Positions 1-64,000 of a stretch of 64,000 nt of DNA are shown here, one piece after another. A program made the position numbers and the translations under genes. Source of the stretch: Crocinitomicaceae bacterium (GTDB lineage Bacteria; Bacteroidota; Bacteroidia; Flavobacteriales_D; Crocinitomicaceae). How positions within the stretch are numbered: the first letter of the stretch is position 1; the number at the start of each line of letters is the position of its first letter. The notes beneath the pieces were generated by a model. The model searched no databases. It saw only the letters and a program-made list of their open reading frames with translations, and was not told the DNA's origin. The stretch spans positions 1 to 64,000 of the forward strand of contig JAKVAQ010000031.1 in assembly GCA_022447665.1 (NCBI GenBank), given 5' to 3'.

Positions 1-3000
1 ATGGGGCTCATGGCCCTTGCACTCTTCGCCTTCTTTGTTGCAATTGGGTACGCAACGTTTGTGGAGAACGATTATGGAACACCTGTTGCTCAAAAGCTTA
101 TTTACAAAGCGAATTGGTTCTCAGCAATCATCCTCTACCTTACTTTTTCGCTCATCTTTAATATTTTTAGATTTAAGCTCTTACAATGGAAGAAAATTTC
201 TTCTTTAACCTTTCATGTTTCGTTCATCATTATTGTTGCGGGAGCGGCCTTTACCCGTTATTTCGGTTGGGAAGGTGCTATGGTAATTCCAGAAGGAGGA
301 TCAAGCAATGAAGTAATTAGTTCTGACACTTATATATACTGGAATGTAAATGATGAGGTGATTCAGTATACAGTTGAAGAGCCCGTTATTTTAGAAGAAG
401 CAACAACCAATCATTTTTATTATGATGTTGACTTTCCAGGGGAAACTGAAAAAATAAGTCTTGAATTTGTAGAATTGATTCAAGATGTAAAAGATTCATT
501 AATACCAACAGCACCCAAATTTGGTGACCCATTTTTGGAGATTGTAATTCCAGGTGAGCAAGGCCGAGAGTATTATTACATTAAATCGGGTGAAAAATTT
601 GATGCTTTATCCTTTAAAATCTCTTTCAACGATAATTCTCAGACAGATGCTATACGCGTGCAAGAGACCGATTCGGGACTTTATTTTATGACGCCGTATG
701 ACTTGACTTATTTTCAAATGGCTGACCAGACAGAAGGTTTGGTTATGCGCGATTCATTGCAACCATTTATACCTAAGCGGTTGTACAATAGTGGCGTTTT
801 CCAATTCGTATTTAATGTTTACTACCCAAGTGCCAAGCTTGAGACTTTTTCATCAAACGAAGAAACTGATTTAAAACAAGTAACGGCAGTAATTAAACAA
901 GGAAGTCTTGTAGATACAATTTCTGTAAGGGGAGGGAAAGGGATTCCTATGACCCCGACACAAACAAAGTTGGGAAATTTAAATCACCGCTTCGGATTCG
1001 GATCAACTGTTAGAAGGTTGCCATTTTATATTTATTTGGATGATTTTAAAATCGATAAATACCCAGGAACAGATAAGGCCTCATCATTTTCTAGTTTCAT
1101 TACGGTAGTTGATCCTGATAAAGGAACTGAAGAGCCTCACCACATTTTCATGAATAATGTAATGGACCATGGAGGATACCGTTTCTTTCAGTCGAGCTAT
1201 AAGGAAGGGGCTACTACAAGTACTATTTTATCAGTAAATCAAGATGGCTTAGGTACTATGACCACCTATATAGGTTATTTCTTGCTGGGATTAGGGTTTG
1301 TGTTGAACCTTTTCTCACGTTCATCACGCTTCAAATTACTTTTAAAGAAATCAAAAGAAGTACGTATTAAAAGAGAAGCGCTAGCATTATTGGTTTTATT
1401 CAGTGTTGGATATAGGGCACTTGCTCAAGAGCAAATTATAGATTCCGACCATGCCGATAAATACGGACATCTTGTGATTCAGGATTTTAACGGAAGATTT
1501 AAGCCTGTGCACACCACGGCAAATGAGGTTTTACGAAAGGTAAGTCGCCAAACAAGTTATGAAGGCCTAACTCCAATGCAGGTGTTTTTAGGAATCCACA
1601 CTAATGTTTTTTACTGGAATACCAAGGATATCATTTACGTTTCAGGAAAAGGTGTTAGAGAAAAAATTGGTATTGATGGAAATCAGAAAAGAACTTCGAT
1701 TCAACAGTTTTTTGATCCTAACGATTTCTCTTACAAATTAGAGGCTGATGTTAAGGCTGCTCAACAAAAGAAACCCTCTTCACAATCGCAGTACGATAAG
1801 GATATTCTAAAAACAGACGAAAGAGTAAGTATTCTGTTAGGTGTAATGGGTGGAACATGGCTTAAAATCATGCCGTTACCTGGTGATTCAACCAATACAT
1901 GGTATTCACCTTTTGAGCAAGATGCCCCTTTTCAAGGAATGGATAAAATGCTCTTCGATAATATTATTCCATGGTACAATAGTTCGGTAAAAAAAGGTTT
2001 TGATACTGGAGATTGGTCAGGAGCAGATTCTGTTGTTTACGCCATTGATACCTATCAAAGAAATGTGGCTCCGGAAGGGTTATTGCCAAGTAAATCCACC
2101 ATAGATTTAGAAATCACCTACAATAATTTAAATCTTTTCCAGCGCTTAATGAATTACTACATTTTAGTAGGAATGGTGCTGTTGATTATTCAGTTTGTTA
2201 AGTTGTTCCGTCCTGGATTAAAGGATAAGTGGGTTTCTAAGATTGGATTCTACGCCTTTTTGTTGCTCTTTGTAGCACACGGGGTAGGATTGGGACTACG
2301 CTGGTATCTCTCTGGTCATGCCCCTTGGAGTAATGGATATGAGGCAGTTGTATTTATAGGATGGGTGACAGTACTTTCAGGTTTACTTTATTCTAAAAAC
2401 TCTAAGATTGTTTTAGGTGCGACAGGGGTATTGGCTTGGTTAATGCTTTTTGTAGCTCATATGAATCAGATGGATCCGGAGATTACAACTTTAGTACCCG
2501 TTTTAAAATCATATTGGTTAATGATTCACGTGGCTATTATTACGGGTAGTTATGGGTTCTTAGGGTTAGGGGCAATCATTGGGCTTGTGTGCTTAATTAT
2601 GAACTTGTTTTTAACGGAGTCAAATAAAAAGCGTGTTCAGCTAACAACTACGGAATTGACTTATGTTACCGAAATGGTAATGACCATAGGTTTATTTATG
2701 CTTACCATAGGTACTTTCTTAGGAGGTGTTTGGGCCAATGAATCATGGGGTAGATATTGGGGTTGGGATGCCAAAGAAACATGGGCTTTAGCTTCTGTAT
2801 TAGTCTATGCAATTGTGTTACACCTGAGATTTATACCATTCTTGAAAAGTAAGTTTGTTTTTAATGCTGCTTCTTTGGTGGCCTATGGAAGTATTATAAT
2901 GACCTTCTTCGGTGTAAACTTCTATCTAACAGGTTTACACTCTTATGCAACTGGTGATCCTGTTCCAATCCCTACTTGGGTTCCAATCACTATCGGCGCT

Positions 3001-3105
3001 ATATTTGTTTTGATTGGTATTTCTTATTGGAGAAAGACAGTTGTTTTCGGTACTTCTCTAAGTAAAATGGGAAATAAGAAGAAGAAAAAAGACGAAGTAG
3101 AATAA
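1..3105 (+). CDS. ResB-CcsA fusion, cytochrome c biogenesis protein (5' end probably outside window)
   Basis: This is a cytochrome c maturation (system II) protein with the ResB-like and CcsA-like halves in one chain, a usual arrangement in Bacteroidetes. Residues 1-440 hold ResB-type membrane segments around a large extracytoplasmic domain. A second part starting near residue 700 is polytopic and carries the CcsA heme-handling signature WGRYWGWDAKETWAL and the conserved GHAPWSNGYE stretch. It should transfer heme to apocytochromes on the periplasmic side. The first ATG lies on base 1 and already sits inside the first hydrophobic segment. Homologues normally have about a dozen residues before this point, so the true start is probably just upstream of the window. 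The gene ends immediately next to the convergent gene at 3106. Function is well supported; only the start is uncertain. Confidence 0.93.
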   Translation: MGLMALALFAFFVAIGYATFVENDYGTPVAQKLIYKANWFSAIILYLTFSLIFNIFRFKLLQWKKISSLTFHVSFIIIVAGAAFTRYFGWEGAMVIPEGGSSNEVISSDTYIYWNVNDEVIQYTVEEPVILEEATTNHFYYDVDFPGETEKISLEFVELIQDVKDSLIPTAPKFGDPFLEIVIPGEQGREYYYIKSGEKFDALSFKISFNDNSQTDAIRVQETDSGLYFMTPYDLTYFQMADQTEGLVMRDSLQPFIPKRLYNSGVFQFVFNVYYPSAKLETFSSNEETDLKQVTAVIKQGSLVDTISVRGGKGIPMTPTQTKLGNLNHRFGFGSTVRRLPFYIYLDDFKIDKYPGTDKASSFSSFITVVDPDKGTEEPHHIFMNNVMDHGGYRFFQSSYKEGATTSTILSVNQDGLGTMTTYIGYFLLGLGFVLNLFSRSSRFKLLLKKSKEVRIKREALALLVLFSVGYRALAQEQIIDSDHADKYGHLVIQDFNGRFKPVHTTANEVLRKVSRQTSYEGLTPMQVFLGIHTNVFYWNTKDIIYVSGKGVREKIGIDGNQKRTSIQQFFDPNDFSYKLEADVKAAQQKKPSSQSQYDKDILKTDERVSILLGVMGGTWLKIMPLPGDSTNTWYSPFEQDAPFQGMDKMLFDNIIPWYNSSVKKGFDTGDWSGADSVVYAIDTYQRNVAPEGLLPSKSTIDLEITYNNLNLFQRLMNYYILVGMVLLIIQFVKLFRPGLKDKWVSKIGFYAFLLLFVAHGVGLGLRWYLSGHAPWSNGYEAVVFIGWVTVLSGLLYSKNSKIVLGATGVLAWLMLFVAHMNQMDPEITTLVPVLKSYWLMIHVAIITGSYGFLGLGAIIGLVCLIMNLFLTESNKKRVQLTTTELTYVTEMVMTIGLFMLTIGTFLGGVWANESWGRYWGWDAKETWALASVLVYAIVLHLRFIPFLKSKFVFNAASLVAYGSIIMTFFGVNFYLTGLHSYATGDPVPIPTWVPITIGAIFVLIGISYWRKTVVFGTSLSKMGNKKKKKDEVE

Positions 3106-3663
3106 TCAGGTAAATACGTTTATAAACCCATTTACTTTGCGAGTTTTACCATCTTTTGTAACGTAGTATAATAAGTAAACATAGATTCCGTCTGCCACCT
3201 TGCCGTCTGACGCTCCAGTAGTTCCGTCCCATTCAGGGTTGAGGTCTGTTGAAAAGTAGATTTCTTTTCCCATCCTATTGTAAATAAAGAGGTTTACTGC
3301 AGTTACTTCGCAATTAATTATTGGTCTGAACCTTTCGTTGTACTCATCGCCATCTGGAGTAAAGGTGTTGGGAACATACACTTGGCAGTGGCAACCACGG
3401 AAATATTTATGCAGATTCATAAATGTTGTGTCTTCATGTCTGACTGCGGCCAATATGAAGTTGTAGTTTACATCAAGGGTGACGACATTCCCAGAATCTA
3501 TTAAGGTACTCGTCTTCATGTTATACCAATACACTGCGGTATCGTTAGGGTTTTTAACAGTAACAACTAAGGCTTCCCCATTGCACTCCTCGGATAAATC
3601 CGGGGCTTGGGCTAAAACGAAGAAAGCTTGAATTAGAAAAAGGTGGGTTAATAAATGCTTCAT
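3106..3663 (-). CDS. Small secreted protein with CHU_C (gliding-motility-associated, type IX type B) C-terminal domain
   Basis: A 185-residue protein with an N-terminal signal peptide (MKHLLTHLFLIQAFFVLAQA) and a C-terminal domain of about 85 residues of the gliding-motility-associated CHU_C family. That domain is recognised by YVPNTFTPDGDEYNERF, FIYNRMGKEIYF, the W-x-G-T pattern and the final VNGFINVFT. CHU_C domains direct export and surface attachment through the type IX secretion system. Only some 85 residues lie between signal peptide and sorting domain, so the passenger is very short and has no recognisable fold. Its stop codon abuts the stop of the convergent cytochrome maturation gene. 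Confidence 0.85.
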   Translation of the reverse strand: MKHLLTHLFLIQAFFVLAQAPDLSEECNGEALVVTVKNPNDTAVYWYNMKTSTLIDSGNVVTLDVNYNFILAAVRHEDTTFMNLHKYFRGCHCQVYVPNTFTPDGDEYNERFRPIINCEVTAVNLFIYNRMGKEIYFSTDLNPEWDGTTGASDGKVADGIYVYLLYYVTKDGKTRKVNGFINVFT

Positions 3664-3719
3664 ATAAGTGAAACATTCTACCCCATTTGAAAGTTACACG
3701 TGGTTTGACATCTTAGGAA

Positions 3720-4106
3720 TTATTTCTTCGTTTTCAAGGCAGTCACCTCAATCTCAATTTTCATACGAGGATCGGCTAAGCCGGCTGAGAACATAGTGGC
3801 TGCAGGTCTTATGTCTCCAAAGTATTTTCTCAATACAGGCCAACATTTTTCAAATTCTGAGCCTTCAGGCAATATGTAGATTGCTCTTACCACATCTTTT
3901 AGTTCAGCACCCGCTTGTTCTAGTACCGCATTTATATTTTTTAGGCATTGATCTGTTTGTTCAACAATGTCATCAGAAATAGTCATTGACGAATATTCAA
4001 ATCCTGTGGTACCCGATACAAAAACCCAATCATCTTGAATCACTGCCCTTGAATAGGCAACATCTTTTTCAAAAGTAGATCCCGAACTAATAAGTTTTCT
4101 TTCCAT
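3720..4106 (-). CDS. Rid/YjgF/YER057c/UK114 family protein lacking the catalytic Arg
   Basis: A 128-residue single-domain protein of the Rid family, with the typical VFVSGTTGF start of the fold and the C-terminal MKIEIEVTALK strand. Classical RidA proteins hydrolyse reactive enamines and imines from PLP enzymes and need an arginine in the motif P-x-R-S/T. Here the equivalent stretch reads RPAATMFSAGLADPRMKIE, so the position is Ala. That places it with the Rid4-7-like subfamilies, whose activity is largely unknown. Length and start codon fit the family. It is a lone gene between short intergenic gaps. Confidence 0.85.
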   Translation of the reverse strand: MERKLISSGSTFEKDVAYSRAVIQDDWVFVSGTTGFEYSSMTISDDIVEQTDQCLKNINAVLEQAGAELKDVVRAIYILPEGSEFEKCWPVLRKYFGDIRPAATMFSAGLADPRMKIEIEVTALKTKK

Positions 4107-4157
4107 AGTTTTAATTTCTTCTTAAAGTTAGCAATGCGCGGCATTTTACAAGGAGAA

Positions 4158-4165
4158 TAATTTTG
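4158..4165 (+). promoter_or_regulatory. Bacteroidetes -7 element TAATTTTG
   Basis: TAATTTTG matches TAnnTTTG. Transcription would start near 4169-4171, downstream of the TTG at 4163. This argues that the following gene starts at ATG 4184 rather than at that TTG. No clear -33 TTG is visible. Confidence 0.5.
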
Positions 4166-4183
4166 ATACCTTTTGTTATATCT

Positions 4184-4735
4184 ATGAAGGTAAAGCTCCA
4201 AATACTGGTATTCACGTTTTTATATTCCATTTGGGGCAATGCGCAGAATATCGGGGAACCGGGAATGGAGTTTAATATTTTAGGAAATTCATGGTTAGTT
4301 GGGGCAGGGTATACCAAGTCAAGCACCCAGGAGTTAGAGTTTAATCTTGGCCGAACTTATGGGTATTCGCATTCTGGGGTTGGGAGATTTTACAGTGCGG
4401 CATCTTATGGAGTAGGGTATAGTCCTGATTTTGGCACCACAAACTTTTCAGAAAATTTTAAAGCGTTTTTTTCTTTGTCTTATTTAAACTTAGGCGGAGG
4501 TTTGAAATACGGTTTTACAGCAAGAGCCGAATATTTATATGACATTAATAATCAGGCCCATTATTTGCGACCTTTTGTGGGACTAAGTGCATTTTTTGTG
4601 GATGTTTTGTATAGCTATACTATTCCATTGTCAGGAACAAATGTTTACATGCATGGAATTACCTTTAGGTTGAATGGATTCTTTTTAATGAGCAATTGGG
4701 AACATGAATCGTCTGGGGTGTATCCTTATCAATAA
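4184..4735 (+). CDS. Hypothetical secreted or outer-membrane beta-rich protein
   Basis: A 183-residue protein beginning with a signal peptide (MKVKLQILVFTFLYSIWGNAQ). The mature part alternates aromatic and small residues and is rich in Tyr, Phe and Gly (for example GVGRFYSAASYGVGYSPDFG), as expected for a small outer-membrane beta-barrel. I do not recognise a family. An upstream in-frame TTG at 4163 lies inside a predicted promoter box and would put uncharged residues before the signal peptide, so ATG 4184 was chosen. It converges on the vWA gene with 8 bases between stop codons. Confidence 0.75.
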   Translation: MKVKLQILVFTFLYSIWGNAQNIGEPGMEFNILGNSWLVGAGYTKSSTQELEFNLGRTYGYSHSGVGRFYSAASYGVGYSPDFGTTNFSENFKAFFSLSYLNLGGGLKYGFTARAEYLYDINNQAHYLRPFVGLSAFFVDVLYSYTIPLSGTNVYMHGITFRLNGFFLMSNWEHESSGVYPYQ

Positions 4736-4743
4736 CTGACTGT

Positions 4744-7014
4744 CTATTTCTTCTTTTCAATTAATTCGAATTGAAGGTAATACTTTTCAAGGTCTTCAAA
4801 GAGTGCTTTCACCTCCTTGGGTTTCGCATCTGGAAAAATACTATTCACTTGATCAATTCCATTTTTAATGGCTTTCTTCGCTTCCTTATTATCCCCCTCG
4901 GCATGTTTATCTGCCATAACTTTTAAGGATTGATTCATGATGGCCATGGTATAGAGCATTTGCTCATGTTGGTCTAAAAGAAGCTCAGTATCCGTTTCCT
5001 CCGTCCATTCTAAAAATACTTCTTCGCTGTAAGTTACTTTTTCCGAAGTTGCAATATTGGTATAGGATACGTTCAGATTGATTGGGTGATTTTGAACGTC
5101 GGTAATTGGTTTCTTGATTTTAAACTTGATAAAGGCCAAATCATTCATTCCAACCGGTACCTTAGAAATTTCAAAGACCACTTTTCCTGGTGCGCTTTTC
5201 GATACTGGGAAGCCCATAAGTTGTATAAATTCTAAATGATCATCATAAGTAATTTCAATCTTAACATCCTTTGCTAGCAAAGAAAAGGCGTCTTTCACCT
5301 CTTGTAAAAACACTTCTGGGAAAGCTTCTGGGTTATCGGCATAGGAGAATTTTCCAAGACCTTTCTCAGCAATTAACTCCAATAGAGCTTGGTTAAAATC
5401 CTGGCCTAAACCAATGGTAGAAAATTGAAGTCCATTTTGATACTGCCCCTCTACAAATTCAGTCACTTTTTCTGGCTCAGTTATTCCGTAGCCATCTGTC
5501 ATCAACAGTAGGAGGTTAGTTCTGTTTTCATCAAAATTCATCAATCCTTCTTCCGAACCTAATTCTAATCCTTTTAAAATATTCGTGCCACCACCCGGAG
5601 CGTAATTCGCAATAATTCTTTCAAAACCCTCTAAATGATTTGAAGTTGAGATCAATACAATATTGGCTTCGAAATCGAAAAGTACAATGGTTACGATATC
5701 ATCATCTGTCAGCACATTCCCAATGTCCCATAATGCCTTTTTCAAGAGCTCTACGCGGTTTTCATAAAACATAGACCCACTCTTATCCAATACTAAAACA
5801 ATATTCAGCGGAACTCTGCCAATCATTGCTTCATTATCAGTGCCTGCAAGGGTAAGTTTGAACAAGGCTTCCTGAGATTTTTCATTGATTTTATTTCCGG
5901 CGAATAGCTTTACCAAAAAGGGTTTGTCTTTTGGCTTCTCCCATTGGGTAGTCAAGAATTCATTGAATGATTTTAGATACAATTTATCAGGTGTTGGAAT
6001 AAATTTCTCTGGATATTGTAAACGTGGATCTGGCTGATAATAAAAGGTACGTTCCCCTTCAGTTAATGACTTGGCATTGGTGAGGTCAATGGCATCTGCG
6101 TTTTTAGCGAATTCAAAATCTACCAAATACACTTCTTGAATTGGAAGTTGGGCATAAACCATTCCGTTTTCATCAGAGGTCAAAGTATACACCCTTCCTG
6201 TCCTAATATTCCTAAAGTAAATGGGTTGGTTATTCCCAATATCGTCTGCACCTGAAACTTGAATTTTCATTAACGCACGCTCCATAGATGGCATGTTTGA
6301 ATCATCATTTTTTTGGTAGACGGTGTCGGACTTAAACTCTTCGGAAACTATAGTTGGAGCGTATTCAAGATTAAGACTTCGTTTAACAGATTCATCTTTA
6401 AAATCAATGAAGTGGAAGTTTTTATAGGTATTTATATCGATGTCGTAATTGCTGTTGTTAGGAACAATGAAAACTGCTTTGCCTGTATTGTCAGTGTAGC
6501 TCTTGTATATGGTCTTGGTTTCAGTATCTACCAACCTTACCGTATGCGTAAAAAGAAGGTCAGTAAACAACTGTTTCAGGGTAATTATGGCCATACACTC
6601 ATTATCGCCAAAAGTGGTAGTTTCATCATTGGATTGCTCAATTTCATTGTATCCATCATAGGTTCTGTCAGGGTCTTGCTGGGCTTTACGGGTATTTATT
6701 TTTACGTCATAGATGTAGTTTTCTTGCGCTTGAATAATCTGAAATGGAACAGCCGAAACAGATATGGCGTTCTTTACTTCACCTACGGTAATATTCCACT
6801 CTTTCCCATTGTTTAGTTCAAGCATTGCCTGGCCATTCCCATCTGTTTTCGCATAAACGGTGGTGTAGTTGGATGTTTCAATAGCTTGAATGGCAATATT
6901 GCCTAAGGGCTTTTTCTCAGGATCGGTAACGATGAGCCCGTATTGAATGTTTCCTTGCGCAAGAACATTGGTGCCAATTAAGGATAGAATAAAAAGAAGA
7001 AATAGGTTTTTCAT
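4744..7014 (-). CDS. Secreted von Willebrand factor A domain protein
   Basis: A 756-residue exported protein with a signal peptide (MKNLFLLFILSLIGTNVLAQ). The N-terminal ~330 residues look like repeated Ig-like/carboxypeptidase-regulatory modules. A vWA domain follows at roughly residues 405-600, with an intact metal-ion-dependent adhesion site: D-x-S-x-S in LVLDKSGSMFYENR, the Thr in GGGTNILKGLELG and the Asp in LLLMTDGYG. The C-terminal ~170 residues form another beta-rich region and a helical end. vWA domains bind ligands through a divalent metal, and such proteins act in the envelope or in surface adhesion. The longest frame would add 14 residues before the signal peptide, so the ATG at 7014 is preferred. 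Confidence 0.85.
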   Translation of the reverse strand: MKNLFLLFILSLIGTNVLAQGNIQYGLIVTDPEKKPLGNIAIQAIETSNYTTVYAKTDGNGQAMLELNNGKEWNITVGEVKNAISVSAVPFQIIQAQENYIYDVKINTRKAQQDPDRTYDGYNEIEQSNDETTTFGDNECMAIITLKQLFTDLLFTHTVRLVDTETKTIYKSYTDNTGKAVFIVPNNSNYDIDINTYKNFHFIDFKDESVKRSLNLEYAPTIVSEEFKSDTVYQKNDDSNMPSMERALMKIQVSGADDIGNNQPIYFRNIRTGRVYTLTSDENGMVYAQLPIQEVYLVDFEFAKNADAIDLTNAKSLTEGERTFYYQPDPRLQYPEKFIPTPDKLYLKSFNEFLTTQWEKPKDKPFLVKLFAGNKINEKSQEALFKLTLAGTDNEAMIGRVPLNIVLVLDKSGSMFYENRVELLKKALWDIGNVLTDDDIVTIVLFDFEANIVLISTSNHLEGFERIIANYAPGGGTNILKGLELGSEEGLMNFDENRTNLLLLMTDGYGITEPEKVTEFVEGQYQNGLQFSTIGLGQDFNQALLELIAEKGLGKFSYADNPEAFPEVFLQEVKDAFSLLAKDVKIEITYDDHLEFIQLMGFPVSKSAPGKVVFEISKVPVGMNDLAFIKFKIKKPITDVQNHPINLNVSYTNIATSEKVTYSEEVFLEWTEETDTELLLDQHEQMLYTMAIMNQSLKVMADKHAEGDNKEAKKAIKNGIDQVNSIFPDAKPKEVKALFEDLEKYYLQFELIEKKK

Positions 7015-7275
7015 ATTGATGAAATGAAAGATTGCTTGAAAGTAACGTAAAATCAATAAAATGAAAAGTACAGGTATAAATTCAAAGAGGTGAATTTAAT
7101 TGGTGGATTGGGTTGAAAAAGGAGTGGAGGGTAGAATCAATTCTGGTTTTCGAAGCTTGAGTACTACAATTCTATCTCGGAAAAGACGGACGTATATAAC
7201 ATCTTTTGGAATAACTTTATTTAGAATTCTATTGATGAAAAATCTAAACATATTAAAAGATAAGACTGTAATTGC

Positions 7276-7704
7276 TTAATCAAAATCCCTAATGCCCCAC
7301 TCAGCCTCTGCGCTGCGTTGAATGAGCTTTTCGAGAATACTCAAATCCACATCGGCTAATTTATTGATGTATAAACACCCTTTTCCGTATTTGACCTTGC
7401 CGAGTTTTGGAAGTAGGTCTTCTTGCTGGGAAATGTCCATGGTAAGGTATACGGTTATCTTGGTTTTTCGTGGAGCAAAACCTACATTGAACCATTCGTA
7501 TTCTTCTTTCCCTTGTTTTCTTTTGTATTTATACTTTCCAAAACCAATTATGAAGTTATCGCCCCAAATCTTCGCAGGATGGCCAGTAACCTTCTCCATT
7601 AAATCTACTAGAATCTTAGCGTCGGCTTGTTTAGAAGCATTGTCAACGCTTTCGATATATTTATCGACACTTTTATCGGTTTCTTGGGTAGCAAGTCCTG
7701 CCAT
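7276..7704 (-). CDS. DUF1801 domain protein (YdhG/YjbR-like fold)
   Basis: A 142-residue cytoplasmic protein of the DUF1801 family. Typical features are ILVDLMEKVTGHPAKIWGDN, the FGKYKYKRKQGKEEYEWF strand pair and the LGKVKYGKGCLYINKLADVD end followed by a helix. The molecular function of the family is unknown. The length fits. The start at 7704 has no competing ATG downstream. The 261-base stretch between this gene and the vWA gene holds no ORF or hairpin that I can support. Confidence 0.82.
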   Translation of the reverse strand: MAGLATQETDKSVDKYIESVDNASKQADAKILVDLMEKVTGHPAKIWGDNFIIGFGKYKYKRKQGKEEYEWFNVGFAPRKTKITVYLTMDISQQEDLLPKLGKVKYGKGCLYINKLADVDLSILEKLIQRSAEAEWGIRDFD

Positions 7705-7791
7705 ATACTTTTAGGTTTAAATTATTTAAAATGACATAAATGAACTTTATTCGGTGTTGATTTGTTATAAAAATAATAAACAGCACAAGTA

Positions 7792-7968
7792 ATGATAAAA
7801 ATTATACAAAAATATTATCCAGTATTTTTGGCATTAATTAGCTTTATACTTTCTGTTTTTCTTTGGTACGGTGGGAATGAAGAGGATGGAATGTACGTTG
7901 GGCTTTGGGTGCCTTCAATACTTGGTTTTGCAATTTTTATTCGACTTGTACAAAATGATAAGTTATGA
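7792..7968 (+). CDS. Small membrane protein, 58 aa
   Basis: A 58-codon ORF with ATG at 7792 and TGA at 7966-7968. The product has two hydrophobic segments (about residues 8-26 and 38-52) separated by an acidic loop, GGNEEDGMY, so it should be a two-helix inner-membrane protein. Its stop overlaps the start of the next gene in the arrangement ATGA (7965-7968), a sign of translational coupling that supports both ORFs being real. No function is recognised. Confidence 0.6.
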   Translation: MIKIIQKYYPVFLALISFILSVFLWYGGNEEDGMYVGLWVPSILGFAIFIRLVQNDKL

Positions 7969-8168
7969 ATACAACAGCAATTTTCATCATAGGAACCCTA
8001 ATCTTCTCAACTTATATGTTTTTTTTAGTGCGGATGATATGGAAGCAGCATAAAATACAGGAGTTAGAAGAAAAGAGAAATAATTTCAAACTAACAAAAG
8101 TAGAAGGTGGTCTTAGGGATAATGAAATTGAGTTATATCCTAAAAAGAATAAGTCTAAATCAGCTTAA
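7965..8168 (+). CDS. Small single-pass membrane protein, 67 aa
   Basis: A 67-residue protein with one N-terminal transmembrane segment (about residues 4-24) and a highly charged C-terminal tail (ELEEKRNNFKLTKVEG and a Lys-rich end). It is coupled to the preceding 58-residue membrane protein through a 4-base ATGA overlap, so the two are likely made in fixed ratio and may form a small membrane complex. No family is recognised. It converges on the E1 gene. Confidence 0.65.
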   Translation: MNTTAIFIIGTLIFSTYMFFLVRMIWKQHKIQELEEKRNNFKLTKVEGGLRDNEIELYPKKNKSKSA

Positions 8169-8200
8169 ATCGAAAAGAATAAAATTGATAGTTCCAAATT

Positions 8201-10609
8201 TTATAAACCCAAACTAGGATACTTAGCAGGATCAGCCTCATTCATTAGGTTATACACCGCTTCGAAAATAGTTTCGTTGTTCGGTTTAGAGAAATAATCT
8301 CCATCTGTACCATACGCTGGTCTATGATCTCTAGCAGAAACCGTTACTGGCTCAGAATCTAAATGATAGTACCCTTTTTGCTTCACTAGAATTTGATCTA
8401 ATAAGAAAGCGGTAGCACCACTTTCAACGTCTTCATCAACAATGACCAAACGATTTGTCTTAGCCAGTGATTTAGCTGTGTCTCCGTTCAAATCAAACGG
8501 AATTAATGTTTGTGCATCTACCAATTCAACTGAAATCTCGACAGCTTCTAATTCTTGCGCTACCTCTTCACAAATATTGAAGGTAGAACCGTAAGAAACG
8601 ATCGTTACATCTGTTCCTTCTTTCACTACTTCAACTTCTCCTAATGGCTCTTGGAACTCAGCGTAGTTCGTTGGCGCTGCTTCTTTTTTACGGTATCCGT
8701 TTAATGGCTCAATTACCAATGCCGGATCATCAGAAGCAAACAAAGTGTTGTAGAATCCTGCGGCCTTGGTCATATTACGAGGAACACATAAATACATTCC
8801 GCGAATAGCATTTACAATCATTCCCATTGGAGAACCTGAATGCCAAATTCCTTCTAATCTATGTCCACGCGTACGAATAATAAGTGGCGCTTTTTGTCCA
8901 CCCTTAGTTCTGTACTGTACTGTTGCTAAATCATCACTCATAATTTGAATGGCGTAAAGCAGGTAATCTAAATATTGAATCTCAGCCAATGGACGAAGAC
9001 CTCTCATAGCCATTCCAATTCCTTGACCTACAATTGTACACTCACGAATACCCGTATCGAATACTCTATTGGTTCCAAATTGATCTTGCATACCCTCCAT
9101 ACTTTGGTTTACACCTCCAATTTGTCCGACATCCTCCCCAAAAGTTACTAACTCCGGGTACTTGTTGAATAATGCCTCAAAGTTGTTTCTGAGCACTAAA
9201 CGTCCGTCAATCATTTCATCTGTTGTATCTAAATCAATACGTTCTTTATTCATTGCCGAATCATCAGATTCTGAATAGAGGTAAGATGAATATTGATCAA
9301 AATTATCTGCTTCTCCACGCTTAATCCAAGCGATTAATTCGTTTCTAGCATTTGTATCTTCACCGCGAACAGTTCTAAGTGCTTTCTTAGCAGTTGCGAA
9401 AATGTCTTTTTTAATTGGGTCAAAGGCTTTTTCTAATCCTTCTGCAATTGGCTTAATGAAGGCTCCATTTGCCGATTCAGTAGACAAGCGATTTAAGATA
9501 CCAACGAGATCAGCGATTTCAGACTTTAAAATTTCTTGGAACTCTTTCCACGCCTCGTTCTTTTGATCTCTAACAAATTTCTTTGCTTCTTTTTCTAATT
9601 GTTCAAGTTCTTCTTCCGTTGCCAATTCAGCTTCTAGAATAAACTCTTTGAATTTTAATATACAATCTTGAGTAGTTTCCCACTCTAAGCGCTCTTCAGA
9701 TTTATATCGCTCATGAGAACCTGAGGTAGAGTGTCCTTGTGGTTGGTTAACTTCCTCAACATGAATAAGCACAGGAACGTGCTCATCACGGCAAAGTTGG
9801 ATTGCTTTCTCGTAGGTCTCACATAGGTGGACATAGTCCCAACCTTTTGTTTTGAATATTTCGTATCCAGTTGATTTCTTAGTTCTTTGCATTCCAGCAA
9901 GAGCTTCAGAAATACTTCCTTTGGTTGTTTGATATTTCTTTGGAACAGATATCCCGTATCCGTCATCCCAAACAGACATAGCGAATGGAATTTGCATTAC
10001 CCCAGCTGCATTGATAGACTCCCAGAAAGGTCCTTCTGAAGTACTGGCATCGCCAATGGTACCGAACGCCACCTCATTTCCTTTATCAGTAAAAGAGGTC
10101 ATTCCGTGCAGTTCTTCGTTATTTCTGTAAAGCTTAGAAGCTAAAGCTAGACCAACTAGTCTAGGCATTTGACCTGCAGTAGGAGAAATATCAGCTGAAC
10201 TATTTTTTTGCTCCATCAAATTTTTCCAAGAACCATCATCGTTCAGCGAACGTGTAGCAAAGTGACCACCCATTTGGCGACCGGCAGATTGTGGTTCTTT
10301 CTCGACATCAGTATGGGCGTAGAGTGCAGCAAAGTACTCTTTCACGGTTAAAGCACCAATGGCCATCATGAAGGTTTGATCACGGTAATACCCTGATCTA
10401 AAATCTCCATTTCTAAATTGCTTCGCCATGGCAATTTGCGCAATTTCTTTTCCGTCACCAAAGATTCCAAACTTCGCTTTACCTCCTAAAACTTCACGTC
10501 TTCCGAGTAATGATGCTTCACGCGATATTCTGGCTAGTTTATAATCGCTTAAAACTTCTTCTATGTGCTTGTTCGTTGCTTTCTTCTTTGCTGTCTTTGT
10601 TGCTGCCAT
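8201..10609 (-). CDS. Fused 2-oxoacid dehydrogenase E1 (alpha + beta), branched-chain type
   Basis: An 802-residue fusion of the alpha and beta subunits of a thiamine-diphosphate-dependent 2-oxoacid dehydrogenase E1. The alpha half (about 1-380) carries GDASTSEGPFWESINAAG, the cofactor-binding region. The beta half (about 455-800) carries TFGEDVGQIGGVNQ, FDTGIRECTIVGQGIGMA and IRTRGHRLEGIWHSGSPM. It decarboxylates a 2-oxoacid and passes the acyl group to a lipoyl E2, feeding branched-chain amino acid breakdown or branched fatty-acid precursor supply. This fused form is common in Bacteroidetes. No E2 or E3 gene lies in the window. The substrate is inferred from general similarity only. Confidence 0.9.
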   Translation of the reverse strand: MAATKTAKKKATNKHIEEVLSDYKLARISREASLLGRREVLGGKAKFGIFGDGKEIAQIAMAKQFRNGDFRSGYYRDQTFMMAIGALTVKEYFAALYAHTDVEKEPQSAGRQMGGHFATRSLNDDGSWKNLMEQKNSSADISPTAGQMPRLVGLALASKLYRNNEELHGMTSFTDKGNEVAFGTIGDASTSEGPFWESINAAGVMQIPFAMSVWDDGYGISVPKKYQTTKGSISEALAGMQRTKKSTGYEIFKTKGWDYVHLCETYEKAIQLCRDEHVPVLIHVEEVNQPQGHSTSGSHERYKSEERLEWETTQDCILKFKEFILEAELATEEELEQLEKEAKKFVRDQKNEAWKEFQEILKSEIADLVGILNRLSTESANGAFIKPIAEGLEKAFDPIKKDIFATAKKALRTVRGEDTNARNELIAWIKRGEADNFDQYSSYLYSESDDSAMNKERIDLDTTDEMIDGRLVLRNNFEALFNKYPELVTFGEDVGQIGGVNQSMEGMQDQFGTNRVFDTGIRECTIVGQGIGMAMRGLRPLAEIQYLDYLLYAIQIMSDDLATVQYRTKGGQKAPLIIRTRGHRLEGIWHSGSPMGMIVNAIRGMYLCVPRNMTKAAGFYNTLFASDDPALVIEPLNGYRKKEAAPTNYAEFQEPLGEVEVVKEGTDVTIVSYGSTFNICEEVAQELEAVEISVELVDAQTLIPFDLNGDTAKSLAKTNRLVIVDEDVESGATAFLLDQILVKQKGYYHLDSEPVTVSARDHRPAYGTDGDYFSKPNNETIFEAVYNLMNEADPAKYPSLGL

Positions 10610-10706
10610 TTACTGAAATAATTTGAGCGTTAAAAATAAGCAAAATCTTCGAGGATCTGTACGTTTTAGGCCTGTAAAATCGGTCTGGATATCGATGAAT
10701 TACCTT

Positions 10707-12320
10707 CTACTTTACGCGTTTGAAGTTTTCCCCATCGTACTTGTAATGATAATCTCCTAGCTGCAAGGTTTCTCTTGTTGAGACATTTTGAAGGTCGTAA
10801 ACCTTGTGGTTGTAGATTAAATCACCCCCCGTTTCGTAGGCTATTTTGATGTAGTCGTTACGCGGAATATTGTTATCTCCACAGATTAAAACGTTCACTC
10901 TTTTTTCCACTTTATTCAAGAGTTTAAGGTCTCTCACTTCCGACCAATTATCACCCAAGAGCATGATTTCATCGGTTTTCTCATCTTCCTCTTGGGCTAC
11001 TAAAATAGCTTCGATATCATTTTCTGGGCGTTCACCGCCTGTACCATTGACCATAGCGTTTTTAATTGCTGCTCTAATATTTTCCTTTCCTCCAGAAAAA
11101 TAAACACCACCGGCTGAACCGATTTTCTTTTTGTGGGTAGGCTTATTGTCGCCGTCATTGAAAAAGGTAAAGCTTGTAAAAGGATGGTCAGAATAATTGG
11201 CCAACACCCAACGTGTAATTGCAGCGATGTATGGTGCCATCGAACCTGTTACGTCCATTACCAAAGACATTTTCTTTTCCCCCGTTACATATTCATCAAT
11301 AGCAATGTAGGTTGAGGTGGTCTTAGGATCCGTGAAATCTGGTCCCGGAATGCTTGTAGTAGGCTCGTCGGTATTAAATTCAGGATTATCAACCTGATCG
11401 CTGAAGGTAGGTCGTTTACCATCGCGTTTGTACATGCCTTTCACTGTCGGTGAATAGGAAACACGAATACTTAGATTTACAGTTGAGGTAGTCTTTTCTC
11501 CGTTTGAGGTAGCCGGGTTCCATGCTGGCATATCGGTAAGTAATGTTTCGATAGATTCTTTCGCAAAAACGGGATAATCATTCAAGAATTCTATGGTTGA
11601 AATTTCTCCTTCCTCATTCACTTCAAAGTTAACATCGACCCACTTATCATAACGGCGTAAGCCTATTTCAGAGTTTTGAAGATTGAGTTTAAAATATTGG
11701 TAAAGCTCATATTCACTTTCTAGGTAATTTGCGTCAGTATCTTCAATTTTAGAAGGTGTTGTTCCGTCTTCAGATGGGACCTGCTCTTTTACGGGATCGA
11801 TATTTTTATCCTCAAATCCAGCATCCGGATCATTAAAAAAGTTAGAGAGTCGGTTGAATTCATCAAGGAGTGAAACTTCGTCTGTTGGTCTGTATACAAG
11901 AATGAAACCGTGGAAATATTCATCTCCTTCAGAATAGTCCGTGCATCCAGTTTGCTCTAATAATTCCCATTCAAAGAAACGATCTTGAATTAGCTCGGGA
12001 TAAGCATTTCCTAGTGTTGTAAACCTTGTGCGGTCAAGTTCTTTTTGATTAAATGCAGGACTTAATTTGTATAGCGTATAGACATAATATGCTTTTACAA
12101 TAGTTAGTTCGGATATTTCTTGCCGTAGTTCTTCTTTTGCAAGTATTTCATCGGCAAATTCACTTGTGATGAGGATACAATTGTTAAGATTCTCGGTGTC
12201 TACTTTTTCTAGTTGTACTCTATTTTGATTAACAATATTATCTATTTCCGCGCTGAGATCCTGTCCTATAGCTATGGAAACAGAGAAGAAGAATAGAGTA
12301 GTGGTGTACAGAAATTTCAT
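10707..12320 (-). CDS. Secreted protein with TonB_C-like and vWA-like domains
   Basis: A 537-residue protein with a signal peptide (MKFLYTTTLFFFSVSIAIGQ). A helical N-terminal part resembles TPR-type helices. Residues about 220-305 resemble a TonB C-terminal fold (YDKWVDVNFEVNEEGEIS, then a beta end). A vWA-like domain follows at about residues 345-500, with a modified metal site D-x-T-x-S in SLVMDVTGSMAPYI and the strand EIMLLGDNWSEVRDL. The combination of a TonB_C-like module with vWA is unusual. The last ~35 residues look like a short beta hairpin. It sits alone, 56 bases downstream of nothing co-directional except the PPIase gene. The function is unknown, probably envelope-related. Confidence 0.75.
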   Translation of the reverse strand: MKFLYTTTLFFFSVSIAIGQDLSAEIDNIVNQNRVQLEKVDTENLNNCILITSEFADEILAKEELRQEISELTIVKAYYVYTLYKLSPAFNQKELDRTRFTTLGNAYPELIQDRFFEWELLEQTGCTDYSEGDEYFHGFILVYRPTDEVSLLDEFNRLSNFFNDPDAGFEDKNIDPVKEQVPSEDGTTPSKIEDTDANYLESEYELYQYFKLNLQNSEIGLRRYDKWVDVNFEVNEEGEISTIEFLNDYPVFAKESIETLLTDMPAWNPATSNGEKTTSTVNLSIRVSYSPTVKGMYKRDGKRPTFSDQVDNPEFNTDEPTTSIPGPDFTDPKTTSTYIAIDEYVTGEKKMSLVMDVTGSMAPYIAAITRWVLANYSDHPFTSFTFFNDGDNKPTHKKKIGSAGGVYFSGGKENIRAAIKNAMVNGTGGERPENDIEAILVAQEEDEKTDEIMLLGDNWSEVRDLKLLNKVEKRVNVLICGDNNIPRNDYIKIAYETGGDLIYNHKVYDLQNVSTRETLQLGDYHYKYDGENFKRVK

Positions 12321-12376
12321 TCAATTAAAGCCTTACCTCTGTAACGTAACAAATGAAAAAGGTAACAAGATTAAAA

Positions 12377-13762
12377 TTACCCCACTTTTACCCATTGATA
12401 CTTGAATGAGCATTTCTTCAGAAACTCGTCAGAAATTCGAACATAAGTAGTACCTATTTTCGAGTTCACCCATTTGTCAATGACTTGTTGCTTTTTAGCG
12501 TTCGCCGCTGCTGTAGAGATTAGAGTATAATCATCCTTTAAATTGGCTTTATGCGGCTTAGTCTTTTCAACAAGCTTTACAATACGTATTCCTTTTTTCT
12601 GCTCAAACATATTGTCGTACAGTGCTGGGCTAGAGTAAGAGCCGACTTTCATTGAATTCACTGTTCGAGACATTTGTGGGTCAATATCATTTAAGTTTTG
12701 AATGTCCCATTGGTAATCACCGGAATAAGGGTTTACAATTAATCCTCCATTTTGCTTTGAGGCGTCATCATCAGAAAATTTCATTGCGGCTTCTTCAAAG
12801 CTAATGGTGCCTCTTCCAATCTCTTTGTGAATACTATCAATTAATTCGGCAGAACGCATTAGGGCTTTATCACTCACCTGCGGTGTACGAAGAATATGTC
12901 TGGTGTGGTAGTTATCACCTTTTCTCTCAAGAAGCTGAACAATATGGTAACCGTATTGCGTTTCAAATACTGGTGAAATCTCTCCTTTTTCTAAAGCGAA
13001 AAGAGCAGCTTCAAATTCAGGCACCATTGTACCACGGCTTTGCCATCCTAAATCTCCACCATTCAATCTACTTCCTGGATCTTCTGAATAAAGTGTAGCA
13101 ATTGTCTGGAAACTCTTCACGCCTCCAATAATTTCTTCTCTCCAGTTGTTCAATTGATCCTGGGTTTTTTTCTTATCCTCCAAAGAAACAATAGGGTATA
13201 CAACAATTTGACTAACAATTACTTTTGAGTTAATGTACGGAATACTATCCTTGTGCAATCCGTTGTAGAATTCTTCAACTTCCTTAGGGGTAATTCTTAC
13301 ATTTTCAGTGATTTTATCACGCATTTGTTCAGCGAGAAGACGTTTTTTAATTTGTTCAAAAAACTCTGCTTTAATTTGTGCTACGGATTTTCCGTAAAAG
13401 TCTTCCAGCTTTTCTACACCTCCCATTTGGGCAGCAATTTGATTGATACGAGCTTCCATTTCTTGGTTCACCATATCATCAGGAACTTCAATACTGTCAA
13501 TTTTAGCTTGGTTAACCAGGAGTTTTTCGAAAAGAAGCTCTTCTAAAATCAGGCATTCTGTGTTGGCATCAATCGGTTCGCCATTTTGAAGCATTTGTAA
13601 TTCTCTCGCCTTGATGTCGCTCAATAAAACTATTTCATCACCAATTTGACCAACGATTTTGTCCGCCAATTTAGCTCCCATTCCTAAAGCCTCTTGTCCG
13701 AAAGAAGCCGAAGAAAGAATACAAATTGTTAAAACACTAATTATATATTTCAATCTCATCAT
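12377..13762 (-). CDS. SurA-like periplasmic peptidyl-prolyl isomerase
   Basis: A 461-residue exported folding factor: signal peptide, a SurA_N-like helical domain (about 30-170) and two parvulin (PpiC-type) domains. The first is marked by YSEDPGSRLNGGDLGWQSRG and EKGEISPVFETQYGYHIVQL. The second starts at TRHILRTPQVSDKALMRS and is more divergent. It should chaperone outer-membrane proteins through the periplasm, as SurA does. The gene overlaps the end of the upstream gene by 26 bases, so the two are coupled. Two adjacent ATG codons (13762 and 13759) are equally good starts. Confidence 0.88.
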   Translation of the reverse strand: MMRLKYIISVLTICILSSASFGQEALGMGAKLADKIVGQIGDEIVLLSDIKARELQMLQNGEPIDANTECLILEELLFEKLLVNQAKIDSIEVPDDMVNQEMEARINQIAAQMGGVEKLEDFYGKSVAQIKAEFFEQIKKRLLAEQMRDKITENVRITPKEVEEFYNGLHKDSIPYINSKVIVSQIVVYPIVSLEDKKKTQDQLNNWREEIIGGVKSFQTIATLYSEDPGSRLNGGDLGWQSRGTMVPEFEAALFALEKGEISPVFETQYGYHIVQLLERKGDNYHTRHILRTPQVSDKALMRSAELIDSIHKEIGRGTISFEEAAMKFSDDDASKQNGGLIVNPYSGDYQWDIQNLNDIDPQMSRTVNSMKVGSYSSPALYDNMFEQKKGIRIVKLVEKTKPHKANLKDDYTLISTAAANAKKQQVIDKWVNSKIGTTYVRISDEFLKKCSFKYQWVKVG

Positions 13763-14579
13763 TGTTATAGGCGTTGTTAATCATTTCTTCTTTCAGCGAC
13801 TGTTCTAATTTCTTTGTGCGCATACTCAAAATTCTTTCCTTAATCTTGTCCTTTTCAAAACTTAATGGCGAAGCGGTATTCTTCAATTTATAATCCATTA
13901 CGTTTAAAAAATAGTAGTATCCGTTCTCTTGAAAACGAATTTTAGACTTATTAATTATGAATTTGTCCTTATTAATATCGTGCAAAGGTACTTCTTTCAG
14001 TAAATCATCAAAATAAATCCAGTTTTCCATGTCGTAATAAAAGTTAGAAGCATAGATTTTTGCAAATATTTCGATTTCTTCAATGTGCTCCGGCTTTCGC
14101 AATTTATAAGCCGAGGTGATTTTATCAATGTCAGGCGCATCTTCAGAAACCTTCAGGTAAAGTACCTTTACCAGGTAGTCATTAAGCTGAAATTCATCAA
14201 TGTGTTGGTTGTAATAAGTTTGGATCTCTCCATCAGTAATTACTGTATCTAGGTTTTCATAAACTTTGGTTTTGAGAAGGTCATGAATCAATAGATCATT
14301 TTTGTATTGGTTGACTTTTCTTTCGATTTCGTCCATTTCAACACCTTCAGAGGATGCCGCTTCATTGACTAGGATTTGATCGTTGATCCAATTATCACGG
14401 AGTTCATTTAGCAATGCTATGCTGTCGTCAATCGAAAAATCGTCTTTTGCGAAGTAATGTGCTAGATCAGATTGATAGAGTTCTGCGTCTCCAACCTTAG
14501 CCAAGAGTTCTCCCTTGTCATCTCCGCCAGAGCAGCTAACAAATAATAGGATTAATATGAACGCAGTCGTTATGCGCAT
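13737..14579 (-). CDS. SurA_N-like lipoprotein without a recognisable isomerase domain
   Basis: A 280-residue protein with a lipoprotein signal (lipobox FVSC, Cys at residue 16). It has a SurA-N-like start, LLAKVGDAELYQSDLAHYF, followed by long helices. It keeps the helical chaperone part and an acidic C-terminal helix but shows no parvulin signature. It is encoded directly before the SurA-like PPIase with a 26-base overlap, so it probably acts with it in outer-membrane protein folding. It lies behind a strong terminator and has its own promoter. Confidence 0.78.
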   Translation of the reverse strand: MRITTAFILILLFVSCSGGDDKGELLAKVGDAELYQSDLAHYFAKDDFSIDDSIALLNELRDNWINDQILVNEAASSEGVEMDEIERKVNQYKNDLLIHDLLKTKVYENLDTVITDGEIQTYYNQHIDEFQLNDYLVKVLYLKVSEDAPDIDKITSAYKLRKPEHIEEIEIFAKIYASNFYYDMENWIYFDDLLKEVPLHDINKDKFIINKSKIRFQENGYYYFLNVMDYKLKNTASPLSFEKDKIKERILSMRTKKLEQSLKEEMINNAYNNDEIEIYN

Positions 14580-14583
14580 CTTT

Positions 14584-14591
14584 CAAATTTA
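14584..14591 (-). promoter_or_regulatory. -7 element TAAATTTG abutting the start codon
   Basis: Read on the minus strand, TAAATTTG lies only 4 bases before the ATG at 14579. It directly follows the T-tract of the terminator at 14592-14628, so a new transcript starts where the upstream one ends. The mRNA would be leaderless or nearly so. Confidence 0.5.
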
Positions 14592-14628
14592 AAACAAAAA
14601 AAGTCGCTGGTTATTTCCCAACGACTTT
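14592..14628 (-). terminator. Rho-independent terminator after the 665-aa PPIase gene
   Basis: On the minus strand an 11-base-pair stem (AAAGTCGTTGG with CCAGCGACTTT, one G-T pair) encloses a 7-base loop and is followed by seven T. It separates the guaB-PPIase unit from the two chaperone genes downstream. Confidence 0.9.
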
Positions 14629-14651
14629 CTATCAAAGTTTTTATGAAAATT

Positions 14652-16649
14652 TTACATATCGCCAACGCCGTAAAGTACCTCACGGTTAACAACAATATCG
14701 TATTTTCCTCTTAATTCATCAATCCACTCGCTTTCAAGTTTGTTTTGGTAAGCCGCAGTTACAAGACCTTTAGCTTCACTGAACTGTCTTGCTCGTGGAG
14801 GTAAAACTTCTTCTACATCAAAGACATAATATTCACCATTACGCTCGAAGATTTTGTTTAAGCCTGGCTTGAATTTTCTAACCTTAAACTTTTTCTTTTT
14901 AGGTTTTCCTTTTCTAAAGGCTTCAGTTGTTTCAGAGTTGAACGTATGCGTTTTAAGGTAAACGTTAAGTTGTGAAGTTTCATTCAATCTTCCTCTAATT
15001 GATTTTGCACTCAATGAATCTTCTTCAACATAATCATAAACCTGCTGCGCAATAGCCATATCTTTGCATTTGAAAAGATTTCCTTTATATCTCACAGGAT
15101 AGCGGAAGTCTTCTTTATGTGCTTCGTAATAGTTTTTAATTCCGGTAGTATCTTGAGCAGCTTTTTCCCAAATCTCATTTTGCATGATTTCAAACACCAA
15201 GATTCCATCGCGGTATTCTTGCATTAATGATTTGAACTTAGGATGCTTTTTCTCTAATTGTGTGTCCTCGTATGCAGTTAAGCGCTCAATCACAAATTCG
15301 TCGTACTTGTCCTTTAAATACTGGTAAACAGGCACTGGTGCCATTTTTCGCTGTGTATTGAACAAGTATTGCTCAAAGTCACCAACTGAAGCAGATTGAT
15401 CAGCAAAAGTGAATAATGTAGCATCTTTTTTCCCTTTGTCATCAAATCCTTTCCAAGCACCAATAAAGATCTCTGGGCCTACTTGTGCTTCAAAGTCTAC
15501 TTGATATTTACCGTAGTCACTGATAAAGTTGTATTCTTTTTTGAGTCCGTTGATAAAAGAAACTTTAGACTTTTCAGCTCTTTCATCTCTCTCTACTTTA
15601 AGCTTTAACTCTCGATACATCTCCTTGTAAGAAGGTAATGGTTCAAGCGAAATTCGTTTAATGATGTGCCAACCATAAGGCGTAAGCACTGGCTCAGAGT
15701 ATTCACCATCATTAGCAATTCCAAAAGCAGCAGTTTCAAACTCAGTTACCATTCTTTGACGCGTACCTGCACCAAAAATTGGTAAAACGCCGCCTTTAGC
15801 GCGTGAAGATTGATCATCAGAGTACTTCATCGCCAAGTCTTCAAATTTTTCACCGTCTTGTAATAGTCCGTAAATCTCTTCGATTTTTTCTTTTGCTTTG
15901 CTTTGTTCGTTTGCACTCATTTGAGCGTTAGAAAGAATCATGATATGTGCTGTGCTGATTTTGCCTAAACTCTTTCTTTTATCAGTTACCATTATAATGT
16001 GGTATCCGAATTGAGTTCTTACTGGCATTGAAACTTCTCCAACCTCAGTCGTGAAAGCGGCTTCTTCAAAAGGGTAAACCATTTGCAAAGCGGTAAAGTA
16101 ACCGAGATCACCTCCGTTCATTTTCACACTTGGATCCTCAGAACCATCTCTACCAGATGCTACTTCAGTGAAGTCTTGACCGCCAATGATACGATCTCTA
16201 AGCTCCATGATTCTTTTATATTTTCTCAAGGTATCTTCAGGACTCGCGTCTGGATTAACGCGGATAAGAATATGGCTTGCACGAACTTCGTTTAGTGTTC
16301 TATCATAGGCTTCCTGAATCAATTCTTCGTTCTTCTCCTTATCAGTCATATAAGGCAAAGACAATTGCCCACGGTACTGAAGCAATTCCGATTTTAAAGA
16401 AGGTATCGTATCATACTTTAGTCGTTCTGCTTCTTTAACTTTCAATTTATAATTGATGAACAACTCCATGTAGGCATCAAGATCTTTTTTCTTGAACGAT
16501 GGTTCATCTTCGTTTTTTGTGTAGATATACAAGAATTCAGACGCGTAGATGTTCTCGCCATTAATGGTAAGAATAACGGGGTCGTTTTCTTGAGCAAAAC
16601 TTAGTGTTCCGGCTAGGAATAGGCTAAATAATAATACTAATTTCTTCAT
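14652..16649 (-). CDS. Periplasmic peptidyl-prolyl isomerase with two parvulin domains
   Basis: A 665-residue exported folding factor with a signal peptide (MKKLVLLFSLFLAGTLSFAQ). After a helical N-terminal region come two consecutive parvulin domains. One runs at about 118-225 (RASHILIRVNPDASPEDTL to RTQFGYHIIMVTDKR). The other runs at about 229-345 (STAHIMILSNAQMS to LTPYGWHIIKR). A ~300-residue helical C-terminal extension follows. It is the third SurA-like factor in 4 kb. It starts 1 base after the guaB stop codon, so it is cotranscribed with guaB. A terminator follows it. Confidence 0.9.
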   Translation of the reverse strand: MKKLVLLFSLFLAGTLSFAQENDPVILTINGENIYASEFLYIYTKNEDEPSFKKKDLDAYMELFINYKLKVKEAERLKYDTIPSLKSELLQYRGQLSLPYMTDKEKNEELIQEAYDRTLNEVRASHILIRVNPDASPEDTLRKYKRIMELRDRIIGGQDFTEVASGRDGSEDPSVKMNGGDLGYFTALQMVYPFEEAAFTTEVGEVSMPVRTQFGYHIIMVTDKRKSLGKISTAHIMILSNAQMSANEQSKAKEKIEEIYGLLQDGEKFEDLAMKYSDDQSSRAKGGVLPIFGAGTRQRMVTEFETAAFGIANDGEYSEPVLTPYGWHIIKRISLEPLPSYKEMYRELKLKVERDERAEKSKVSFINGLKKEYNFISDYGKYQVDFEAQVGPEIFIGAWKGFDDKGKKDATLFTFADQSASVGDFEQYLFNTQRKMAPVPVYQYLKDKYDEFVIERLTAYEDTQLEKKHPKFKSLMQEYRDGILVFEIMQNEIWEKAAQDTTGIKNYYEAHKEDFRYPVRYKGNLFKCKDMAIAQQVYDYVEEDSLSAKSIRGRLNETSQLNVYLKTHTFNSETTEAFRKGKPKKKKFKVRKFKPGLNKIFERNGEYYVFDVEEVLPPRARQFSEAKGLVTAAYQNKLESEWIDELRGKYDIVVNREVLYGVGDM

Positions 16650-16650
16650 T

Positions 16651-18120
16651 TTATTTACTGTAATTTGGAGCTTCTCTCGTTATGGTAACGTCATGTGGAT
16701 GAGATTCGTTGATCCCTGCATTTGAGATTCTTATGAATGTTGAGCCTTTTAATTTTTCAATTTCAGGTGCTCCGCAATATCCCATACCTGCTTTGATACC
16801 TCCTATAATTTGGTGCATAATTTCTTTAAGGTGTCCTTTGTAAGGTACACGTCCAGCAATTCCTTCTGGAACTAATTTTTTCTTATTATCCTCTTCACCC
16901 TGGAAATAACGATCTTTCGATCCTTTTTGCATCGCCTCTACTGATCCCATCCCTCTATACGCTTTAAACTTTCTTCCTTGGTAAATGATTGTTTCACCAG
17001 GAGACTCTTTAGTTCCTGCAAACATCGAACCAACCATAATTGAATCGGCTCCTGCCGCGATTGCTTTTACAAAATCTCCAGTATATCTTACACCACCATC
17101 TGCAATGATTGGAATGCCAGAACCTTCCATTGCCATAGCAACATCATTAACTGCAGAAAGCTGTGGAACACCTACTCCTGCAATCACACGAGTTGTACAT
17201 ATTGAACCTGGTCCAATTCCTACTTTGATTCCATCGGCACCCGCTTCTGCTAAGAACTTAGCTGCTTCAGCTGTAGCAATGTTTCCAACTACTACATCAA
17301 GGTTAGGGTGTTTATCTTTAACTTGTTTTAATTTTTCTACAACGAATTTTGAATGTCCATGTGCAGTATCGATGACAACAGCATCTACTCCCGCTTCTAC
17401 TAGAGCGTCAACTCTTTCTAATGTGTCTGGAGTAACCCCTACAGCACCTGCTACGCGCAGTCTTCCGATAGAATCTTTGCATGAAAGAGGATGCTCTTTC
17501 ACCTTTATTATATCACGGAATGTAATTAACCCTAGTAGCTTATTGTCTGCTGATACAACTGGTAATTTCTCAATCTTAAACTCTTGTAATGTTTTTTCAG
17601 CATCCGCCAATGTAGTACCTTCAGAAGCCGTAATAATATTATCTGAAGTCATTACAGAAGTGATCGGAGTGGTTAGCTTCGATACAAATCTTAAATCTCT
17701 ATTCGTGACAATCCCTTTCAAATAACCTTCCGAATCAACAACTGGAATCCCACCAATTTTGTTCTCGGCCATAATCGTCAAGGCATCTTTAGCGGTAGCA
17801 TCTTCATCTAATGTAATAGGATCGATGATCATACCACTTTCTGAACGCTTTACCTTTCTTACTTGGAGCGCTTGCTGCTCGATTGTCATGTTTTTATGAA
17901 TCACACCAATTCCCCCTTGTTGGGCAATAGCAACCGCCAATGACCATTCGGTAACGGTATCCATTGCAGCTGAAATAATCGGAGCATTTAACTCAATATT
18001 TCTACTGAACTTGGTTTTAAGTGATACTTCACGAGGAAGAATTTCAGAATAACTTGGTACAAGGAGCACATCGTCGTAGGTAAGACCTTCCTTGATTTCT
18101 GACAATGCTTTAAGCGACAT
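16651..18120 (-). CDS. guaB: Inosine-5'-monophosphate dehydrogenase
   Basis: A 489-residue IMP dehydrogenase, converting IMP to XMP with NAD+, the first committed step of GMP synthesis. The TIM-barrel start EGLTYDDVLLVPSYSEILPR is intact. Two CBS domains (about residues 92-205) are inserted after ALQVRKVKRSESGMI. The active-site loop GIGPGSICTTRVIAGVG carries the catalytic Cys, and KAYRGMGSVEAM is the flap region. Length is standard. The following PPIase gene starts 1 base after the stop. Confidence 0.97.
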   Translation of the reverse strand: MSLKALSEIKEGLTYDDVLLVPSYSEILPREVSLKTKFSRNIELNAPIISAAMDTVTEWSLAVAIAQQGGIGVIHKNMTIEQQALQVRKVKRSESGMIIDPITLDEDATAKDALTIMAENKIGGIPVVDSEGYLKGIVTNRDLRFVSKLTTPITSVMTSDNIITASEGTTLADAEKTLQEFKIEKLPVVSADNKLLGLITFRDIIKVKEHPLSCKDSIGRLRVAGAVGVTPDTLERVDALVEAGVDAVVIDTAHGHSKFVVEKLKQVKDKHPNLDVVVGNIATAEAAKFLAEAGADGIKVGIGPGSICTTRVIAGVGVPQLSAVNDVAMAMEGSGIPIIADGGVRYTGDFVKAIAAGADSIMVGSMFAGTKESPGETIIYQGRKFKAYRGMGSVEAMQKGSKDRYFQGEEDNKKKLVPEGIAGRVPYKGHLKEIMHQIIGGIKAGMGYCGAPEIEKLKGSTFIRISNAGINESHPHDVTITREAPNYSK

Positions 18121-18151
18121 ATTTTGAATTTACGTGAGAAATAAATTCCCG

Positions 18152-18159
18152 CAAAGATA
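18152..18159 (-). promoter_or_regulatory. -7 element TATCTTTG for guaB
   Basis: TATCTTTG on the minus strand, about 31 bases before the guaB ATG at 18120. The leader would be about 27 bases. No convincing -33 TTG was found. Confidence 0.45.
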
Positions 18160-18260
18160 AGAAGGAATTTTGAACTTAGAAAGTCTTAATAATGGATAAA
18201 TTTTGTTAAATTAAGAGGGTGTTTAGAAGAGATTTAAGATATTTGCGTTAAGCCTATTAA

Positions 18261-18884
18261 ATGAGGGTTCTATTATTCATATTGCTATTGTTGGGGGGCA
18301 AGTCTATTGCTCAGGAACAGGATTCTGTGAAGTATATCCAAATGACGGGTATTGCTATTACCGATAGTATGTACCGAGTTCCATATGTAAAAGTCCATGA
18401 TCTAACAACGAATAGAGGTGTGTACGCGGATTACTTTGGGTACTTTGCTTTGGTTGTTCACCCTGGAGATACAATTCAATTCTCAAGCACAGGGTTTAAA
18501 AAGAAGACTTATGTTGTATCGGATACTATGTCTTTGGAAGAATTCACACTGGTGCAAGTAATGCAATACGATACCATAACGTTTGATCCGGTTCCCGTCT
18601 ATCCGTGGCCTTCAAAAGAACAATTTGCGGAATACTTTGTGAACATGGATTCTCCTTTTGATCAGATCAAGTTGGCGCAACAACGTTTAACACCACAAGA
18701 ACTAGCTTTTGTTGGGGTTATGATGACAGGAGATGCCCAGTCAGCCTATAGTAACTCACAGCAGCAATTTATGCAGCAACAATACAATAGGGGGCAGGGA
18801 CCAGCGAATAACTTATTAAACCCAGCAGCTTGGGCTGATTTTATGCAAGGGCTAGGTACGGGTAGGTATCAGATATCACAATAA
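18261..18884 (+). CDS. Secreted carboxypeptidase-regulatory-like protein
   Basis: A 207-residue protein with a signal peptide (MRVLLFILLLLGGKSIAQ). It then carries one carboxypeptidase-D regulatory-like beta domain (about 25-105: GIAITDSMYRVPYVKVHDL, GVYADYFGYFALVV, IQFSSTGFKKKTY). The C-terminal ~80 residues are rich in Gln and Asn, probably disordered. Such proteins are common envelope proteins in Bacteroidetes, with unknown specific role. The 3' end overlaps the convergent gene by 16 bases. Confidence 0.78.
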   Translation: MRVLLFILLLLGGKSIAQEQDSVKYIQMTGIAITDSMYRVPYVKVHDLTTNRGVYADYFGYFALVVHPGDTIQFSSTGFKKKTYVVSDTMSLEEFTLVQVMQYDTITFDPVPVYPWPSKEQFAEYFVNMDSPFDQIKLAQQRLTPQELAFVGVMMTGDAQSAYSNSQQQFMQQQYNRGQGPANNLLNPAAWADFMQGLGTGRYQISQ

Positions 18885-19306
18885 TTAGGAATACCCTTTA
18901 AATATTGTATGTCACCGTTTTCTAAAATGTAAGCACAAATATGCATTAGTCCGTTGGTAAGAATCACCATTTTTGGATTGAGCACTCGTGCATACTTTGC
19001 CACTTGATAAAAGGTGTTTTCTGTTAACTTGATTTTAGGAGCTTTACATTCAATAATAACTTGGGTCTTATGGTCATTGTTAAATACAACAATATCTGCT
19101 CTTACAGCCTTGTCTGCATAATCCACCTTATACTCACTTATCATTAGGCCTGCAGGGAATTGCCTATGATCAATTAAAAAATGAATAAAGTGTTGCCTTA
19201 CCCATTCTTCGGGAGTAACTTTAAGATTTTTTTTACGGAGTATATCCCAGACCTTACCATTTTCAATGCGTAATGTTGCTTGTGGTAAATTTAATTCGGG
19301 ATACAT
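18869..19306 (-). CDS. HsdR N-terminal-like (type I restriction R subunit N-terminal fold) protein
   Basis: A 145-residue protein matching the stand-alone HSDR_N-type family of Bacteroidetes. TPEEWVRQHFIHFLI is the family hallmark. A PD-(D/E)xK nuclease-like core follows: VDYADKAVRADIVVF with the Asp, then VIIECKAPKI with E-x-K, and a helix with QVAKYARVLNPK. The full restriction enzyme's helicase part is absent, so this is not a type I R subunit. The physiological role is unknown. The ATG at 19306 was preferred over upstream starts (19321, 19387) because the longest frame would run into recF. Confidence 0.78.
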   Translation of the reverse strand: MYPELNLPQATLRIENGKVWDILRKKNLKVTPEEWVRQHFIHFLIDHRQFPAGLMISEYKVDYADKAVRADIVVFNNDHKTQVIIECKAPKIKLTENTFYQVAKYARVLNPKMVILTNGLMHICAYILENGDIQYLKGIPNYCDI

Positions 19307-19331
19307 ATTGGCAAATATCATAAAATTCAAG

Positions 19332-19359
19332 TTGTCCACCATGATAAATAGTATCTTTG
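19332..19359 (+). promoter_or_regulatory. recF promoter, TTG-N17-TATCTTTG
   Basis: TTG at 19332-19334 and TATCTTTG at 19352-19359 are separated by 17 bases, a good Bacteroidetes promoter. The box ends 7 bases before the recF ATG at 19367, so the leader should be only a few bases. Confidence 0.65.
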
Positions 19360-19366
19360 AATTCTC

Positions 19367-20470
19367 ATGTATCTTCAGAATATACAACTCATAAATTTTA
19401 AGAATTATGTAGAGGCTCAGTTGGAATTTTCACCTGAGGTAAATGTGTTTGTAGGAGATAATGGCGCGGGTAAAACCAATATGCTTGATGCCATTTATTA
19501 CTTGTCTTTTTCAAAGAGTTATCTTAATCCGCAAGACCGTCATAATATTCGACTTGATGAGAAATTTTTTCTTGTTGCGGGTGATTTTATGAAGGAAGAA
19601 AAAAAAGTAAACATTACCTGTTCGGTTAAACAAGGACAGAAGAAAAAGTTAAAACGTAATAAAAAGGAATATGAGAAGTTGGCCGACCATATTGGTCAAT
19701 TTCCGGCAGTTATAATTTCGCCTTATGATACGAATTTAATTAAGGAGGGGTCAGATACTAGGCGTAAGTTTATTGACAGCATTATTTCACAGTTTGATAA
19801 AACATATTTGAACGCGCTTATGCGTTACAATAGAGTATTGGCCCAAAGGAATGCTTTGTTAAAACAGTTTGTAGAAATGCGCTTTTTCAATGAAGAGAAT
19901 ATAGAGGTTTGGGATGCGCAACTCGTTGAACTTGGGAATGAAATCTTCAAAAAAAGAAATGAGTTTCTGATTGAATTTATTCCGGTAGTGCAAAGGCATT
20001 TCGAATTTATTTCTGGAGGGAAAGAAAAGATTGGTATTACATATTTGTCCAATTTGCACGAGGGAGATTTTGTTGAAGAATTAAAAAAAGCACATAGAAA
20101 AGATTCCTATGTTGGCTATACAACTGTGGGGATTCATAAAGATGATCTTCAGTTTGAAATTAAAGAACAACCCATTAAAAAGTTTGGGTCACAAGGCCAG
20201 CAGAAGTCGTTTTTAATAGCGCTTAGATTAGCGCAATTTGAAATTGTAAAGAATCTATTGAATATTCCTCCAATGTTGTTGTTGGATGATATTTTTGATA
20301 AATTAGATCATGGTCGAGTTTCTCAACTTATGAATTTAGTTTCAGATGGACAGTTCGGACAAGTATTTATATCCGATACAGATGCTGAAAGAATTGAAAA
20401 AGTGTTTGAAGGAATTGAGATCAACAAAAAAGTATTTAGAATTAAACCAGAGGAGATTCAAGAGCTATGA
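19367..20470 (+). CDS. recF: DNA replication/repair protein RecF
   Basis: A 367-residue SMC-like ATPase that loads RecA at gaps with RecO and RecR. It has Walker A in VGDNGAGKTNMLDAIYYL (about residue 30), the signature region KFGSQGQQKSFLIALRLAQ and Walker B in PMLLLDDIFDKLD, plus the RecF-type start IQLINFKNY. Length is typical. The stop overlaps the start of the DUF721 gene (ATGA), as expected for this conserved pair. Confidence 0.96.
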   Translation: MYLQNIQLINFKNYVEAQLEFSPEVNVFVGDNGAGKTNMLDAIYYLSFSKSYLNPQDRHNIRLDEKFFLVAGDFMKEEKKVNITCSVKQGQKKKLKRNKKEYEKLADHIGQFPAVIISPYDTNLIKEGSDTRRKFIDSIISQFDKTYLNALMRYNRVLAQRNALLKQFVEMRFFNEENIEVWDAQLVELGNEIFKKRNEFLIEFIPVVQRHFEFISGGKEKIGITYLSNLHEGDFVEELKKAHRKDSYVGYTTVGIHKDDLQFEIKEQPIKKFGSQGQQKSFLIALRLAQFEIVKNLLNIPPMLLLDDIFDKLDHGRVSQLMNLVSDGQFGQVFISDTDAERIEKVFEGIEINKKVFRIKPEEIQEL

Positions 20471-20757
20471 GAAATGGAGATGGTAAACCTATAGGTAAGG
20501 CCTTAGATGAGTATTTCAGAGCTCTTGGTATGACCGATAAGCTTTATGAAACTAAAGTTTTGTCGCGATGGGAGGAGTTAATGGGAAAGGCTGTTGCAGC
20601 GAGAACAACGAAGCTTTTTATTAAAGAGAAAACATTAGTGTTAGAAATCAATTCCTCAGTGATGCGTGATGAACTAGCATTGCATAAAAAAATAATAATC
20701 GAAAAAATAAACGGAGTAGCCCAAAAGGTGTTGGTAGAAGATGTTTATTTCAAATAA
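20467..20757 (+). CDS. DUF721 (DciA-like) protein
   Basis: A 96-residue protein of the DUF721 family. Its middle part (WEELMGKAVAARTTKLFIK, then LVLEINSSVMRDELALHKK) matches the family, in which DciA acts as a replicative-helicase loader or operator in bacteria lacking DnaC. The 4-base overlap with recF supports a role in replication or repair. Assignment to DciA itself is by family and context. Confidence 0.85.
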   Translation: MRNGDGKPIGKALDEYFRALGMTDKLYETKVLSRWEELMGKAVAARTTKLFIKEKTLVLEINSSVMRDELALHKKIIIEKINGVAQKVLVEDVYFK

Positions 20758-20784
20758 TATTTAAATTAGTAAAAAACCAAAAAA

Positions 20785-21066
20785 ATGAAAAAGTCAAAGT
20801 TCTTATTACTAGGTGTCGCAGGTCTATTTTTAGCTTCTTGTGGTGGGTATACTGAAGATCAATCAAAAGCAGCAGATGAGTTTTGCGCATGTATGGAAAA
20901 TATTAAACCTGTAACAGGCGATGAAGAAATGGATTTTGACATAACCTTTGCAGAGTGTGATCTTAAGTTAATGCAAAACTATGATAACACAACTTTTGCT
21001 GATGAAGGATGGGCGCTTGCATTAGAAGAAAAATGTCCTTTTATTGCTGGTGAGTTAGCAGAATAA
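20785..21066 (+). CDS. Small Cys-containing lipoprotein
   Basis: A 93-residue lipoprotein (lipobox LASC, Cys at residue 19) with an acidic mature part. It contains FCACMENI, CDLKL and a C-terminal EKCPFIAGEL, so four Cys remain besides the lipidated one. I do not recognise a defined family. It follows the recF unit after 27 bases and ends at a bidirectional terminator. Confidence 0.72.
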   Translation: MKKSKFLLLGVAGLFLASCGGYTEDQSKAADEFCACMENIKPVTGDEEMDFDITFAECDLKLMQNYDNTTFADEGWALALEEKCPFIAGELAE

Positions 21067-21101
21067 AAAAACTCCCTTCGTACGAAGAGAGTTTCCTTTT
21101 T
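21064..21101. terminator. Bidirectional terminator between convergent genes
   Basis: The stem pairs AAACTC(C)CTTC with GAAG(A)GAGTTT, one mismatch and a GTAC loop. It has a T tract on the plus side (21097-21101) and a run of seven T on the minus side. It serves the lipoprotein gene and the cyclophilin gene. Confidence 0.85.
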
Positions 21102-21115
21102 AAAAGCTTTATGAC

Positions 21116-21544
21116 TTAAGAAATGGTGATAGATTCAATTTTGTCACCTTCTCGTATATCGTCTAGGACATCTAGACCCTCAAGTACTTTTCCGAAACAC
21201 GTGTGATGACCATCTAAATGGTACGTTCCCTCACGTCCGTGACAAACAAAGAACTGTGACCCTCCGGTGTTGGTTCCAGCGTGTGCCATTGATAGAACAC
21301 CTCTATCATGATATTGCTTATCTGCCTTAGTTTCGCACTCAATAGTCCAACCTGGTCCACCAGCTCCTGTGCCGTCTGGACATCCGCCTTGAATAACAAA
21401 ATTAGGGATTACTCTATGCCACGTTAATCCATCATAGAAGTTGCTATTGGCTAGTTTCACGAAATTGGCAACCGTAATTGGTGTTGCCTCATCGTAAAGC
21501 TCGGCAACCATTGTTCCTTTACTTGTTTTTATTGTTGCTTGCAT
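21116..21544 (-). CDS. Cyclophilin-type peptidyl-prolyl isomerase
   Basis: A 142-residue single-domain cyclophilin. Visible signatures are the catalytic Arg in FYDGLTWHRVIPNFVIQGGC, GGSQFFVCHG and HTCFGKVLEGLDVLDDI. No signal peptide is present, so it acts in the cytoplasm, unlike the parvulins at 12-17 kb. Standard length for the short bacterial cyclophilins. Confidence 0.93.
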   Translation of the reverse strand: MQATIKTSKGTMVAELYDEATPITVANFVKLANSNFYDGLTWHRVIPNFVIQGGCPDGTGAGGPGWTIECETKADKQYHDRGVLSMAHAGTNTGGSQFFVCHGREGTYHLDGHHTCFGKVLEGLDVLDDIREGDKIESITIS

Positions 21545-21593
21545 TGAAATAATTTTTTTGCAAAGAAACAGAAATTAATGGAATAACCTTATG

Positions 21594-21601
21594 TACATTT
21601 G
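21594..21601 (+). promoter_or_regulatory. -7 element TACATTTG before bshC
   Basis: TACATTTG ends 5 bases before the bshC ATG at 21607, so a leaderless or nearly leaderless transcript is expected. No -33 TTG at normal spacing. Confidence 0.5.
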
Positions 21602-21606
21602 TATCC

Positions 21607-23196
21607 ATGTTGCAACACGTAATTTCATTTCAGGACTTCGGATTCTCTTCAAAACTAATTCAGAATTTAACAGCTAAAGACCCTAATGTAGCAGAGTTCG
21701 TAGAAGAATTCTTTGCATACGACAAGATAGAATCGGCCATAAACAAGAAGGTTTTTGAAAAATCTAACCGTGAGGTTTTAGTGAACCAATTAAAGACTCA
21801 AAACAAAGGAATCAACATTTCTGATGCAACAAAGGGTAATATTGCGGCTCTTGGGTCTGAGAATACATTTACCATTACTACGGGTCACCAGTTAAATCTT
21901 CTATCTGGTCCTTTATATTCAATTTATAAAGTAGCTCAGGTAATTAATATCACGAGAGATCTAAATTCTAAATTTCCTAACTACAATTTTGTGCCTGTGT
22001 TTTGGATGGCAACAGAAGATCATGACTTTGAGGAAATTAACCATATAAATCTGTTCAAGGATAATTTAGCTTGGAATCATGAAGATGTTGAAAATAAGGT
22101 GGCTGGACGTATTTCGACGAAGGGTATCTCTTCTTTTATTGAAGCTATCAAGGCGAAATTTTCAAATCCTGAAGATCTTGAAAAGCTTTCCCCAATATTT
22201 GATTCTATTTCTCAGGCCCATGATTTAGCTGATGCCACAAGAACCTTAATGAATCATTTCTTTGGAGAGCATGGTCTTGTAATCATTGATGGGGATGATA
22301 CTGAATTGAAAGGTCTTTTTGCTCCTGTGGTGAAAAGGGAGATAGAGGAACAGGTGACTTTCAAAGCGGTTTCAAAAATCAACGCCCAACTTTTAAAGAA
22401 AGATTACCATAATCAGGTGTTCTTAAGAAATTCGAACATCTTTTTGATTCAAGAAGATGGAAAGCGTGAGAGAATATCATTAGAAGAAGGAAAATGGGCG
22501 GTTGGAGAGAATGAAATAAGTCAAGAAGAACTCCTTACTTGTTTATCTTCATCTCCCGAAGCATTCTCACCGAATGCTCTATTAAGACCTGTATATCAGG
22601 AAACTATTTTACCGAATCTTGCCTATGTTGGAGGTGGTGGAGAAATTGCCTACTGGATGCAACTAAAGGGAGTCTTTCAATCGCTAGGTCTTGCCTTTCC
22701 AATGATTATTGCTAGAGATTCTTTCGTTCTATTGCGCGAGAGGGAAATTGAAATTTTAAACGATTCTGGATTAGAGTTAAAGCAGTTAAAAGGGGATTTA
22801 AATCTTTTATTCAAGGATAAAGTAAAAGATGAGATCGGGGGATCAATTATCATAGATGATATAAAACAAGCGCTTGAGCATGAAAAAATTAAGGCTTTGA
22901 AAAAGGCCGAAGAGATAGATAAAGGCGCTGTTCAATCCATAGAGTCTACGTTTACGCGAGCATTGAATGATTTTGAAAAGCTCGAGAATAAGCTCGTAAA
23001 ATCGGTTAAAAATAAAGATGAAAACCGAATTAGGAAGTTGGAAAAGTTGAAAGAGAAGATCTTTCCGAATGGAGGGTTTCAAGAAAGACACGAGAACATT
23101 ATTTCTTATCTTGTGAATGATTCTGAGATCATTGAGAAAATCATAGGATATTACACTGATCTTGAATCACCAAAGATCAATGTAATACAACTTTAA
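21607..23196 (+). CDS. bshC: Bacillithiol synthase, putative cysteine-adding enzyme
   Basis: A 529-residue protein of the BshC family, which adds cysteine to glucosaminyl-malate in the last step of bacillithiol synthesis. Family marks include TITTGHQLNLLSGPLYSIYK, VFWMATEDHDFEEINH, LRPVYQETILPNLAYVGGGG and a long coiled-coil near residues 400-480. Length is typical. It implies that this organism uses bacillithiol as low-molecular-weight thiol, consistent with other Bacteroidetes. Its stop overlaps the ATG of the next gene by one base (TAATG). Confidence 0.93.
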   Translation: MLQHVISFQDFGFSSKLIQNLTAKDPNVAEFVEEFFAYDKIESAINKKVFEKSNREVLVNQLKTQNKGINISDATKGNIAALGSENTFTITTGHQLNLLSGPLYSIYKVAQVINITRDLNSKFPNYNFVPVFWMATEDHDFEEINHINLFKDNLAWNHEDVENKVAGRISTKGISSFIEAIKAKFSNPEDLEKLSPIFDSISQAHDLADATRTLMNHFFGEHGLVIIDGDDTELKGLFAPVVKREIEEQVTFKAVSKINAQLLKKDYHNQVFLRNSNIFLIQEDGKRERISLEEGKWAVGENEISQEELLTCLSSSPEAFSPNALLRPVYQETILPNLAYVGGGGEIAYWMQLKGVFQSLGLAFPMIIARDSFVLLREREIEILNDSGLELKQLKGDLNLLFKDKVKDEIGGSIIIDDIKQALEHEKIKALKKAEEIDKGAVQSIESTFTRALNDFEKLENKLVKSVKNKDENRIRKLEKLKEKIFPNGGFQERHENIISYLVNDSEIIEKIIGYYTDLESPKINVIQL

Positions 23197-24068
23197 TGAG
23201 TGGAATAAAGGCTTCTGAACTTACCTTAAATTCTGAGGGTAAAATTTACCATTTAAACCTTGGACCTGATGACATAGCTGATGACATCATTCTTGTAGGA
23301 GATCAGGATAGGGTTAAGTACGTAGGTAGTTTTTTTGATTCTATTCGATTCGAAACTCAGAATAGAGAATTCTGTACGCTGACCGGCACCTATAATGGTA
23401 AAGAACTTTCCGTTATTTCAACGGGAATAGGCACAGATAATGTGGATATTGTTTTGAATGAAGTTGATGCCATTGCTAATATCAACCTCGAAACGAGAAC
23501 GGTAAAAGAAGATCATCGAAAACTGAAATTTGTAAGAATTGGCACATGCGGAGCTTTGCATGAAGATATTTCCCCAGGTACACGAGTTCTTTCACGATAT
23601 GTCATTGGTTTAGATGGAGTAGCAAATTTTTATGAAATTCCTTTTTCGGAAAATGAAGCCAATGCTCAACGTTCATTTATTGAAAGCACGGGTTGGAAAT
23701 CTCCTCTGAATATACCTTACATTAAAGCCTGTAGTGAAGAATTAAGAAATAAAATCAACGATGGTATGCTGGAAGGCATTACCACAACAGCCAATGGTTT
23801 TTACGGTCCACAAGGAAGGGCAGTTAGGATACCGCTGTCCATTTCTGATTTTAAAGATAAACTTCGCCATTTTAATTGGGATGGTTTTCGTGCTACAAAT
23901 CTTGAAATGGAATGTTCTGCACTCTACGCTCTGAGTGATGCTTTGGGTCATGAGGCAGTTACAGTTTGTTTGGTTTTAGCCAATAGATATTCTGGTGAAT
24001 TTATGCCGGAGTACAAGAAACCAATGGGCGAATTAATCCAAGATGTACTTGACAGATTAACAAAATAG
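23196..24068 (+). CDS. Nucleoside (uridine-type) phosphorylase
   Basis: A 290-residue PNP/UDP-family phosphorylase that splits nucleosides into base and (deoxy)ribose-1-phosphate. The N-terminal phosphate-binding part reads IILVGDQDRVKYVGS. VISTGIGTDNVDIVLNEVDA, FVRIGTCGALHEDI and ATNLEMECSALYALS (purine/pyrimidine ribose site) are present. The substrate, uridine or purine nucleoside, cannot be fixed by eye. Coupled to bshC by a one-base overlap. Confidence 0.88.
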   Translation: MSGIKASELTLNSEGKIYHLNLGPDDIADDIILVGDQDRVKYVGSFFDSIRFETQNREFCTLTGTYNGKELSVISTGIGTDNVDIVLNEVDAIANINLETRTVKEDHRKLKFVRIGTCGALHEDISPGTRVLSRYVIGLDGVANFYEIPFSENEANAQRSFIESTGWKSPLNIPYIKACSEELRNKINDGMLEGITTTANGFYGPQGRAVRIPLSISDFKDKLRHFNWDGFRATNLEMECSALYALSDALGHEAVTVCLVLANRYSGEFMPEYKKPMGELIQDVLDRLTK

Positions 24069-24116
24069 GGTGTATAAGATTTAACTACCCCTCTTTCAAT
24101 CTCACTACTACTGATT

Positions 24117-24124
24117 TACATTTG
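24117..24124 (+). promoter_or_regulatory. -7 element TACATTTG
   Basis: Ten bases before the ATG at 24135, implying a leader of about 6 bases. Confidence 0.45.
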
Positions 24125-24134
24125 TTTTGGAGAA

Positions 24135-25022
24135 ATGATTCAAGATCCAAGACATAATGAGATAAATGCGTTGGTGCGGTTAATAGAAGATCCAGATCCA
24201 AACGTATATGAAAATGTGAGTGAGCGTCTAAGGTCTATTGGACTGCCTGTAGTTTCGATTTTAGAAGAAGAATGGAGTAGGTCTGAAAATGGACTGCCAC
24301 ACCAAGGGAAGATAGAAAAGCTAATTCGAGAAATTCGAATCGAAGACATTAAGACAGATCTTCATAAGTGGCGAGAATCAAGCAATAGAGACCTTCTTAA
24401 AGGGGCTATGATCTTAAATAAGTTCCAATATCCAAATCTAGATTTTGCCAACATTGAAGCGGAAATGGAAAAGATTTCCAGAATGGTTTGGTTGGAGATA
24501 AATGATAACAATACGGCCTTTGAGATAGTAAAAGTGATTAATTACGTATTGTTTGAAGAGTGCGGTTTTACTGTATCCAATTCGGAGTTTCTAGCTCCAC
24601 GACATTCATATATAGAGTCATTATTGAAATCAAAGAAAGGGAACCAGCTTAGTTTGGCCATTTTATACTCAATAATAGCGCAGCGATTAAAGATTCCTAT
24701 TTATGGTGTAAACTTCCATACGCATTTCGTTTTAGGCTTTGTTGATGAACGCCAGACACTAAAGATGTTAGGAATGGCGCATGATGATAGAAACATCTTG
24801 TTCTATATAAATCCTGAGCGAAAAGGTAAGATATTCGACCATAACGAAATAGAGAATTATCTTCGTAACTTAAACTTACCTTTACAAAAAGACTATTTCG
24901 AGCCGTGCTCAAATTCTCAAATATTAAAAATGCTTATTCAGAACCTGACGGTATCTTACTCTCAGGCAGGAGAAGAAAGCAAGGTAGAAGATCTTCGTCA
25001 GCTGCAAGAAATCTTGGGTTAG
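24135..25022 (+). CDS. SirB1/transglutaminase-like family protein
   Basis: A 295-residue cytoplasmic protein of the SirB1 N-terminal (transglutaminase-like) family. SLLKSKKGNQLSLAILYSII and IPIYGVNFHTHFVLGFVDE correspond to the conserved core. The N-terminal ~80 residues look like HEAT-type helices (LVRLIEDPDPNVYENVSERL). The catalytic Cys of true transglutaminases is not apparent in the core, which is usual for this family. Function unknown. It overlaps the annotated start of the next gene. Confidence 0.82.
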   Translation: MIQDPRHNEINALVRLIEDPDPNVYENVSERLRSIGLPVVSILEEEWSRSENGLPHQGKIEKLIREIRIEDIKTDLHKWRESSNRDLLKGAMILNKFQYPNLDFANIEAEMEKISRMVWLEINDNNTAFEIVKVINYVLFEECGFTVSNSEFLAPRHSYIESLLKSKKGNQLSLAILYSIIAQRLKIPIYGVNFHTHFVLGFVDERQTLKMLGMAHDDRNILFYINPERKGKIFDHNEIENYLRNLNLPLQKDYFEPCSNSQILKMLIQNLTVSYSQAGEESKVEDLRQLQEILG

Positions 25023-26560
25023 TTCTACTTTTTCTGATGTCTTTTTATCCTCTGAGTCAAGAGAATTTCATAATCAAACGAAAAGAAGTATCGGGTAAAA
25101 TATCGCCAAAATCTATTGTAACGGATGGGAGCGGACATTTCGCTGCGCAGAATATGATGTACAGACATTCTGTTACTTTTTATAATGAGGAAGGAGAATT
25201 ATTGCACCGAATGCAAGATGAGGTTAATCTTCATGAGTATGGTTTTAATGAATATAATGATGAAGTTGTAAAAGGAGCGCCTGTTGAGGCTGTGTATACG
25301 AAGGATGGAAGGTACATATACGTTTCTAATTATGCTATGGAAGGCGACGAATTCACAGCTCCGGGATGTGACGGATGCATAGGGAAAGAATATGATCCAA
25401 GTTTTATTTATAAGATCAATACAGAAAGCTACGCCATAGAGCAAGTGATTAAAGTTGGCTCGGTACCAAAGTTCTTGGCCTTAAGTAATGATGAAAAATT
25501 ATTGATTTCAAGTAATTGGACAAGTAGCGACATTTCTATTGTCAATACAGAAACGGGAAAAGAAATAAAGGCTGTTAAAGTGGGTGCTCACCCAAGAGGC
25601 ATAGCAATTGACAGTCAGTCGGAATTCGCTTATGTTACAATCATGGGCTCAAGTATGGTAGCAAAGGTAAACTTGAGTACTTATCAGGTAGATTATATCA
25701 AATCGATTGGATCTTCCCCTAGACATTTATCCTTAAGCAAATCAGATTCTACGCTCTATATTTCGGTGAATTCGAGCAATACAGTAGTGAAATATAATCT
25801 TTTTACTGAAGAAAAAGTGGTCTGCAGAACCAACGCAGGTCCGCGCTCCATGATCCTCTCACCAGATGAAAAGTTTATTTACGTGGTAAACTACTTTGCC
25901 AATACCTTTTCTAAAATTCAAACTGATAGTATGAAGGTTGTTGAGGTACAAAAAACTAATGAACACCCTATTGGAATTGCAGCAAATTGGGACAAAGGAG
26001 ATATTTGGGTAGCCTGCTATGTCGGGGTTATAGAAATTCACAAGGACTTTGAGTTGATGAAAAAAGAAACCTCCATATTCGATGAAATAGCCGAGTTTTT
26101 AGCATTGAATAACATGAAAATGGAAGAGCCAGTTCCCGTTAAAGAACCTGAGGAGATGCAGAAAGAAATCCCGGTTACTGAGGAAGTAATTGATACTGTG
26201 ATGGAGGAGGAATCAATAACAACTGAATTAATTGCTGATACGGTAGACTTAGTTTTAGCGCCTATATTGACAAGTATAGCAGAGAACAAAAAAGGGGGGC
26301 TAGCGAAGTCCTATGTTTCTAAAAGAACCAATGAGCCCTGCAATTATCACGTAATCGTGGGTACTTTTTCTATTTATGACAACGCGGTGAATAGGGGAGA
26401 TGAGATCCAATCAAAAGGCTACAATGTCAACCTTATATCTGGAAAATCAGGCGTTACCTATGTTTCTGCAGAATGTTTCTCTTCAAGAGATGCTGCCAAA
26501 GCTAATATCTCCGAAATAGCCGAAGGAACAGGAATAAAAGGTTGGGTATTGAAATACTAA
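24905..26560 (+). CDS. Exported beta-propeller protein with C-terminal SPOR domain (start uncertain)
   Basis: The product has a YVTN/YncE-like beta-propeller (roughly residues 100-370, repeats such as VGAHPRGIAIDSQSEFAYVT and IGSSPRHLSLSKSDSTLYIS). An acidic linker rich in Pro and Glu follows, then a C-terminal SPOR domain (about 478-551, CNYHVIVGTFSIYDNAVNRG). SPOR domains bind denuded peptidoglycan, so this is probably a cell-wall-associated protein. The start is awkward. The only usual codon upstream of the hydrophobic signal (LGLVLLFLMSFYPLSQ) is GTG 24905, which overlaps the SirB1-like gene by 118 bases. ATG 25037 would cut into the signal. Confidence 0.78.
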   Translation: MLKFSNIKNAYSEPDGILLSGRRRKQGRRSSSAARNLGLVLLFLMSFYPLSQENFIIKRKEVSGKISPKSIVTDGSGHFAAQNMMYRHSVTFYNEEGELLHRMQDEVNLHEYGFNEYNDEVVKGAPVEAVYTKDGRYIYVSNYAMEGDEFTAPGCDGCIGKEYDPSFIYKINTESYAIEQVIKVGSVPKFLALSNDEKLLISSNWTSSDISIVNTETGKEIKAVKVGAHPRGIAIDSQSEFAYVTIMGSSMVAKVNLSTYQVDYIKSIGSSPRHLSLSKSDSTLYISVNSSNTVVKYNLFTEEKVVCRTNAGPRSMILSPDEKFIYVVNYFANTFSKIQTDSMKVVEVQKTNEHPIGIAANWDKGDIWVACYVGVIEIHKDFELMKKETSIFDEIAEFLALNNMKMEEPVPVKEPEEMQKEIPVTEEVIDTVMEEESITTELIADTVDLVLAPILTSIAENKKGGLAKSYVSKRTNEPCNYHVIVGTFSIYDNAVNRGDEIQSKGYNVNLISGKSGVTYVSAECFSSRDAAKANISEIAEGTGIKGWVLKY

Positions 26561-27273
26561 GCTGAAAACTTTGAAAGGAGTATTCCAGTGGCTACAGCTA
26601 AGTTTAATGACTCAGATTTTCCTTGCCTTGGAATCGTGATTTTTTGATCCAATAGTTTTCCTAATCCATCCGAAATACCGTGGGATTCTGATCCCATTAC
26701 AAGTACAGATTTTTCATTAAAATCAATGGCGTTATAGTCATCACCATCCATAAAAGCACCATAGAATTTAAAACCTTGATTCTTTAACTCATTCGTTTTC
26801 ATTAACAAATCGCAGTATTCCACTTCAACCCTAAAAATTGCGCCCATTGTTGATTGAACTACCTTCGGATTAAACACATCAACCGAATTTTGATCCAAGA
26901 ATATCTTCGTGATTCCAAACCAATCCGCTGTGCGGATAATCGTTCCCAAATTACCTGGGTCATTTACCAAGTCAACCATGAGTGCTTTGTCAAATTCCTG
27001 CTCTTTTACCTTCGGTTTAGTTGAAACAACAGCAAGAAATTTATTCGGATTTTTTAATGAGGACATGCGTTCAAGTTCCTTCTTAGAAACTATTTGTACG
27101 TCAGCATCTTGTATTTCCTCTAAGCCAAAAAGTTCCGATGTTTCAAACCTGTCTTGGACTAGAAGTTCTTGAATCATTTTTTCTCCTTCAACCAAATAGA
27201 GATCATTCTCTTGTCTGTTTTTTTTCAGGTGAAGAGACTTTACGAATTTTATTTCTGAATTAGTTAAGGGCAT
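26557..27273 (-). CDS. TrmH/SpoU-family RNA 2'-O-methyltransferase
   Basis: A 238-residue SPOUT methyltransferase. The knot motifs are clear: LVNDPGNLGTIIRTADWFGI, VVQSTMGAIFRVE, SVLVMGSESHGIS and IPRQGKSESLNLAVATGILL. An N-terminal L30e-like substrate-binding domain (KSLHLKKNRQENDLYLVEGE) precedes the catalytic one. It methylates a ribose in rRNA or tRNA; the target cannot be told. Its 3' end overlaps the convergent SPOR gene by 4 bases, and it is divergent from tamL. Confidence 0.92.
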   Translation of the reverse strand: MPLTNSEIKFVKSLHLKKNRQENDLYLVEGEKMIQELLVQDRFETSELFGLEEIQDADVQIVSKKELERMSSLKNPNKFLAVVSTKPKVKEQEFDKALMVDLVNDPGNLGTIIRTADWFGITKIFLDQNSVDVFNPKVVQSTMGAIFRVEVEYCDLLMKTNELKNQGFKFYGAFMDGDDYNAIDFNEKSVLVMGSESHGISDGLGKLLDQKITIPRQGKSESLNLAVATGILLSKFSA

Positions 27274-27286
27274 TGTTGAATTACTC

Positions 27287-27302
27287 TATTTTTGCAAAGA
27301 TA
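27287..27302. promoter_or_regulatory. Back-to-back divergent -7 elements
   Basis: TATTTTTG (27287-27294, plus) is immediately followed by CAAAGATA (27295-27302), which reads TATCTTTG on the minus strand. The plus box would serve tamL and the minus box the methyltransferase. The two form an imperfect palindrome of 16-18 bases. Confidence 0.6.
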
Positions 27303-27309
27303 GTAAAAC

Positions 27310-30045
27310 ATGGATCGCGTTTTAAGGATAATCTTTCTTGTTGTGACTTTGGGACTTTTGACGACTGCATGTCGTCAGGCTAAATATGTTCCAGAGGGTA
27401 AGTATTTACACAAAGAGAATTCCATTTATTTCGTTGAACACGATAGTACAGGAACGCAGGTAGAAACAGAAGATCCAGATATTTCAGCGACCGAGCTGGA
27501 TTACCTCATTAAACCGCAACCTAATTCAGGGTTTAAGCTTTGGGTTTACAACCGAATTGACACGGTGCGATATAATAAGCAGGTAAAAAAGAAGACGGAA
27601 AAGAACCGACTTAAGAACCAAAAGCGTCAAAACAAAGTTGATAAAGTGAATAAGCGTCGAATAGATAAAGCGCGATCCAAAGGAGATTCCACTTATTTGC
27701 CAAAACAATTTGAGCCCAAAGAATTAAAGCTAGGGAGGAGACACAGCTTAAGAACAAAATTTGGCGAAGCTCCAGTACTATTTGACTCTGCTTTGGTTGA
27801 AAAGTCGAAGGATCAAATGAAAATTTATTTGAAGAAAGAAGGGTACTATTACGCTAAAATTAAAGATACCATTTACTTCAAGGAAAAGAAGAAAAAGTCA
27901 TTCGTCGATTATAATGTTGATGCAGGTAAACCATACATCATTACCTCTATTTGCTATGATTCATCAGGTAATCAGCAGCTTTTAAATGAATACAGCAATA
28001 AGTACACCAAGAAAGAAGGAAGTAAAATTGAAATCGGAAACCGTTTAATTGAGAGTGATTTACAAGAAGAGAGAGAGGCATTTTCAAAATATTGTAGAGA
28101 TAATGCATTTTTTGGTTTGGCCGCATCATACGTGAATTTTGCGGTGGATACAACACGTGGAGATTATGAGGCGCATATTATTGTATTTACGAAAAAGAAG
28201 GCCCAACCCCACCCTGATTATCCTGATTCAACAGTTTTTCTGCGGCATCAAACCCATAGAGTAAGACAGGTAAGGTTCTTCCTCTACAATACAGACACGA
28301 ATTCTTTTGTTAACGGTTTTTCAAATTATATAAAACGATGCCAAGAATTGGGTAAATATGGGTATAGTGAAACCACTGGCCAAGCTACCTACAAAGATTC
28401 AACAGGTAATTGGTTTTTATTGGATACGATTGAAATTGAAAATGTAGGTCTTTTCTTTTATAATGACGTACCATATCTTAATCCTAAACTACTCAATCAC
28501 CAGAACTTCATGGAAATTTATGTTCCTGGGGATAAGGAACGTAATTTCTATTACAAAGATTACTACTTACCACGAACTTATCAGGCTTTGGCCAATCTAG
28601 GTGTATTCAGCACAATATCCCCAAATGTGTATATCAACCCTCAAAAACCATTTAGCAACGAAGTACATGTGGATTATCATTTATACCCAATGGATAAACA
28701 ATCCTTTGTATTGGAGCCTAAGGCTACAAATACAAACTCAGCGCTCGGTATATTCAGTACTATTCAATACACCAATATAAACCTCAATAAAGGAGCACAG
28801 AAATTTAAATTCAGTATTTCAGGTGGTTTTGAGTCGCAGCCTTTAATCGTTACAAATGCGGCAGTAGATGAAGGCTTCTTTAACACTTGGGAAATAGAAC
28901 CTAAACTAGGCTTAGAATTCCCGCAACTAGTGCCTTTTCATTTGCTTTTTGATGACTTATCGAAAAGAATGTTCCCAACAACAAAAGTGGAGATTAAGTA
29001 TAACTATCAAAACAGGTCAGAGTTTAGAAGAAACATTGCTTCCTTTATATGGACTTGGAAATGGGTGCAGGATAAGTTACAAGACTGGAGTGTAAACCCA
29101 TTCTATTTTGATTATGTACGTGTAAATAAGGAGGATTTCTTCCAGGAGAGATTAAATCAACTTAATGATCCCTTCTTAATTGATTCGTACTCGGATCACT
29201 TTACCACCTTGGTAGGATTAACCTATCATTACAATAATGAACGTTCAGACCGCAGAAAGCAAAAAAGAGGAGAGAACAATAACCCAAGAAAAGGAAGGCA
29301 TAAGCATGACTTCATTTTATCGGTGAAGCAGTCTGGCGGAATTTTAGCGCTAACAGGCTTAGGAACCCCCGATTCTACTGGTACACAACTTTCGCTAATT
29401 GGTGTTCCTTATACACAATTCTTAAAGGCGGAAGGACAATATGTGGCGAATCAATATATAGATGAGAAACGCCGATTAGTCTATAGAGCCATAGCAGGTA
29501 TAGGATATGCCTATGGAAATTCACAATCATTACCGTACGAGCAGAGCTTTTTTGCAGGAGGATCCAACGATATTAGAGCGTTCCCAGCCCGAACTATGGC
29601 TCCTGGGGCTACACAGGTATACAAAGATTCTAATTCAACAACCACACAACTTGGAGATATAAAACTCCAATTAAACCTAGAATATCGCTTTGACATGGCA
29701 TCTATATTTAAAGGGGCATTTTTCCTTGATGCAGGTAATATTTGGAAATTGAATTCACCTTTAGCTGATGACCCAGGTTTATTCAGTTTTCAAAATGTTC
29801 TGGCGCAAAGTGCTCTGGGAGGTGGATTCGGACTACGAATGGATTTAGACTTCCTAATTGTTCGTCTTGATTTAGCTTTCCCAATTTATAATCCTTACCT
29901 AGAAGAAGGAGAACGTTGGTTATTTGAAGAACACCCCATTTACGACTCAAATTTCTTAGACCCAGACCCTGATAAAGAATTTACAGAAGATTACGTGGCT
30001 CCGCACCAAATTAGATTAAACTTTGGTATTGGGTATCCTTTCTAA
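27310..30045 (+). CDS. tamL: TamL-type lipoprotein of the Omp85/BamA superfamily
   Basis: A 911-residue outer-membrane beta-barrel protein of the Omp85 superfamily with a lipoprotein signal (LLTTACRQ, Cys about residue 21), the hallmark of Bacteroidetes TamL. A Lys/Arg-rich stretch lies near residues 85-130. POTRA-like domains follow, then the C-terminal 16-strand barrel, with QSFFAGGSNDIRAFPARTM (typical FxGG.x.xRG-like region) and the terminal strand IRLNFGIGYPF ending in Phe. It should insert or translocate envelope proteins with TamB. No tamB gene is adjacent. The next gene starts 3 bases after the stop. Confidence 0.9.
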   Translation: MDRVLRIIFLVVTLGLLTTACRQAKYVPEGKYLHKENSIYFVEHDSTGTQVETEDPDISATELDYLIKPQPNSGFKLWVYNRIDTVRYNKQVKKKTEKNRLKNQKRQNKVDKVNKRRIDKARSKGDSTYLPKQFEPKELKLGRRHSLRTKFGEAPVLFDSALVEKSKDQMKIYLKKEGYYYAKIKDTIYFKEKKKKSFVDYNVDAGKPYIITSICYDSSGNQQLLNEYSNKYTKKEGSKIEIGNRLIESDLQEEREAFSKYCRDNAFFGLAASYVNFAVDTTRGDYEAHIIVFTKKKAQPHPDYPDSTVFLRHQTHRVRQVRFFLYNTDTNSFVNGFSNYIKRCQELGKYGYSETTGQATYKDSTGNWFLLDTIEIENVGLFFYNDVPYLNPKLLNHQNFMEIYVPGDKERNFYYKDYYLPRTYQALANLGVFSTISPNVYINPQKPFSNEVHVDYHLYPMDKQSFVLEPKATNTNSALGIFSTIQYTNINLNKGAQKFKFSISGGFESQPLIVTNAAVDEGFFNTWEIEPKLGLEFPQLVPFHLLFDDLSKRMFPTTKVEIKYNYQNRSEFRRNIASFIWTWKWVQDKLQDWSVNPFYFDYVRVNKEDFFQERLNQLNDPFLIDSYSDHFTTLVGLTYHYNNERSDRRKQKRGENNNPRKGRHKHDFILSVKQSGGILALTGLGTPDSTGTQLSLIGVPYTQFLKAEGQYVANQYIDEKRRLVYRAIAGIGYAYGNSQSLPYEQSFFAGGSNDIRAFPARTMAPGATQVYKDSNSTTTQLGDIKLQLNLEYRFDMASIFKGAFFLDAGNIWKLNSPLADDPGLFSFQNVLAQSALGGGFGLRMDLDFLIVRLDLAFPIYNPYLEEGERWLFEEHPIYDSNFLDPDPDKEFTEDYVAPHQIRLNFGIGYPF

Positions 30046-30048
30046 AAA

Positions 30049-31329
30049 ATGTCAATGAAGTTAACTATACTCATATTTTTATTATTTCCAGCTTTCCTTA
30101 TGGCGCAATTCACAAATGTGACCTTGCCCAAACCGAAAAAGGCCACTTATTTTGCTTCTCAAGTGGAGCCAAGTATTTGTATAGATCCTTATAATAACGA
30201 CAACATGATAGCCGGATCAGTAATGAATGACTATTACTATTCCAAAGATGGAGGTAAAACTTGGAAGGCCAAGTCTATTAAATCGCAATGGGGAGTGAAC
30301 GGTGATCCTTGTATGACCGTAGATAGTTTAGGAAGGTACTACTACATTCATTTATCGAATATTGACGGCCAAGCCCTTATTGGAGGAATGGTATGCCAAC
30401 GATCAGCTAAACTGAAAGGGAAATTTAAAACAGAAGGCCATACACTGAATAATGGCAAGTTCCATGATAAACAATGGGTGGCTATTGATCCATTCGATAA
30501 TACACTTTATTTAACGTGGACACAGTTTGATAAGTACGATTCGGACAAGCCTGAGGATGAAAGTATAATAGTTTTTGCGAAGTCCGCTGACGGAGGTGAA
30601 ACTTGGACGAATCCCGTGAGAATTTCAAAGTTTCCTGGAGACTGTATGGATAATGATAAGACAGCCGAAGGTGCTGTTCCTGCAGTAGGACCAAACGGAG
30701 AAATTTATGTGGCTTGGTCTAGGAACGATTCGCTTTGGTTTAATTATTCATTGGATAAGGGAGAGTCTTGGTTACAGCAAGAAATGTTTGTTGGAAAACA
30801 GCCCGTTGGATGGGTGATCGATATCCCTGGTATTTTTAGATGTAATGGATTACCTGTGACCATTTGTGATTTGAGTAGTGCTGATACCAGAGGGAATATT
30901 TATATCAATTATGCCGATCAGAGCAATGGAGAAGATGATACTGATATTTGGTTACTTAAATCAACAGATAACGGAATATCATGGTCGGAGCCGATTAAAG
31001 TAAATCAAGATGAATCTAAAAAGCACCAGTTTTTGACCTGGATGACAATAGATAAGACTACAGGCTACCTTTATTTTGTTTATTATGATCGCAGAAATCA
31101 TGAGGATCATAAAACGGATGTTTACTTAACGGTTTCTAGAGATGGGGGAGAAACGTTTACAGATTTTAAAATTTCTGAATCACCTTTTAAACCAAACCCT
31201 TCTATCTTTTTTGGTGACTATACAAATATTTCGGTTCATAATGGTAAAATAAGACCAATTTGGACACGTTTACATCAAAACCGAATTTCACTACACACCG
31301 CCCTAATCAATGAAAGCCAACTTAAGTAG
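30049..31329 (+). CDS. Secreted Asp-box (BNR/sialidase-like) beta-propeller protein
   Basis: A 426-residue exported protein with a signal peptide (LTILIFLLFPAFLMAQ) and a sialidase-like propeller. At least five Asp-box motifs are visible: SKDGGKTW, SADGGETW, SLDKGESW, STDNGISW and SRDGGETF. Real sialidases need an Arg triad and a Tyr-Glu pair that cannot be verified here, so it may be a binding protein rather than a hydrolase. It follows tamL by 3 bases, so it is likely cotranscribed. ATG 30055 is an alternative start. Confidence 0.85.
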   Translation: MSMKLTILIFLLFPAFLMAQFTNVTLPKPKKATYFASQVEPSICIDPYNNDNMIAGSVMNDYYYSKDGGKTWKAKSIKSQWGVNGDPCMTVDSLGRYYYIHLSNIDGQALIGGMVCQRSAKLKGKFKTEGHTLNNGKFHDKQWVAIDPFDNTLYLTWTQFDKYDSDKPEDESIIVFAKSADGGETWTNPVRISKFPGDCMDNDKTAEGAVPAVGPNGEIYVAWSRNDSLWFNYSLDKGESWLQQEMFVGKQPVGWVIDIPGIFRCNGLPVTICDLSSADTRGNIYINYADQSNGEDDTDIWLLKSTDNGISWSEPIKVNQDESKKHQFLTWMTIDKTTGYLYFVYYDRRNHEDHKTDVYLTVSRDGGETFTDFKISESPFKPNPSIFFGDYTNISVHNGKIRPIWTRLHQNRISLHTALINESQLK

Positions 31330-31341
31330 TTGGTTCCAGAC

Positions 31342-33294
31342 ATGATCCAACTCTCAATTGTAATAGTTAACTATAACGTCGAGTTTTTTCTCGAACAATG
31401 CTTAAATTCTGTTAGGCTCGCATCTAAGAATGTGAGTACTGAAGTGTTTGTGGTGGACAATAATTCAATTGATGGATCATTAGAAATGATCCGAGCCAAG
31501 TTTCCGGAGGTGCATTTAATTGCAAATAAAGACAATGTTGGTTTTTCAAGAGCAAATAATCAAGCCCTTAAAATTGCAAATGGTAAATATCACTTATTAT
31601 TAAACCCTGATACGGTTGTTGAGGAAGATACATTTGAAAAATGTGTCAAATTTATGGATGAGCATGAAGATTGCGGAGGGTTAGGAGTGAATATGATTGA
31701 TGGTAAAGGCAACTTTCTACCTGAGTCTAAACGTGGTCTCCCAACTCCTCGAGTGGCCTTCTACAAGATATTTGGTTTAGCTAGACTCTTTCCAAAATCT
31801 AAACGTTTCGGTAAATATCACCTTTCATATCTAGACAGAAATGAAACCCATAAAATAGAAGTACTTTCTGGTGCTTTTATGATGATGAGGAAGTCGGCCT
31901 TAGATAAAGTTGGTTTATTGGATGAAGACTTCTTTATGTATGGTGAGGATATTGATTTGAGTTATAGAATCATTAAAGGAGGGTACAATAATTATTACTT
32001 TCCTGATACCAGGATTATACATTACAAAGGAGAAAGTACAAAAAAGAGTAGCGTAAATTATGTTTTCGTCTTTTACAATGCAATGATCATTTTTGCACGT
32101 AAACACTTTGGAGGTAAGGATGCTCGACTATTTTCATTTCTAATTAACCTGGCCATCTATTTCAGGGCTTCCTTGGCTATTGCGTGGCGAATGATAAAGA
32201 GGTTGTTTTTACCCTTATTGGATTTGATAATTATTCTTGCTGGATTATTAGGCATAAGTCACCTTTATCAAAACTACAGTGAAATATATTTCCCAGCTGA
32301 AATTCAAAATTACGGACTGGCTGCCTATGCAGGGATTTGGGTGTTAATTCAAGTTTTTAGTGGTGGATATGATAAGCCGGCTAAACTTATAAAACATTTT
32401 ACAGGAGCCTTAATAGGAACTGGAGTAATTCTGATGTTCTATGCACTGCTTTCCAAAGAGTATCAGTTTTCCAGATTAATAATTCTGTTTGGAGGCGGAT
32501 TCGTTTTCTTGTATTACCTGGTTTCGCGAATTTTACTACATACCACAATTGGTGGGCGATACAGAATAGGAGGGGAGAAGAATAAACGATTTGCCATTGT
32601 TGGATCTAGGGATGAGGTGGAACGTGTGAATGCATTGTTGGTACAAACCAATTCAAATATTCAAGAAGTCTATTTCTTAGCTGCGGAGAACCAAGAAAAG
32701 GATGACTTTTACAGCGGTAACTTCACACAGTTAAATCAAATTATAGACATTCATAAAGTTGATGAGATAATTTTTTGTGCCAAGGATATTTCTGCACAAG
32801 AAATTATTCGAACCATGATGAATTTTACAGACTTTAACCTGGACTTCAAAATTGCTCAGCCCGAGACCGCATATCTTATCGGCAGCAACTCGATAGATAC
32901 GAAAGGTGATTTATATGTGATGGAAATCAATAGGATCGATAAACCATCAAACAGAAGAAATAAAAGAATACTAGACTTTGTCCTTAGTCTATTCTTGATC
33001 ATTACCATTCCTTTGACAATTTGGTTTTTTAAGCATAAAAAGCAGTTCTTGAAGAACATTTTCTCAATTTTTGGCGGTAAGTCGACTTTTGTTGGCTACG
33101 GAATTGTAGATCATGCCTCTAATTTGGCATTACCCAAACTAAAAAAAGGTGTTCTGCCTATTACTTTACAAGTGCCAGATCAGAACTTAACGGAGGATGC
33201 TGTGGGAAGATTGAATCTTATTTACGCCAAGAATCACTCGGTGTATTTAGATTTTAAGCTGATAATTAATAACTTAGGGAGATTAGATAGATGA
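31342..33294 (+). CDS. Family 2 glycosyltransferase fused to a degenerate polyprenyl glycosylphosphotransferase
   Basis: A 650-residue membrane protein. Residues about 1-250 are a GT2 glycosyltransferase (LSIVIVNYNVEFFLEQCL, LLLNPDTVVEE, SGAFMMMRKSALDKVG, FFMYGEDIDLSYR), resembling rhamnosyltransferases. Next come several membrane helices, then a nucleotide-binding-like domain (KRFAIVGSRDEVERVNALL). The C-terminus resembles sugar-1-phosphate transferases: NKRILDFVLSLFLIITIP at the front and RLNLIYAKNHSVYLDFKLII at the end. The catalytic middle of that family is missing. The role is likely surface polysaccharide or glycolipid synthesis. ATG 31342 was preferred over TTG 31330. Confidence 0.85.
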   Translation: MIQLSIVIVNYNVEFFLEQCLNSVRLASKNVSTEVFVVDNNSIDGSLEMIRAKFPEVHLIANKDNVGFSRANNQALKIANGKYHLLLNPDTVVEEDTFEKCVKFMDEHEDCGGLGVNMIDGKGNFLPESKRGLPTPRVAFYKIFGLARLFPKSKRFGKYHLSYLDRNETHKIEVLSGAFMMMRKSALDKVGLLDEDFFMYGEDIDLSYRIIKGGYNNYYFPDTRIIHYKGESTKKSSVNYVFVFYNAMIIFARKHFGGKDARLFSFLINLAIYFRASLAIAWRMIKRLFLPLLDLIIILAGLLGISHLYQNYSEIYFPAEIQNYGLAAYAGIWVLIQVFSGGYDKPAKLIKHFTGALIGTGVILMFYALLSKEYQFSRLIILFGGGFVFLYYLVSRILLHTTIGGRYRIGGEKNKRFAIVGSRDEVERVNALLVQTNSNIQEVYFLAAENQEKDDFYSGNFTQLNQIIDIHKVDEIIFCAKDISAQEIIRTMMNFTDFNLDFKIAQPETAYLIGSNSIDTKGDLYVMEINRIDKPSNRRNKRILDFVLSLFLIITIPLTIWFFKHKKQFLKNIFSIFGGKSTFVGYGIVDHASNLALPKLKKGVLPITLQVPDQNLTEDAVGRLNLIYAKNHSVYLDFKLIINNLGRLDR

Positions 33295-33296
33295 TT

Positions 33297-33671
33297 ATGA
33301 AAAAAGCTTTACTACTACTTTTTATTGCCGTTGCATTAATTTCATGTAAAAACAGCAAAACGAAAAAAGATATCGTTGGTACTTGGTTTGAGACTAAAAT
33401 AGATGGTGTGGATGTTCCTGCTGGAGCTCAAGATCAGCTCATTTTTACCAAAGTAAAGGGAGGAGAAGGTGACCTAACAATTGTAGATGGAGGTTCGACC
33501 GTTACGCAAGACTTTAAGTACAATATTGTCGATGGAGGAGCCACGCTTGAAATAATTAATTCTGCTGGACCACTTTCTCTAACTACCAAAGTTGAAATCG
33601 TTACTTTTTCAGAAAATGAAATGACCATTAACTGGGGTACTTCATCATACCTGGGAACGTATACAAAATAA
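33297..33671 (+). CDS. Lipocalin-like lipoprotein
   Basis: A 124-residue lipoprotein (lipobox LISC) with a single beta-barrel-like domain beginning with DIVGTWFETKIDGVDVPAGA, the usual G-x-W start of Bacteroidetes lipocalin-like lipoproteins. It is paralogous to the convergent gene at 33716-34111. ATG 33291 overlaps the stop of the glycosyltransferase gene (ATGA) and adds two residues, so translational coupling from that start is also possible. Confidence 0.8.
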   Translation: MKKALLLLFIAVALISCKNSKTKKDIVGTWFETKIDGVDVPAGAQDQLIFTKVKGGEGDLTIVDGGSTVTQDFKYNIVDGGATLEIINSAGPLSLTTKVEIVTFSENEMTINWGTSSYLGTYTK

Positions 33672-33695
33672 AAAAGCCGCCCTTTTCAGAGCGGC
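33668..33695 (-). terminator. Terminator with GAAA tetraloop
   Basis: On the minus strand GCCGCTCT-GAAA-AGGGCGGC forms an 8-base-pair stem with a GNRA loop and is followed by six T. It ends the lipocalin-like gene at 33716. On the plus strand a weaker hairpin (AAGCT-AAA-AGCTT then T-rich) at 33703-33726 may end the other gene. Confidence 0.85.
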
Positions 33696-33715
33696 CTCCA
33701 TTAAGCTAAAAGCTT

Positions 33716-34111
33716 TTATTTTTTGTCGAATGTAGCTACAGAAGTTACACCAAATAAAGTCGTTGTTAATGTCAATGACTCATTTGTTAGTTCTGTAATC
33801 GTAGATTCTAATTCAAGCGCAGCACCAGGCTCTCTTTGAACTAGTGTAGCACCATCATCAATTACTTTATATTCTGCAGTAGAAGTAGAATCTCCTGGTT
33901 TGTATGCTGTTGTAACAGTACACCATTCGTCTTTGCTTAACTTACACTTGTCAAAAGTAACTGTTAATGCACTGTCAAATGGAATATCAACACCATCTAC
34001 AGTTTTAATTAACCAATTTCCGCTTAAGTCTTTAACCGCAGCCTGATCCTTGTTACATGCAGCCATTGTGATTAATCCTACAACAGCAACAAATAAAACT
34101 AGTCTTTTCAT
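33716..34111 (-). CDS. Lipocalin-like lipoprotein, paralogue of the convergent gene
   Basis: A 131-residue lipoprotein (lipobox MAAC) with the same fold and motif order as the gene at 33297. DLSGNWLIKTVDGVDIPFDS matches DIVGTWFETKIDGVDVP, and YKVIDDGATLVQ matches YNIVDGGATLEI. It has an extra Cys pair (FDKCKLSKDEWCTV) that could form a disulfide. The two paralogues face each other across a terminator. Confidence 0.8.
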   Translation of the reverse strand: MKRLVLFVAVVGLITMAACNKDQAAVKDLSGNWLIKTVDGVDIPFDSALTVTFDKCKLSKDEWCTVTTAYKPGDSTSTAEYKVIDDGATLVQREPGAALELESTITELTNESLTLTTTLFGVTSVATFDKK

Positions 34112-34211
34112 TTTTTTGATTTATTATTCATGTGTTATTACGAAAGTAGCTAAGAAAAGGTTTAGCTAGTCAAAATATTTCTTAAAATGAACTTAACTCA
34201 AGCAATATTTA

Positions 34212-34219
34212 TAAATTTG
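34212..34219 (+). promoter_or_regulatory. -7 element TAAATTTG for tRNA-Leu
   Basis: TAAATTTG lies 11 bases before the first base of the tRNA, so the primary transcript would carry a leader of about 8 bases. Confidence 0.5.
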
Positions 34220-34230
34220 CCGGCACTAAA

Positions 34231-34313
34231 GCGCAGGTGGTGGAATTGGTAGACACGCCATCTTGAGGGGGTGGTGACCTATGGTCGTGCAGGTTCAAAT
34301 CCTGTTCTGCGCA
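34231..34313 (+). tRNA. tRNA-Leu (anticodon GAG)
   Basis: An 83-base type II tRNA. The acceptor stem GCGCAGG pairs with TCTGCGC (one G-T). The D arm includes TGGTAGACACG. The anticodon stem CCATC/GGTGG surrounds the loop TTGAGGG, so the anticodon is GAG. A variable arm and the T arm GCAGGTTCAAATCCTGT follow. The 3' CCA is not encoded. Confidence 0.95.
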
Positions 34314-34318
34314 CTTTT

Positions 34319-34347
34319 AAGGAACAATTCGTTGTTCCTTTTTTTTT
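34319..34347 (+). terminator. tRNA terminator with TTCG tetraloop
   Basis: AAGGAACAA-TTCG-TTGTTCCTT is a perfect 9-base-pair stem with an extra-stable UUCG loop, followed by a run of nine T. It lies 5 bases after the tRNA. Confidence 0.95.
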
Positions 34348-34412
34348 GTTAAAGAAATCTGAAAGTCCTAGAAATCATTAACTTAGGAACAAAAACTTTT
34401 AAAAAAATTGAC

Positions 34413-34631
34413 ATGAAAAAGTTTTTCATCTTCTCAGTAGTAGTTGGAGGTTTAGCTTTCACTGCTTGCAAAAAAGATCACACTTGACGTTGTGAAATAA
34501 CAACTCTTGGAATCACTTTAACAACAGATACTGTTTTCCAAGATATGTCTAAGTATGATACTGAAGCAGCATGTACTGGTTTAAATGTTGACGCTGGTAC
34601 TTTAGGTTCATCGACTTGTGCATTACAATAA
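34413..34631 (+). pseudogene. Paralogue of the 72-aa Cys lipoprotein interrupted by one in-frame TGA
   Basis: The 219-base frame from ATG 34413 to TAA 34629-34631 has exactly the length of the intact gene at 34862-35080. By eye about 50 of 72 residues match, including the signal peptide and the end TGLNVDAG. A single TGA at 34485-34487 (codon 25) interrupts it; the aligned codon in the paralogue is TGT (Cys 25). No other stop or indel is present. Simplest reading: a recent nonsense mutation, or a sequence error. TGA is used as an ordinary stop elsewhere here (recF, the gene at 7792), so general reassignment is excluded. Recoding as selenocysteine is formally possible but weakly supported. No matching promoter was seen upstream, but a strong terminator follows. 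Confidence 0.8.
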
Positions 34632-34654
34632 ACTCGTTTATTAAGTTAATTGTG

Positions 34655-34684
34655 AGGCTGACAGCAATGTCAGCCTTTTTTTTT
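34655..34684 (+). terminator. Terminator with GCAA tetraloop
   Basis: AGGCTGACA-GCAA-TGTCAGCCT is a perfect 9-base-pair stem with a GNRA loop and a run of nine T, 23 bases after the interrupted lipoprotein gene. Confidence 0.95.
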
Positions 34685-34799
34685 CTTATTTTACAAAATT
34701 ATATATTGTCATTAAGTTTAATGGTTGTTACTTCGCTTTTAAGCTATCCGTTCTCAATAATTAAGAATATAGATTTGATAAAAGTCTGGAATTATCATG

Positions 34800-34807
34800 T
34801 ATTTTTG
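34800..34807 (+). promoter_or_regulatory. -7 element TATTTTTG
   Basis: Lies 54 bases before ATG 34862, with TTTG at 34774-34777 (spacing 22, longer than usual). The leader would be about 50 bases. The 230 bases between the two lipoprotein copies hold this box and the terminator. Confidence 0.45.
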
Positions 34808-34861
34808 CAACATTAATGCAAAGAACTTCGTAAATTCGAAAAAAATTTAAAGAAATTAACT

Positions 34862-35080
34862 ATGAAAAAGTTTTTTATTTTCGCAGTAGTAGTAGGTGGT
34901 TTAGCATTTACTGCTTGTAAAAAAGATCATGAATGTCATTGTGATGTAACAGTATTGGGTGTATCAACTCACTTTGATACTACATTCACTGATATGTCTA
35001 AATCAGATGCAGAAACTGCATGTACTGGTTTAAATGTTGACGCTGGTGCTTTAGGTTCTACTTCATGTGAGTTAGAATAA
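34862..35080 (+). CDS. Small Cys-rich lipoprotein (72 aa)
   Basis: A 72-residue lipoprotein: signal MKKFFIFAVVVGGLAFTAC with the lipidated Cys at 19, then KKDHECHCDVTVLG with a C-x-C pair (25, 27). A helix-like stretch MSKSDAETACTGL (Cys 54) and a final TSCELE Cys complete it. The four non-lipid Cys may form two disulfides. The same arrangement (lipobox, C-x-C or single Cys, mid Cys, terminal Cys) recurs in the genes at 34413, 35190 and 50363. The family looks like a common but uncharacterised Flavobacteriales type. Each copy is its own transcription unit. Confidence 0.82.
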   Translation: MKKFFIFAVVVGGLAFTACKKDHECHCDVTVLGVSTHFDTTFTDMSKSDAETACTGLNVDAGALGSTSCELE

Positions 35081-35104
35081 GTCAAGCGATAAAAAGCATT
35101 GATA

Positions 35105-35137
35105 AAGGCTACCAGTTATGGTGGCCTTTTCTTTTTT
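35105..35137 (+). terminator. Terminator
   Basis: AAGGCTACCA-GTTA-TGGTGGCCTT forms a 10-base-pair stem with one T-G pair, followed by a T-rich tract. Confidence 0.9.
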
Positions 35138-35154
35138 CCAGATGAAAGATTTTC

Positions 35155-35162
35155 TATATTTG
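35155..35162 (+). promoter_or_regulatory. -7 element TATATTTG
   Basis: Lies 27 bases before ATG 35190. It supports that ATG over the longer frame beginning at 35118, which would start before the promoter and inside the preceding terminator. Confidence 0.5.
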
Positions 35163-35189
35163 GTAACACAGAAATCAATCTACACAAAA

Positions 35190-35381
35190 ATGAAAAAGGT
35201 ATTATTTATTTTATCGCTGGGAGGTTTTATGGCTTTAACTGCTTGTAAAAAGAACTACACCTGCACAGTTGACCTATTAGGAATAGAAAGTGTAATTGAA
35301 TATAATGACCTTAATAAAGCCGAAGCTAAAGATGGAAAGGCCTCGTGCGAAGATGCATCTGGTACTTGGGCACCCGAATAA
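35190..35381 (+). CDS. Small Cys lipoprotein (63 aa)
   Basis: A 63-residue lipoprotein with signal MKKVLFILSLGGFMALTAC and mature part KKNYTCTVDLLGIE, then a helical NDLNKAEAKDGKASCEDASG. It shares the layout of its neighbour (lipidated Cys, Cys six residues later, a Cys after an Ala/Lys/Glu-rich helix) but has lost one Cys of the C-x-C pair and the terminal Cys. The start was set at 35190 because the preceding frame covers the upstream terminator. Confidence 0.75.
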   Translation: MKKVLFILSLGGFMALTACKKNYTCTVDLLGIESVIEYNDLNKAEAKDGKASCEDASGTWAPE

Positions 35382-35401
35382 GAGAATTTAACTTAATAAT
35401 C

Positions 35402-35430
35402 ATCCTGACCTCAAGTCAGGATTTTTTTTT
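35402..35430 (+). terminator. Terminator
   Basis: ATCCTGAC-CTCAA-GTCAGGAT is a perfect 8-base-pair stem with nine T, 20 bases after the 63-residue lipoprotein gene. Confidence 0.95.
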
Positions 35431-35434
35431 GACT

Positions 35435-35442
35435 TATTTTTG
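35435..35442 (+). promoter_or_regulatory. -7 element TATTTTTG abutting the start codon
   Basis: Lies right behind the preceding terminator and 4 bases before ATG 35447, giving a leaderless or nearly leaderless transcript. Confidence 0.5.
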
Positions 35443-35446
35443 CCCC

Positions 35447-36145
35447 ATGAAAAACATACTTCTTGCAATCCTCTTTTTAGCACTTGCTTTTACCGTACCT
35501 TTCTTCTTTTATGAAGTATTAATCTTCCTAGTTGCTAAGTTAGGAGCAGGTTGGGTTTTCGGTACAATATATATCCGTTTGCTAGTGATTATACTTACTG
35601 CAATTTCATTTTATTTGATTTTTCAAGCCATACCCAAAACTAGAAAGCTAAAGTTCATGTGGGTTTTCTTAATAGCCTTAGGGCCTGGATTTGGTATTTC
35701 GTTCATCGCACCTATATACCAGGGAGATTATGGCATGTTTTCAAGCGATTTTAAGCCTTCCTACTTTTCAGATTTAGATGATAAAACAGGTTCAAAAATA
35801 ACGAGTAATAATTCTAAAAAACTTGTAGCATTCTTCACAACAACGTGTCCGCATTGCAAAGTAGCCTCAAATAATTTAGGGTATAATCTTGAAGCTGGGC
35901 AGGCATTGGAGGTGAATGCATTTTTTCCGGGTACAAAAGAGGATGCAGACAAGTTTATTTCAACCAATAACGGCAAGGAATTTAACTATTATACTATCAA
36001 TGATGATGATTTCTTTTTGGGCTTATCCGGAAACTATTTTCCATCCATCTTTTTATTAGATGAGAACAATGCACCACTGTATCATTGGGCGGGTGAAGGT
36101 GTTAATTTTACCTGTTTAGATTATCTTCTAGATTTAGAACCTTAA
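35447..36145 (+). CDS. Membrane-anchored thioredoxin-fold protein (CPHC)
   Basis: A 232-residue protein with three hydrophobic segments in the first ~95 residues, then an extracytoplasmic thioredoxin-like domain (about 125-232). The active-site motif is FFTTTCPHCKVASNNL. Later YFPSIFLLDENNAPLYHW looks like the cis-Pro region, although the usual Thr-Pro is changed to Phe-Pro. CPHC sites are typical of DsbA-like and some TlpA-like oxidoreductases. It likely handles disulfides in the envelope, and its position next to small Cys-containing lipoproteins is suggestive. An upstream frame start (35345) is rejected because it covers a terminator. Confidence 0.82.
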   Translation: MKNILLAILFLALAFTVPFFFYEVLIFLVAKLGAGWVFGTIYIRLLVIILTAISFYLIFQAIPKTRKLKFMWVFLIALGPGFGISFIAPIYQGDYGMFSSDFKPSYFSDLDDKTGSKITSNNSKKLVAFFTTTCPHCKVASNNLGYNLEAGQALEVNAFFPGTKEDADKFISTNNGKEFNYYTINDDDFFLGLSGNYFPSIFLLDENNAPLYHWAGEGVNFTCLDYLLDLEP

Positions 36146-36184
36146 AATTACTTTGGTTGTTAAAACCTTACTAAAAACAAAGTT

Positions 36185-37420
36185 TTGAAGAAGTTCGATA
36201 TTCCAGAGTTCTACCGTTCTCCTTTAATTAAAAGGGTAAAGGAGTTAAGGACTAATCTGGATAGGAGAAAGAAAGATTTTTCTCCGAGTCAACTCGATTT
36301 CGATAAGGTTCAAATACTCTTACCAAGACATTTTGGTTTCTGTTTTGGTGTAGAAAATGCCATAGAGATTTCATACCGAGCAATTGAAGAAAACCCTGAG
36401 AAGAAAATTTATCTTTTAAGTCAAATGATTCATAATCCCGGAGTAAACGAGGATTTAGAAAGTCATGGTTTAACCTTTATTCAAGATACCTATGGAAAGC
36501 AGCTTATTGATTGGGAAGTGATTAAAAAGGAGGATATCGTTATTATACCTGCATTTGGCACAACCCGTGAAATTGAAGAGTTATTGACAAGGAAGGGAGT
36601 TCAAATTGAAAAATATAACACCACTTGTCCCTTTGTTGAGCGAGTTTGGAAACGATCAAAGCAATTAGGTGAGTCAAACCATACGGTTATTATTCATGGC
36701 AAAGATTACCATGAAGAGACGAGAGCGACCTTTTCACACACAACCGAATATGCCAAAGCACTTGTTGTAAAAGATATTGAAGAAACTAAAGTTCTTTCAG
36801 AATTCATGCTCGGTAAAGCCGATCAAGTTGCATTTGAAGAGGTTTTTAAAGGGAGATATTCGAAAGGGTTTGACCCTAAATCTGATTTAAACCATATTGG
36901 TGTGGTCAATCAAACTACCATGCTCGCATCGGATACACAAGAAATCGCGGATTTCCTTCATGATACGATAGTCCAAAAATTCGGAGCAGAAGCATCCAAG
37001 GATCATTTTGCCAATACACGGGATACCCTTTGTTACGCTACGAACGATAATCAATCGGCGACTTTAGAAATTCTCAAGTCCAATGCGGATCTTGCCATTG
37101 TCGTTGGCGGATATAATAGCAGTAATACTTCCCATTTAGTTGAACTCTGCGAAGAAAAGTTCACCACCTTTTTTGTAAAAGATGAAACAGAACTGCTTAG
37201 TAGAGAGACGATTCAACACTTTGATCTTAGCTCAAAAACAATAATTACAAGCAATAACTATTTGCCTCAAGGTAATAAACCTAAAATCATAGTAACAAGC
37301 GGAGCCTCTTGTCCTGATGCAGTATTAGAGAGGGTAATTAAGCGCGTTTTGACTTTTTATGAGACGGATAAAAGCATTGAAGAAGTTATTTCAGAATTTG
37401 AAGCGAGGTATAATGCTTAA
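36185..37420 (+). CDS. ispH: 4-hydroxy-3-methylbut-2-enyl diphosphate reductase
   Basis: A 411-residue IspH of the long form seen in Bacteroidetes, cyanobacteria and plastids. It is the last enzyme of the MEP isoprenoid pathway, reducing HMBPP to IPP and DMAPP. The three Fe-S cluster cysteines are visible in RHFGFCFGVENAI, NTTCPFVERV and SGASCPDAVLERV. The start codon appears to be TTG at 36185, with no better ATG upstream, and the sequence MKKFDIPEFYRS fits the long-form N-terminus. Confidence 0.94.
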   Translation: MKKFDIPEFYRSPLIKRVKELRTNLDRRKKDFSPSQLDFDKVQILLPRHFGFCFGVENAIEISYRAIEENPEKKIYLLSQMIHNPGVNEDLESHGLTFIQDTYGKQLIDWEVIKKEDIVIIPAFGTTREIEELLTRKGVQIEKYNTTCPFVERVWKRSKQLGESNHTVIIHGKDYHEETRATFSHTTEYAKALVVKDIEETKVLSEFMLGKADQVAFEEVFKGRYSKGFDPKSDLNHIGVVNQTTMLASDTQEIADFLHDTIVQKFGAEASKDHFANTRDTLCYATNDNQSATLEILKSNADLAIVVGGYNSSNTSHLVELCEEKFTTFFVKDETELLSRETIQHFDLSSKTIITSNNYLPQGNKPKIIVTSGASCPDAVLERVIKRVLTFYETDKSIEEVISEFEARYNA

Positions 37421-37434
37421 CTTCGTTAGGTAAT

Positions 37435-39465
37435 ATGGATTTCGATTTAGTTTCAGAATATAAACCCACAGGAGATCAGCCAGAAGCAATACGCCAAATT
37501 GTAGAAGGATTTAATACCACATCGGATTTTCAAACTCTTCTTGGAGTTACAGGTTCTGGTAAGACTTTTACTATGGCCAATGTTATCAAAGAACTGAAAA
37601 GACCAACATTGGTACTCTCGCATAACAAAACATTGGCTGCTCAGCTTTATGGTGAGTTCAAGCAGTTCTTTCCCAATAATGCAGTAGAGTATTTTGTTTC
37701 ATATTACGATTACTATCAGCCAGAAGCTTACTTACCAGTTACCGATACTTTTATCGAGAAAGACCTGTCAATTAATGATGAAATAGAAAAGCTCAGACTT
37801 TCTGCCACTTCAGCATTACTGTCTGGACGGAAAGATGTACTTATAGTTTCATCGGTTTCGTGTATTTATGGTATTGGAAATCCGCAAGAATTTCAAAATG
37901 GAATCATTCGCCTTAAAAAAGGGGAAACAATATCAAGAAATAAGTTTCTTGGAAAGCTTGTAGAAAACCTGTACTCACGAAATGATACTGCGCCTGAAAG
38001 GGGGAATTTTAGAGTTAAAGGTGACACTGTAGATGTATTCCTTGCTTATGTTGATTACGCCTTAAGAGTAATATTCTGGGGAGATGAGATAGAGGAGATT
38101 TACACCTTCGATCCCATCAACAATAGTAAAATGGAGAATTTTGATGAGATCAATATTTTCCCTGCGAATATTTTCGTTACTTCTCAGGCTACGATTAATC
38201 AGGCCATTGGAGAAATTGAAGTAGACTTGGGTAAACACGTTGAGTTCTTTAAAGAAGGAGGAAAGGAATATGAAGCGAAAAGAATAGAAGATCGTGTGAC
38301 CTATGATCTTGAAATGATTCGTGAGCTTGGATACTGTAACGGAATTGAGAACTACTCGAGGTATTTTGATCGTAGATCACCAGGATCACGACCATTCTGC
38401 TTATTAGACTACTTTCCTGATGATTTTCTTTTAATGATAGATGAAAGTCATGTGACATTGCCGCAAATTAGAGCGATGTATGGTGGTGATAGATCAAGAA
38501 AACAAAACTTAGTAGAGTTTGGATTTAGATTGCCAGCTGCCATGGATAATCGACCTTTAAAATTTGAAGAGTTCGAAGCAGTTACTGGTCAAACACTCTA
38601 TGTTTCTGCAACTCCGGCTGATTATGAATTGGAGAAGTCTGAAGGGGTTGTGGTTGAACAAATCATCCGACCAACGGGACTTTTAGACCCACTTATTGAA
38701 GTTCGTCCTAGCTTAAACCAGATTGATGATTTAATGGAGGAAATCCAGGTGCGAAATGAGCGTGATGAAAGAACACTAGTAACGACTTTAACCAAGAGAA
38801 TGGCTGAGGAGCTTCAGAAGTATTTGGACCGCCTAGGTATTCGCTGTCGTTACATACACTCTGATGTAGATACCATGGAGCGTGTTGAGATTTTACGCCA
38901 GTTACGACTTGGAGAATATGATGTCTTGATTGGGGTGAACTTGTTAAGAGAAGGACTCGATTTACCTGAAGTTTCACTGGTCGCAATTATTGATGCCGAT
39001 AAAGAAGGATTTCTTAGATCGGAACGTTCTTTGGTTCAGACAGTCGGTAGGGCAGCGCGTAATGTGAATGGGCGGGTAATTATGTATGCGGATAAGATTA
39101 CCGACAGCATGCGCTTGACGATTGAAGAAACAGAAAGAAGAAGGTTAATCCAAGAGGAATATAATACGACGCATGGCATCACACCAACTCAAATCAAGAA
39201 GTCGATTGAGAGCATTTTGAAGCAGACAAAAGTAGCTGATGGAGATGGTGAAACACCAGTGGAGTATGTGATTGGGGATAAGCCATCCATCGCTGCCGAT
39301 CCAGTTTACAATTACATGAGTTCCGAACAACTGGAAAAAACAATCAAGAAATTGACGAAAGACATGCAGGCAGCGGCAAAAGAACTTGAATTTATTGAAG
39401 CAGCCAGAATAAGAGATGAGATTACTGCGTTAAAAGAAAAATTAAAAGACAAAAATGACGGATAA
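37435..39465 (+). CDS. uvrB: Excinuclease ABC subunit B
   Basis: A 676-residue UvrB, the damage-verifying helicase-like subunit of nucleotide excision repair. Visible are Walker A LGVTGSGKTFTMANV, the damage-probing beta-hairpin YVSYYDYYQPEAYLP, FLLMIDESHVTLPQIRAMYG, motif V GVNLLREGLDLPEVS, motif VI QTVGRAARNVNG and the C-terminal UVR domain (KELEFIEAARIRDEI). Length is standard. It follows ispH by 14 bases and overlaps the next gene by 11. Confidence 0.98.
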   Translation: MDFDLVSEYKPTGDQPEAIRQIVEGFNTTSDFQTLLGVTGSGKTFTMANVIKELKRPTLVLSHNKTLAAQLYGEFKQFFPNNAVEYFVSYYDYYQPEAYLPVTDTFIEKDLSINDEIEKLRLSATSALLSGRKDVLIVSSVSCIYGIGNPQEFQNGIIRLKKGETISRNKFLGKLVENLYSRNDTAPERGNFRVKGDTVDVFLAYVDYALRVIFWGDEIEEIYTFDPINNSKMENFDEINIFPANIFVTSQATINQAIGEIEVDLGKHVEFFKEGGKEYEAKRIEDRVTYDLEMIRELGYCNGIENYSRYFDRRSPGSRPFCLLDYFPDDFLLMIDESHVTLPQIRAMYGGDRSRKQNLVEFGFRLPAAMDNRPLKFEEFEAVTGQTLYVSATPADYELEKSEGVVVEQIIRPTGLLDPLIEVRPSLNQIDDLMEEIQVRNERDERTLVTTLTKRMAEELQKYLDRLGIRCRYIHSDVDTMERVEILRQLRLGEYDVLIGVNLLREGLDLPEVSLVAIIDADKEGFLRSERSLVQTVGRAARNVNGRVIMYADKITDSMRLTIEETERRRLIQEEYNTTHGITPTQIKKSIESILKQTKVADGDGETPVEYVIGDKPSIAADPVYNYMSSEQLEKTIKKLTKDMQAAAKELEFIEAARIRDEITALKEKLKDKNDG

Positions 39466-39856
39466 CCTTCAAAAAATGCTTGACCATTGTGTTGAGTATG
39501 CAACAGAATTATTGGATGAAACGGGAGAATGCTATCCGTTTGGGGCATTTCTAGATACTATAGAAAACGTTCACCCGCTTGAAATGGAGGTGAACCCGAA
39601 GAAGTTGCCAAATATTGGTGAAGTAATGGAAAACCTTGAAAAGTATTGTAAGTTAGAAATTGCTGAAAAAAGAATGAATGGCTATGCTTTATGCTATGAA
39701 GTAGGGTATACGTTAGACGCTGAGGAAGGAGAGCAACAAGCAATAGCTGTAGAAATGCACCATATTAACGATAAAGTTGAGCATAATTATTATATCCCAT
39801 TTACAAAAGGAAAAGAGAAAACTGAGATAGGATTACTCTTCGCTGTTAAAAAATAG
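39455..39856 (+). CDS. Conserved hypothetical protein, 133 aa
   Basis: A 133-residue cytoplasmic protein with an N-terminal helix rich in acidic residues and a predicted alpha-beta core (AVEMHHINDKVEHNYYIPF, TEIGLLFAVKK). The family is not recognised. It overlaps the end of uvrB by 11 bases, so it is translated from the same mRNA. Whether it helps DNA repair is unknown. Confidence 0.72.
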   Translation: MTDNLQKMLDHCVEYATELLDETGECYPFGAFLDTIENVHPLEMEVNPKKLPNIGEVMENLEKYCKLEIAEKRMNGYALCYEVGYTLDAEEGEQQAIAVEMHHINDKVEHNYYIPFTKGKEKTEIGLLFAVKK

Positions 39857-39873
39857 CCTTTCGCTAACTTTTT

Positions 39874-39903
39874 TTTGTCAAACACGTATCAATTATACAT
39901 TTG
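39874..39903 (+). promoter_or_regulatory. Promoter TTTG-N18-TACATTTG
   Basis: TTTG at 39874-39877 and TACATTTG at 39896-39903 are separated by 18 bases, an excellent Bacteroidetes promoter. The box ends 3 bases before ATG 39907, so the mRNA should be leaderless. Confidence 0.7.
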
Positions 39904-39906
39904 AAT

Positions 39907-41748
39907 ATGCGTTGGTTATTTATTCTGGGTCTAACCTTTATAGGATTTAAGTCTATTGGTCAGGTGATCAATGGATATGCTGAGGTAACAAGTATTTCTG
40001 GAGCAGTTCTCACGATTGGTACTTCTGATGAAACAGGGGATACATTTGAGGATGGTGAGTGGGTTGTAGTTATGCAAATGCAAGATGATGTTATTGGAGA
40101 TGTAACTAATACTGCATCTTTTGGAGATCTTGGAACAATACGTGTTGCCGGAAGATATGAAATACGTCAAATTGAATCACATACCGAAACTGCGGGTTCT
40201 CCAACTTCCATTACTCTCTTTACAACACCTGTAAATACTTTTAATACATGCGCGAATTGTGCTGTTCAAGTGATAACATTTCCTGCGCTAGGCACACCTA
40301 ATTATACCACTACAGGGAATATGTCGGCTTTACCTTGGGATGGAACGATAGGTGGAGTTCTTGCTTTGCACTGTGCAGGTACATTGACTTTAGAGCATGA
40401 TTTGTCGGCAGATTTCAGTGGCTTCAGAGGCGCTGGAAATAATGCCGGAAGTTCTGCAGGCTGTTCAGGCGGATCAAATTATCGTGTTGTAACCCAAGTT
40501 GATTTTGCTGACAAAGGAGAAGGAATTTATAAAAATACAACTGCTGCTTATGATGCAGGAATGGGAAAGATTTTAACTGGTGGCGGAGGAGGAAATAGTC
40601 ACAATGGCGGCGGTGGCGGCGGTGGAAACTTTTCTAGTGGAGGAGATGGAGGGCCAGGTTGGCCAACTTGTTCGCCGAGCGCAGGTGGTTTGGGTGGATT
40701 AGACATGTCGAGCGAGATAAGTATAAACAGAATTTTTATGGGAGGCGGCGGTGGTTCCGGAGAAGGAAATAATGCTGTTTCCACCCAAGGAGGAGATGGT
40801 GGAGGAATAATTTTAGTGAAAGCTGAAGAAATTACCACAGGAACCTGTACCTCTGTGAACGTCACAGTAAACGGCGAAAGTATTTCTTTTGCAGGTAATG
40901 ATGGCGGCGGTGGCGGTGGTGCTGCTGGTAGTGTGGTTATCGAAACAACTTTATGGAGCGTTGACCCCGGTTGTCCAATGGTTATTGAAGCGATTGGAGG
41001 AGACGGGGGAAGTGTAAATTCAGGAGCTACTCATGGCGGCGGCGGTGGCGGTGGTCAAGGTGCTGTTTTCTTCTCTACAACTGAACCAGTGACAGACGTT
41101 ACCACTACAACTGCACCAGGTGCTGGAGGCTGCGATAACAATAGTTCACCATGTACCTCTGCAGCTGGTTCAGGAGGTGGAGCAAGTGGCGACGGCATCG
41201 TTGAAAGTGTTACAGGTCCACTACCTGTAGATTTTGCAGGAGCTCAAGCCCTTTGTTTTGAGAATTCTGTAGAACTTTACTGGAGTACCAAGAGCGAAGT
41301 AAACTCTGATTATTTTGTTGTTGAACGCTCACGTGACCTTTACTCATGGACGTTTTTAGAAAACATAGACGCAGCAGGGAGTTCTTCCTCGACGATCAAC
41401 TATTCTTACAAGGATACTGAGCCTATTGAGGGATTAGTCTATTACCGTTTAATTCAAGTTGATTTTGACGGTGAAGCCGAAATCTTATACACCTTTTCGA
41501 TGGAAAATTGTGGTGCTGAATTTTCCGTTTATCCGAATCCGACACAAGGAATGTTTTTCTTGAATGCCGAAGATATTTCAGGCGATATTTATATCTACAA
41601 CGCCATGGGCGAAGCTGTCTCTTTCCAAAAAGAGACTACTCAAAGTGTAAAGGTCATTGACTTAAGCGGCAATGAATCTGGAACTTACTATTTACGAGCG
41701 ATAAAAAATGGAAAGCTTATTTCACATAAAATAGTTCTACTCCCTTAA
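39907..41748 (+). CDS. Glycine-rich surface protein with type IX (type A) sorting domain
   Basis: A 613-residue secreted protein: signal peptide (MRWLFILGLTFIGFKSIGQ), a beta-rich N-terminal domain (about 20-170), and a glycine-rich region (about 170-430) with runs such as GGGGGGNFSSGGDGGPG. A fibronectin-like module follows (VDFAGAQALCFENSVELYW to YYRLIQVDFDG). The C-terminal type IX sorting domain (about 540-613) starts at FSVYPNPTQGMFFL and ends with the lysine-rich strand. It should be exported across the outer membrane, with its sorting domain cleaved or anchored. The glycine-rich part suggests an adhesive or structural matrix role; that is inference. The ATG at 39907 is preferred to TTG 39901, which overlaps the promoter. 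Confidence 0.85.
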   Translation: MRWLFILGLTFIGFKSIGQVINGYAEVTSISGAVLTIGTSDETGDTFEDGEWVVVMQMQDDVIGDVTNTASFGDLGTIRVAGRYEIRQIESHTETAGSPTSITLFTTPVNTFNTCANCAVQVITFPALGTPNYTTTGNMSALPWDGTIGGVLALHCAGTLTLEHDLSADFSGFRGAGNNAGSSAGCSGGSNYRVVTQVDFADKGEGIYKNTTAAYDAGMGKILTGGGGGNSHNGGGGGGGNFSSGGDGGPGWPTCSPSAGGLGGLDMSSEISINRIFMGGGGGSGEGNNAVSTQGGDGGGIILVKAEEITTGTCTSVNVTVNGESISFAGNDGGGGGGAAGSVVIETTLWSVDPGCPMVIEAIGGDGGSVNSGATHGGGGGGGQGAVFFSTTEPVTDVTTTTAPGAGGCDNNSSPCTSAAGSGGGASGDGIVESVTGPLPVDFAGAQALCFENSVELYWSTKSEVNSDYFVVERSRDLYSWTFLENIDAAGSSSSTINYSYKDTEPIEGLVYYRLIQVDFDGEAEILYTFSMENCGAEFSVYPNPTQGMFFLNAEDISGDIYIYNAMGEAVSFQKETTQSVKVIDLSGNESGTYYLRAIKNGKLISHKIVLLP

Positions 41749-41771
41749 CCCCTCCATTTTATTTAAAGTAC

Positions 41772-41779
41772 TACATTTG
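41772..41779 (+). promoter_or_regulatory. -7 element TACATTTG
   Basis: Seven bases before ATG 41787, giving a leader of about 3 bases. Confidence 0.5.
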
Positions 41780-41786
41780 TGCCCGC

Positions 41787-42560
41787 ATGAAAAAACTTTA
41801 TAAATGGCTACTGAATACTTTGCCAAGACCTTTGTTAATAAGGCTTAGCTACGTGTTTAGATGGTTTGCACCTTTGGTTTATAAAGGGAATAATGTCACT
41901 TGTCCTGTATGTGGAAAGTCTTATCGTAAGTTTTTATCTTATGGATCAAGCGTGGCTCATAGAGAAAATGTACTCTGTCCTTATGATTTAACGCTTGAGC
42001 GTCACAGAGCAATCTGGTTGTATTTAAATAGAAAAACGGATTTCTTTACCAAGCCAGATCTTACTATGATGCACATTGCTCCTGAGCAATGCTTCTTAGA
42101 CAAGTTTAAGAAACAAGAAAATTTGAAGTATACAACTGGGGACTTGGTTTCTCCAATAGCTGATTTGCATTTTGATCTACACGCTATTCCACTTGAGGAT
42201 AATCAATACGAGGTGATTTTCTGTAATCATGTAATGGAACATGTTAAGAATGATTTACAATGCATGAAGGAGCTTTATCGTATTATGAAGCCAGGTGGCT
42301 GGGGAATTATGCAAGTTCCGATTGATGCAAGTAGAAATGAAACTTACGAAGATTGGTCAATTACTTCTCCTGAAGAAAGAGAAAAGCACTTTTGGCAAAA
42401 AGATCACGTTCGTTTATATGGTTTAAACTACCCTAATAGACTAGAAGAAGCCGGATTTAGAGTAGACGTGGTTGACTTAAGCGAGTTAATGCCAGAAGAA
42501 GAATTTGTAAAATATCGTATCCCAAAAACTGAATTGGTTTACGTTGTAAATAAAGACTAA
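41787..42560 (+). CDS. SAM-dependent methyltransferase (type 11) with zinc ribbon
   Basis: A 257-residue class I methyltransferase. A zinc-finger-like CPVCGKSYRKF with a later CPYD lies at residues 40-75. The methyltransferase core follows with MMHIAPEQCFLDKF, YEVIFCNHVMEHVKNDLQCM and RIMKPGGWGIMQVPID. The glycine-rich SAM loop is less regular than in canonical members. The substrate is unknown; the neighbour suggests cell-surface polysaccharide or small-molecule methylation. It overlaps the next gene by one base (TAATG). Confidence 0.85.
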   Translation: MKKLYKWLLNTLPRPLLIRLSYVFRWFAPLVYKGNNVTCPVCGKSYRKFLSYGSSVAHRENVLCPYDLTLERHRAIWLYLNRKTDFFTKPDLTMMHIAPEQCFLDKFKKQENLKYTTGDLVSPIADLHFDLHAIPLEDNQYEVIFCNHVMEHVKNDLQCMKELYRIMKPGGWGIMQVPIDASRNETYEDWSITSPEEREKHFWQKDHVRLYGLNYPNRLEEAGFRVDVVDLSELMPEEEFVKYRIPKTELVYVVNKD

Positions 42561-43285
42561 TGGGGTACTGGTTAAAGCGTTTAGGATATTTGGTTAAAAG
42601 TGGTGGTTTTGGAAAAGCCGTAAAGGAGCATAAGCATTCCAAATCAATCGAGAATCCTGCAAAGATTCTTCCTGTAATATCTATTAACGATTTAACAGAT
42701 AACTCTGAACCCGAAATGGACGAAGTGGTTCATGCAGATGGAAATGTATCGGAAGAAGAGTTAAAATGCATTGCCAAGATTGTAAAGTTCCATCAACCAA
42801 AAACGATTTTTGAGATTGGAACGTTTGATGGGCGAACAACCTTAAACATGGCTCTCAATGCTAAGGAGGCGAAGATTTATACCTTGGATTTACCACAAGA
42901 TGAAATTCATTCGACTTCTTTTAGAATCAAGAAGGCCGACCATTCTTTTATTAAGAAAGATTTCTCAGGATCACGTTTTATAGATCGTCCAGAAAAAGAA
43001 CGAATCACCCAGATTTACGCTGACTCAGCGAAGTATAATTACGATGAATTGGCCGGACAAGTTGATTTTGTGTTTATTGATGGCGCCCACACATATGAAT
43101 ACGTTTTAAGTGATACAGCCAATGCAAGAAAGCTCTTAAGAAACGGTAAAGGCGTATTGCTATGGCATGATTACGGTTGGAGAGAAGTGATCCAAGCCTT
43201 GAATGAGTACTATCAAAATGATCCAGATTATGCTGAGATCAAAAACATAGAAGGTACTTCCTTAGCTTACCTTCATTTGAAGTAA
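42560..43285 (+). CDS. Class I SAM-dependent methyltransferase
   Basis: A 241-residue methyltransferase of the Methyltransf_24 type. Motif I is IFEIGTFDGRTTLNMALNA, the acidic strand is IYTLDLPQDEIHS, and VDFVFIDGAHTYEYVLSD and GVLLWHDYGWREV complete the core. It is translationally coupled to the preceding methyltransferase, so the two probably act on the same kind of product. It ends next to the convergent L,D-transpeptidase gene. Confidence 0.88.
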   Translation: MGYWLKRLGYLVKSGGFGKAVKEHKHSKSIENPAKILPVISINDLTDNSEPEMDEVVHADGNVSEEELKCIAKIVKFHQPKTIFEIGTFDGRTTLNMALNAKEAKIYTLDLPQDEIHSTSFRIKKADHSFIKKDFSGSRFIDRPEKERITQIYADSAKYNYDELAGQVDFVFIDGAHTYEYVLSDTANARKLLRNGKGVLLWHDYGWREVIQALNEYYQNDPDYAEIKNIEGTSLAYLHLK

Positions 43286-43894
43286 TTATTTGTATATCCA
43301 AAGTAAAACCGGATGATCTGATTTTTGAAGCATCTCATCAATTTTTTCCATTTTAGAATTTGATACGGCTGGACATCCCCACCCCTCAGGCGTTCCCGCA
43401 GGATAAACTTCTTCATCACTAACGGCATCCCAGGAATGTAGCACAATGATTCTTTTGTAAGCATTATCATTAGTCTTGTCCAATCCATGGAGCTTGTAAT
43501 TCACGTTGATCCCCCAGCTACTATAACCTCGTTTTCCAATTTTGTATTTGCCGAGTGAAGAACAGTGGGACTCCGGTACATTACTAAAAACAGGATCTTC
43601 TTTCGACTCATCTAAAGACCATATGTTATCACAACACCCATGGGAAACTAAACCACTATCCGAAATTGATTTTGTTTTAAAATCCCAAATGAAAAATCTA
43701 TTCTTCCCAGAATGAATACTCATATCCACTAGGTAGCAGTACTTCGTATTGTAATTATGTCCCTTGCAATATTTTAGCGCGGCTTCTGCTTTGAGTGCTG
43801 TTTTATTCGGTGTCGCAGTGTGTTTTAACCGAGTATTTCGTTGCATGGAGATACACAACATTCCAAATAGCAATATGAAAAACGCTTGTTTCAT
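43286..43894 (-). CDS. Murein L,D-transpeptidase catalytic domain protein (YkuD_2-like)
   Basis: A 202-residue exported protein with an N-terminal hydrophobic segment (MKQAFFILLFGMLCISM) and a catalytic domain of the YkuD_2 family. VDMSIHSGKNRFFIWDF, VSHGCCDNIWS and KRIIVLHSWDAV are visible, as is the catalytic Cys region TPEGWGCPAVSNSKM. It should cross-link peptidoglycan or attach lipoproteins with L,D bonds. The longer frame starting at 43930 adds 12 residues with no signal character, so ATG 43894 was chosen. Confidence 0.85.
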   Translation of the reverse strand: MKQAFFILLFGMLCISMQRNTRLKHTATPNKTALKAEAALKYCKGHNYNTKYCYLVDMSIHSGKNRFFIWDFKTKSISDSGLVSHGCCDNIWSLDESKEDPVFSNVPESHCSSLGKYKIGKRGYSSWGINVNYKLHGLDKTNDNAYKRIIVLHSWDAVSDEEVYPAGTPEGWGCPAVSNSKMEKIDEMLQKSDHPVLLWIYK

Positions 43895-44018
43895 CAGTTT
43901 AAAGTTAAAGGTTCGGCATAGGAATGTCAATCCTTATAAAAAGTAACGCGTAAATCTTTTATTAATTGAATGCCTCTTCCTATAATTTGTTATCTTCAAG
44001 CTGATTAGATTAAATAAG

Positions 44019-44360
44019 ATGAGAATAAATTTAGGTGACGATACTATTACGATTGAGGAAATCAGAGAGAAACTAGAAAGTAAATTCCCTGACTATGAGT
44101 TTTCCATGCGTGGAAAAAAAGTACTTGTAGTAAAGAAATCCAAAACGGTAGGGGCACAAGTTATGATATTCAGAAAACGTTTGAATATTAATGGAAACTT
44201 CCCTTCAATGGGAGCACAGATGCTCTTTATGGTCAGTATCATCTTATTGGGAGTCTTAATTCCAATAATCATCTATTTTGCGGCATTCCATAAGAAATTT
44301 AAAGCCTTTGAGAAAGAGCTTAATGATGCCATTATGGAAGAATACCAAGAAGTAGAATAG
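44019..44360 (+). CDS. Small membrane protein, 113 aa
   Basis: A 113-residue protein with an N-terminal cytoplasmic-type alpha-beta domain (MRINLGDDTITIEEIREKL, YEFSMRGKKVLVVKKSKTVG) and one membrane segment near residues 68-92. A charged tail (HKKFKAFEKELNDAIMEEY) follows. No family recognised. It stands alone, 48 bases before the flavoprotein gene. Confidence 0.7.
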   Translation: MRINLGDDTITIEEIREKLESKFPDYEFSMRGKKVLVVKKSKTVGAQVMIFRKRLNINGNFPSMGAQMLFMVSIILLGVLIPIIIYFAAFHKKFKAFEKELNDAIMEEYQEVE

Positions 44361-44374
44361 TTAGAACTTATTTA

Positions 44375-44403
44375 TTGCTGAAGTTCGCTTGCTCTTATCT
44401 TTG
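44375..44403 (+). promoter_or_regulatory. Promoter TTG-N18-TATCTTTG
   Basis: TTG at 44375-44377 and TATCTTTG at 44396-44403, spacing 18. The box ends 5 bases before ATG 44409. Confidence 0.65.
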
Positions 44404-44408
44404 CACCA

Positions 44409-45626
44409 ATGTCAAATCTTAATGTGGCAATCATAGGTGGAGGAGCAGGTGGCTTTTTCTCTGCAATTCATGTAAAGGAAAATCATCCTTCTGCACAGGT
44501 TGTAATTTTTGAGAAGTCTTCCAAATTACTTTCAAAAGTCAAGATTTCTGGAGGAGGGAGATGCAATGTTACTAACGGGTGTGAATCTATAAAGGAATTG
44601 GCGAAGGCTTACCCTAGAGGGAGCAAACAACTCCGAAAACTTTTTGGTCGCTATAATAATCACCATGTAATGGAGTGGTTTGAAGATAGAGGAGTAGCCC
44701 TAGTTACCCAAGGTGATGGTTGCGTTTTTCCGGTTTCCCAAAACTCTCAGAGTATTATTAATTGTTTTTTGCATGAAGCAACTAGGCTTGGAGTGAAGAT
44801 TGAAACAAATGCAAAGGTGAATTCCATTAAAAAAGATGGGGAGAAGATTAGTCTTGGCTTTGCCGAGGAGACCAGTCGGGAATTTGATAAAGTGATCGTA
44901 GCCACTGGAGGCTCTCCAAAACATTCGGGACTGAAATGGTTAGAGGATTTGGGGCATAAAATAACTACGCCCGTTCCGTCTTTGTTCACCTTTAATATGC
45001 CGGATGAAAAGGTGAAAGAGCTAATGGGAGTGGTGGTAGAAGAAACACTTACTACAGTAGAAGGTACAAAACTGAAAGGCGACGGTCCTCTTCTTATTAC
45101 ACATTGGGGGATGTCAGGGCCTGCAATTTTGAAACTCTCCGCCTTTGGTGCGAGAGTGCTTTATGAAAAGGGATATGATTTTAACTTGAGGGTGAATTGG
45201 GTAAATGAAACCAATACCGAGGTTGTTCGATCGGCCCTAGATCGATTGATTATAGATAACCGAAACAAACAATTGCGCACGATTAGACCGTATTATTTAC
45301 CGACTAGACTTTGGGATTTTATGATTGATAGACTTCGTTTGAACCCGAAATTAACCTGGGCAGAACTGGGAAATAAAGGCAAGAATAAGATTATAGAAAT
45401 TTTAACGAACGATGTTTACCATGTGCAAGGCAAGACCACCTTTAAAGAAGAGTTCGTGACCTGTGGTGGTGTTTCTCTAGAGAGCATAAATATGAAAACA
45501 ATGGAAAGCAAAATAATGCCAGGACTTTATTTTACCGGAGAAGTCATCGATGTGGACGGCATTACGGGAGGGTATAATTTCCAGGCCGCATGGACAACGG
45601 CTTATGTTGCAGGGGAGTTGAATTAG
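44409..45626 (+). CDS. HI0933/YhiN-family flavoprotein (BaiN-like)
   Basis: A 405-residue FAD-binding protein of the HI0933 family. It has the dinucleotide-binding VAIIGGGAGGFFSAIHV, the family-specific KISGGGRCNVTN, GDGCVFPVSQNSQSIIN and a C-terminal FAD contact GLYFTGEVIDVDGITGGYN. Family members are poorly characterised oxidoreductases; one relative reduces bile-acid intermediates. Length is normal. Its promoter is 5 bases before the ATG. Confidence 0.92.
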   Translation: MSNLNVAIIGGGAGGFFSAIHVKENHPSAQVVIFEKSSKLLSKVKISGGGRCNVTNGCESIKELAKAYPRGSKQLRKLFGRYNNHHVMEWFEDRGVALVTQGDGCVFPVSQNSQSIINCFLHEATRLGVKIETNAKVNSIKKDGEKISLGFAEETSREFDKVIVATGGSPKHSGLKWLEDLGHKITTPVPSLFTFNMPDEKVKELMGVVVEETLTTVEGTKLKGDGPLLITHWGMSGPAILKLSAFGARVLYEKGYDFNLRVNWVNETNTEVVRSALDRLIIDNRNKQLRTIRPYYLPTRLWDFMIDRLRLNPKLTWAELGNKGKNKIIEILTNDVYHVQGKTTFKEEFVTCGGVSLESINMKTMESKIMPGLYFTGEVIDVDGITGGYNFQAAWTTAYVAGELN

Positions 45627-45644
45627 AATAAGTAATTTTAATGC

Positions 45645-46226
45645 ATGTCTGAAGCTCACGACTCAATACTGGCCAATGCCTTTAAACCACTTGAATTAGT
45701 CCGTAAAACACACTCAAAATTTTTTGAGATGTGGGAGGAGGTTGATTTTAAGCGCCACGAATTCATTACTGAACCAGGAAAAATCGACCGATATTTTTAT
45801 GTGGTTATTTCAGGAGTGCAGTGTATCTACTTAATTGCCCCTAATGGAGACAAACAAGTAATAGGCTTTTCATTCGATGGAAGCTTTTCAGGAGTATATG
45901 ACTCATTCGCGTATGAAAAACCTTCGCATTATTTTTTAGAAGCGTTAACTCCTTCCAAATTGCTGAGAATAAACAAAAGTCAGTATGATTCATTATTTGA
46001 AATCTATCCTGAATTTGAACATTGGGGCAGAGTAGTGCACCTTCAATTATTAATTGGACGCGTTAACCGCGAAGTTGAACTGATCACAAAAACAAGTAAA
46101 GAACGGTTTGAAGCTTTTTTAAGTCGATGTCCTAAGGAATTAGAACAAATTCCTCAAAAATACCTTGCTTGGTATTTAAATATGAGTCCTGAAACATTTT
46201 CTAGGATGCGTGCCTCAAAATCTTGA
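45645..46226 (+). CDS. Crp/Fnr-family transcriptional regulator
   Basis: A 193-residue regulator with a cyclic-nucleotide-binding-like beta roll (residues about 30-125; DFKRHEFITEPGKIDRYFYV, VIGFSFDGSFSGVYD) and a short C-terminal HTH (IPQKYLAWYLNMSPETFSRMR). No Fe-S cysteine pattern of Fnr is seen. It likely senses a small molecule. It starts 19 bases after the flavoprotein gene and may be cotranscribed with it and with the DinB-like gene. Confidence 0.88.
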   Translation: MSEAHDSILANAFKPLELVRKTHSKFFEMWEEVDFKRHEFITEPGKIDRYFYVVISGVQCIYLIAPNGDKQVIGFSFDGSFSGVYDSFAYEKPSHYFLEALTPSKLLRINKSQYDSLFEIYPEFEHWGRVVHLQLLIGRVNREVELITKTSKERFEAFLSRCPKELEQIPQKYLAWYLNMSPETFSRMRASKS

Positions 46227-46283
46227 TTTGGATCAATTTTTATGATTACAAAACACATGATCTTTGTTTAAAAGAAAATAATC

Positions 46284-46859
46284 ATGGCAAGGGTAAAGAT
46301 ATATGCAGAGCAACAAATTCAACGCATCAATCATTTAATTAATGAGTTAGAAGAGATTCGGACAAATGGGAATTTACTTCGCGAACGTCCAAATGAAAAG
46401 GCTTGGTCTTCTATAGAAGTTATTCGGCATATGAGTATTGGTCATCAGGCCTATCAAAAAAATGTGAGTAACGCTCTTTCTCAATTGAAAGAAGCTTCAC
46501 CAGCTGAATTTATAGTGGCAAAAGGTGTCCCTTCATTCTTAATCAAACGTTTTCCTCCGCAAGAAGAAGGGAAAATCAAATTCAAAATGAAAACAACAAA
46601 GATGTTTAAACCCGTTTATTCAGATGAAGAAATTGGTAAAATGGACTTAAACCCGATCATTGACGAATTGAAAAATGGATTGTTTGAATTAAAATCTTGG
46701 GTCGAAGATTACCGAACAAAAGAGGCTGCCTCCAAACGCTTTGATTCTGCCTTGGGGCCAATCGTACGATTTAATGTTGCCGAGGCATGTGAATTTATAT
46801 TATGCCATAACGAGCGACACTTTCAGCAAATAAGAAATAATCTAAAAACTAAAAGCTAA
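46284..46859 (+). CDS. DinB-like four-helix protein
   Basis: A 191-residue protein of the DinB/YfiT-like superfamily, four-helix bundles that bind a metal through three His. Helix 2 carries WSSIEVIRHMSIGHQ and the last helix carries HNERHFQQIR, matching the usual ligand arrangement. Many members are metal-dependent thiol S-transferases, some using bacillithiol, which would fit bshC elsewhere in the window; that link is inference. Substrate unknown. Confidence 0.85.
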   Translation: MARVKIYAEQQIQRINHLINELEEIRTNGNLLRERPNEKAWSSIEVIRHMSIGHQAYQKNVSNALSQLKEASPAEFIVAKGVPSFLIKRFPPQEEGKIKFKMKTTKMFKPVYSDEEIGKMDLNPIIDELKNGLFELKSWVEDYRTKEAASKRFDSALGPIVRFNVAEACEFILCHNERHFQQIRNNLKTKS

Positions 46860-47249
46860 TTATTTATTGAAGTGTTCTCGCATAGGAATGATATAATGAT
46901 CATCCCATCCTTTTTGATACTGCGATTGTCCTTCAGGAATATTGGTGTGTTTAATGGTCAGTTCGGTACCATTTTCTACTTCCTTAAAGTGAATTTCTAA
47001 TATAGAATCTTCATCCTCTTCCGTAAATTCTGAAGTACGCCAAGTCTGAACAATCTTAGAATGTGGCTCTAGCGCTTTATTTTCTCCCCAGATATAACTG
47101 TCCCAAGCAGAGAAACTAGCACCGACTTCAGCTTTTCCTTCGGCATCTCTACCAGTCATTTCTGCATGTTTTTCCCCATCTAGCCAAGCTTCGTAAAGTT
47201 CTTAGGCAGATACTGGGAATACTTCTCTTAAGTCGCAAGATTCTTTCAT
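46860..47249 (-). pseudogene. SRPBCC/AHSA1-like gene with one in-frame TAA
   Basis: Read from ATG 47249 the frame gives MKESCDLREVFPVSA, then TAA (47202-47204). It continues in the same frame with ELYEAWLDGEKHAE and the rest of an SRPBCC (AHSA1) fold to 46860 (WDSYIWGENKALEPHSKIVQ, ELTIKHTNIPEGQSQYQKGW). Family members normally have Glu or similar at this position (VSAEELYEAWLD), so GAA to TAA explains the break. No other lesion is visible; an internal restart at 47159 would lack the first strand and helix. It faces the DinB-like gene with zero bases between stop codons. Confidence 0.8.
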
Positions 47250-47299
47250 AGGTCTTATTTTGAAGAGTAAGTTAGTAAAATTCTTCTTCATTTTATCGA

Positions 47300-47307
47300 T
47301 ATATTTG
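47300..47307 (+). promoter_or_regulatory. -7 element TATATTTG for the SulP gene
   Basis: Lies 63 bases before ATG 47371. The longer frame starting at 47260 begins upstream of the promoter, which supports ATG 47371. Confidence 0.45.
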
Positions 47308-47370
47308 CCCCGCGACAAGAGTGGAGGTTTGAGAGTAATGTGCTCGATCAGTAAACCCTCAGAGTACATT

Positions 47371-48948
47371 ATGAATAAGAATTCTTTAAAGACAAACTTC
47401 ATATCTGGGTTTTTAGTTTTTCTAATTGCCTTACCCTTGTGTCTTGGGATTTCAAAAGCTAGCGGCTTTCCGCCTATCGCAGGAATCTATACGGCAATAA
47501 TTGGAGGTCTTCTCGTAACATTTCTTTCTAAAGCTCCTTTAGCCATTAAAGGACCAGCAGCTGGGCTAATCGCAATTGCCATTGCCGCAGTTGATGAATT
47601 AGGTGCAGGAGATCCTATTCTAGGGTATAAGCTTACTCTCGCCGTAGTAGTCGTTTCAGGAGCAATTCAGATTGTTTTGGGACTACTAAGATTCGGCACA
47701 ATGGGAGATATCTTTCCCATATCTGTGCTTCGAGGAATGTTGGCGGCCATAGGGTTGACGATCATGAGTAAAGAAATTCATGTAGTGTTTGGAGTAGTTC
47801 CTGAAGCTAAGAAGCCTTTGAATTTATTGGCTGAGGTACCGAATTCTATCGTTCATTTAAATCCAAAAGTTACGGTAATCGGGATTTTGAGTTTGCTTTT
47901 ACTATTCATTCTTCCGGCAATAAAGAACGCCTTTGTTAAGAAATTACCGGCACCGCTGTTAGTGCTTTTAATAGCTATTCCACTTGGTTTTGTTTTTCAA
48001 TTATCGCTCGAGCATAGTTTTATTTTAGGCTCAACTGAACACAATGTTATTCCTTCCCAACTAATGGTAGATTTACCAGAGAATTTTTTTGGTGGCATTA
48101 CCTTTCCAGACTTTTCTCAAGTTTTTTCAGGGCCTTCCATTAAATATATAATAATGTTTGCGCTCGTAGGTAGTATTGAGTCCGTATTAAGTGCCAAGGC
48201 CATTGACTCGTTAGATCCAAAAGGAAGAGAAACTCAATTAAACAAAGATTTAGTTGCCGTAGGTGTTGGTAATACCATTGCAGGATTTATTGGTGGTTTG
48301 CCAATGATCTCTGAAATTGTAAGGAGCTCAGCGAATATAAATGCAAAGGCAGAGGGAAGAATGAGTAATTTCTTCCACGGTCTTTTCCTTTTCTTATTTG
48401 TGCTTTTGGCTGCTGCAGTTATTAAATCAATTCCTAACGCGGCGTTGGCAGCCATGTTAGTGTATACAGGGTATAAATTAGCCGCACCAGAGAAGTTTAT
48501 CAGTACGGGGAAAATAGGGATTGATCAATTACTTCAATTTCTAACAACACTGGTAGTTACTTTAATGACAGACTTATTAATTGGTGTTATTTCAGGCATT
48601 GTTCTAAAGATCATGATCGAATTTGTTCAAGGAGTGAAGCTCAAGGAAGTATTCCGTCTAAACATGGATATAGGAAAAGAGGGAGACAATGTAGTCATCA
48701 ATATTACAGGAATAGCTTCTTTTATGAACTACTTGAAATTCAAGAAAATCTTTGACCAACAAGAGAAAAAGCACAAGCTAATACTTGATTTCACAAAGGC
48801 AACATTTATCGATCATACTTTCCTTCACAACATCAATGGAATGAAAGGAAAATTTGAGAAAGAAGGAGGAGAAATAATTACTCGTGGTTTGGAACATCAT
48901 CGTTCATTATCAAAACACGAGCTATCGACCCGTAGGTTAAAGTCTTAG
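47371..48948 (+). CDS. SulP-family anion transporter with STAS domain
   Basis: A 525-residue SLC26/SulP permease. The first helix region carries LVFLIALPLCLGISKASGFP, GLLVTFLSKAPLAIKGPAAG marks the conserved core, and about a dozen membrane helices run to residue ~420. A cytoplasmic STAS domain ends the protein (about 430-520, LILDFTKATFIDHTFLHNIN). In Bacteroidetes such transporters often carry bicarbonate or sulfate; the substrate cannot be read here. No carbonic anhydrase gene is adjacent. Confidence 0.9.
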   Translation: MNKNSLKTNFISGFLVFLIALPLCLGISKASGFPPIAGIYTAIIGGLLVTFLSKAPLAIKGPAAGLIAIAIAAVDELGAGDPILGYKLTLAVVVVSGAIQIVLGLLRFGTMGDIFPISVLRGMLAAIGLTIMSKEIHVVFGVVPEAKKPLNLLAEVPNSIVHLNPKVTVIGILSLLLLFILPAIKNAFVKKLPAPLLVLLIAIPLGFVFQLSLEHSFILGSTEHNVIPSQLMVDLPENFFGGITFPDFSQVFSGPSIKYIIMFALVGSIESVLSAKAIDSLDPKGRETQLNKDLVAVGVGNTIAGFIGGLPMISEIVRSSANINAKAEGRMSNFFHGLFLFLFVLLAAAVIKSIPNAALAAMLVYTGYKLAAPEKFISTGKIGIDQLLQFLTTLVVTLMTDLLIGVISGIVLKIMIEFVQGVKLKEVFRLNMDIGKEGDNVVINITGIASFMNYLKFKKIFDQQEKKHKLILDFTKATFIDHTFLHNINGMKGKFEKEGGEIITRGLEHHRSLSKHELSTRRLKS

Positions 48949-48963
48949 TCTTCTATCAATTGA

Positions 48964-49062
48964 CTAATCCAACACATAGTTGCAAAATGCAAGAAGGTCT
49001 GAGTAAAATCCTAATTGCGTCATTCTTGAACGCATATATTCTAGACCTTCTCGAGCATCCAC
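48964..49062 (-). CDS. Possible small protein after the alcohol dehydrogenase gene
   Basis: Minus-strand frame ending at 48964 that reads like protein: VDAREGLEYMRSRMTQLGFY, then SDLLAFCNYVLD. A GTG at 49060-49062 could start it (32 residues), or an ATT at 49080 overlapping the dehydrogenase stop (38 residues). No ATG gives more than a fragment. The 127-base gap has no other content except nested inverted repeats (48992-49000 with 49043-49051). It could be coding, a decayed gene end or chance. Confidence 0.3.
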   Translation of the reverse strand: MDAREGLEYMRSRMTQLGFYSDLLAFCNYVLD

Positions 49063-49075
49063 TTGTTGTAGTCGA

Positions 49076-50236
49076 TTAATAAGACATCTCTACTATCTTC
49101 TCAGCATCGGCAGGTGTTATTGCTCCATGTTCTCCAAGTGCAATCATACCTTTTTCTTTAAGTCGCTTTGCGACTTCTGCTGAGGTACCTTCAAAATCAG
49201 TAGTATATTCTGAGAGTTGTGTTTTAATACCAATGGAGTGGAAGAAATCAATGGTTTTTTGGATACCGGCATGTGCTTTGTTTTCCACACTGCCTTCTCT
49301 TATGTCCCACACACGTTCGGCGTACTGAGCTAGTTTTTCCTTCTTCTTTTCAAAGCTGTATTTATAATGAGGACCAGCAATGATGGCTAATGTTCTTGCA
49401 TGATCAATTCCATACAGCGCGGTTAATTCATGGCCCATCATATGTATCGCCCAATCTGTAGGAACACCTTTTTGAATTAAGCCATTTAAAGCCATGGTAC
49501 AACTCCACATAAAGTTGGCTGCATCCGTATAGTTAGAAGGATCTTTCATGATCTTCGGCGCCACCTCAATTAAGGTTTGCATAATGCTTTCGGCAAAGCG
49601 GTCTTGTAAATTCGCTTCAATGGGGAAAGTCATGTATTGCTCCATCACGTGGGTATAAGCATCTGCCAATCCGTTGGCAATTTGACGTTCTGGAATAGAA
49701 GCTACTACCGAAGGATCCAAAATCGAGAACTGCGGAAACAATCCTGATCCTCCCATCACACGCTTTTCTTTTATATCAGCTCTTGTAATTACGGCACCTG
49801 AATTCATTTCAGAACCTGTTGCTGGTAAGGTTAAAACCGTTCCAAAGGGCATTCCTTTTAAAGTAGGAATCTTCTTGTCCAAAATCTCCCAAGGCTCATC
49901 TCCTTCATACAAAGCTGCAGAAGATAAAAACTTGGTTCCATCAATTACTGAACCTCCACCTACGGCAAGGAGATAATCAATATTTTCTTCTTTAATCACT
50001 TTTAGGGCATCCATTAAAACGGCGTACTCTGGGTTAGGAGGGATACCACCAAATTCAACACAATCAAAACCAGCTAAGGCTTTTTGTACTTGATCATAAA
50101 TCCCATTCTTTTTAATACTTCCACCACCATAAAGCATCAATACTTTTGATCCTTCTGGGATTTCGGTTTTTAACTTGGCAATTTCGCCTTTTCCAAATAA
50201 GATTTTTGTGGGGTTTTTATAATCGAAGTTTCTCAT
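49076..50236 (-). CDS. Iron-containing alcohol dehydrogenase (YqhD/BDH-like)
   Basis: A 386-residue group III alcohol dehydrogenase. The nucleotide-binding region carries YLLAVGGGSVIDGTKFLSSA. Metal ligands lie in GLADAYTHVMEQYM and in HMMGHELTALYGIDHARTLA (His-rich). It interconverts alcohols and aldehydes with NAD(P)H. YqhD-type enzymes reduce short reactive aldehydes and often protect from lipid peroxidation products. The length and full motif set are intact. Confidence 0.92.
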   Translation of the reverse strand: MRNFDYKNPTKILFGKGEIAKLKTEIPEGSKVLMLYGGGSIKKNGIYDQVQKALAGFDCVEFGGIPPNPEYAVLMDALKVIKEENIDYLLAVGGGSVIDGTKFLSSAALYEGDEPWEILDKKIPTLKGMPFGTVLTLPATGSEMNSGAVITRADIKEKRVMGGSGLFPQFSILDPSVVASIPERQIANGLADAYTHVMEQYMTFPIEANLQDRFAESIMQTLIEVAPKIMKDPSNYTDAANFMWSCTMALNGLIQKGVPTDWAIHMMGHELTALYGIDHARTLAIIAGPHYKYSFEKKKEKLAQYAERVWDIREGSVENKAHAGIQKTIDFFHSIGIKTQLSEYTTDFEGTSAEVAKRLKEKGMIALGEHGAITPADAEKIVEMSY

Positions 50237-50261
50237 GTGATTGTCTTTTGTTCTGGTAAAA

Positions 50262-50269
50262 CAAAGTTA
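50262..50269 (-). promoter_or_regulatory. -7 element TAACTTTG
   Basis: Minus-strand TAACTTTG, 25 bases before the dehydrogenase ATG at 50236. Confidence 0.45.
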
Positions 50270-50362
50270 GGGGTTTTAAGTTTGGATAAAACAGAGATAG
50301 TCCTTAAGCTTCAGTGAGGATATCAAGTTTTTGGTGCGATTATTGTGTTTGTAGTACTATCC

Positions 50363-50611
50363 ATGAATCTAAAAACAATTCTTGTCTCGTCTATTCTTGT
50401 CCTGGCTTTTTCTTCTTGCCGAAAGGAATTTTATTGTCATTGTGAAATTGATTTTGATGGTCTTCCATTTCCTTCAGAAAATGTATATCCCATTGAAAAG
50501 AACAGAAGACAGGCAAATAGTGAATGCAACTGGATTGAAAATGAATTAGAGATGCAGTATGATTATTCTGGGCGCGTTAGATGCAGGTTAAGCAATTATC
50601 ATTGGAATTAG
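50363..50611 (+). CDS. Small Cys-rich lipoprotein (82 aa)
   Basis: An 82-residue lipoprotein: signal MNLKTILVSSILVLAFSSC, then RKEFYCHCEIDFDGLPF with a C-x-C pair at the same distance as in the gene at 34862. A helix with ANSECNWIENELEM (mid Cys) and a final VRCRLSNYHWN complete the same four-Cys pattern. It is therefore a distant member of that family, 15 kb away. The longer frame from 50345 adds six residues before the signal and was rejected. Confidence 0.75.
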   Translation: MNLKTILVSSILVLAFSSCRKEFYCHCEIDFDGLPFPSENVYPIEKNRRQANSECNWIENELEMQYDYSGRVRCRLSNYHWN

Positions 50612-50792
50612 GCTTCAGATTAAAAGAATTCGTGAGTATTAATTCTTTAATTGGTCGGGCCCTGGGAATTTCCCTTATTCATCATCAAAGTTGAAGAGGA
50701 TCGGAAACGTGTAGCAAGTTTAAGGCCTTGAGTCTTGAAATTGGTACTTGTCTTCGGACGTGATTTTTAGCTAAGGTATTAGGGCAAGTTTT

Positions 50793-51149
50793 TTAATATT
50801 CCTGTATCAGCACTTCAGTTGGGATACGAAGAGCCTTGCTGAGCTGCCTTACCATGTCGAGCGTGAGCTTTCTTTTTCTGTTGAGTATTTCACTGACACG
50901 GCTTTTGAAGCCAATCATGGCAACTAAGTCCTTTTGTTTCATTCCCATTTGTTCCATTCGGAACTTGATGGCTTCTACGGGATCTGGCATCTCGATTGGG
51001 AAATGCTCGTTTTCGTACTTATCAATAAGAATAGATAGTATTTCAAGCTCGTCACCTTCCTTGGTTCCAGGCTTAGCGTCAAAGATTTTTTCAAGTCTGT
51101 CAAGAGCTTTATTGTAGTCCTTATCAGAGCGTATAGGTGAAATATTCAT
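50793..51149 (-). CDS. higA: HigA-like antitoxin (XRE family)
   Basis: A 118-residue protein with an N-terminal helical toxin-binding part and a C-terminal helix-turn-helix: FRMEQMGMKQKDLVAMIGFK then SRVSEILNRKRKLTLDMVRQ. The HTH neutralises the toxin and represses the operon. It starts 3 bases after the toxin gene, in toxin-first order, which is the usual HigBA arrangement. Confidence 0.88.
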   Translation of the reverse strand: MNISPIRSDKDYNKALDRLEKIFDAKPGTKEGDELEILSILIDKYENEHFPIEMPDPVEAIKFRMEQMGMKQKDLVAMIGFKSRVSEILNRKRKLTLDMVRQLSKALRIPTEVLIQEY

Positions 51150-51152
51150 AAT

Positions 51153-51446
51153 CTAAACTTTAGTTGCGTCTATTTTGTCGTATTCGGCATGAGTTCCAAT
51201 GAACCTGATCCAAACGATTCCATAGTCATAGTTAATTCTAACAATGAGTCTGTGGTGATTACCCTTGATATTGAATACCATTCGGTTGTCCTCAATAATA
51301 CTTGCACTAGGATAGTCCTGTTTAATGTCGTTAGGTGAAGTCCACTTAGCCTCTTCAGCTTCTCGAAACCACGCTTTCAGTTGTTGTTCACAGTCATTAT
51401 GTTTTTCCCAGTATTCTCTGAGTGTCCGTTTGGCAATTACCCTCAC
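51153..51446 (-). CDS. higB: HigB-like mRNA interferase toxin
   Basis: A 97-residue protein of the HigB toxin family: VIAKRTLREYWEKHNDCEQQ, KWTSPNDIKQDYPSASIIED, RMVFNIKGNHHRLIVRINYD and the C-terminal VWIRFIGTHAEYDKIDA. RelE-fold toxins of this type cut mRNA on the ribosome. The start is GTG at 51446, with a -7 box 18 bases upstream. Both genes look intact. Confidence 0.9.
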   Translation of the reverse strand: MRVIAKRTLREYWEKHNDCEQQLKAWFREAEEAKWTSPNDIKQDYPSASIIEDNRMVFNIKGNHHRLIVRINYDYGIVWIRFIGTHAEYDKIDATKV

Positions 51447-51464
51447 ATGTTCTCTTTATAAATA

Positions 51465-51472
51465 CAAAAATA
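51465..51472 (-). promoter_or_regulatory. -7 element TATTTTTG for higBA
   Basis: Minus-strand TATTTTTG ending 18 bases before the GTG start of the toxin. The leader would be about 15 bases, short enough for autoregulation by HigA binding near the start. Confidence 0.45.
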
Positions 51473-51743
51473 CGGAAAAGTTACCAAAACGGGAACAAAA
51501 ATAAAAAAATCTTGTCGAGTCAAATTCCCGGATGTGGGATTAGTCTTACTCACCATCGAAGACGCAACGGAGTGAAGTCGTTCCGGAAGATTGGGCTAGA
51601 GGCACGAAGCTCGATATTTCGGATCGATTTGCCCTAACGTTTGGCTAAAGTTAGGGAATTTAGAAGAAGATGGAAAAAAGTGCGATGGCCTAAATTACCG
51701 TGCGAAGTACGTAGGTCAAACCCCGGACATTGGGCGCGTCCGC
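51473..51743. other. Hairpin-rich, GC-richer intergenic stretch upstream of higBA
   Basis: About 270 bases with no supported gene. Composition is visibly richer in G and C than its surroundings. Two inverted repeats stand out. CCCTAAC(G)TTT-GGCT-AAAGTTAGGG at 51632-51656 forms a 10-base-pair stem with one bulge. CATTGGGCG-CGTC-CGCCTAATG at 51729-51750 has a 9-base-pair stem including one G-T pair and overlaps the msrA stop codon. Neither has a T tract, so simple terminators are unlikely. A structured RNA or a decayed element is possible. Confidence 0.4.
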
Positions 51744-52403
51744 CTAATGCCCATCCTTCTTTAACAAATGCGGATGCTTGCGCTTAAACTGGTTTAAACG
51801 TGGAATAGATACAGCTTTAATATAGCTATGATTCGGATGTAAACGCTCATAGTTTTGATGGTAATCTTCACCCATCCAAAAAATTTCAAAGGCCATAACC
51901 TCACTCGCTACTTTTAATCCTTTTGCCTCAAGCTCAGCAATTTTTTCTTCAATAATGATTTTCTCATCGGCATTATTATAAAAAGCGATGCTGCGATATT
52001 GTGAGCCCCAATCAGGTCCTTGTCCGTTCACTTGCTCCACATCTTGCGAACCAAAATACACTTCTACCAACTCCTTAAAGCTTACTTCATTTGGGTCGTA
52101 CCAAACTTGAACTGCCTCTGCATGTCCTGTTGCCCCTGTGTTTGAATCTTCATAAGTAGGGAAACGGGTATGACCACCGGAGTAACCGTTGTACACTTCT
52201 TTAACGCCCTGTACGCTTTCGTAAATGGCTTCTACACACCAAAAACATCCGCTGGCAAAATGAGCTTTCTCTAAGCCTGTGGTATCAAAGTCATGCTTTA
52301 TTTCATTTGAGTTTGAAGCACCAGTTGCACTAGAAGTTTGACATGAAAAAGAAAAGAAGCCTGCGGCGATTGAAAGGGTAAACAGAAAAGTATATCGTTT
52401 CAT
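51744..52403 (-). CDS. msrA: Peptide-methionine (S)-S-oxide reductase, lipoprotein form
   Basis: A 219-residue MsrA that reduces methionine-S-sulfoxide in proteins. The catalytic motif is AHFASGCFWCVEAIYESVQG. NGYSGGHTRFPTYEDSNTGA, TGHAEAVQVWYDPNEV, the GSQYRSIAFY strand and GEDYHQNYERLHPNH are all intact. An N-terminal lipoprotein signal (FFSFSCQTSS) places it at the envelope, so it likely repairs exported proteins. Confidence 0.95.
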   Translation of the reverse strand: MKRYTFLFTLSIAAGFFSFSCQTSSATGASNSNEIKHDFDTTGLEKAHFASGCFWCVEAIYESVQGVKEVYNGYSGGHTRFPTYEDSNTGATGHAEAVQVWYDPNEVSFKELVEVYFGSQDVEQVNGQGPDWGSQYRSIAFYNNADEKIIIEEKIAELEAKGLKVASEVMAFEIFWMGEDYHQNYERLHPNHSYIKAVSIPRLNQFKRKHPHLLKKDGH

Positions 52404-52495
52404 AATCTAGCTTTTTATTTGAGTCGTTATTAAAACAAGTGACTTACGGGAAGAGTTTTAAAAAATGTTAAGAGAGTTTTTATTACCTTCAATCC

Positions 52496-53123
52496 ATGCT
52501 TAAACTCTTCAAAAACTGGCCACCAAGTCAGTACAAGTATCTGATAAAATTTGGCTCACAGAAAACTCAAAAGATAAGGGCTTGTACAATGAGCTTTCGA
52601 ACCACGTGGCGGAAGGAAAAATCGTTTGCCTTTTCTATTATTTTGAGGGAACAAAAACGTGGTTGGTAGAATTGCTAGAGCGTAATAACATGAGTTTCGA
52701 AGAAAATTTTGAGCAAGCACCTTCAAAATCCTATTAATTGACGCGAACGAATATGCGAAATCCGATAAAATAGATTCCTTTTTACGAGAGAATGTAATTA
52801 CGCAGGATTACGAAGTTGCATTTGGTGAGCATTTTCCAGCCTATGATTGGGAAGAGCTAGTTTTACATAAGCTTAAGCTATTAATAGGAATAAACAAACC
52901 TGTTTCTTTCTATGTGGCGCTGGAAGATCCTTTAATGAAGAAGTTTGGCGGAGATAAACTCATCAATGCCATGAAGTCCATGAAAATGAAGGAAGAAGAA
53001 TCAATTCAACATTCTGCCATTTCAAAGTCCATTGTGAGAGCGCAACAAAAACTGCAGAGCAATAAAACTGGTGATTTACGCGCTAAAACGGCCCAGGAAT
53101 GGATTGATTTCAACGTGCGGTAG
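52496..53123 (+). pseudogene. SecA-like mini-protein gene broken by two one-base deletions
   Basis: Three frames join into one ~207-residue protein if one A is added to the A-run at 52511-52515 and one to that at 52725-52728. They are ATG 52496 (MLKLFK), then LATKSVQVSDKIWLTENSKD to NFEQAPSK, then ILLIDANEYAKSDKIDSFLR to the TAG at 53121-53123. The last third matches the SecA region after helicase motif VI: VSFYVALEDPLMKKFGGDKL and ESIQHSAISKSIVRAQQKLQ resemble the SecA pattern FYLSLEDDLMRxFGS ... IxHxMISKxIExAQxKVE. It is far shorter than SecA and lacks Walker A. Either a real frameshifted gene or homopolymer sequencing error. Confidence 0.7.
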
Positions 53124-53124
53124 A

Positions 53125-53346
53125 TTACTTTGAAATAGTAATGGTAAGGTGGTCAATCGCCACTTTATCACCATCACGCAATTTATTACGCTTACGAAAT
53201 TCTACTTCACCATTGACTTTCACGGCACCGTCTTCAATTAATAGTTTCGCATGCCCTCCGGTTTGCGCAATTTCCATCACCTGAAGTAGTTTGTTTAATT
53301 CTATGAATTCGTCGTTCGGACGAAGTGTAAAAGTAATTTCTTCCAT
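53125..53346 (-). CDS. S4-domain RNA-binding protein (YbcJ-like)
   Basis: A 73-residue protein consisting of one S4 RNA-binding domain: FIELNKLLQVMEIAQTGGHA, KLLIEDGAVKVNGEVEFRKR and the final DKVAIDHLTITI. E. coli YbcJ-type proteins bind RNA near the ribosome; the role is not well defined. It follows the phosphatase gene by one base in the operon. Confidence 0.9.
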   Translation of the reverse strand: MEEITFTLRPNDEFIELNKLLQVMEIAQTGGHAKLLIEDGAVKVNGEVEFRKRNKLRDGDKVAIDHLTITISK

Positions 53347-53347
53347 C

Positions 53348-54589
53348 TTAGAATATTCTACAGCTTAAGATCGCCGTATCGTCAACATAACGTTTGGTTG
53401 CTCTCCAATCATCTAGCTTAGAGAAAATGATTTCATTTAAATCCTCCATACTTAATGGATAAAAGCTCTTCACAATGGATTCAAGTCGATCTGTTTCAAA
53501 CTGCACCGCAGCTGGATTCTCTAACTCTACAACACCATCTGTATAAAGAATAAGCGTTGTATTTGGCTTGATGGTTATGCGTTCTGAATTTAGGAATGGA
53601 AGTTCTGGAAGCATTCCTAATCCAATACATCCTTTATTAAGGTGTTCGGTGGTTCTTCCTTGAATTAACAGAGGCCAATTATGTCCTGCATTAACGTAAT
53701 GCAATTCACGTGTTTTGGCGTTGTATTCTGCTATAAAAAAGGTGATAAATTTCTCACCTTGGGCAGAGTCAAATACCTTTTGGTTAAGCTCGGTCACTAA
53801 TTCTTCCAATTCAAAGCGCTTGTAATTGTATAAGGTTCTTACTGTTGCTTGGAAGTTCGCCATAAGCATGGCTGCAGAGATTCCTTTTCCAGAAACATCT
53901 GCAATACAGAGTATAAACTCGTCTTCGCTGAGTTTGATGTAATCGTAATAATCACCACTCACAATACTGTGCGAGAGATACTTTGCTGAAACATCAATCT
54001 TTTTATTGCTAGGCAACTCAGAAGGAAATAGCAAGCGTTGCATTTCAGAAGCTACTTCTAAATCTCTTTTTACACGTTCTTGGGCCAGCGATTTTTTGGC
54101 CATTTTTTTATTTTCAATTGCTACAACAATTATGTTGGTTAGCGTTTGTATAAAATTGAGGTGAACAATAGGGTTATTGGCCGTTTTATTGTCCTTTATT
54201 CCTCCCATTAAAAGGTATGCAAGATGCTTGTCCTTGTGCAATACAGGTACCACTACATCAAAATTATTGATGCTTTCTTTATGTGAAGATTCAATTACGG
54301 TGATGTCCTCGAATTTGGTGAAGTCCTGTTCTATATCAATATCCTTGATTTTTCCTTTGTAACCCACCTTTGAGAGGATTTTCCAACCCTCATCTTGGCG
54401 GATATACAGAACGAACTTACGAACGCTCAACTGCTCTTTCAGAATGAAATTATATATCGCCAGTAGGTCTTTCACTCCTTTGTTAGAGTTAATGGCCTTG
54501 GTGATTTCCAAGAGAGAGTTAAGCTTAAAGTCTTTTGCTTTGAGCTTGTGCTCTAATTCATCTAATATGTCGTCTCCTATGTATGTCAC
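53348..54589 (-). CDS. GAF-domain PP2C (SpoIIE-type) serine phosphatase
   Basis: A 413-residue regulator with a GAF-like sensor (about 20-165) and a C-terminal PP2C phosphatase of the SpoIIE/RsbU type (about 185-413). Metal-binding motifs are [52 protein letters not shown] and VDDTAILSC. Such enzymes dephosphorylate STAS antagonists in partner-switching circuits, and a STAS protein is encoded at 62.2 kb. The start overlaps the end of the LpxD gene by 4 bases. Confidence 0.9.
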
Positions 54590-55512
54590 AGGTTTTCTAT
54601 AATGCTTGGTAAACGTTTAAAAGCGGCAAGTTCCTTCCATTTTTGGCGTGCCTCATCAGCCGGTGAGCCAAAATAGGTTTTGTTAGGCTCAAGGCTTTTT
54701 CCAACGCCCGATTGACCTAATACAACCGCTCCATCGCCAATATGAATATCACTGACCACACCAACTTGCCCCCAAAGGGTAACATTGTTTCCTATGGTAA
54801 CACAACCCGCCACGCCAACATTAGCAGCGAATAAACAATTTTCTCCAATTACCGTATCGTGACCAATGTGTACTTGGTTATCAAGTTTACTTCCTTTCCC
54901 AATAATGGTATCATGTGAAGCACCTTTGTCTACTGTGGTAAGTGCTCCAATTTCGACGTTATCTTCTAAAATAGCTCTTCCACAGCTGTGCAGACGATCA
55001 AATCCAGTATCTTTCTTCTTGTAATAAAAGGCATCAAAGCCAATTACAGCATTCGGACCAACGATTACATTGTCACCAATAATAGTATCATTTCCAATAA
55101 CTGCCCCTGCATGAATAATGGTATTCTTGCCTATAGTCACATTATCACCTACTGTTGCATTAGGAAATACATGTGAGTTTTCTCCAATGGTTGAGTTTTT
55201 TCCGAAATGACCTGACCAGATGGTAAAAGGGGAGTAGTGCTTTGTGATTTTGTTAAAATCGTCAAATGGATGGTCTGATATTAAAATAGCTTTTCCTTCA
55301 GGTACTTCTACTTCTTGATCGATCAATATAATATCAGCGGCACTTTCCAATGCTTTTTGATAATATTTAGGATGGTCAACAAATACAATATCCCCTGGTT
55401 CTACACGATGAATTTCGTTAATACCAGTAATCTGAATATCTGTATTCCCTTTGTACTGACAGCCTAAAAAGTCTGCAATTTCTTTTAAGGATTTTGCTTT
55501 ATCAAATTTCAT
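54586..55512 (-). CDS. lpxD: UDP-3-O-acyl-glucosamine N-acyltransferase (LpxD-type)
   Basis: A 308-residue acyltransferase of lipid A synthesis. The N-terminal substrate domain ([20 protein letters not shown]) is followed by a left-handed beta helix of hexapeptide repeats ([38 protein letters not shown]) and a helical end. The probable catalytic His lies in the repeats ([16 protein letters not shown]). Slightly shorter than classical LpxD, and possibly a second paralogue besides the copy expected in the lpxA operon. Same operon as the phosphatase. Confidence 0.85.
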
Positions 55513-55604
55513 CCTAAACGTCTCTTCTGTTTATCCTAGTAAAATTAGGAGGTAAGAAGGGTGAAAATCAGAAGGGGTGGAAGATTTTATTAAAGCAGAA
55601 TTGT

Positions 55605-56174
55605 TTATTCCTCTTCAGTAATGCCAGTAGTTTTGGTTCGTTTTCCTCTTCGTGAGAAAATAATTCCGAGTGCCATGGAAGCAAAAGAGGCATAGGTAGC
55701 TACGTCTAGCCAAATCCCTAAAAGGTGTGAGGTCCAGAGCGTAATGAATAGAATAGCAATGAATCCCATACACACAATCAATACTATTCCTGAGATTTTC
55801 ACCAGCATGCTTTTGGAAATGTGCCAGTCCATTATTGAAAGGCCTGAAAAGAGCACAAAAATTACCATGGCAGCGACAAAATAATTCCAGCTATCGGAGA
55901 ACTTAATAGCATCAAAAACTATTGCAAATCCAGTAATAGTAAGTAAAGTTCCTGCCAAGAAATAAACGAGGAATACCTTTTTATTAAAAGTAGGATCGAA
56001 AGATCGAATTGCGAATAAGGCGGAGTAGATGATTGTAGCAATGAAGGTTCCTCCAGTTAATTTTAAATAAAGAGAAGGCATATTTAAATCTTGCGTAGAA
56101 AGGAAGATTAGCATTACTAAAAATGACAGCAATGAAATTAACGACAAAACACCTATGTAAAACTTCTTTATCAT
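55605..56174 (-). CDS. Integral membrane protein, 189 aa
   Basis: A 189-residue protein with about six hydrophobic helices over the first 175 residues and a basic-acidic tail (GKRTKTTGITEEE). No family recognised. Its ATG at 56174 overlaps the stop of the preceding phosphatase gene (ATGA at 56171-56174), so it is translated with that sensor and may be its membrane partner. The longer frame starting at 56198 was rejected on this basis. Confidence 0.78.
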   Translation of the reverse strand: MIKKFYIGVLSLISLLSFLVMLIFLSTQDLNMPSLYLKLTGGTFIATIIYSALFAIRSFDPTFNKKVFLVYFLAGTLLTITGFAIVFDAIKFSDSWNYFVAAMVIFVLFSGLSIMDWHISKSMLVKISGIVLIVCMGFIAILFITLWTSHLLGIWLDVATYASFASMALGIIFSRRGKRTKTTGITEEE

Positions 56175-59100
56175 TCTATTCTTACCCCAATTAAACAAAC
56201 ATCATCCAACTGTTCAAAGCCTTTCTTCCAATCTTCAAAAGCTTGATCTAATAATTCTTGTTGCCTGGACATTGGCTCATCTTTATACTTCAGCAATAAG
56301 GCTTTCAAGTTTTTAGATTTCAGCTTTTTGCCCTTTTCTCCTCCAAATTGATCGGCATAACCATCAGTGAAAACATACAAGCAGTCACCTTTTTGGATGT
56401 CTACAGTATGTGTATCAAATTTAGTAGCCTTTTCAAATTCACCAATTGGTTGCTTATTACCTTTCACTTCAATGAATTCATTTCCTCGGAGAATAATTAA
56501 TGGGTTGTGTGCCCCAGCAAATTCAACCTTCATATTCTCATAATCTAAAGAACATAAGGCGATGTCCATACCATCCTTTACGTTTGATTCACTTTGCGTG
56601 AAGGTCTCCACAACAATATCTCTTAACTGATCAAGGATTTCACCGGGCTTACGCTTTTTAAACTCCTTAATGGCTCTGTTCATTCCATTGAAACCAACAA
56701 TACTTACGAACGCTCCCGGAACACCGTGACCTGTACAATCTATTGCAGCGAAAATAGTTCTACCATCGACTAATCCAGTCCAATAAAAATCTCCAGAAAC
56801 AATGTCTTTTGGCTTGTAGAGTACAAAATGTTCACTTTTAAAATGGGTGTTCATTTTATCTTTAGTCGGAAGAATGGTATTTTGAATACGTTTAGCATAA
56901 ACAATAGAGTCAAGGATATCATTCGTTTTTTCCTCAATCTCAGCTTTCTGATGCTCTAATACTGCATTCTGTGAAGCAATCTCTGCAGTGCGTTCCTCAA
57001 CAATTTCCTCTAATCGTTGATTCTGCTGTTTCACTCTGTGTATAGCCAAACGAATCATAATGTAGATGAGTAATACACCTAGAATCAAGTAAATGATATA
57101 AGCCCACCATGTTCTATACCACGGAGGAAGAATAGTAAAGCTCAAAGTAGTTTCTGGACTCTCGTATCCATAATAGTTTTTAGATTTTAAATGAAAGGTA
57201 TAATCTCCTTCACCTAAACGTTGGTAGTTTATTTCATTGATGTTTTCCCATTTTGTCCATTCAGTTTCTAGTCCCTCTAGATACCATGAGAATTCATTTT
57301 CAAAGAGTCCGAAATATGAAGTAGAGGTGAACTTAAAGACCAACGTGTTCTTCGTGTACGGAAGTACAAAATCTTCAGGGCTCAATAAGCGTGGGTTTTC
57401 AAAATATACGGAATCAGTTAAGCTTGAAACCTGAACGATTAAAGGGGCTCTAACCGAATCGTACTCTACTTTTGTTAAAGGATTGTAGATACTTATTCTA
57501 TCATCACCAGCAAACCAATAGTTTCCGTTAAAGTCCTTCTCTAGGTCATAGATAACGGATTGGCTAATGTCTTTGAATTGACTTGTAACGTAATAATAAC
57601 TGCCACTTTCCGATTTTTCTAGATATCCGATCTCTTCTTTTTCCTTTCCTTCAATACCGGAATTTCTAAAAATTACCAACCATAAACGCTCATCATTATC
57701 ATTGCGCATTCTGTATATGTTTAGATTGGCTTGATTCATATCATTTCCAAACTCGGCAGGAATAAGTTCATCGTTTACAATTTTGTACAGGCCATTAACG
57801 CCCCCTACATAAATAGTATCCTGAAATTTACATAATTGGAAGTGTTCTTCCTTAGTGGATTCATCTTCATATTCTAATAATCCCTCTAAACGTGTAACTG
57901 TATTATTGTCTTGCAAGTCAATTTTAAATACGCCTTCAGAGCGAGAACCATAGTATAACAAGTGATCCTCTTCAATTAGTGAACGAACATCGCCACCAGT
58001 GTTCTCGTATTCACCAGCGTAATGGAAAGTACCGTTTTCATAAGTTATTTTGCCTACACCTCCGCCATCAAGTCCAACATGAACAAGGTTAGGGTTTGAT
58101 GTAGATTGAAATAAATCCCAAGCATAAACATCTTCAGCTACTTGTATTTTATTTTCCCCTTCTGGTATGGCATAAAGTCCATTGTTCGCAATGATTAAAA
58201 TATAAGATTTACCATCAGGAAAACTCATTTTTTTACATTGGAAGAGATCCTGCTGAAATTGCGACTTAGTCGTGAAGTAAAAGGGTCTTTCGTGTATTGA
58301 AGCAGAAAAGAAATCAGTATGCGTTGCAATGTAGGCCATTGAGTCCAACATCAAGATGTCTTCTGAAATGAAGTTTATTCCATACTTCTCTTGCATTATG
58401 CTTACTGATGATGATACTTCCAAGAAACCTATTCCATTATCATAGGCAATCCAAAGGTTATTGTCGGTATCAAAATAGAGTTGACGAATACTTAAGTTCG
58501 AGAGTCCATCCTTATCATCAAATACACGTATGATGTCACCGAAATAATCAAAGAAGTATATTCCTGCCCCATTTGTTCCAATACAAATTCCGTTCTTGGT
58601 GGTCGTAGCGCAGGTGATATCAATACCTACAAAGTATTTATTGATCAAAAAATCAAACTTTGTAAAACGATAGTTCTCTTCGTTATAAAGGTATGATCTT
58701 CCTTTTTCATCAATTAGTATATCCATTTCGCCATGCTCAATAAAGGCAATAGGATTAATGTTTTTAGAGTTTTTAATTGGAGTTAACTCCGCGCCATCAA
58801 AGAAATAACAGATGTTATTATCATCTGAGAATTTCATATTTAAGATTACGCTCTCATCGTGAAATACAGAAAGTTGGATAAAACCTTCTTTTGGCGTTTC
58901 GATTGTCTTGATTTCACCGCTGGCATTATCATACTCGAAAATGAAATACCGGGCAAAGAAATATACTTTTTCGTTAAAAAAGTGAATGTTCCAAATGTCT
59001 TTAAAACCTAGTGAATCTAATTCATGAGAGACTTTTGTATAGATTCTTTCACCATTTTCATTGTACTCTAACTTCCCGAACTCATCAACGCCACCTACGA

Positions 59101-59377
59101 AAACAGTTCCGTTTTTATCTTTTCCCAAAGCTCTAGGGTGATCTCGGTTATCCATGCGAATGCCTTGCCAATTGTAACCATCAAAAAGAAGGATTTTTCC
59201 GTTATTGGCGAAGATCATAATGCCTTCATCATCCTGAATAACGTCCCAGTTTTGGGCGTTACCGTCGTATTCCATTAAACCGAAGTTCTTTATTCTGAAA
59301 TCTCCAAGAGGGCTAAAGTTCTGACCATAAGCTGAAAAGCTTAGAAATATAAGGAGTATAGGCCACAGAACTTTCAC
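56171..59377 (-). CDS. Periplasmic beta-propeller sensor fused to PP2C (SpoIIE-type) phosphatase
   Basis: A 1068-residue membrane receptor. It has a signal peptide and about 700 residues of Reg_prop-type beta-propeller repeats (GLSNLSIRQLYFDTDNNLWI is typical). A Y_Y_Y-like domain (about 705-765) and one transmembrane helix (about 770-795) follow. A coiled coil (EEIVEERTAEIASQNAVLEH) leads to a C-terminal PP2C phosphatase: PKDIVSGDFYWTGLVDG, FAAIDCTGHGVPGAFVS, VFAGAHNPLIIL-like motif and LDDVCLIGVRIE. The second Asp of the usual G-D-x-x-D is Trp. In Bacteroidetes this receptor layout normally ends in a histidine kinase; here it ends in a phosphatase. The start is GTG at 59377. Confidence 0.9.
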   Translation of the reverse strand: MKVLWPILLIFLSFSAYGQNFSPLGDFRIKNFGLMEYDGNAQNWDVIQDDEGIMIFANNGKILLFDGYNWQGIRMDNRDHPRALGKDKNGTVFVGGVDEFGKLEYNENGERIYTKVSHELDSLGFKDIWNIHFFNEKVYFFARYFIFEYDNASGEIKTIETPKEGFIQLSVFHDESVILNMKFSDDNNICYFFDGAELTPIKNSKNINPIAFIEHGEMDILIDEKGRSYLYNEENYRFTKFDFLINKYFVGIDITCATTTKNGICIGTNGAGIYFFDYFGDIIRVFDDKDGLSNLSIRQLYFDTDNNLWIAYDNGIGFLEVSSSVSIMQEKYGINFISEDILMLDSMAYIATHTDFFSASIHERPFYFTTKSQFQQDLFQCKKMSFPDGKSYILIIANNGLYAIPEGENKIQVAEDVYAWDLFQSTSNPNLVHVGLDGGGVGKITYENGTFHYAGEYENTGGDVRSLIEEDHLLYYGSRSEGVFKIDLQDNNTVTRLEGLLEYEDESTKEEHFQLCKFQDTIYVGGVNGLYKIVNDELIPAEFGNDMNQANLNIYRMRNDNDERLWLVIFRNSGIEGKEKEEIGYLEKSESGSYYYVTSQFKDISQSVIYDLEKDFNGNYWFAGDDRISIYNPLTKVEYDSVRAPLIVQVSSLTDSVYFENPRLLSPEDFVLPYTKNTLVFKFTSTSYFGLFENEFSWYLEGLETEWTKWENINEINYQRLGEGDYTFHLKSKNYYGYESPETTLSFTILPPWYRTWWAYIIYLILGVLLIYIMIRLAIHRVKQQNQRLEEIVEERTAEIASQNAVLEHQKAEIEEKTNDILDSIVYAKRIQNTILPTKDKMNTHFKSEHFVLYKPKDIVSGDFYWTGLVDGRTIFAAIDCTGHGVPGAFVSIVGFNGMNRAIKEFKKRKPGEILDQLRDIVVETFTQSESNVKDGMDIALCSLDYENMKVEFAGAHNPLIILRGNEFIEVKGNKQPIGEFEKATKFDTHTVDIQKGDCLYVFTDGYADQFGGEKGKKLKSKNLKALLLKYKDEPMSRQQELLDQAFEDWKKGFEQLDDVCLIGVRIE

Positions 59378-59382
59378 CGATG

Positions 59383-59390
59383 CAAAGATA
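59383..59390 (-). promoter_or_regulatory. -7 element TATCTTTG abutting the start codon
   Basis: Minus-strand TATCTTTG, 5 bases before the GTG start at 59377, giving a leaderless or nearly leaderless transcript. It lies in the 16-base gap to the OstA-like gene, so the sensor can be transcribed separately. Confidence 0.5.
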
Positions 59391-59393
59391 AAA

Positions 59394-60884
59394 TTATTCC
59401 AATACGATTCGGTAGGGTTTACGCTCTATTTCCCATAAAAAACCCTTTAAAAATAGCTCGCTTTTAGGCGCCTGTTCAATAGGGTAAAATGTAGCGTCTG
59501 GATCTTCGTTAAACTTCACACGATCAATTTCTCCTTTCATGAAATAGACAACAATTTCATTGCATTCTATTTTGTTCATACCGGTTACCTCCTTTGTTTT
59601 GAGGGAATCTTCTTGTTCCTGTTCTAGAAAATAAAGGGTTTGAGCATTTTTCTCAACATAAATATTCTTGATCTTGTTGGAGTCTAAAACTACCTGCATA
59701 TCCTTTCCCTTTATTTGGTCATAATGCACACTGTCTTTAAATCCAATAAGCATGCAGTTATCATACAAGTCAATTTGATCAAAATTACCTTCATAAATTC
59801 TTGCTATTACTGAATCAGCGGTTAGTTGATTGTCATCATTCCAAATAATGGGATCCTTATGGAGTTTTAAAATCGAGTCGTTTTCAATATAGCTTGCGGA
59901 ATCACAAACAACGATTACAGGACCATTGAATATGTTCACATTATACTCCGCAATGGCAAGCTGCTTTGACGTTAAAGTATCTTTTTGCCAATCTATGGTA
60001 TCTGCGACTATGATAAGTGTATCAGGATCATTGAACTGAATAATCTTAGCGTTATCGCCGAGTTTTAAATGTTCTTGACCAGGGTATTTATAAAGATAGT
60101 CCGACCGGATTTCGGTATTTTCTGTGGTATCACGAATTTTAACATTGCAAAACCCTTCACCAATATCACTTTTTTGATTGAAGAGTAAACTATCGGCATA
60201 AACAGAAGTTTCATCTTGCAATAAAGTCGCCCCATTCCATAACTCGGCGTAACCATCTTTTGTAAAATAGGTACCTTCATTACAATATAGAGTGGAGGAG
60301 GTGTCCATTAAAATGGTGGTTGGTCCATGAAAGTGCATCGTTGATGTAGGAGTTCTGAATTCCAGCGTGTCAGCGAAAAGTTCGAATTCAGGATCGGTAA
60401 TGTGCACTGAATCTCTAAAAAAAAAGGTTTTTCTTTTACTGTAATAATAACCAATTCGACTCGTCAATTTCATTTCGCTTTTAATGCTTGAGATTACCGC
60501 CCAATTCCGATAATAGCCCTGCATTTTATCACCGTCATAAGTTAAAGAATCGGTTACCATTTTATATTCATTATCTCTAAATCGCACGTTGCTTTTGAGC
60601 TTGGCTATTTTTTCATTGCCAAAATAAACAAGGGTATCACAAAAGAGATTGATGGTATCGTTTTGATTTATTTGAACGGTTCCATAAGCCTTAACGATAT
60701 TTGGTGTTCTGAACCATAATGCAGAATCGCAGTAAAGCTTAGCATTATCATGTTCAAATTGAACATGTCCTTTCGCCATGACAGTGTTTTCATATCCGAC
60801 GGCATCCTGAACCGTTTCGGAGAACACTAAATTCACTACACCGTTTTGTGCAACGGCACTATTAACAGCGAAAACGGCGCTCAA
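59394..60884 (-). CDS. OstA/LptA-like envelope protein (start probably further upstream)
   Basis: A protein of about 496 residues built of repeated OstA/LptA-type beta segments: VMAKGHVQFEHDNAKLYCDS, VKAYGTVQINQNDTINLFCD and many similar repeats. OstA-like proteins bridge the periplasm in lipopolysaccharide transport. The conventional start TTG 60884 gives MSAVFAVNSAVAQ, too short for a signal peptide. In frame upstream the codons read [20 protein letters not shown], a full signal peptide, but the only initiators there are ATA (60930-60932, 60927-60929) or ATT. These overlap the purA stop. The true start is therefore probably near 60927-60932. Confidence 0.82.
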   Translation of the reverse strand: MSAVFAVNSAVAQNGVVNLVFSETVQDAVGYENTVMAKGHVQFEHDNAKLYCDSALWFRTPNIVKAYGTVQINQNDTINLFCDTLVYFGNEKIAKLKSNVRFRDNEYKMVTDSLTYDGDKMQGYYRNWAVISSIKSEMKLTSRIGYYYSKRKTFFFRDSVHITDPEFELFADTLEFRTPTSTMHFHGPTTILMDTSSTLYCNEGTYFTKDGYAELWNGATLLQDETSVYADSLLFNQKSDIGEGFCNVKIRDTTENTEIRSDYLYKYPGQEHLKLGDNAKIIQFNDPDTLIIVADTIDWQKDTLTSKQLAIAEYNVNIFNGPVIVVCDSASYIENDSILKLHKDPIIWNDDNQLTADSVIARIYEGNFDQIDLYDNCMLIGFKDSVHYDQIKGKDMQVVLDSNKIKNIYVEKNAQTLYFLEQEQEDSLKTKEVTGMNKIECNEIVVYFMKGEIDRVKFNEDPDATFYPIEQAPKSELFLKGFLWEIERKPYRIVLE

Positions 60885-60928
60885 AAGAAGCGCCGTATAA
60901 ATAAAGTATGTATAAATAGTCTGTTTTA

Positions 60929-62542
<1,614 letters not shown>

Positions 62543-62546
<4 letters not shown>

Positions 62547-62989
62547 TTGTTTTCTGGTGATTTTCTTTCTCCGTAAAAGTAGAGGGAGTGGTGATGAATC
62601 TTTACGTTGAAGAGTTCTTCAACCGTAGCTTTAATTTTTTCAATCCTTGGATCGCAAAACTCAATCACGTCATTTCCATTTCCGCAGATTATGTGGTCGT
62701 GTTGCCTGTAGCCATACGAAAGCTCGAACTGAGACGTGTTACCAAACTGATGCTTGCGCACCAAATTCGAATTAATAAGAAGTTCCATGGTATTGTAAAG
62801 AGTGGCCCTACTCACACGATAGTTCTTTTGCTTCATTTTTTCGTAAAGCGCTTCGATATCAAAGTGCCCACGATGAGCATAAATCTCGGCCAATATTGCA
62901 AAACGTTCAGGCGTTTTGCGATGACCATTTTGCTCTAAAAAATCACTAAAGATTTCTTTAACGCGATCCTGAATTTCTAATGTATCCAT
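62543..62989 (-). CDS. Fur-family metal-dependent regulator, missing structural zinc cysteines
   Basis: A 148-residue Fur-type repressor: a winged-helix DNA-binding part ([40 protein letters not shown]) and a dimer/metal part with [20 protein letters not shown] and [10 protein letters not shown]. The usual C-x-x-C pair after HDHIIC is C-G-N-G here, and the C-terminal C-x-x-C pair is absent, so the Cys4 structural zinc site cannot form. The His-rich regulatory site remains. It is the first gene of a coupled unit with the STAS gene, purA and the OstA-like gene. Confidence 0.9.
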
Positions 62990-63006
62990 TCACCAATTTT
63001 GCTTAA

Positions 63007-63014
63007 CAAATATA
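63007..63014 (-). promoter_or_regulatory. -7 element TATATTTG for fur
   Basis: Minus-strand TATATTTG, 17 bases before the fur ATG at 62989. Likely drives fur, the STAS gene, purA and the OstA-like gene. Confidence 0.5.
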
Positions 63015-63030
63015 CGAAGAATATCCTTAT

Positions 63031-64000
63031 TTAGATTCGTTCTACGGATTTAACTCCATCTATTTGTTCAAACTTCAAGATTAGCTTATCGAGATGTTCC
63101 GTATCATAAACAAAAAGTGTAATCTTTCCTTCGAAGACACCATCATCAGATTCAAACGAAATCGACTTCATATTGATGTTATGTTCTTTGGAGATTATAG
63201 ATGTGATATTGTTCACAATTCCTAAATCATCCAAGCCATTAATCACCAATTGCGCTTCACGTTCTTGTAGGTGCTTACTTTTCCAGGTAGCTTTTAATAC
63301 TCTGTAGGCATACTGGGATAGTAATTGCGTTGCATTAGGGCAATTTGTTCTGTGAATTTTGATTCCATCAGAAGCCGTTATGAACCCGAAAACATCATCC
63401 CCAGGAATTGGAGAGCAACAATTTGCCAACTTATAATCAAACTCCTTGAAGCTATCGCCTATAACGATCGTATCTTTTTTACTATCAACACAAGAAATAA
63501 TATTGGCAAGGGTATTTTCTTCTTTTGGATTTACTACCTCTTTTTTCTTGTCGAGAACAAGATTTTTGCTTTCAATCTTAAGGGCTCTTATTTCCTTTAG
63601 ATCAATTTTACCTTTGGCCACTTGATAATAAAGCTCTGTGGTACTCGGCATATGATAAAACTTCTCAAGAATTGAAATGTTTTCACTTGAGAAATTAAGG
63701 TTCATTTGCTTAAATCTTCGCTGGATGATTTCTTTACCATCTGAAGCGACCATTTTCACTTCTTCGTTCAGTGATGATTTAATTTTGGCGCGCGCGCGGG
63801 CGGTCACAACAAATTTCAGCCAATCTTCTTTTGGTCGTTGTTTTTTCGAGGTGATAATTTCTACCTGATCACCACTTTTTAATTGGTGACTCAATGGAAG
63901 AAGTTTTCCGTTCACCTTTGCACCAATACAAGACAATCCTATGTCGGTATGAATATCAAATGCAAAATCCAGTGTTGTTGCTTTTTTTGGTAATACTCTT
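63031..64000 (-). CDS. RelA/SpoT-type (p)ppGpp synthetase/hydrolase, C-terminal part (partial)
   Basis: The 3' end of a bifunctional (p)ppGpp enzyme. The frame enters from the window edge as RVLPKKATTLDFAFDIHTDI, the TGS domain, and continues SCIGAKVNGKLLPLSHQLK. A helical domain follows, then a zinc-finger-like region (LANCCSPIPGDDVFGFIT, HRTNCPNA) and a C-terminal ACT domain (VNGLDDLGIVNNITSIISKE-like, ending GVKSVERI). The synthetase and hydrolase domains lie beyond 64000. It ends 42 bases before fur. Confidence 0.93.
   Translation of the reverse strand, partial: RVLPKKATTLDFAFDIHTDIGLSCIGAKVNGKLLPLSHQLKSGDQVEIITSKKQRPKEDWLKFVVTARARAKIKSSLNEEVKMVASDGKEIIQRRFKQMNLNFSSENISILEKFYHMPSTTELYYQVAKGKIDLKEIRALKIESKNLVLDKKKEVVNPKEENTLANIISCVDSKKDTIVIGDSFKEFDYKLANCCSPIPGDDVFGFITASDGIKIHRTNCPNATQLLSQYAYRVLKATWKSKHLQEREAQLVINGLDDLGIVNNITSIISKEHNINMKSISFESDDGVFEGKITLFVYDTEHLDKLILKFEQIDGVKSVERI

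Follow-up and report, generated by a model that had tools for sequence, protein, structure and literature searches.

The window analyzed here is a 64,000-nucleotide stretch of DNA from a Crocinitomicaceae bacterium. Between msrA and a small S4-domain gene, both on the minus strand, lies a plus-strand gene that is split into three reading frames. The original prediction had placed a protein of about 207 residues at 52496-53123, broken at two A-runs, and a switch of the codon-usage frame at both runs upholds this layout. We call the protein mini-SecA. The features are as follows.

51744-52403, minus strand: msrA, flanking the mini-SecA gene.
52496-53123, plus strand: the whole frame-broken mini-SecA gene, about 207 codons in three frames, supported by the codon-usage frame switch and the family alignment.
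52496-52515, plus strand: piece 1, with an ATG start and a hydrophobic-basic N-terminus, MLKLFK, matching MFxFFKKK of intact relatives.
52511-52515, plus strand: A-run, first frame break, placed by the codon-usage frame switch.
52516-52734, plus strand: piece 2, the N-terminal half of the NBD2-like domain (DKIWLT...FYYFEGTKTWLVELL).
52725-52728, plus strand: A-run, second frame break, also placed by the codon-usage frame switch.
52728-53123, plus strand: piece 3, holding the C-terminal NBD2 half, the start of the scaffold helix, the family tail, and the stop (open frame 52728-53120, stop codon 53121-53123).
52905-53072, plus strand: the segment best kept from SecA (SFYVALEDPLMKKFGGDKL...ESIQHSAISKSIVRAQQKLQ), aligned to positions 740-795 of NF009536 (E 6e-14).
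53073-53120, plus strand: the family-specific tail DLRAKTAQEWIDFNVR, consensus A.S..EWF..N, not in SecA.
53125-53346, minus strand: the small S4-domain gene on the other flank.

The three pieces are one coding gene and not chance frames. This follows from codon-usage log-odds, trained on the window's long genes, in which the best coding frame shifts at both breaks and the pieces score like real genes. Per codon, piece 2 scores 0.18 and piece 3 scores 0.19 in its own frame, compared with an average of 0.197 (sd 0.06) for the window's intact genes. Every other frame of these two pieces scores negative. The gene has about 23% of the length of E. coli SecA, near the quarter that had been predicted, and 18% of the length of its own genome's SecA, a 1138-codon open frame on contig C7. 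The source genome carries this one normal SecA and, as its sole mini-SecA, the window copy.

Over its full length, mini-SecA corresponds to SecA NBD2 and, after it, the beginning of the helical scaffold. Residues 60-115 of piece 3 align with the NCBIfam SecA model NF009536, although the score of 51 bits lies below the curated cut-off of 1493, and the segment at 52905-53072 is 48% identical to the genome's own SecA. Across the family, this junction (LEDPLMxxFGxxRI...IxHxMxxxSIxxAQxK) shares about 45-70% of its roughly 50 residues with canonical SecA. PF21090 (P-loop_SecA, gathering score 27) gives the window piece 24.6 bits and intact relatives 33.1, 39.2, and 40.3 bits, the latter solely via the last 31 positions of the domain. 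The SecA2 model TIGR04397 gives 17.1 bits against a cut-off of 1085.

The N-terminal half of the family is strongly diverged. A profile made of the N-terminal parts only matches canonical SecAs weakly (E 5e-6 to 0.01), and in these SecAs the matches are colinear with, and upstream of, the C-terminal match. The middle segment (FYYFEGTKTW...) falls within NBD2. When the whole family is aligned to the NBD2 of Bacteroidota SecA by hhalign, the probability is 99.7% (E 2.1e-26, 171 columns). A profile search of the PDB has its best match, at E 1.8e-22, in E. coli SecA residues 416-629; in all, 22 different SecA sequences score E 2.4e-9 or better. In one intact member, residues 14-195 match NF009536. 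Family alignments to SecA start at NBD2, and NBD1 is absent.

The predicted fold agrees. We modeled an intact Crocinitomix member with AlphaFold2, using an alignment of six rows only (pLDDT 80.6, pTM 0.80), and the predicted model has an NBD2 fold. In a Foldseek comparison of this model with the PDB, ranks 1-29 are all SecA or SecA2. Its structural alignment to T. maritima SecA (3jux 437-642) has a Z of 15.2 and 3.6 Å over 185 residues. Domain-2 chains of other SF2 helicases (SNF2/Chd1 type) reach Z 11-13 (VIA-align), which we take as the shared RecA fold only.

Profile and structure comparison therefore both bear out the SecA relation of the original prediction. That prediction had rested on the C-terminal third, matched to the stretch after motif VI and the scaffold start, as the NF009536 alignment also finds. 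It had guessed that the middle could be a remnant of the second helicase domain, which the N-terminal profile and the whole-length profile and fold alignments now support. The ancestry stood, but the extent did not, since SecA homology spans all of the protein, from NBD2 to the start of the scaffold, and not a part of it.

The window copy had also been regarded as a lone fragment, and here the original prediction failed. Mini-SecA is a family of proteins, and at least five Bacteroidota families contain intact copies that are under selection. Intact relatives were found in 11 cases (174-218 aa), in Crocinitomix and in four other families: f46 (genomes G721 and G843), f19 (G605 and G468), f15 (G711 and G545), and f40 (G552). 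All 11 have a single intact frame of about 175-220 codons, and the window copy has this frame with two breaks. It is almost certain that the locus descends from the SecA NBD2 and belongs to this family. Identity between the mini-SecA families is about 26-33%, which makes them very divergent.

The distribution search covered Bacteroidota. Of 306 evenly sampled Bacteroidota genomes, six carry mini-SecA besides the window's genome, and five of these six also have a separate full-length SecA. G552 gave two matches, with mini-SecA alone among the matches listed. Within Crocinitomix (genus g7), intact mini-SecA is carried by 4 of 9 sampled genomes. Such a patchy distribution, in both samples, means that mini-SecA is not a core part of export.

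All 12 members lack the Walker A pattern (motif I), as had been predicted, and motifs V (GRGTD) and VI (RGRxGRQ) are gone from all 12 as well. The 28 canonical SecAs all have motif VI; they were picked by motif V, so their 28/28 for motif V is no test. What the family has instead is a tail, [ST]..[EKD]W[FIL]..N, that follows the AQxK helix in 12/12 members and in no SecA. The window copy's version is TAQEWIDFN. No curated family model for mini-SecA was found, and a literature search, whose scope was mostly outside subscription journals, found no paper on a mini-SecA-like protein.

Intact mini-SecA is under purifying selection along its length and hence functional. The dN/dS values of unsaturated or nearly unsaturated pairs lie at 0.06-0.23. 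They are 0.07 for G047/G046, 0.12 for G047/G041, and 0.23 for G605/G468; for G721/G843, the N-terminal part, which is unsaturated, gives 0.06. A further value is 0.09.

Gene neighborhood is not conserved between the families. There is no conserved operon partner in Crocinitomix, f46, f19, f15, or f40, and no export genes adjoin mini-SecA in the examined loci. Because gene context differs between families, with no shared synteny, no operon points to export. Near the Crocinitomix mini-SecA, on the opposite strand, a gene for a 117-aa lipoprotein-like protein (INTIKKLHKTYKNGEISEC...NIWGQPHVDKYDLGD) is conserved (L062:7187-7540; L064:7196-7549; L139:7993-8346). The N-terminal mini-SecA profile also weakly matches (E 0.0017) a protein of 121 aa (L057:1432-1797) that appears to carry a C-terminal membrane helix; this protein is probably unrelated, and we rejected it as a relative.

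Several other candidates were set aside. Mini-SecA as phage or plasmid cargo was rejected, as tblastn gave only pieces or NBD2 stretches resembling SecA proper. In PHROGs, one model of 806 positions matched, a length that suggests full SecA. Unannotated 'Bacteriophage sp.' records (MT839061, MT835502, MT835970, and similar) carry SecA pieces that are probably bacterial DNA in phage data sets. PADLOC gave no match to a defense system, and among RNA elements one tRNA alone in the window reached the Rfam thresholds.

Elsewhere in the window, a probable HigBA pair lies on the minus strand at 50793-51446, made up of a HigB-type toxin gene (PF09907, E 1.2e-34) and, after it, a gene for a helix-turn-helix protein that resembles an antitoxin. 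At 7705-8200 there are 496 bases without a long gene (28% G+C), in which codon use is coding-like on the plus strand at about 7795-7960; this may be a short or decayed gene. At 34315-34861, after tRNA-Leu(GAG) (34231-34314), a stretch of 547 bases is A+T-rich and has a weak minus-strand coding signal.

What might intact mini-SecA do? With its nucleotide-binding motifs gone, it would not hydrolyze ATP. Its action would be in trans, by imitating NBD2, on some partner that every one of these genomes has, with SecA as first candidate. The kept NBD2-scaffold junction, together with the hydrophobic-basic N-terminus, would dock on the SecA motor or on SecYEG-bound SecA. Once docked, mini-SecA would tune SecA activity or oligomeric state. 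For E. coli SecA-N68, the N-terminus MLIKLLTKVFGSRN and the RIFASDRVSGMMRK stretch have been found to mediate oligomerization through the motor domains, and the end of EDALMRIFASDRVSGMMRK (residues 591-609) takes part in it (PMC5603524). The kept junction contains the counterpart of EDALMRIFASDRVSGMMRK. The mini-SecA N-terminus, MFxFFKKK, is similar in character to that of SecA but less amphipathic by hydrophobic moment, and the N-termini of mini-SecA (MFGFFKKK) and Crocinitomix SecA (MFGILKKL) are too short to call homologous.

We tentatively suggest that mini-SecA acts on SecA, as an ATP-incompetent NBD2 mimic in trans. The original prediction had likewise allowed that the protein, if expressed, could regulate SecA or compete with it. 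Conceivably, it is a dedicated Bacteroidota modulator of SecA that arose from NBD2, docks at the motor or oligomer interface, and sets export activity, and that has been lost in many lineages including the window's. The varying gene context and the patchy distribution count against such a modulator, as does the high divergence, which makes a function unrelated to SecA possible.

That other function has at least as good a claim, though we would not call it probable. Here mini-SecA would be an NBD2-derived scaffold that binds a new partner via its tail, with no export role left. All members conserve the tail, which arose within the family; this fits such a partner, and so do the lost nucleotide site, the strongly diverged N-terminal half, and the lack of adjoining export genes. 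However, what the family has best retained from SecA is the junction of NBD2 and scaffold, which an adaptor independent of SecA would have no need to preserve, and no known partner for the tail turned up.

The window copy poses a separate question, namely whether its two breaks are real. Beyond them it has no in-frame stop, no loss of codon bias, and no sign of decay, and the family alignment shows that it keeps most family-conserved residues, including the W and N of the tail. Within the 64 kb window, where the frequency of breaks was judged, none of about 60 other genes has a break comparable to these two in about 600 bases. This is despite 721 A/T runs of at least four bases in 41 kb of their coding sequence, and a true pseudogene is therefore likelier than poor assembly. 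We regard a true pseudogene as likely, and its pseudogenization as most likely recent. The two single-base breaks would have inactivated the gene while its body was otherwise undamaged. Since the copy is broken, full-length mini-SecA is probably not made in this organism. We hold with reasonable confidence that the locus is both a mini-SecA and broken.

It is rather unlikely, by comparison, that both breaks are sequencing or assembly errors and that the living organism has an unbroken gene, which would leave the family reading unchanged. The position of both breaks in A-runs speaks for such errors, as do the retained codon bias, conserved residues, and freedom from stops. Yet errors would have had to strike one gene of about 600 bases twice and spare the numerous runs of its neighbors, and the broken runs are short (5 and 4 bases).

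Still further from likely is that the full protein is made by reading through both breaks, whether by programmed -1 ribosomal frameshifting or by transcript slippage. The breaks do have the same sign, both are at A-runs, and the coding frames are clean. Neither site, however, has an X XXY YYZ slippery heptamer, the RNA downstream folds about as stably as shuffled sequence (z -1.29 and +0.70), and the intact relatives use one frame. A-runs of five and four bases are also short for polymerase slippage, which again counts against recoding.

A last question is whether the relatives share one origin. For each family, we built a profile without it and scored the held-out members against the 28 canonical SecAs. 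Every held-out mini-SecA outscores all 28. The window copy, when left out, scores 146.5 bits (E 4.5e-41) compared with 103.3 for the best canonical SecA, and the margin is narrow for the f40 member (111.1 versus 105.3 bits). Wherever the set included the SecA of the host genome, other SecAs were closer to that host's mini-SecA, and the host's ranked 8 to 28 (of 26-28 SecAs). In a tree, a branch supported at 100/99 has all mini-SecAs on the same side. Because the branches are very long, we base the single origin on the tail that the members share and on the leave-one-out comparison. The family most likely had one old origin from the SecA NBD2 and the first scaffold turns, as judged from these comparisons.

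That the relatives are instead repeated local truncations of each host's secA, functionless debris in decay, is scarcely credible: patchy distribution and the lack of synteny shared between families would suit it, but own-genome SecAs are never closest where tested, the family stands apart from all SecAs in leave-one-out profiles, domain ends and tail are the same in all members, dN/dS is 0.06-0.23, and the tree, for all its long branches, keeps the mini-SecAs together. We rejected independent truncation of secA as contradicted by the dN/dS values and the leave-one-out profiles.

SecA is an essential, near-universal bacterial motor, and to our knowledge few direct protein regulators of it are known. 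A selected NBD2 that stands alone and is free of the ATP site would be a natural probe of the control that NBD2 and the scaffold helix exert on the motor. Mini-SecA clearly exemplifies how one domain of essential machinery can become a separate gene. At present, family libraries would label it a SecA piece at most. The interest centers on the intact family, the window copy being probably dead.

Among known systems, the second domains of other SF2 helicases (SNF2/Chd1 type) share the general RecA-like domain-2 fold with mini-SecA, but their sequence and fold scores are below those of SecA and they match neither the SecA junction nor the scaffold helix. SecA2 is, like mini-SecA, a second SecA-related gene beside SecA. 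It is a full-length ATPase with all motor motifs, whereas mini-SecA is a single domain without NBD1 and motifs V and VI. SecA-N of E. coli is a shortened SecA that consists of the N-terminal region only, presumably lacks ATPase activity, and reportedly derives from full-length SecA (PMC7137807). Mini-SecA instead retains NBD2, the other part of SecA, and is encoded by its own gene. With the SecA ATPase (TIGR00963; NF009536/PRK12901; PF21090 P-loop_SecA, PF07516 SecA_SW), it has in common the fold and colinear sequence of NBD2 and the first scaffold helix, and the junction LEDxLMxxFGxxRI...IxHxMxxxSIxxAQxK is strongly kept. It differs in being without NBD1, the preprotein cross-linking domain, the wing domain, the two-helix finger, and motifs I, V, and VI. 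Mini-SecA is thus not a SecA ATPase, but a protein of about one-fifth the length with a C-terminal tail of its own.
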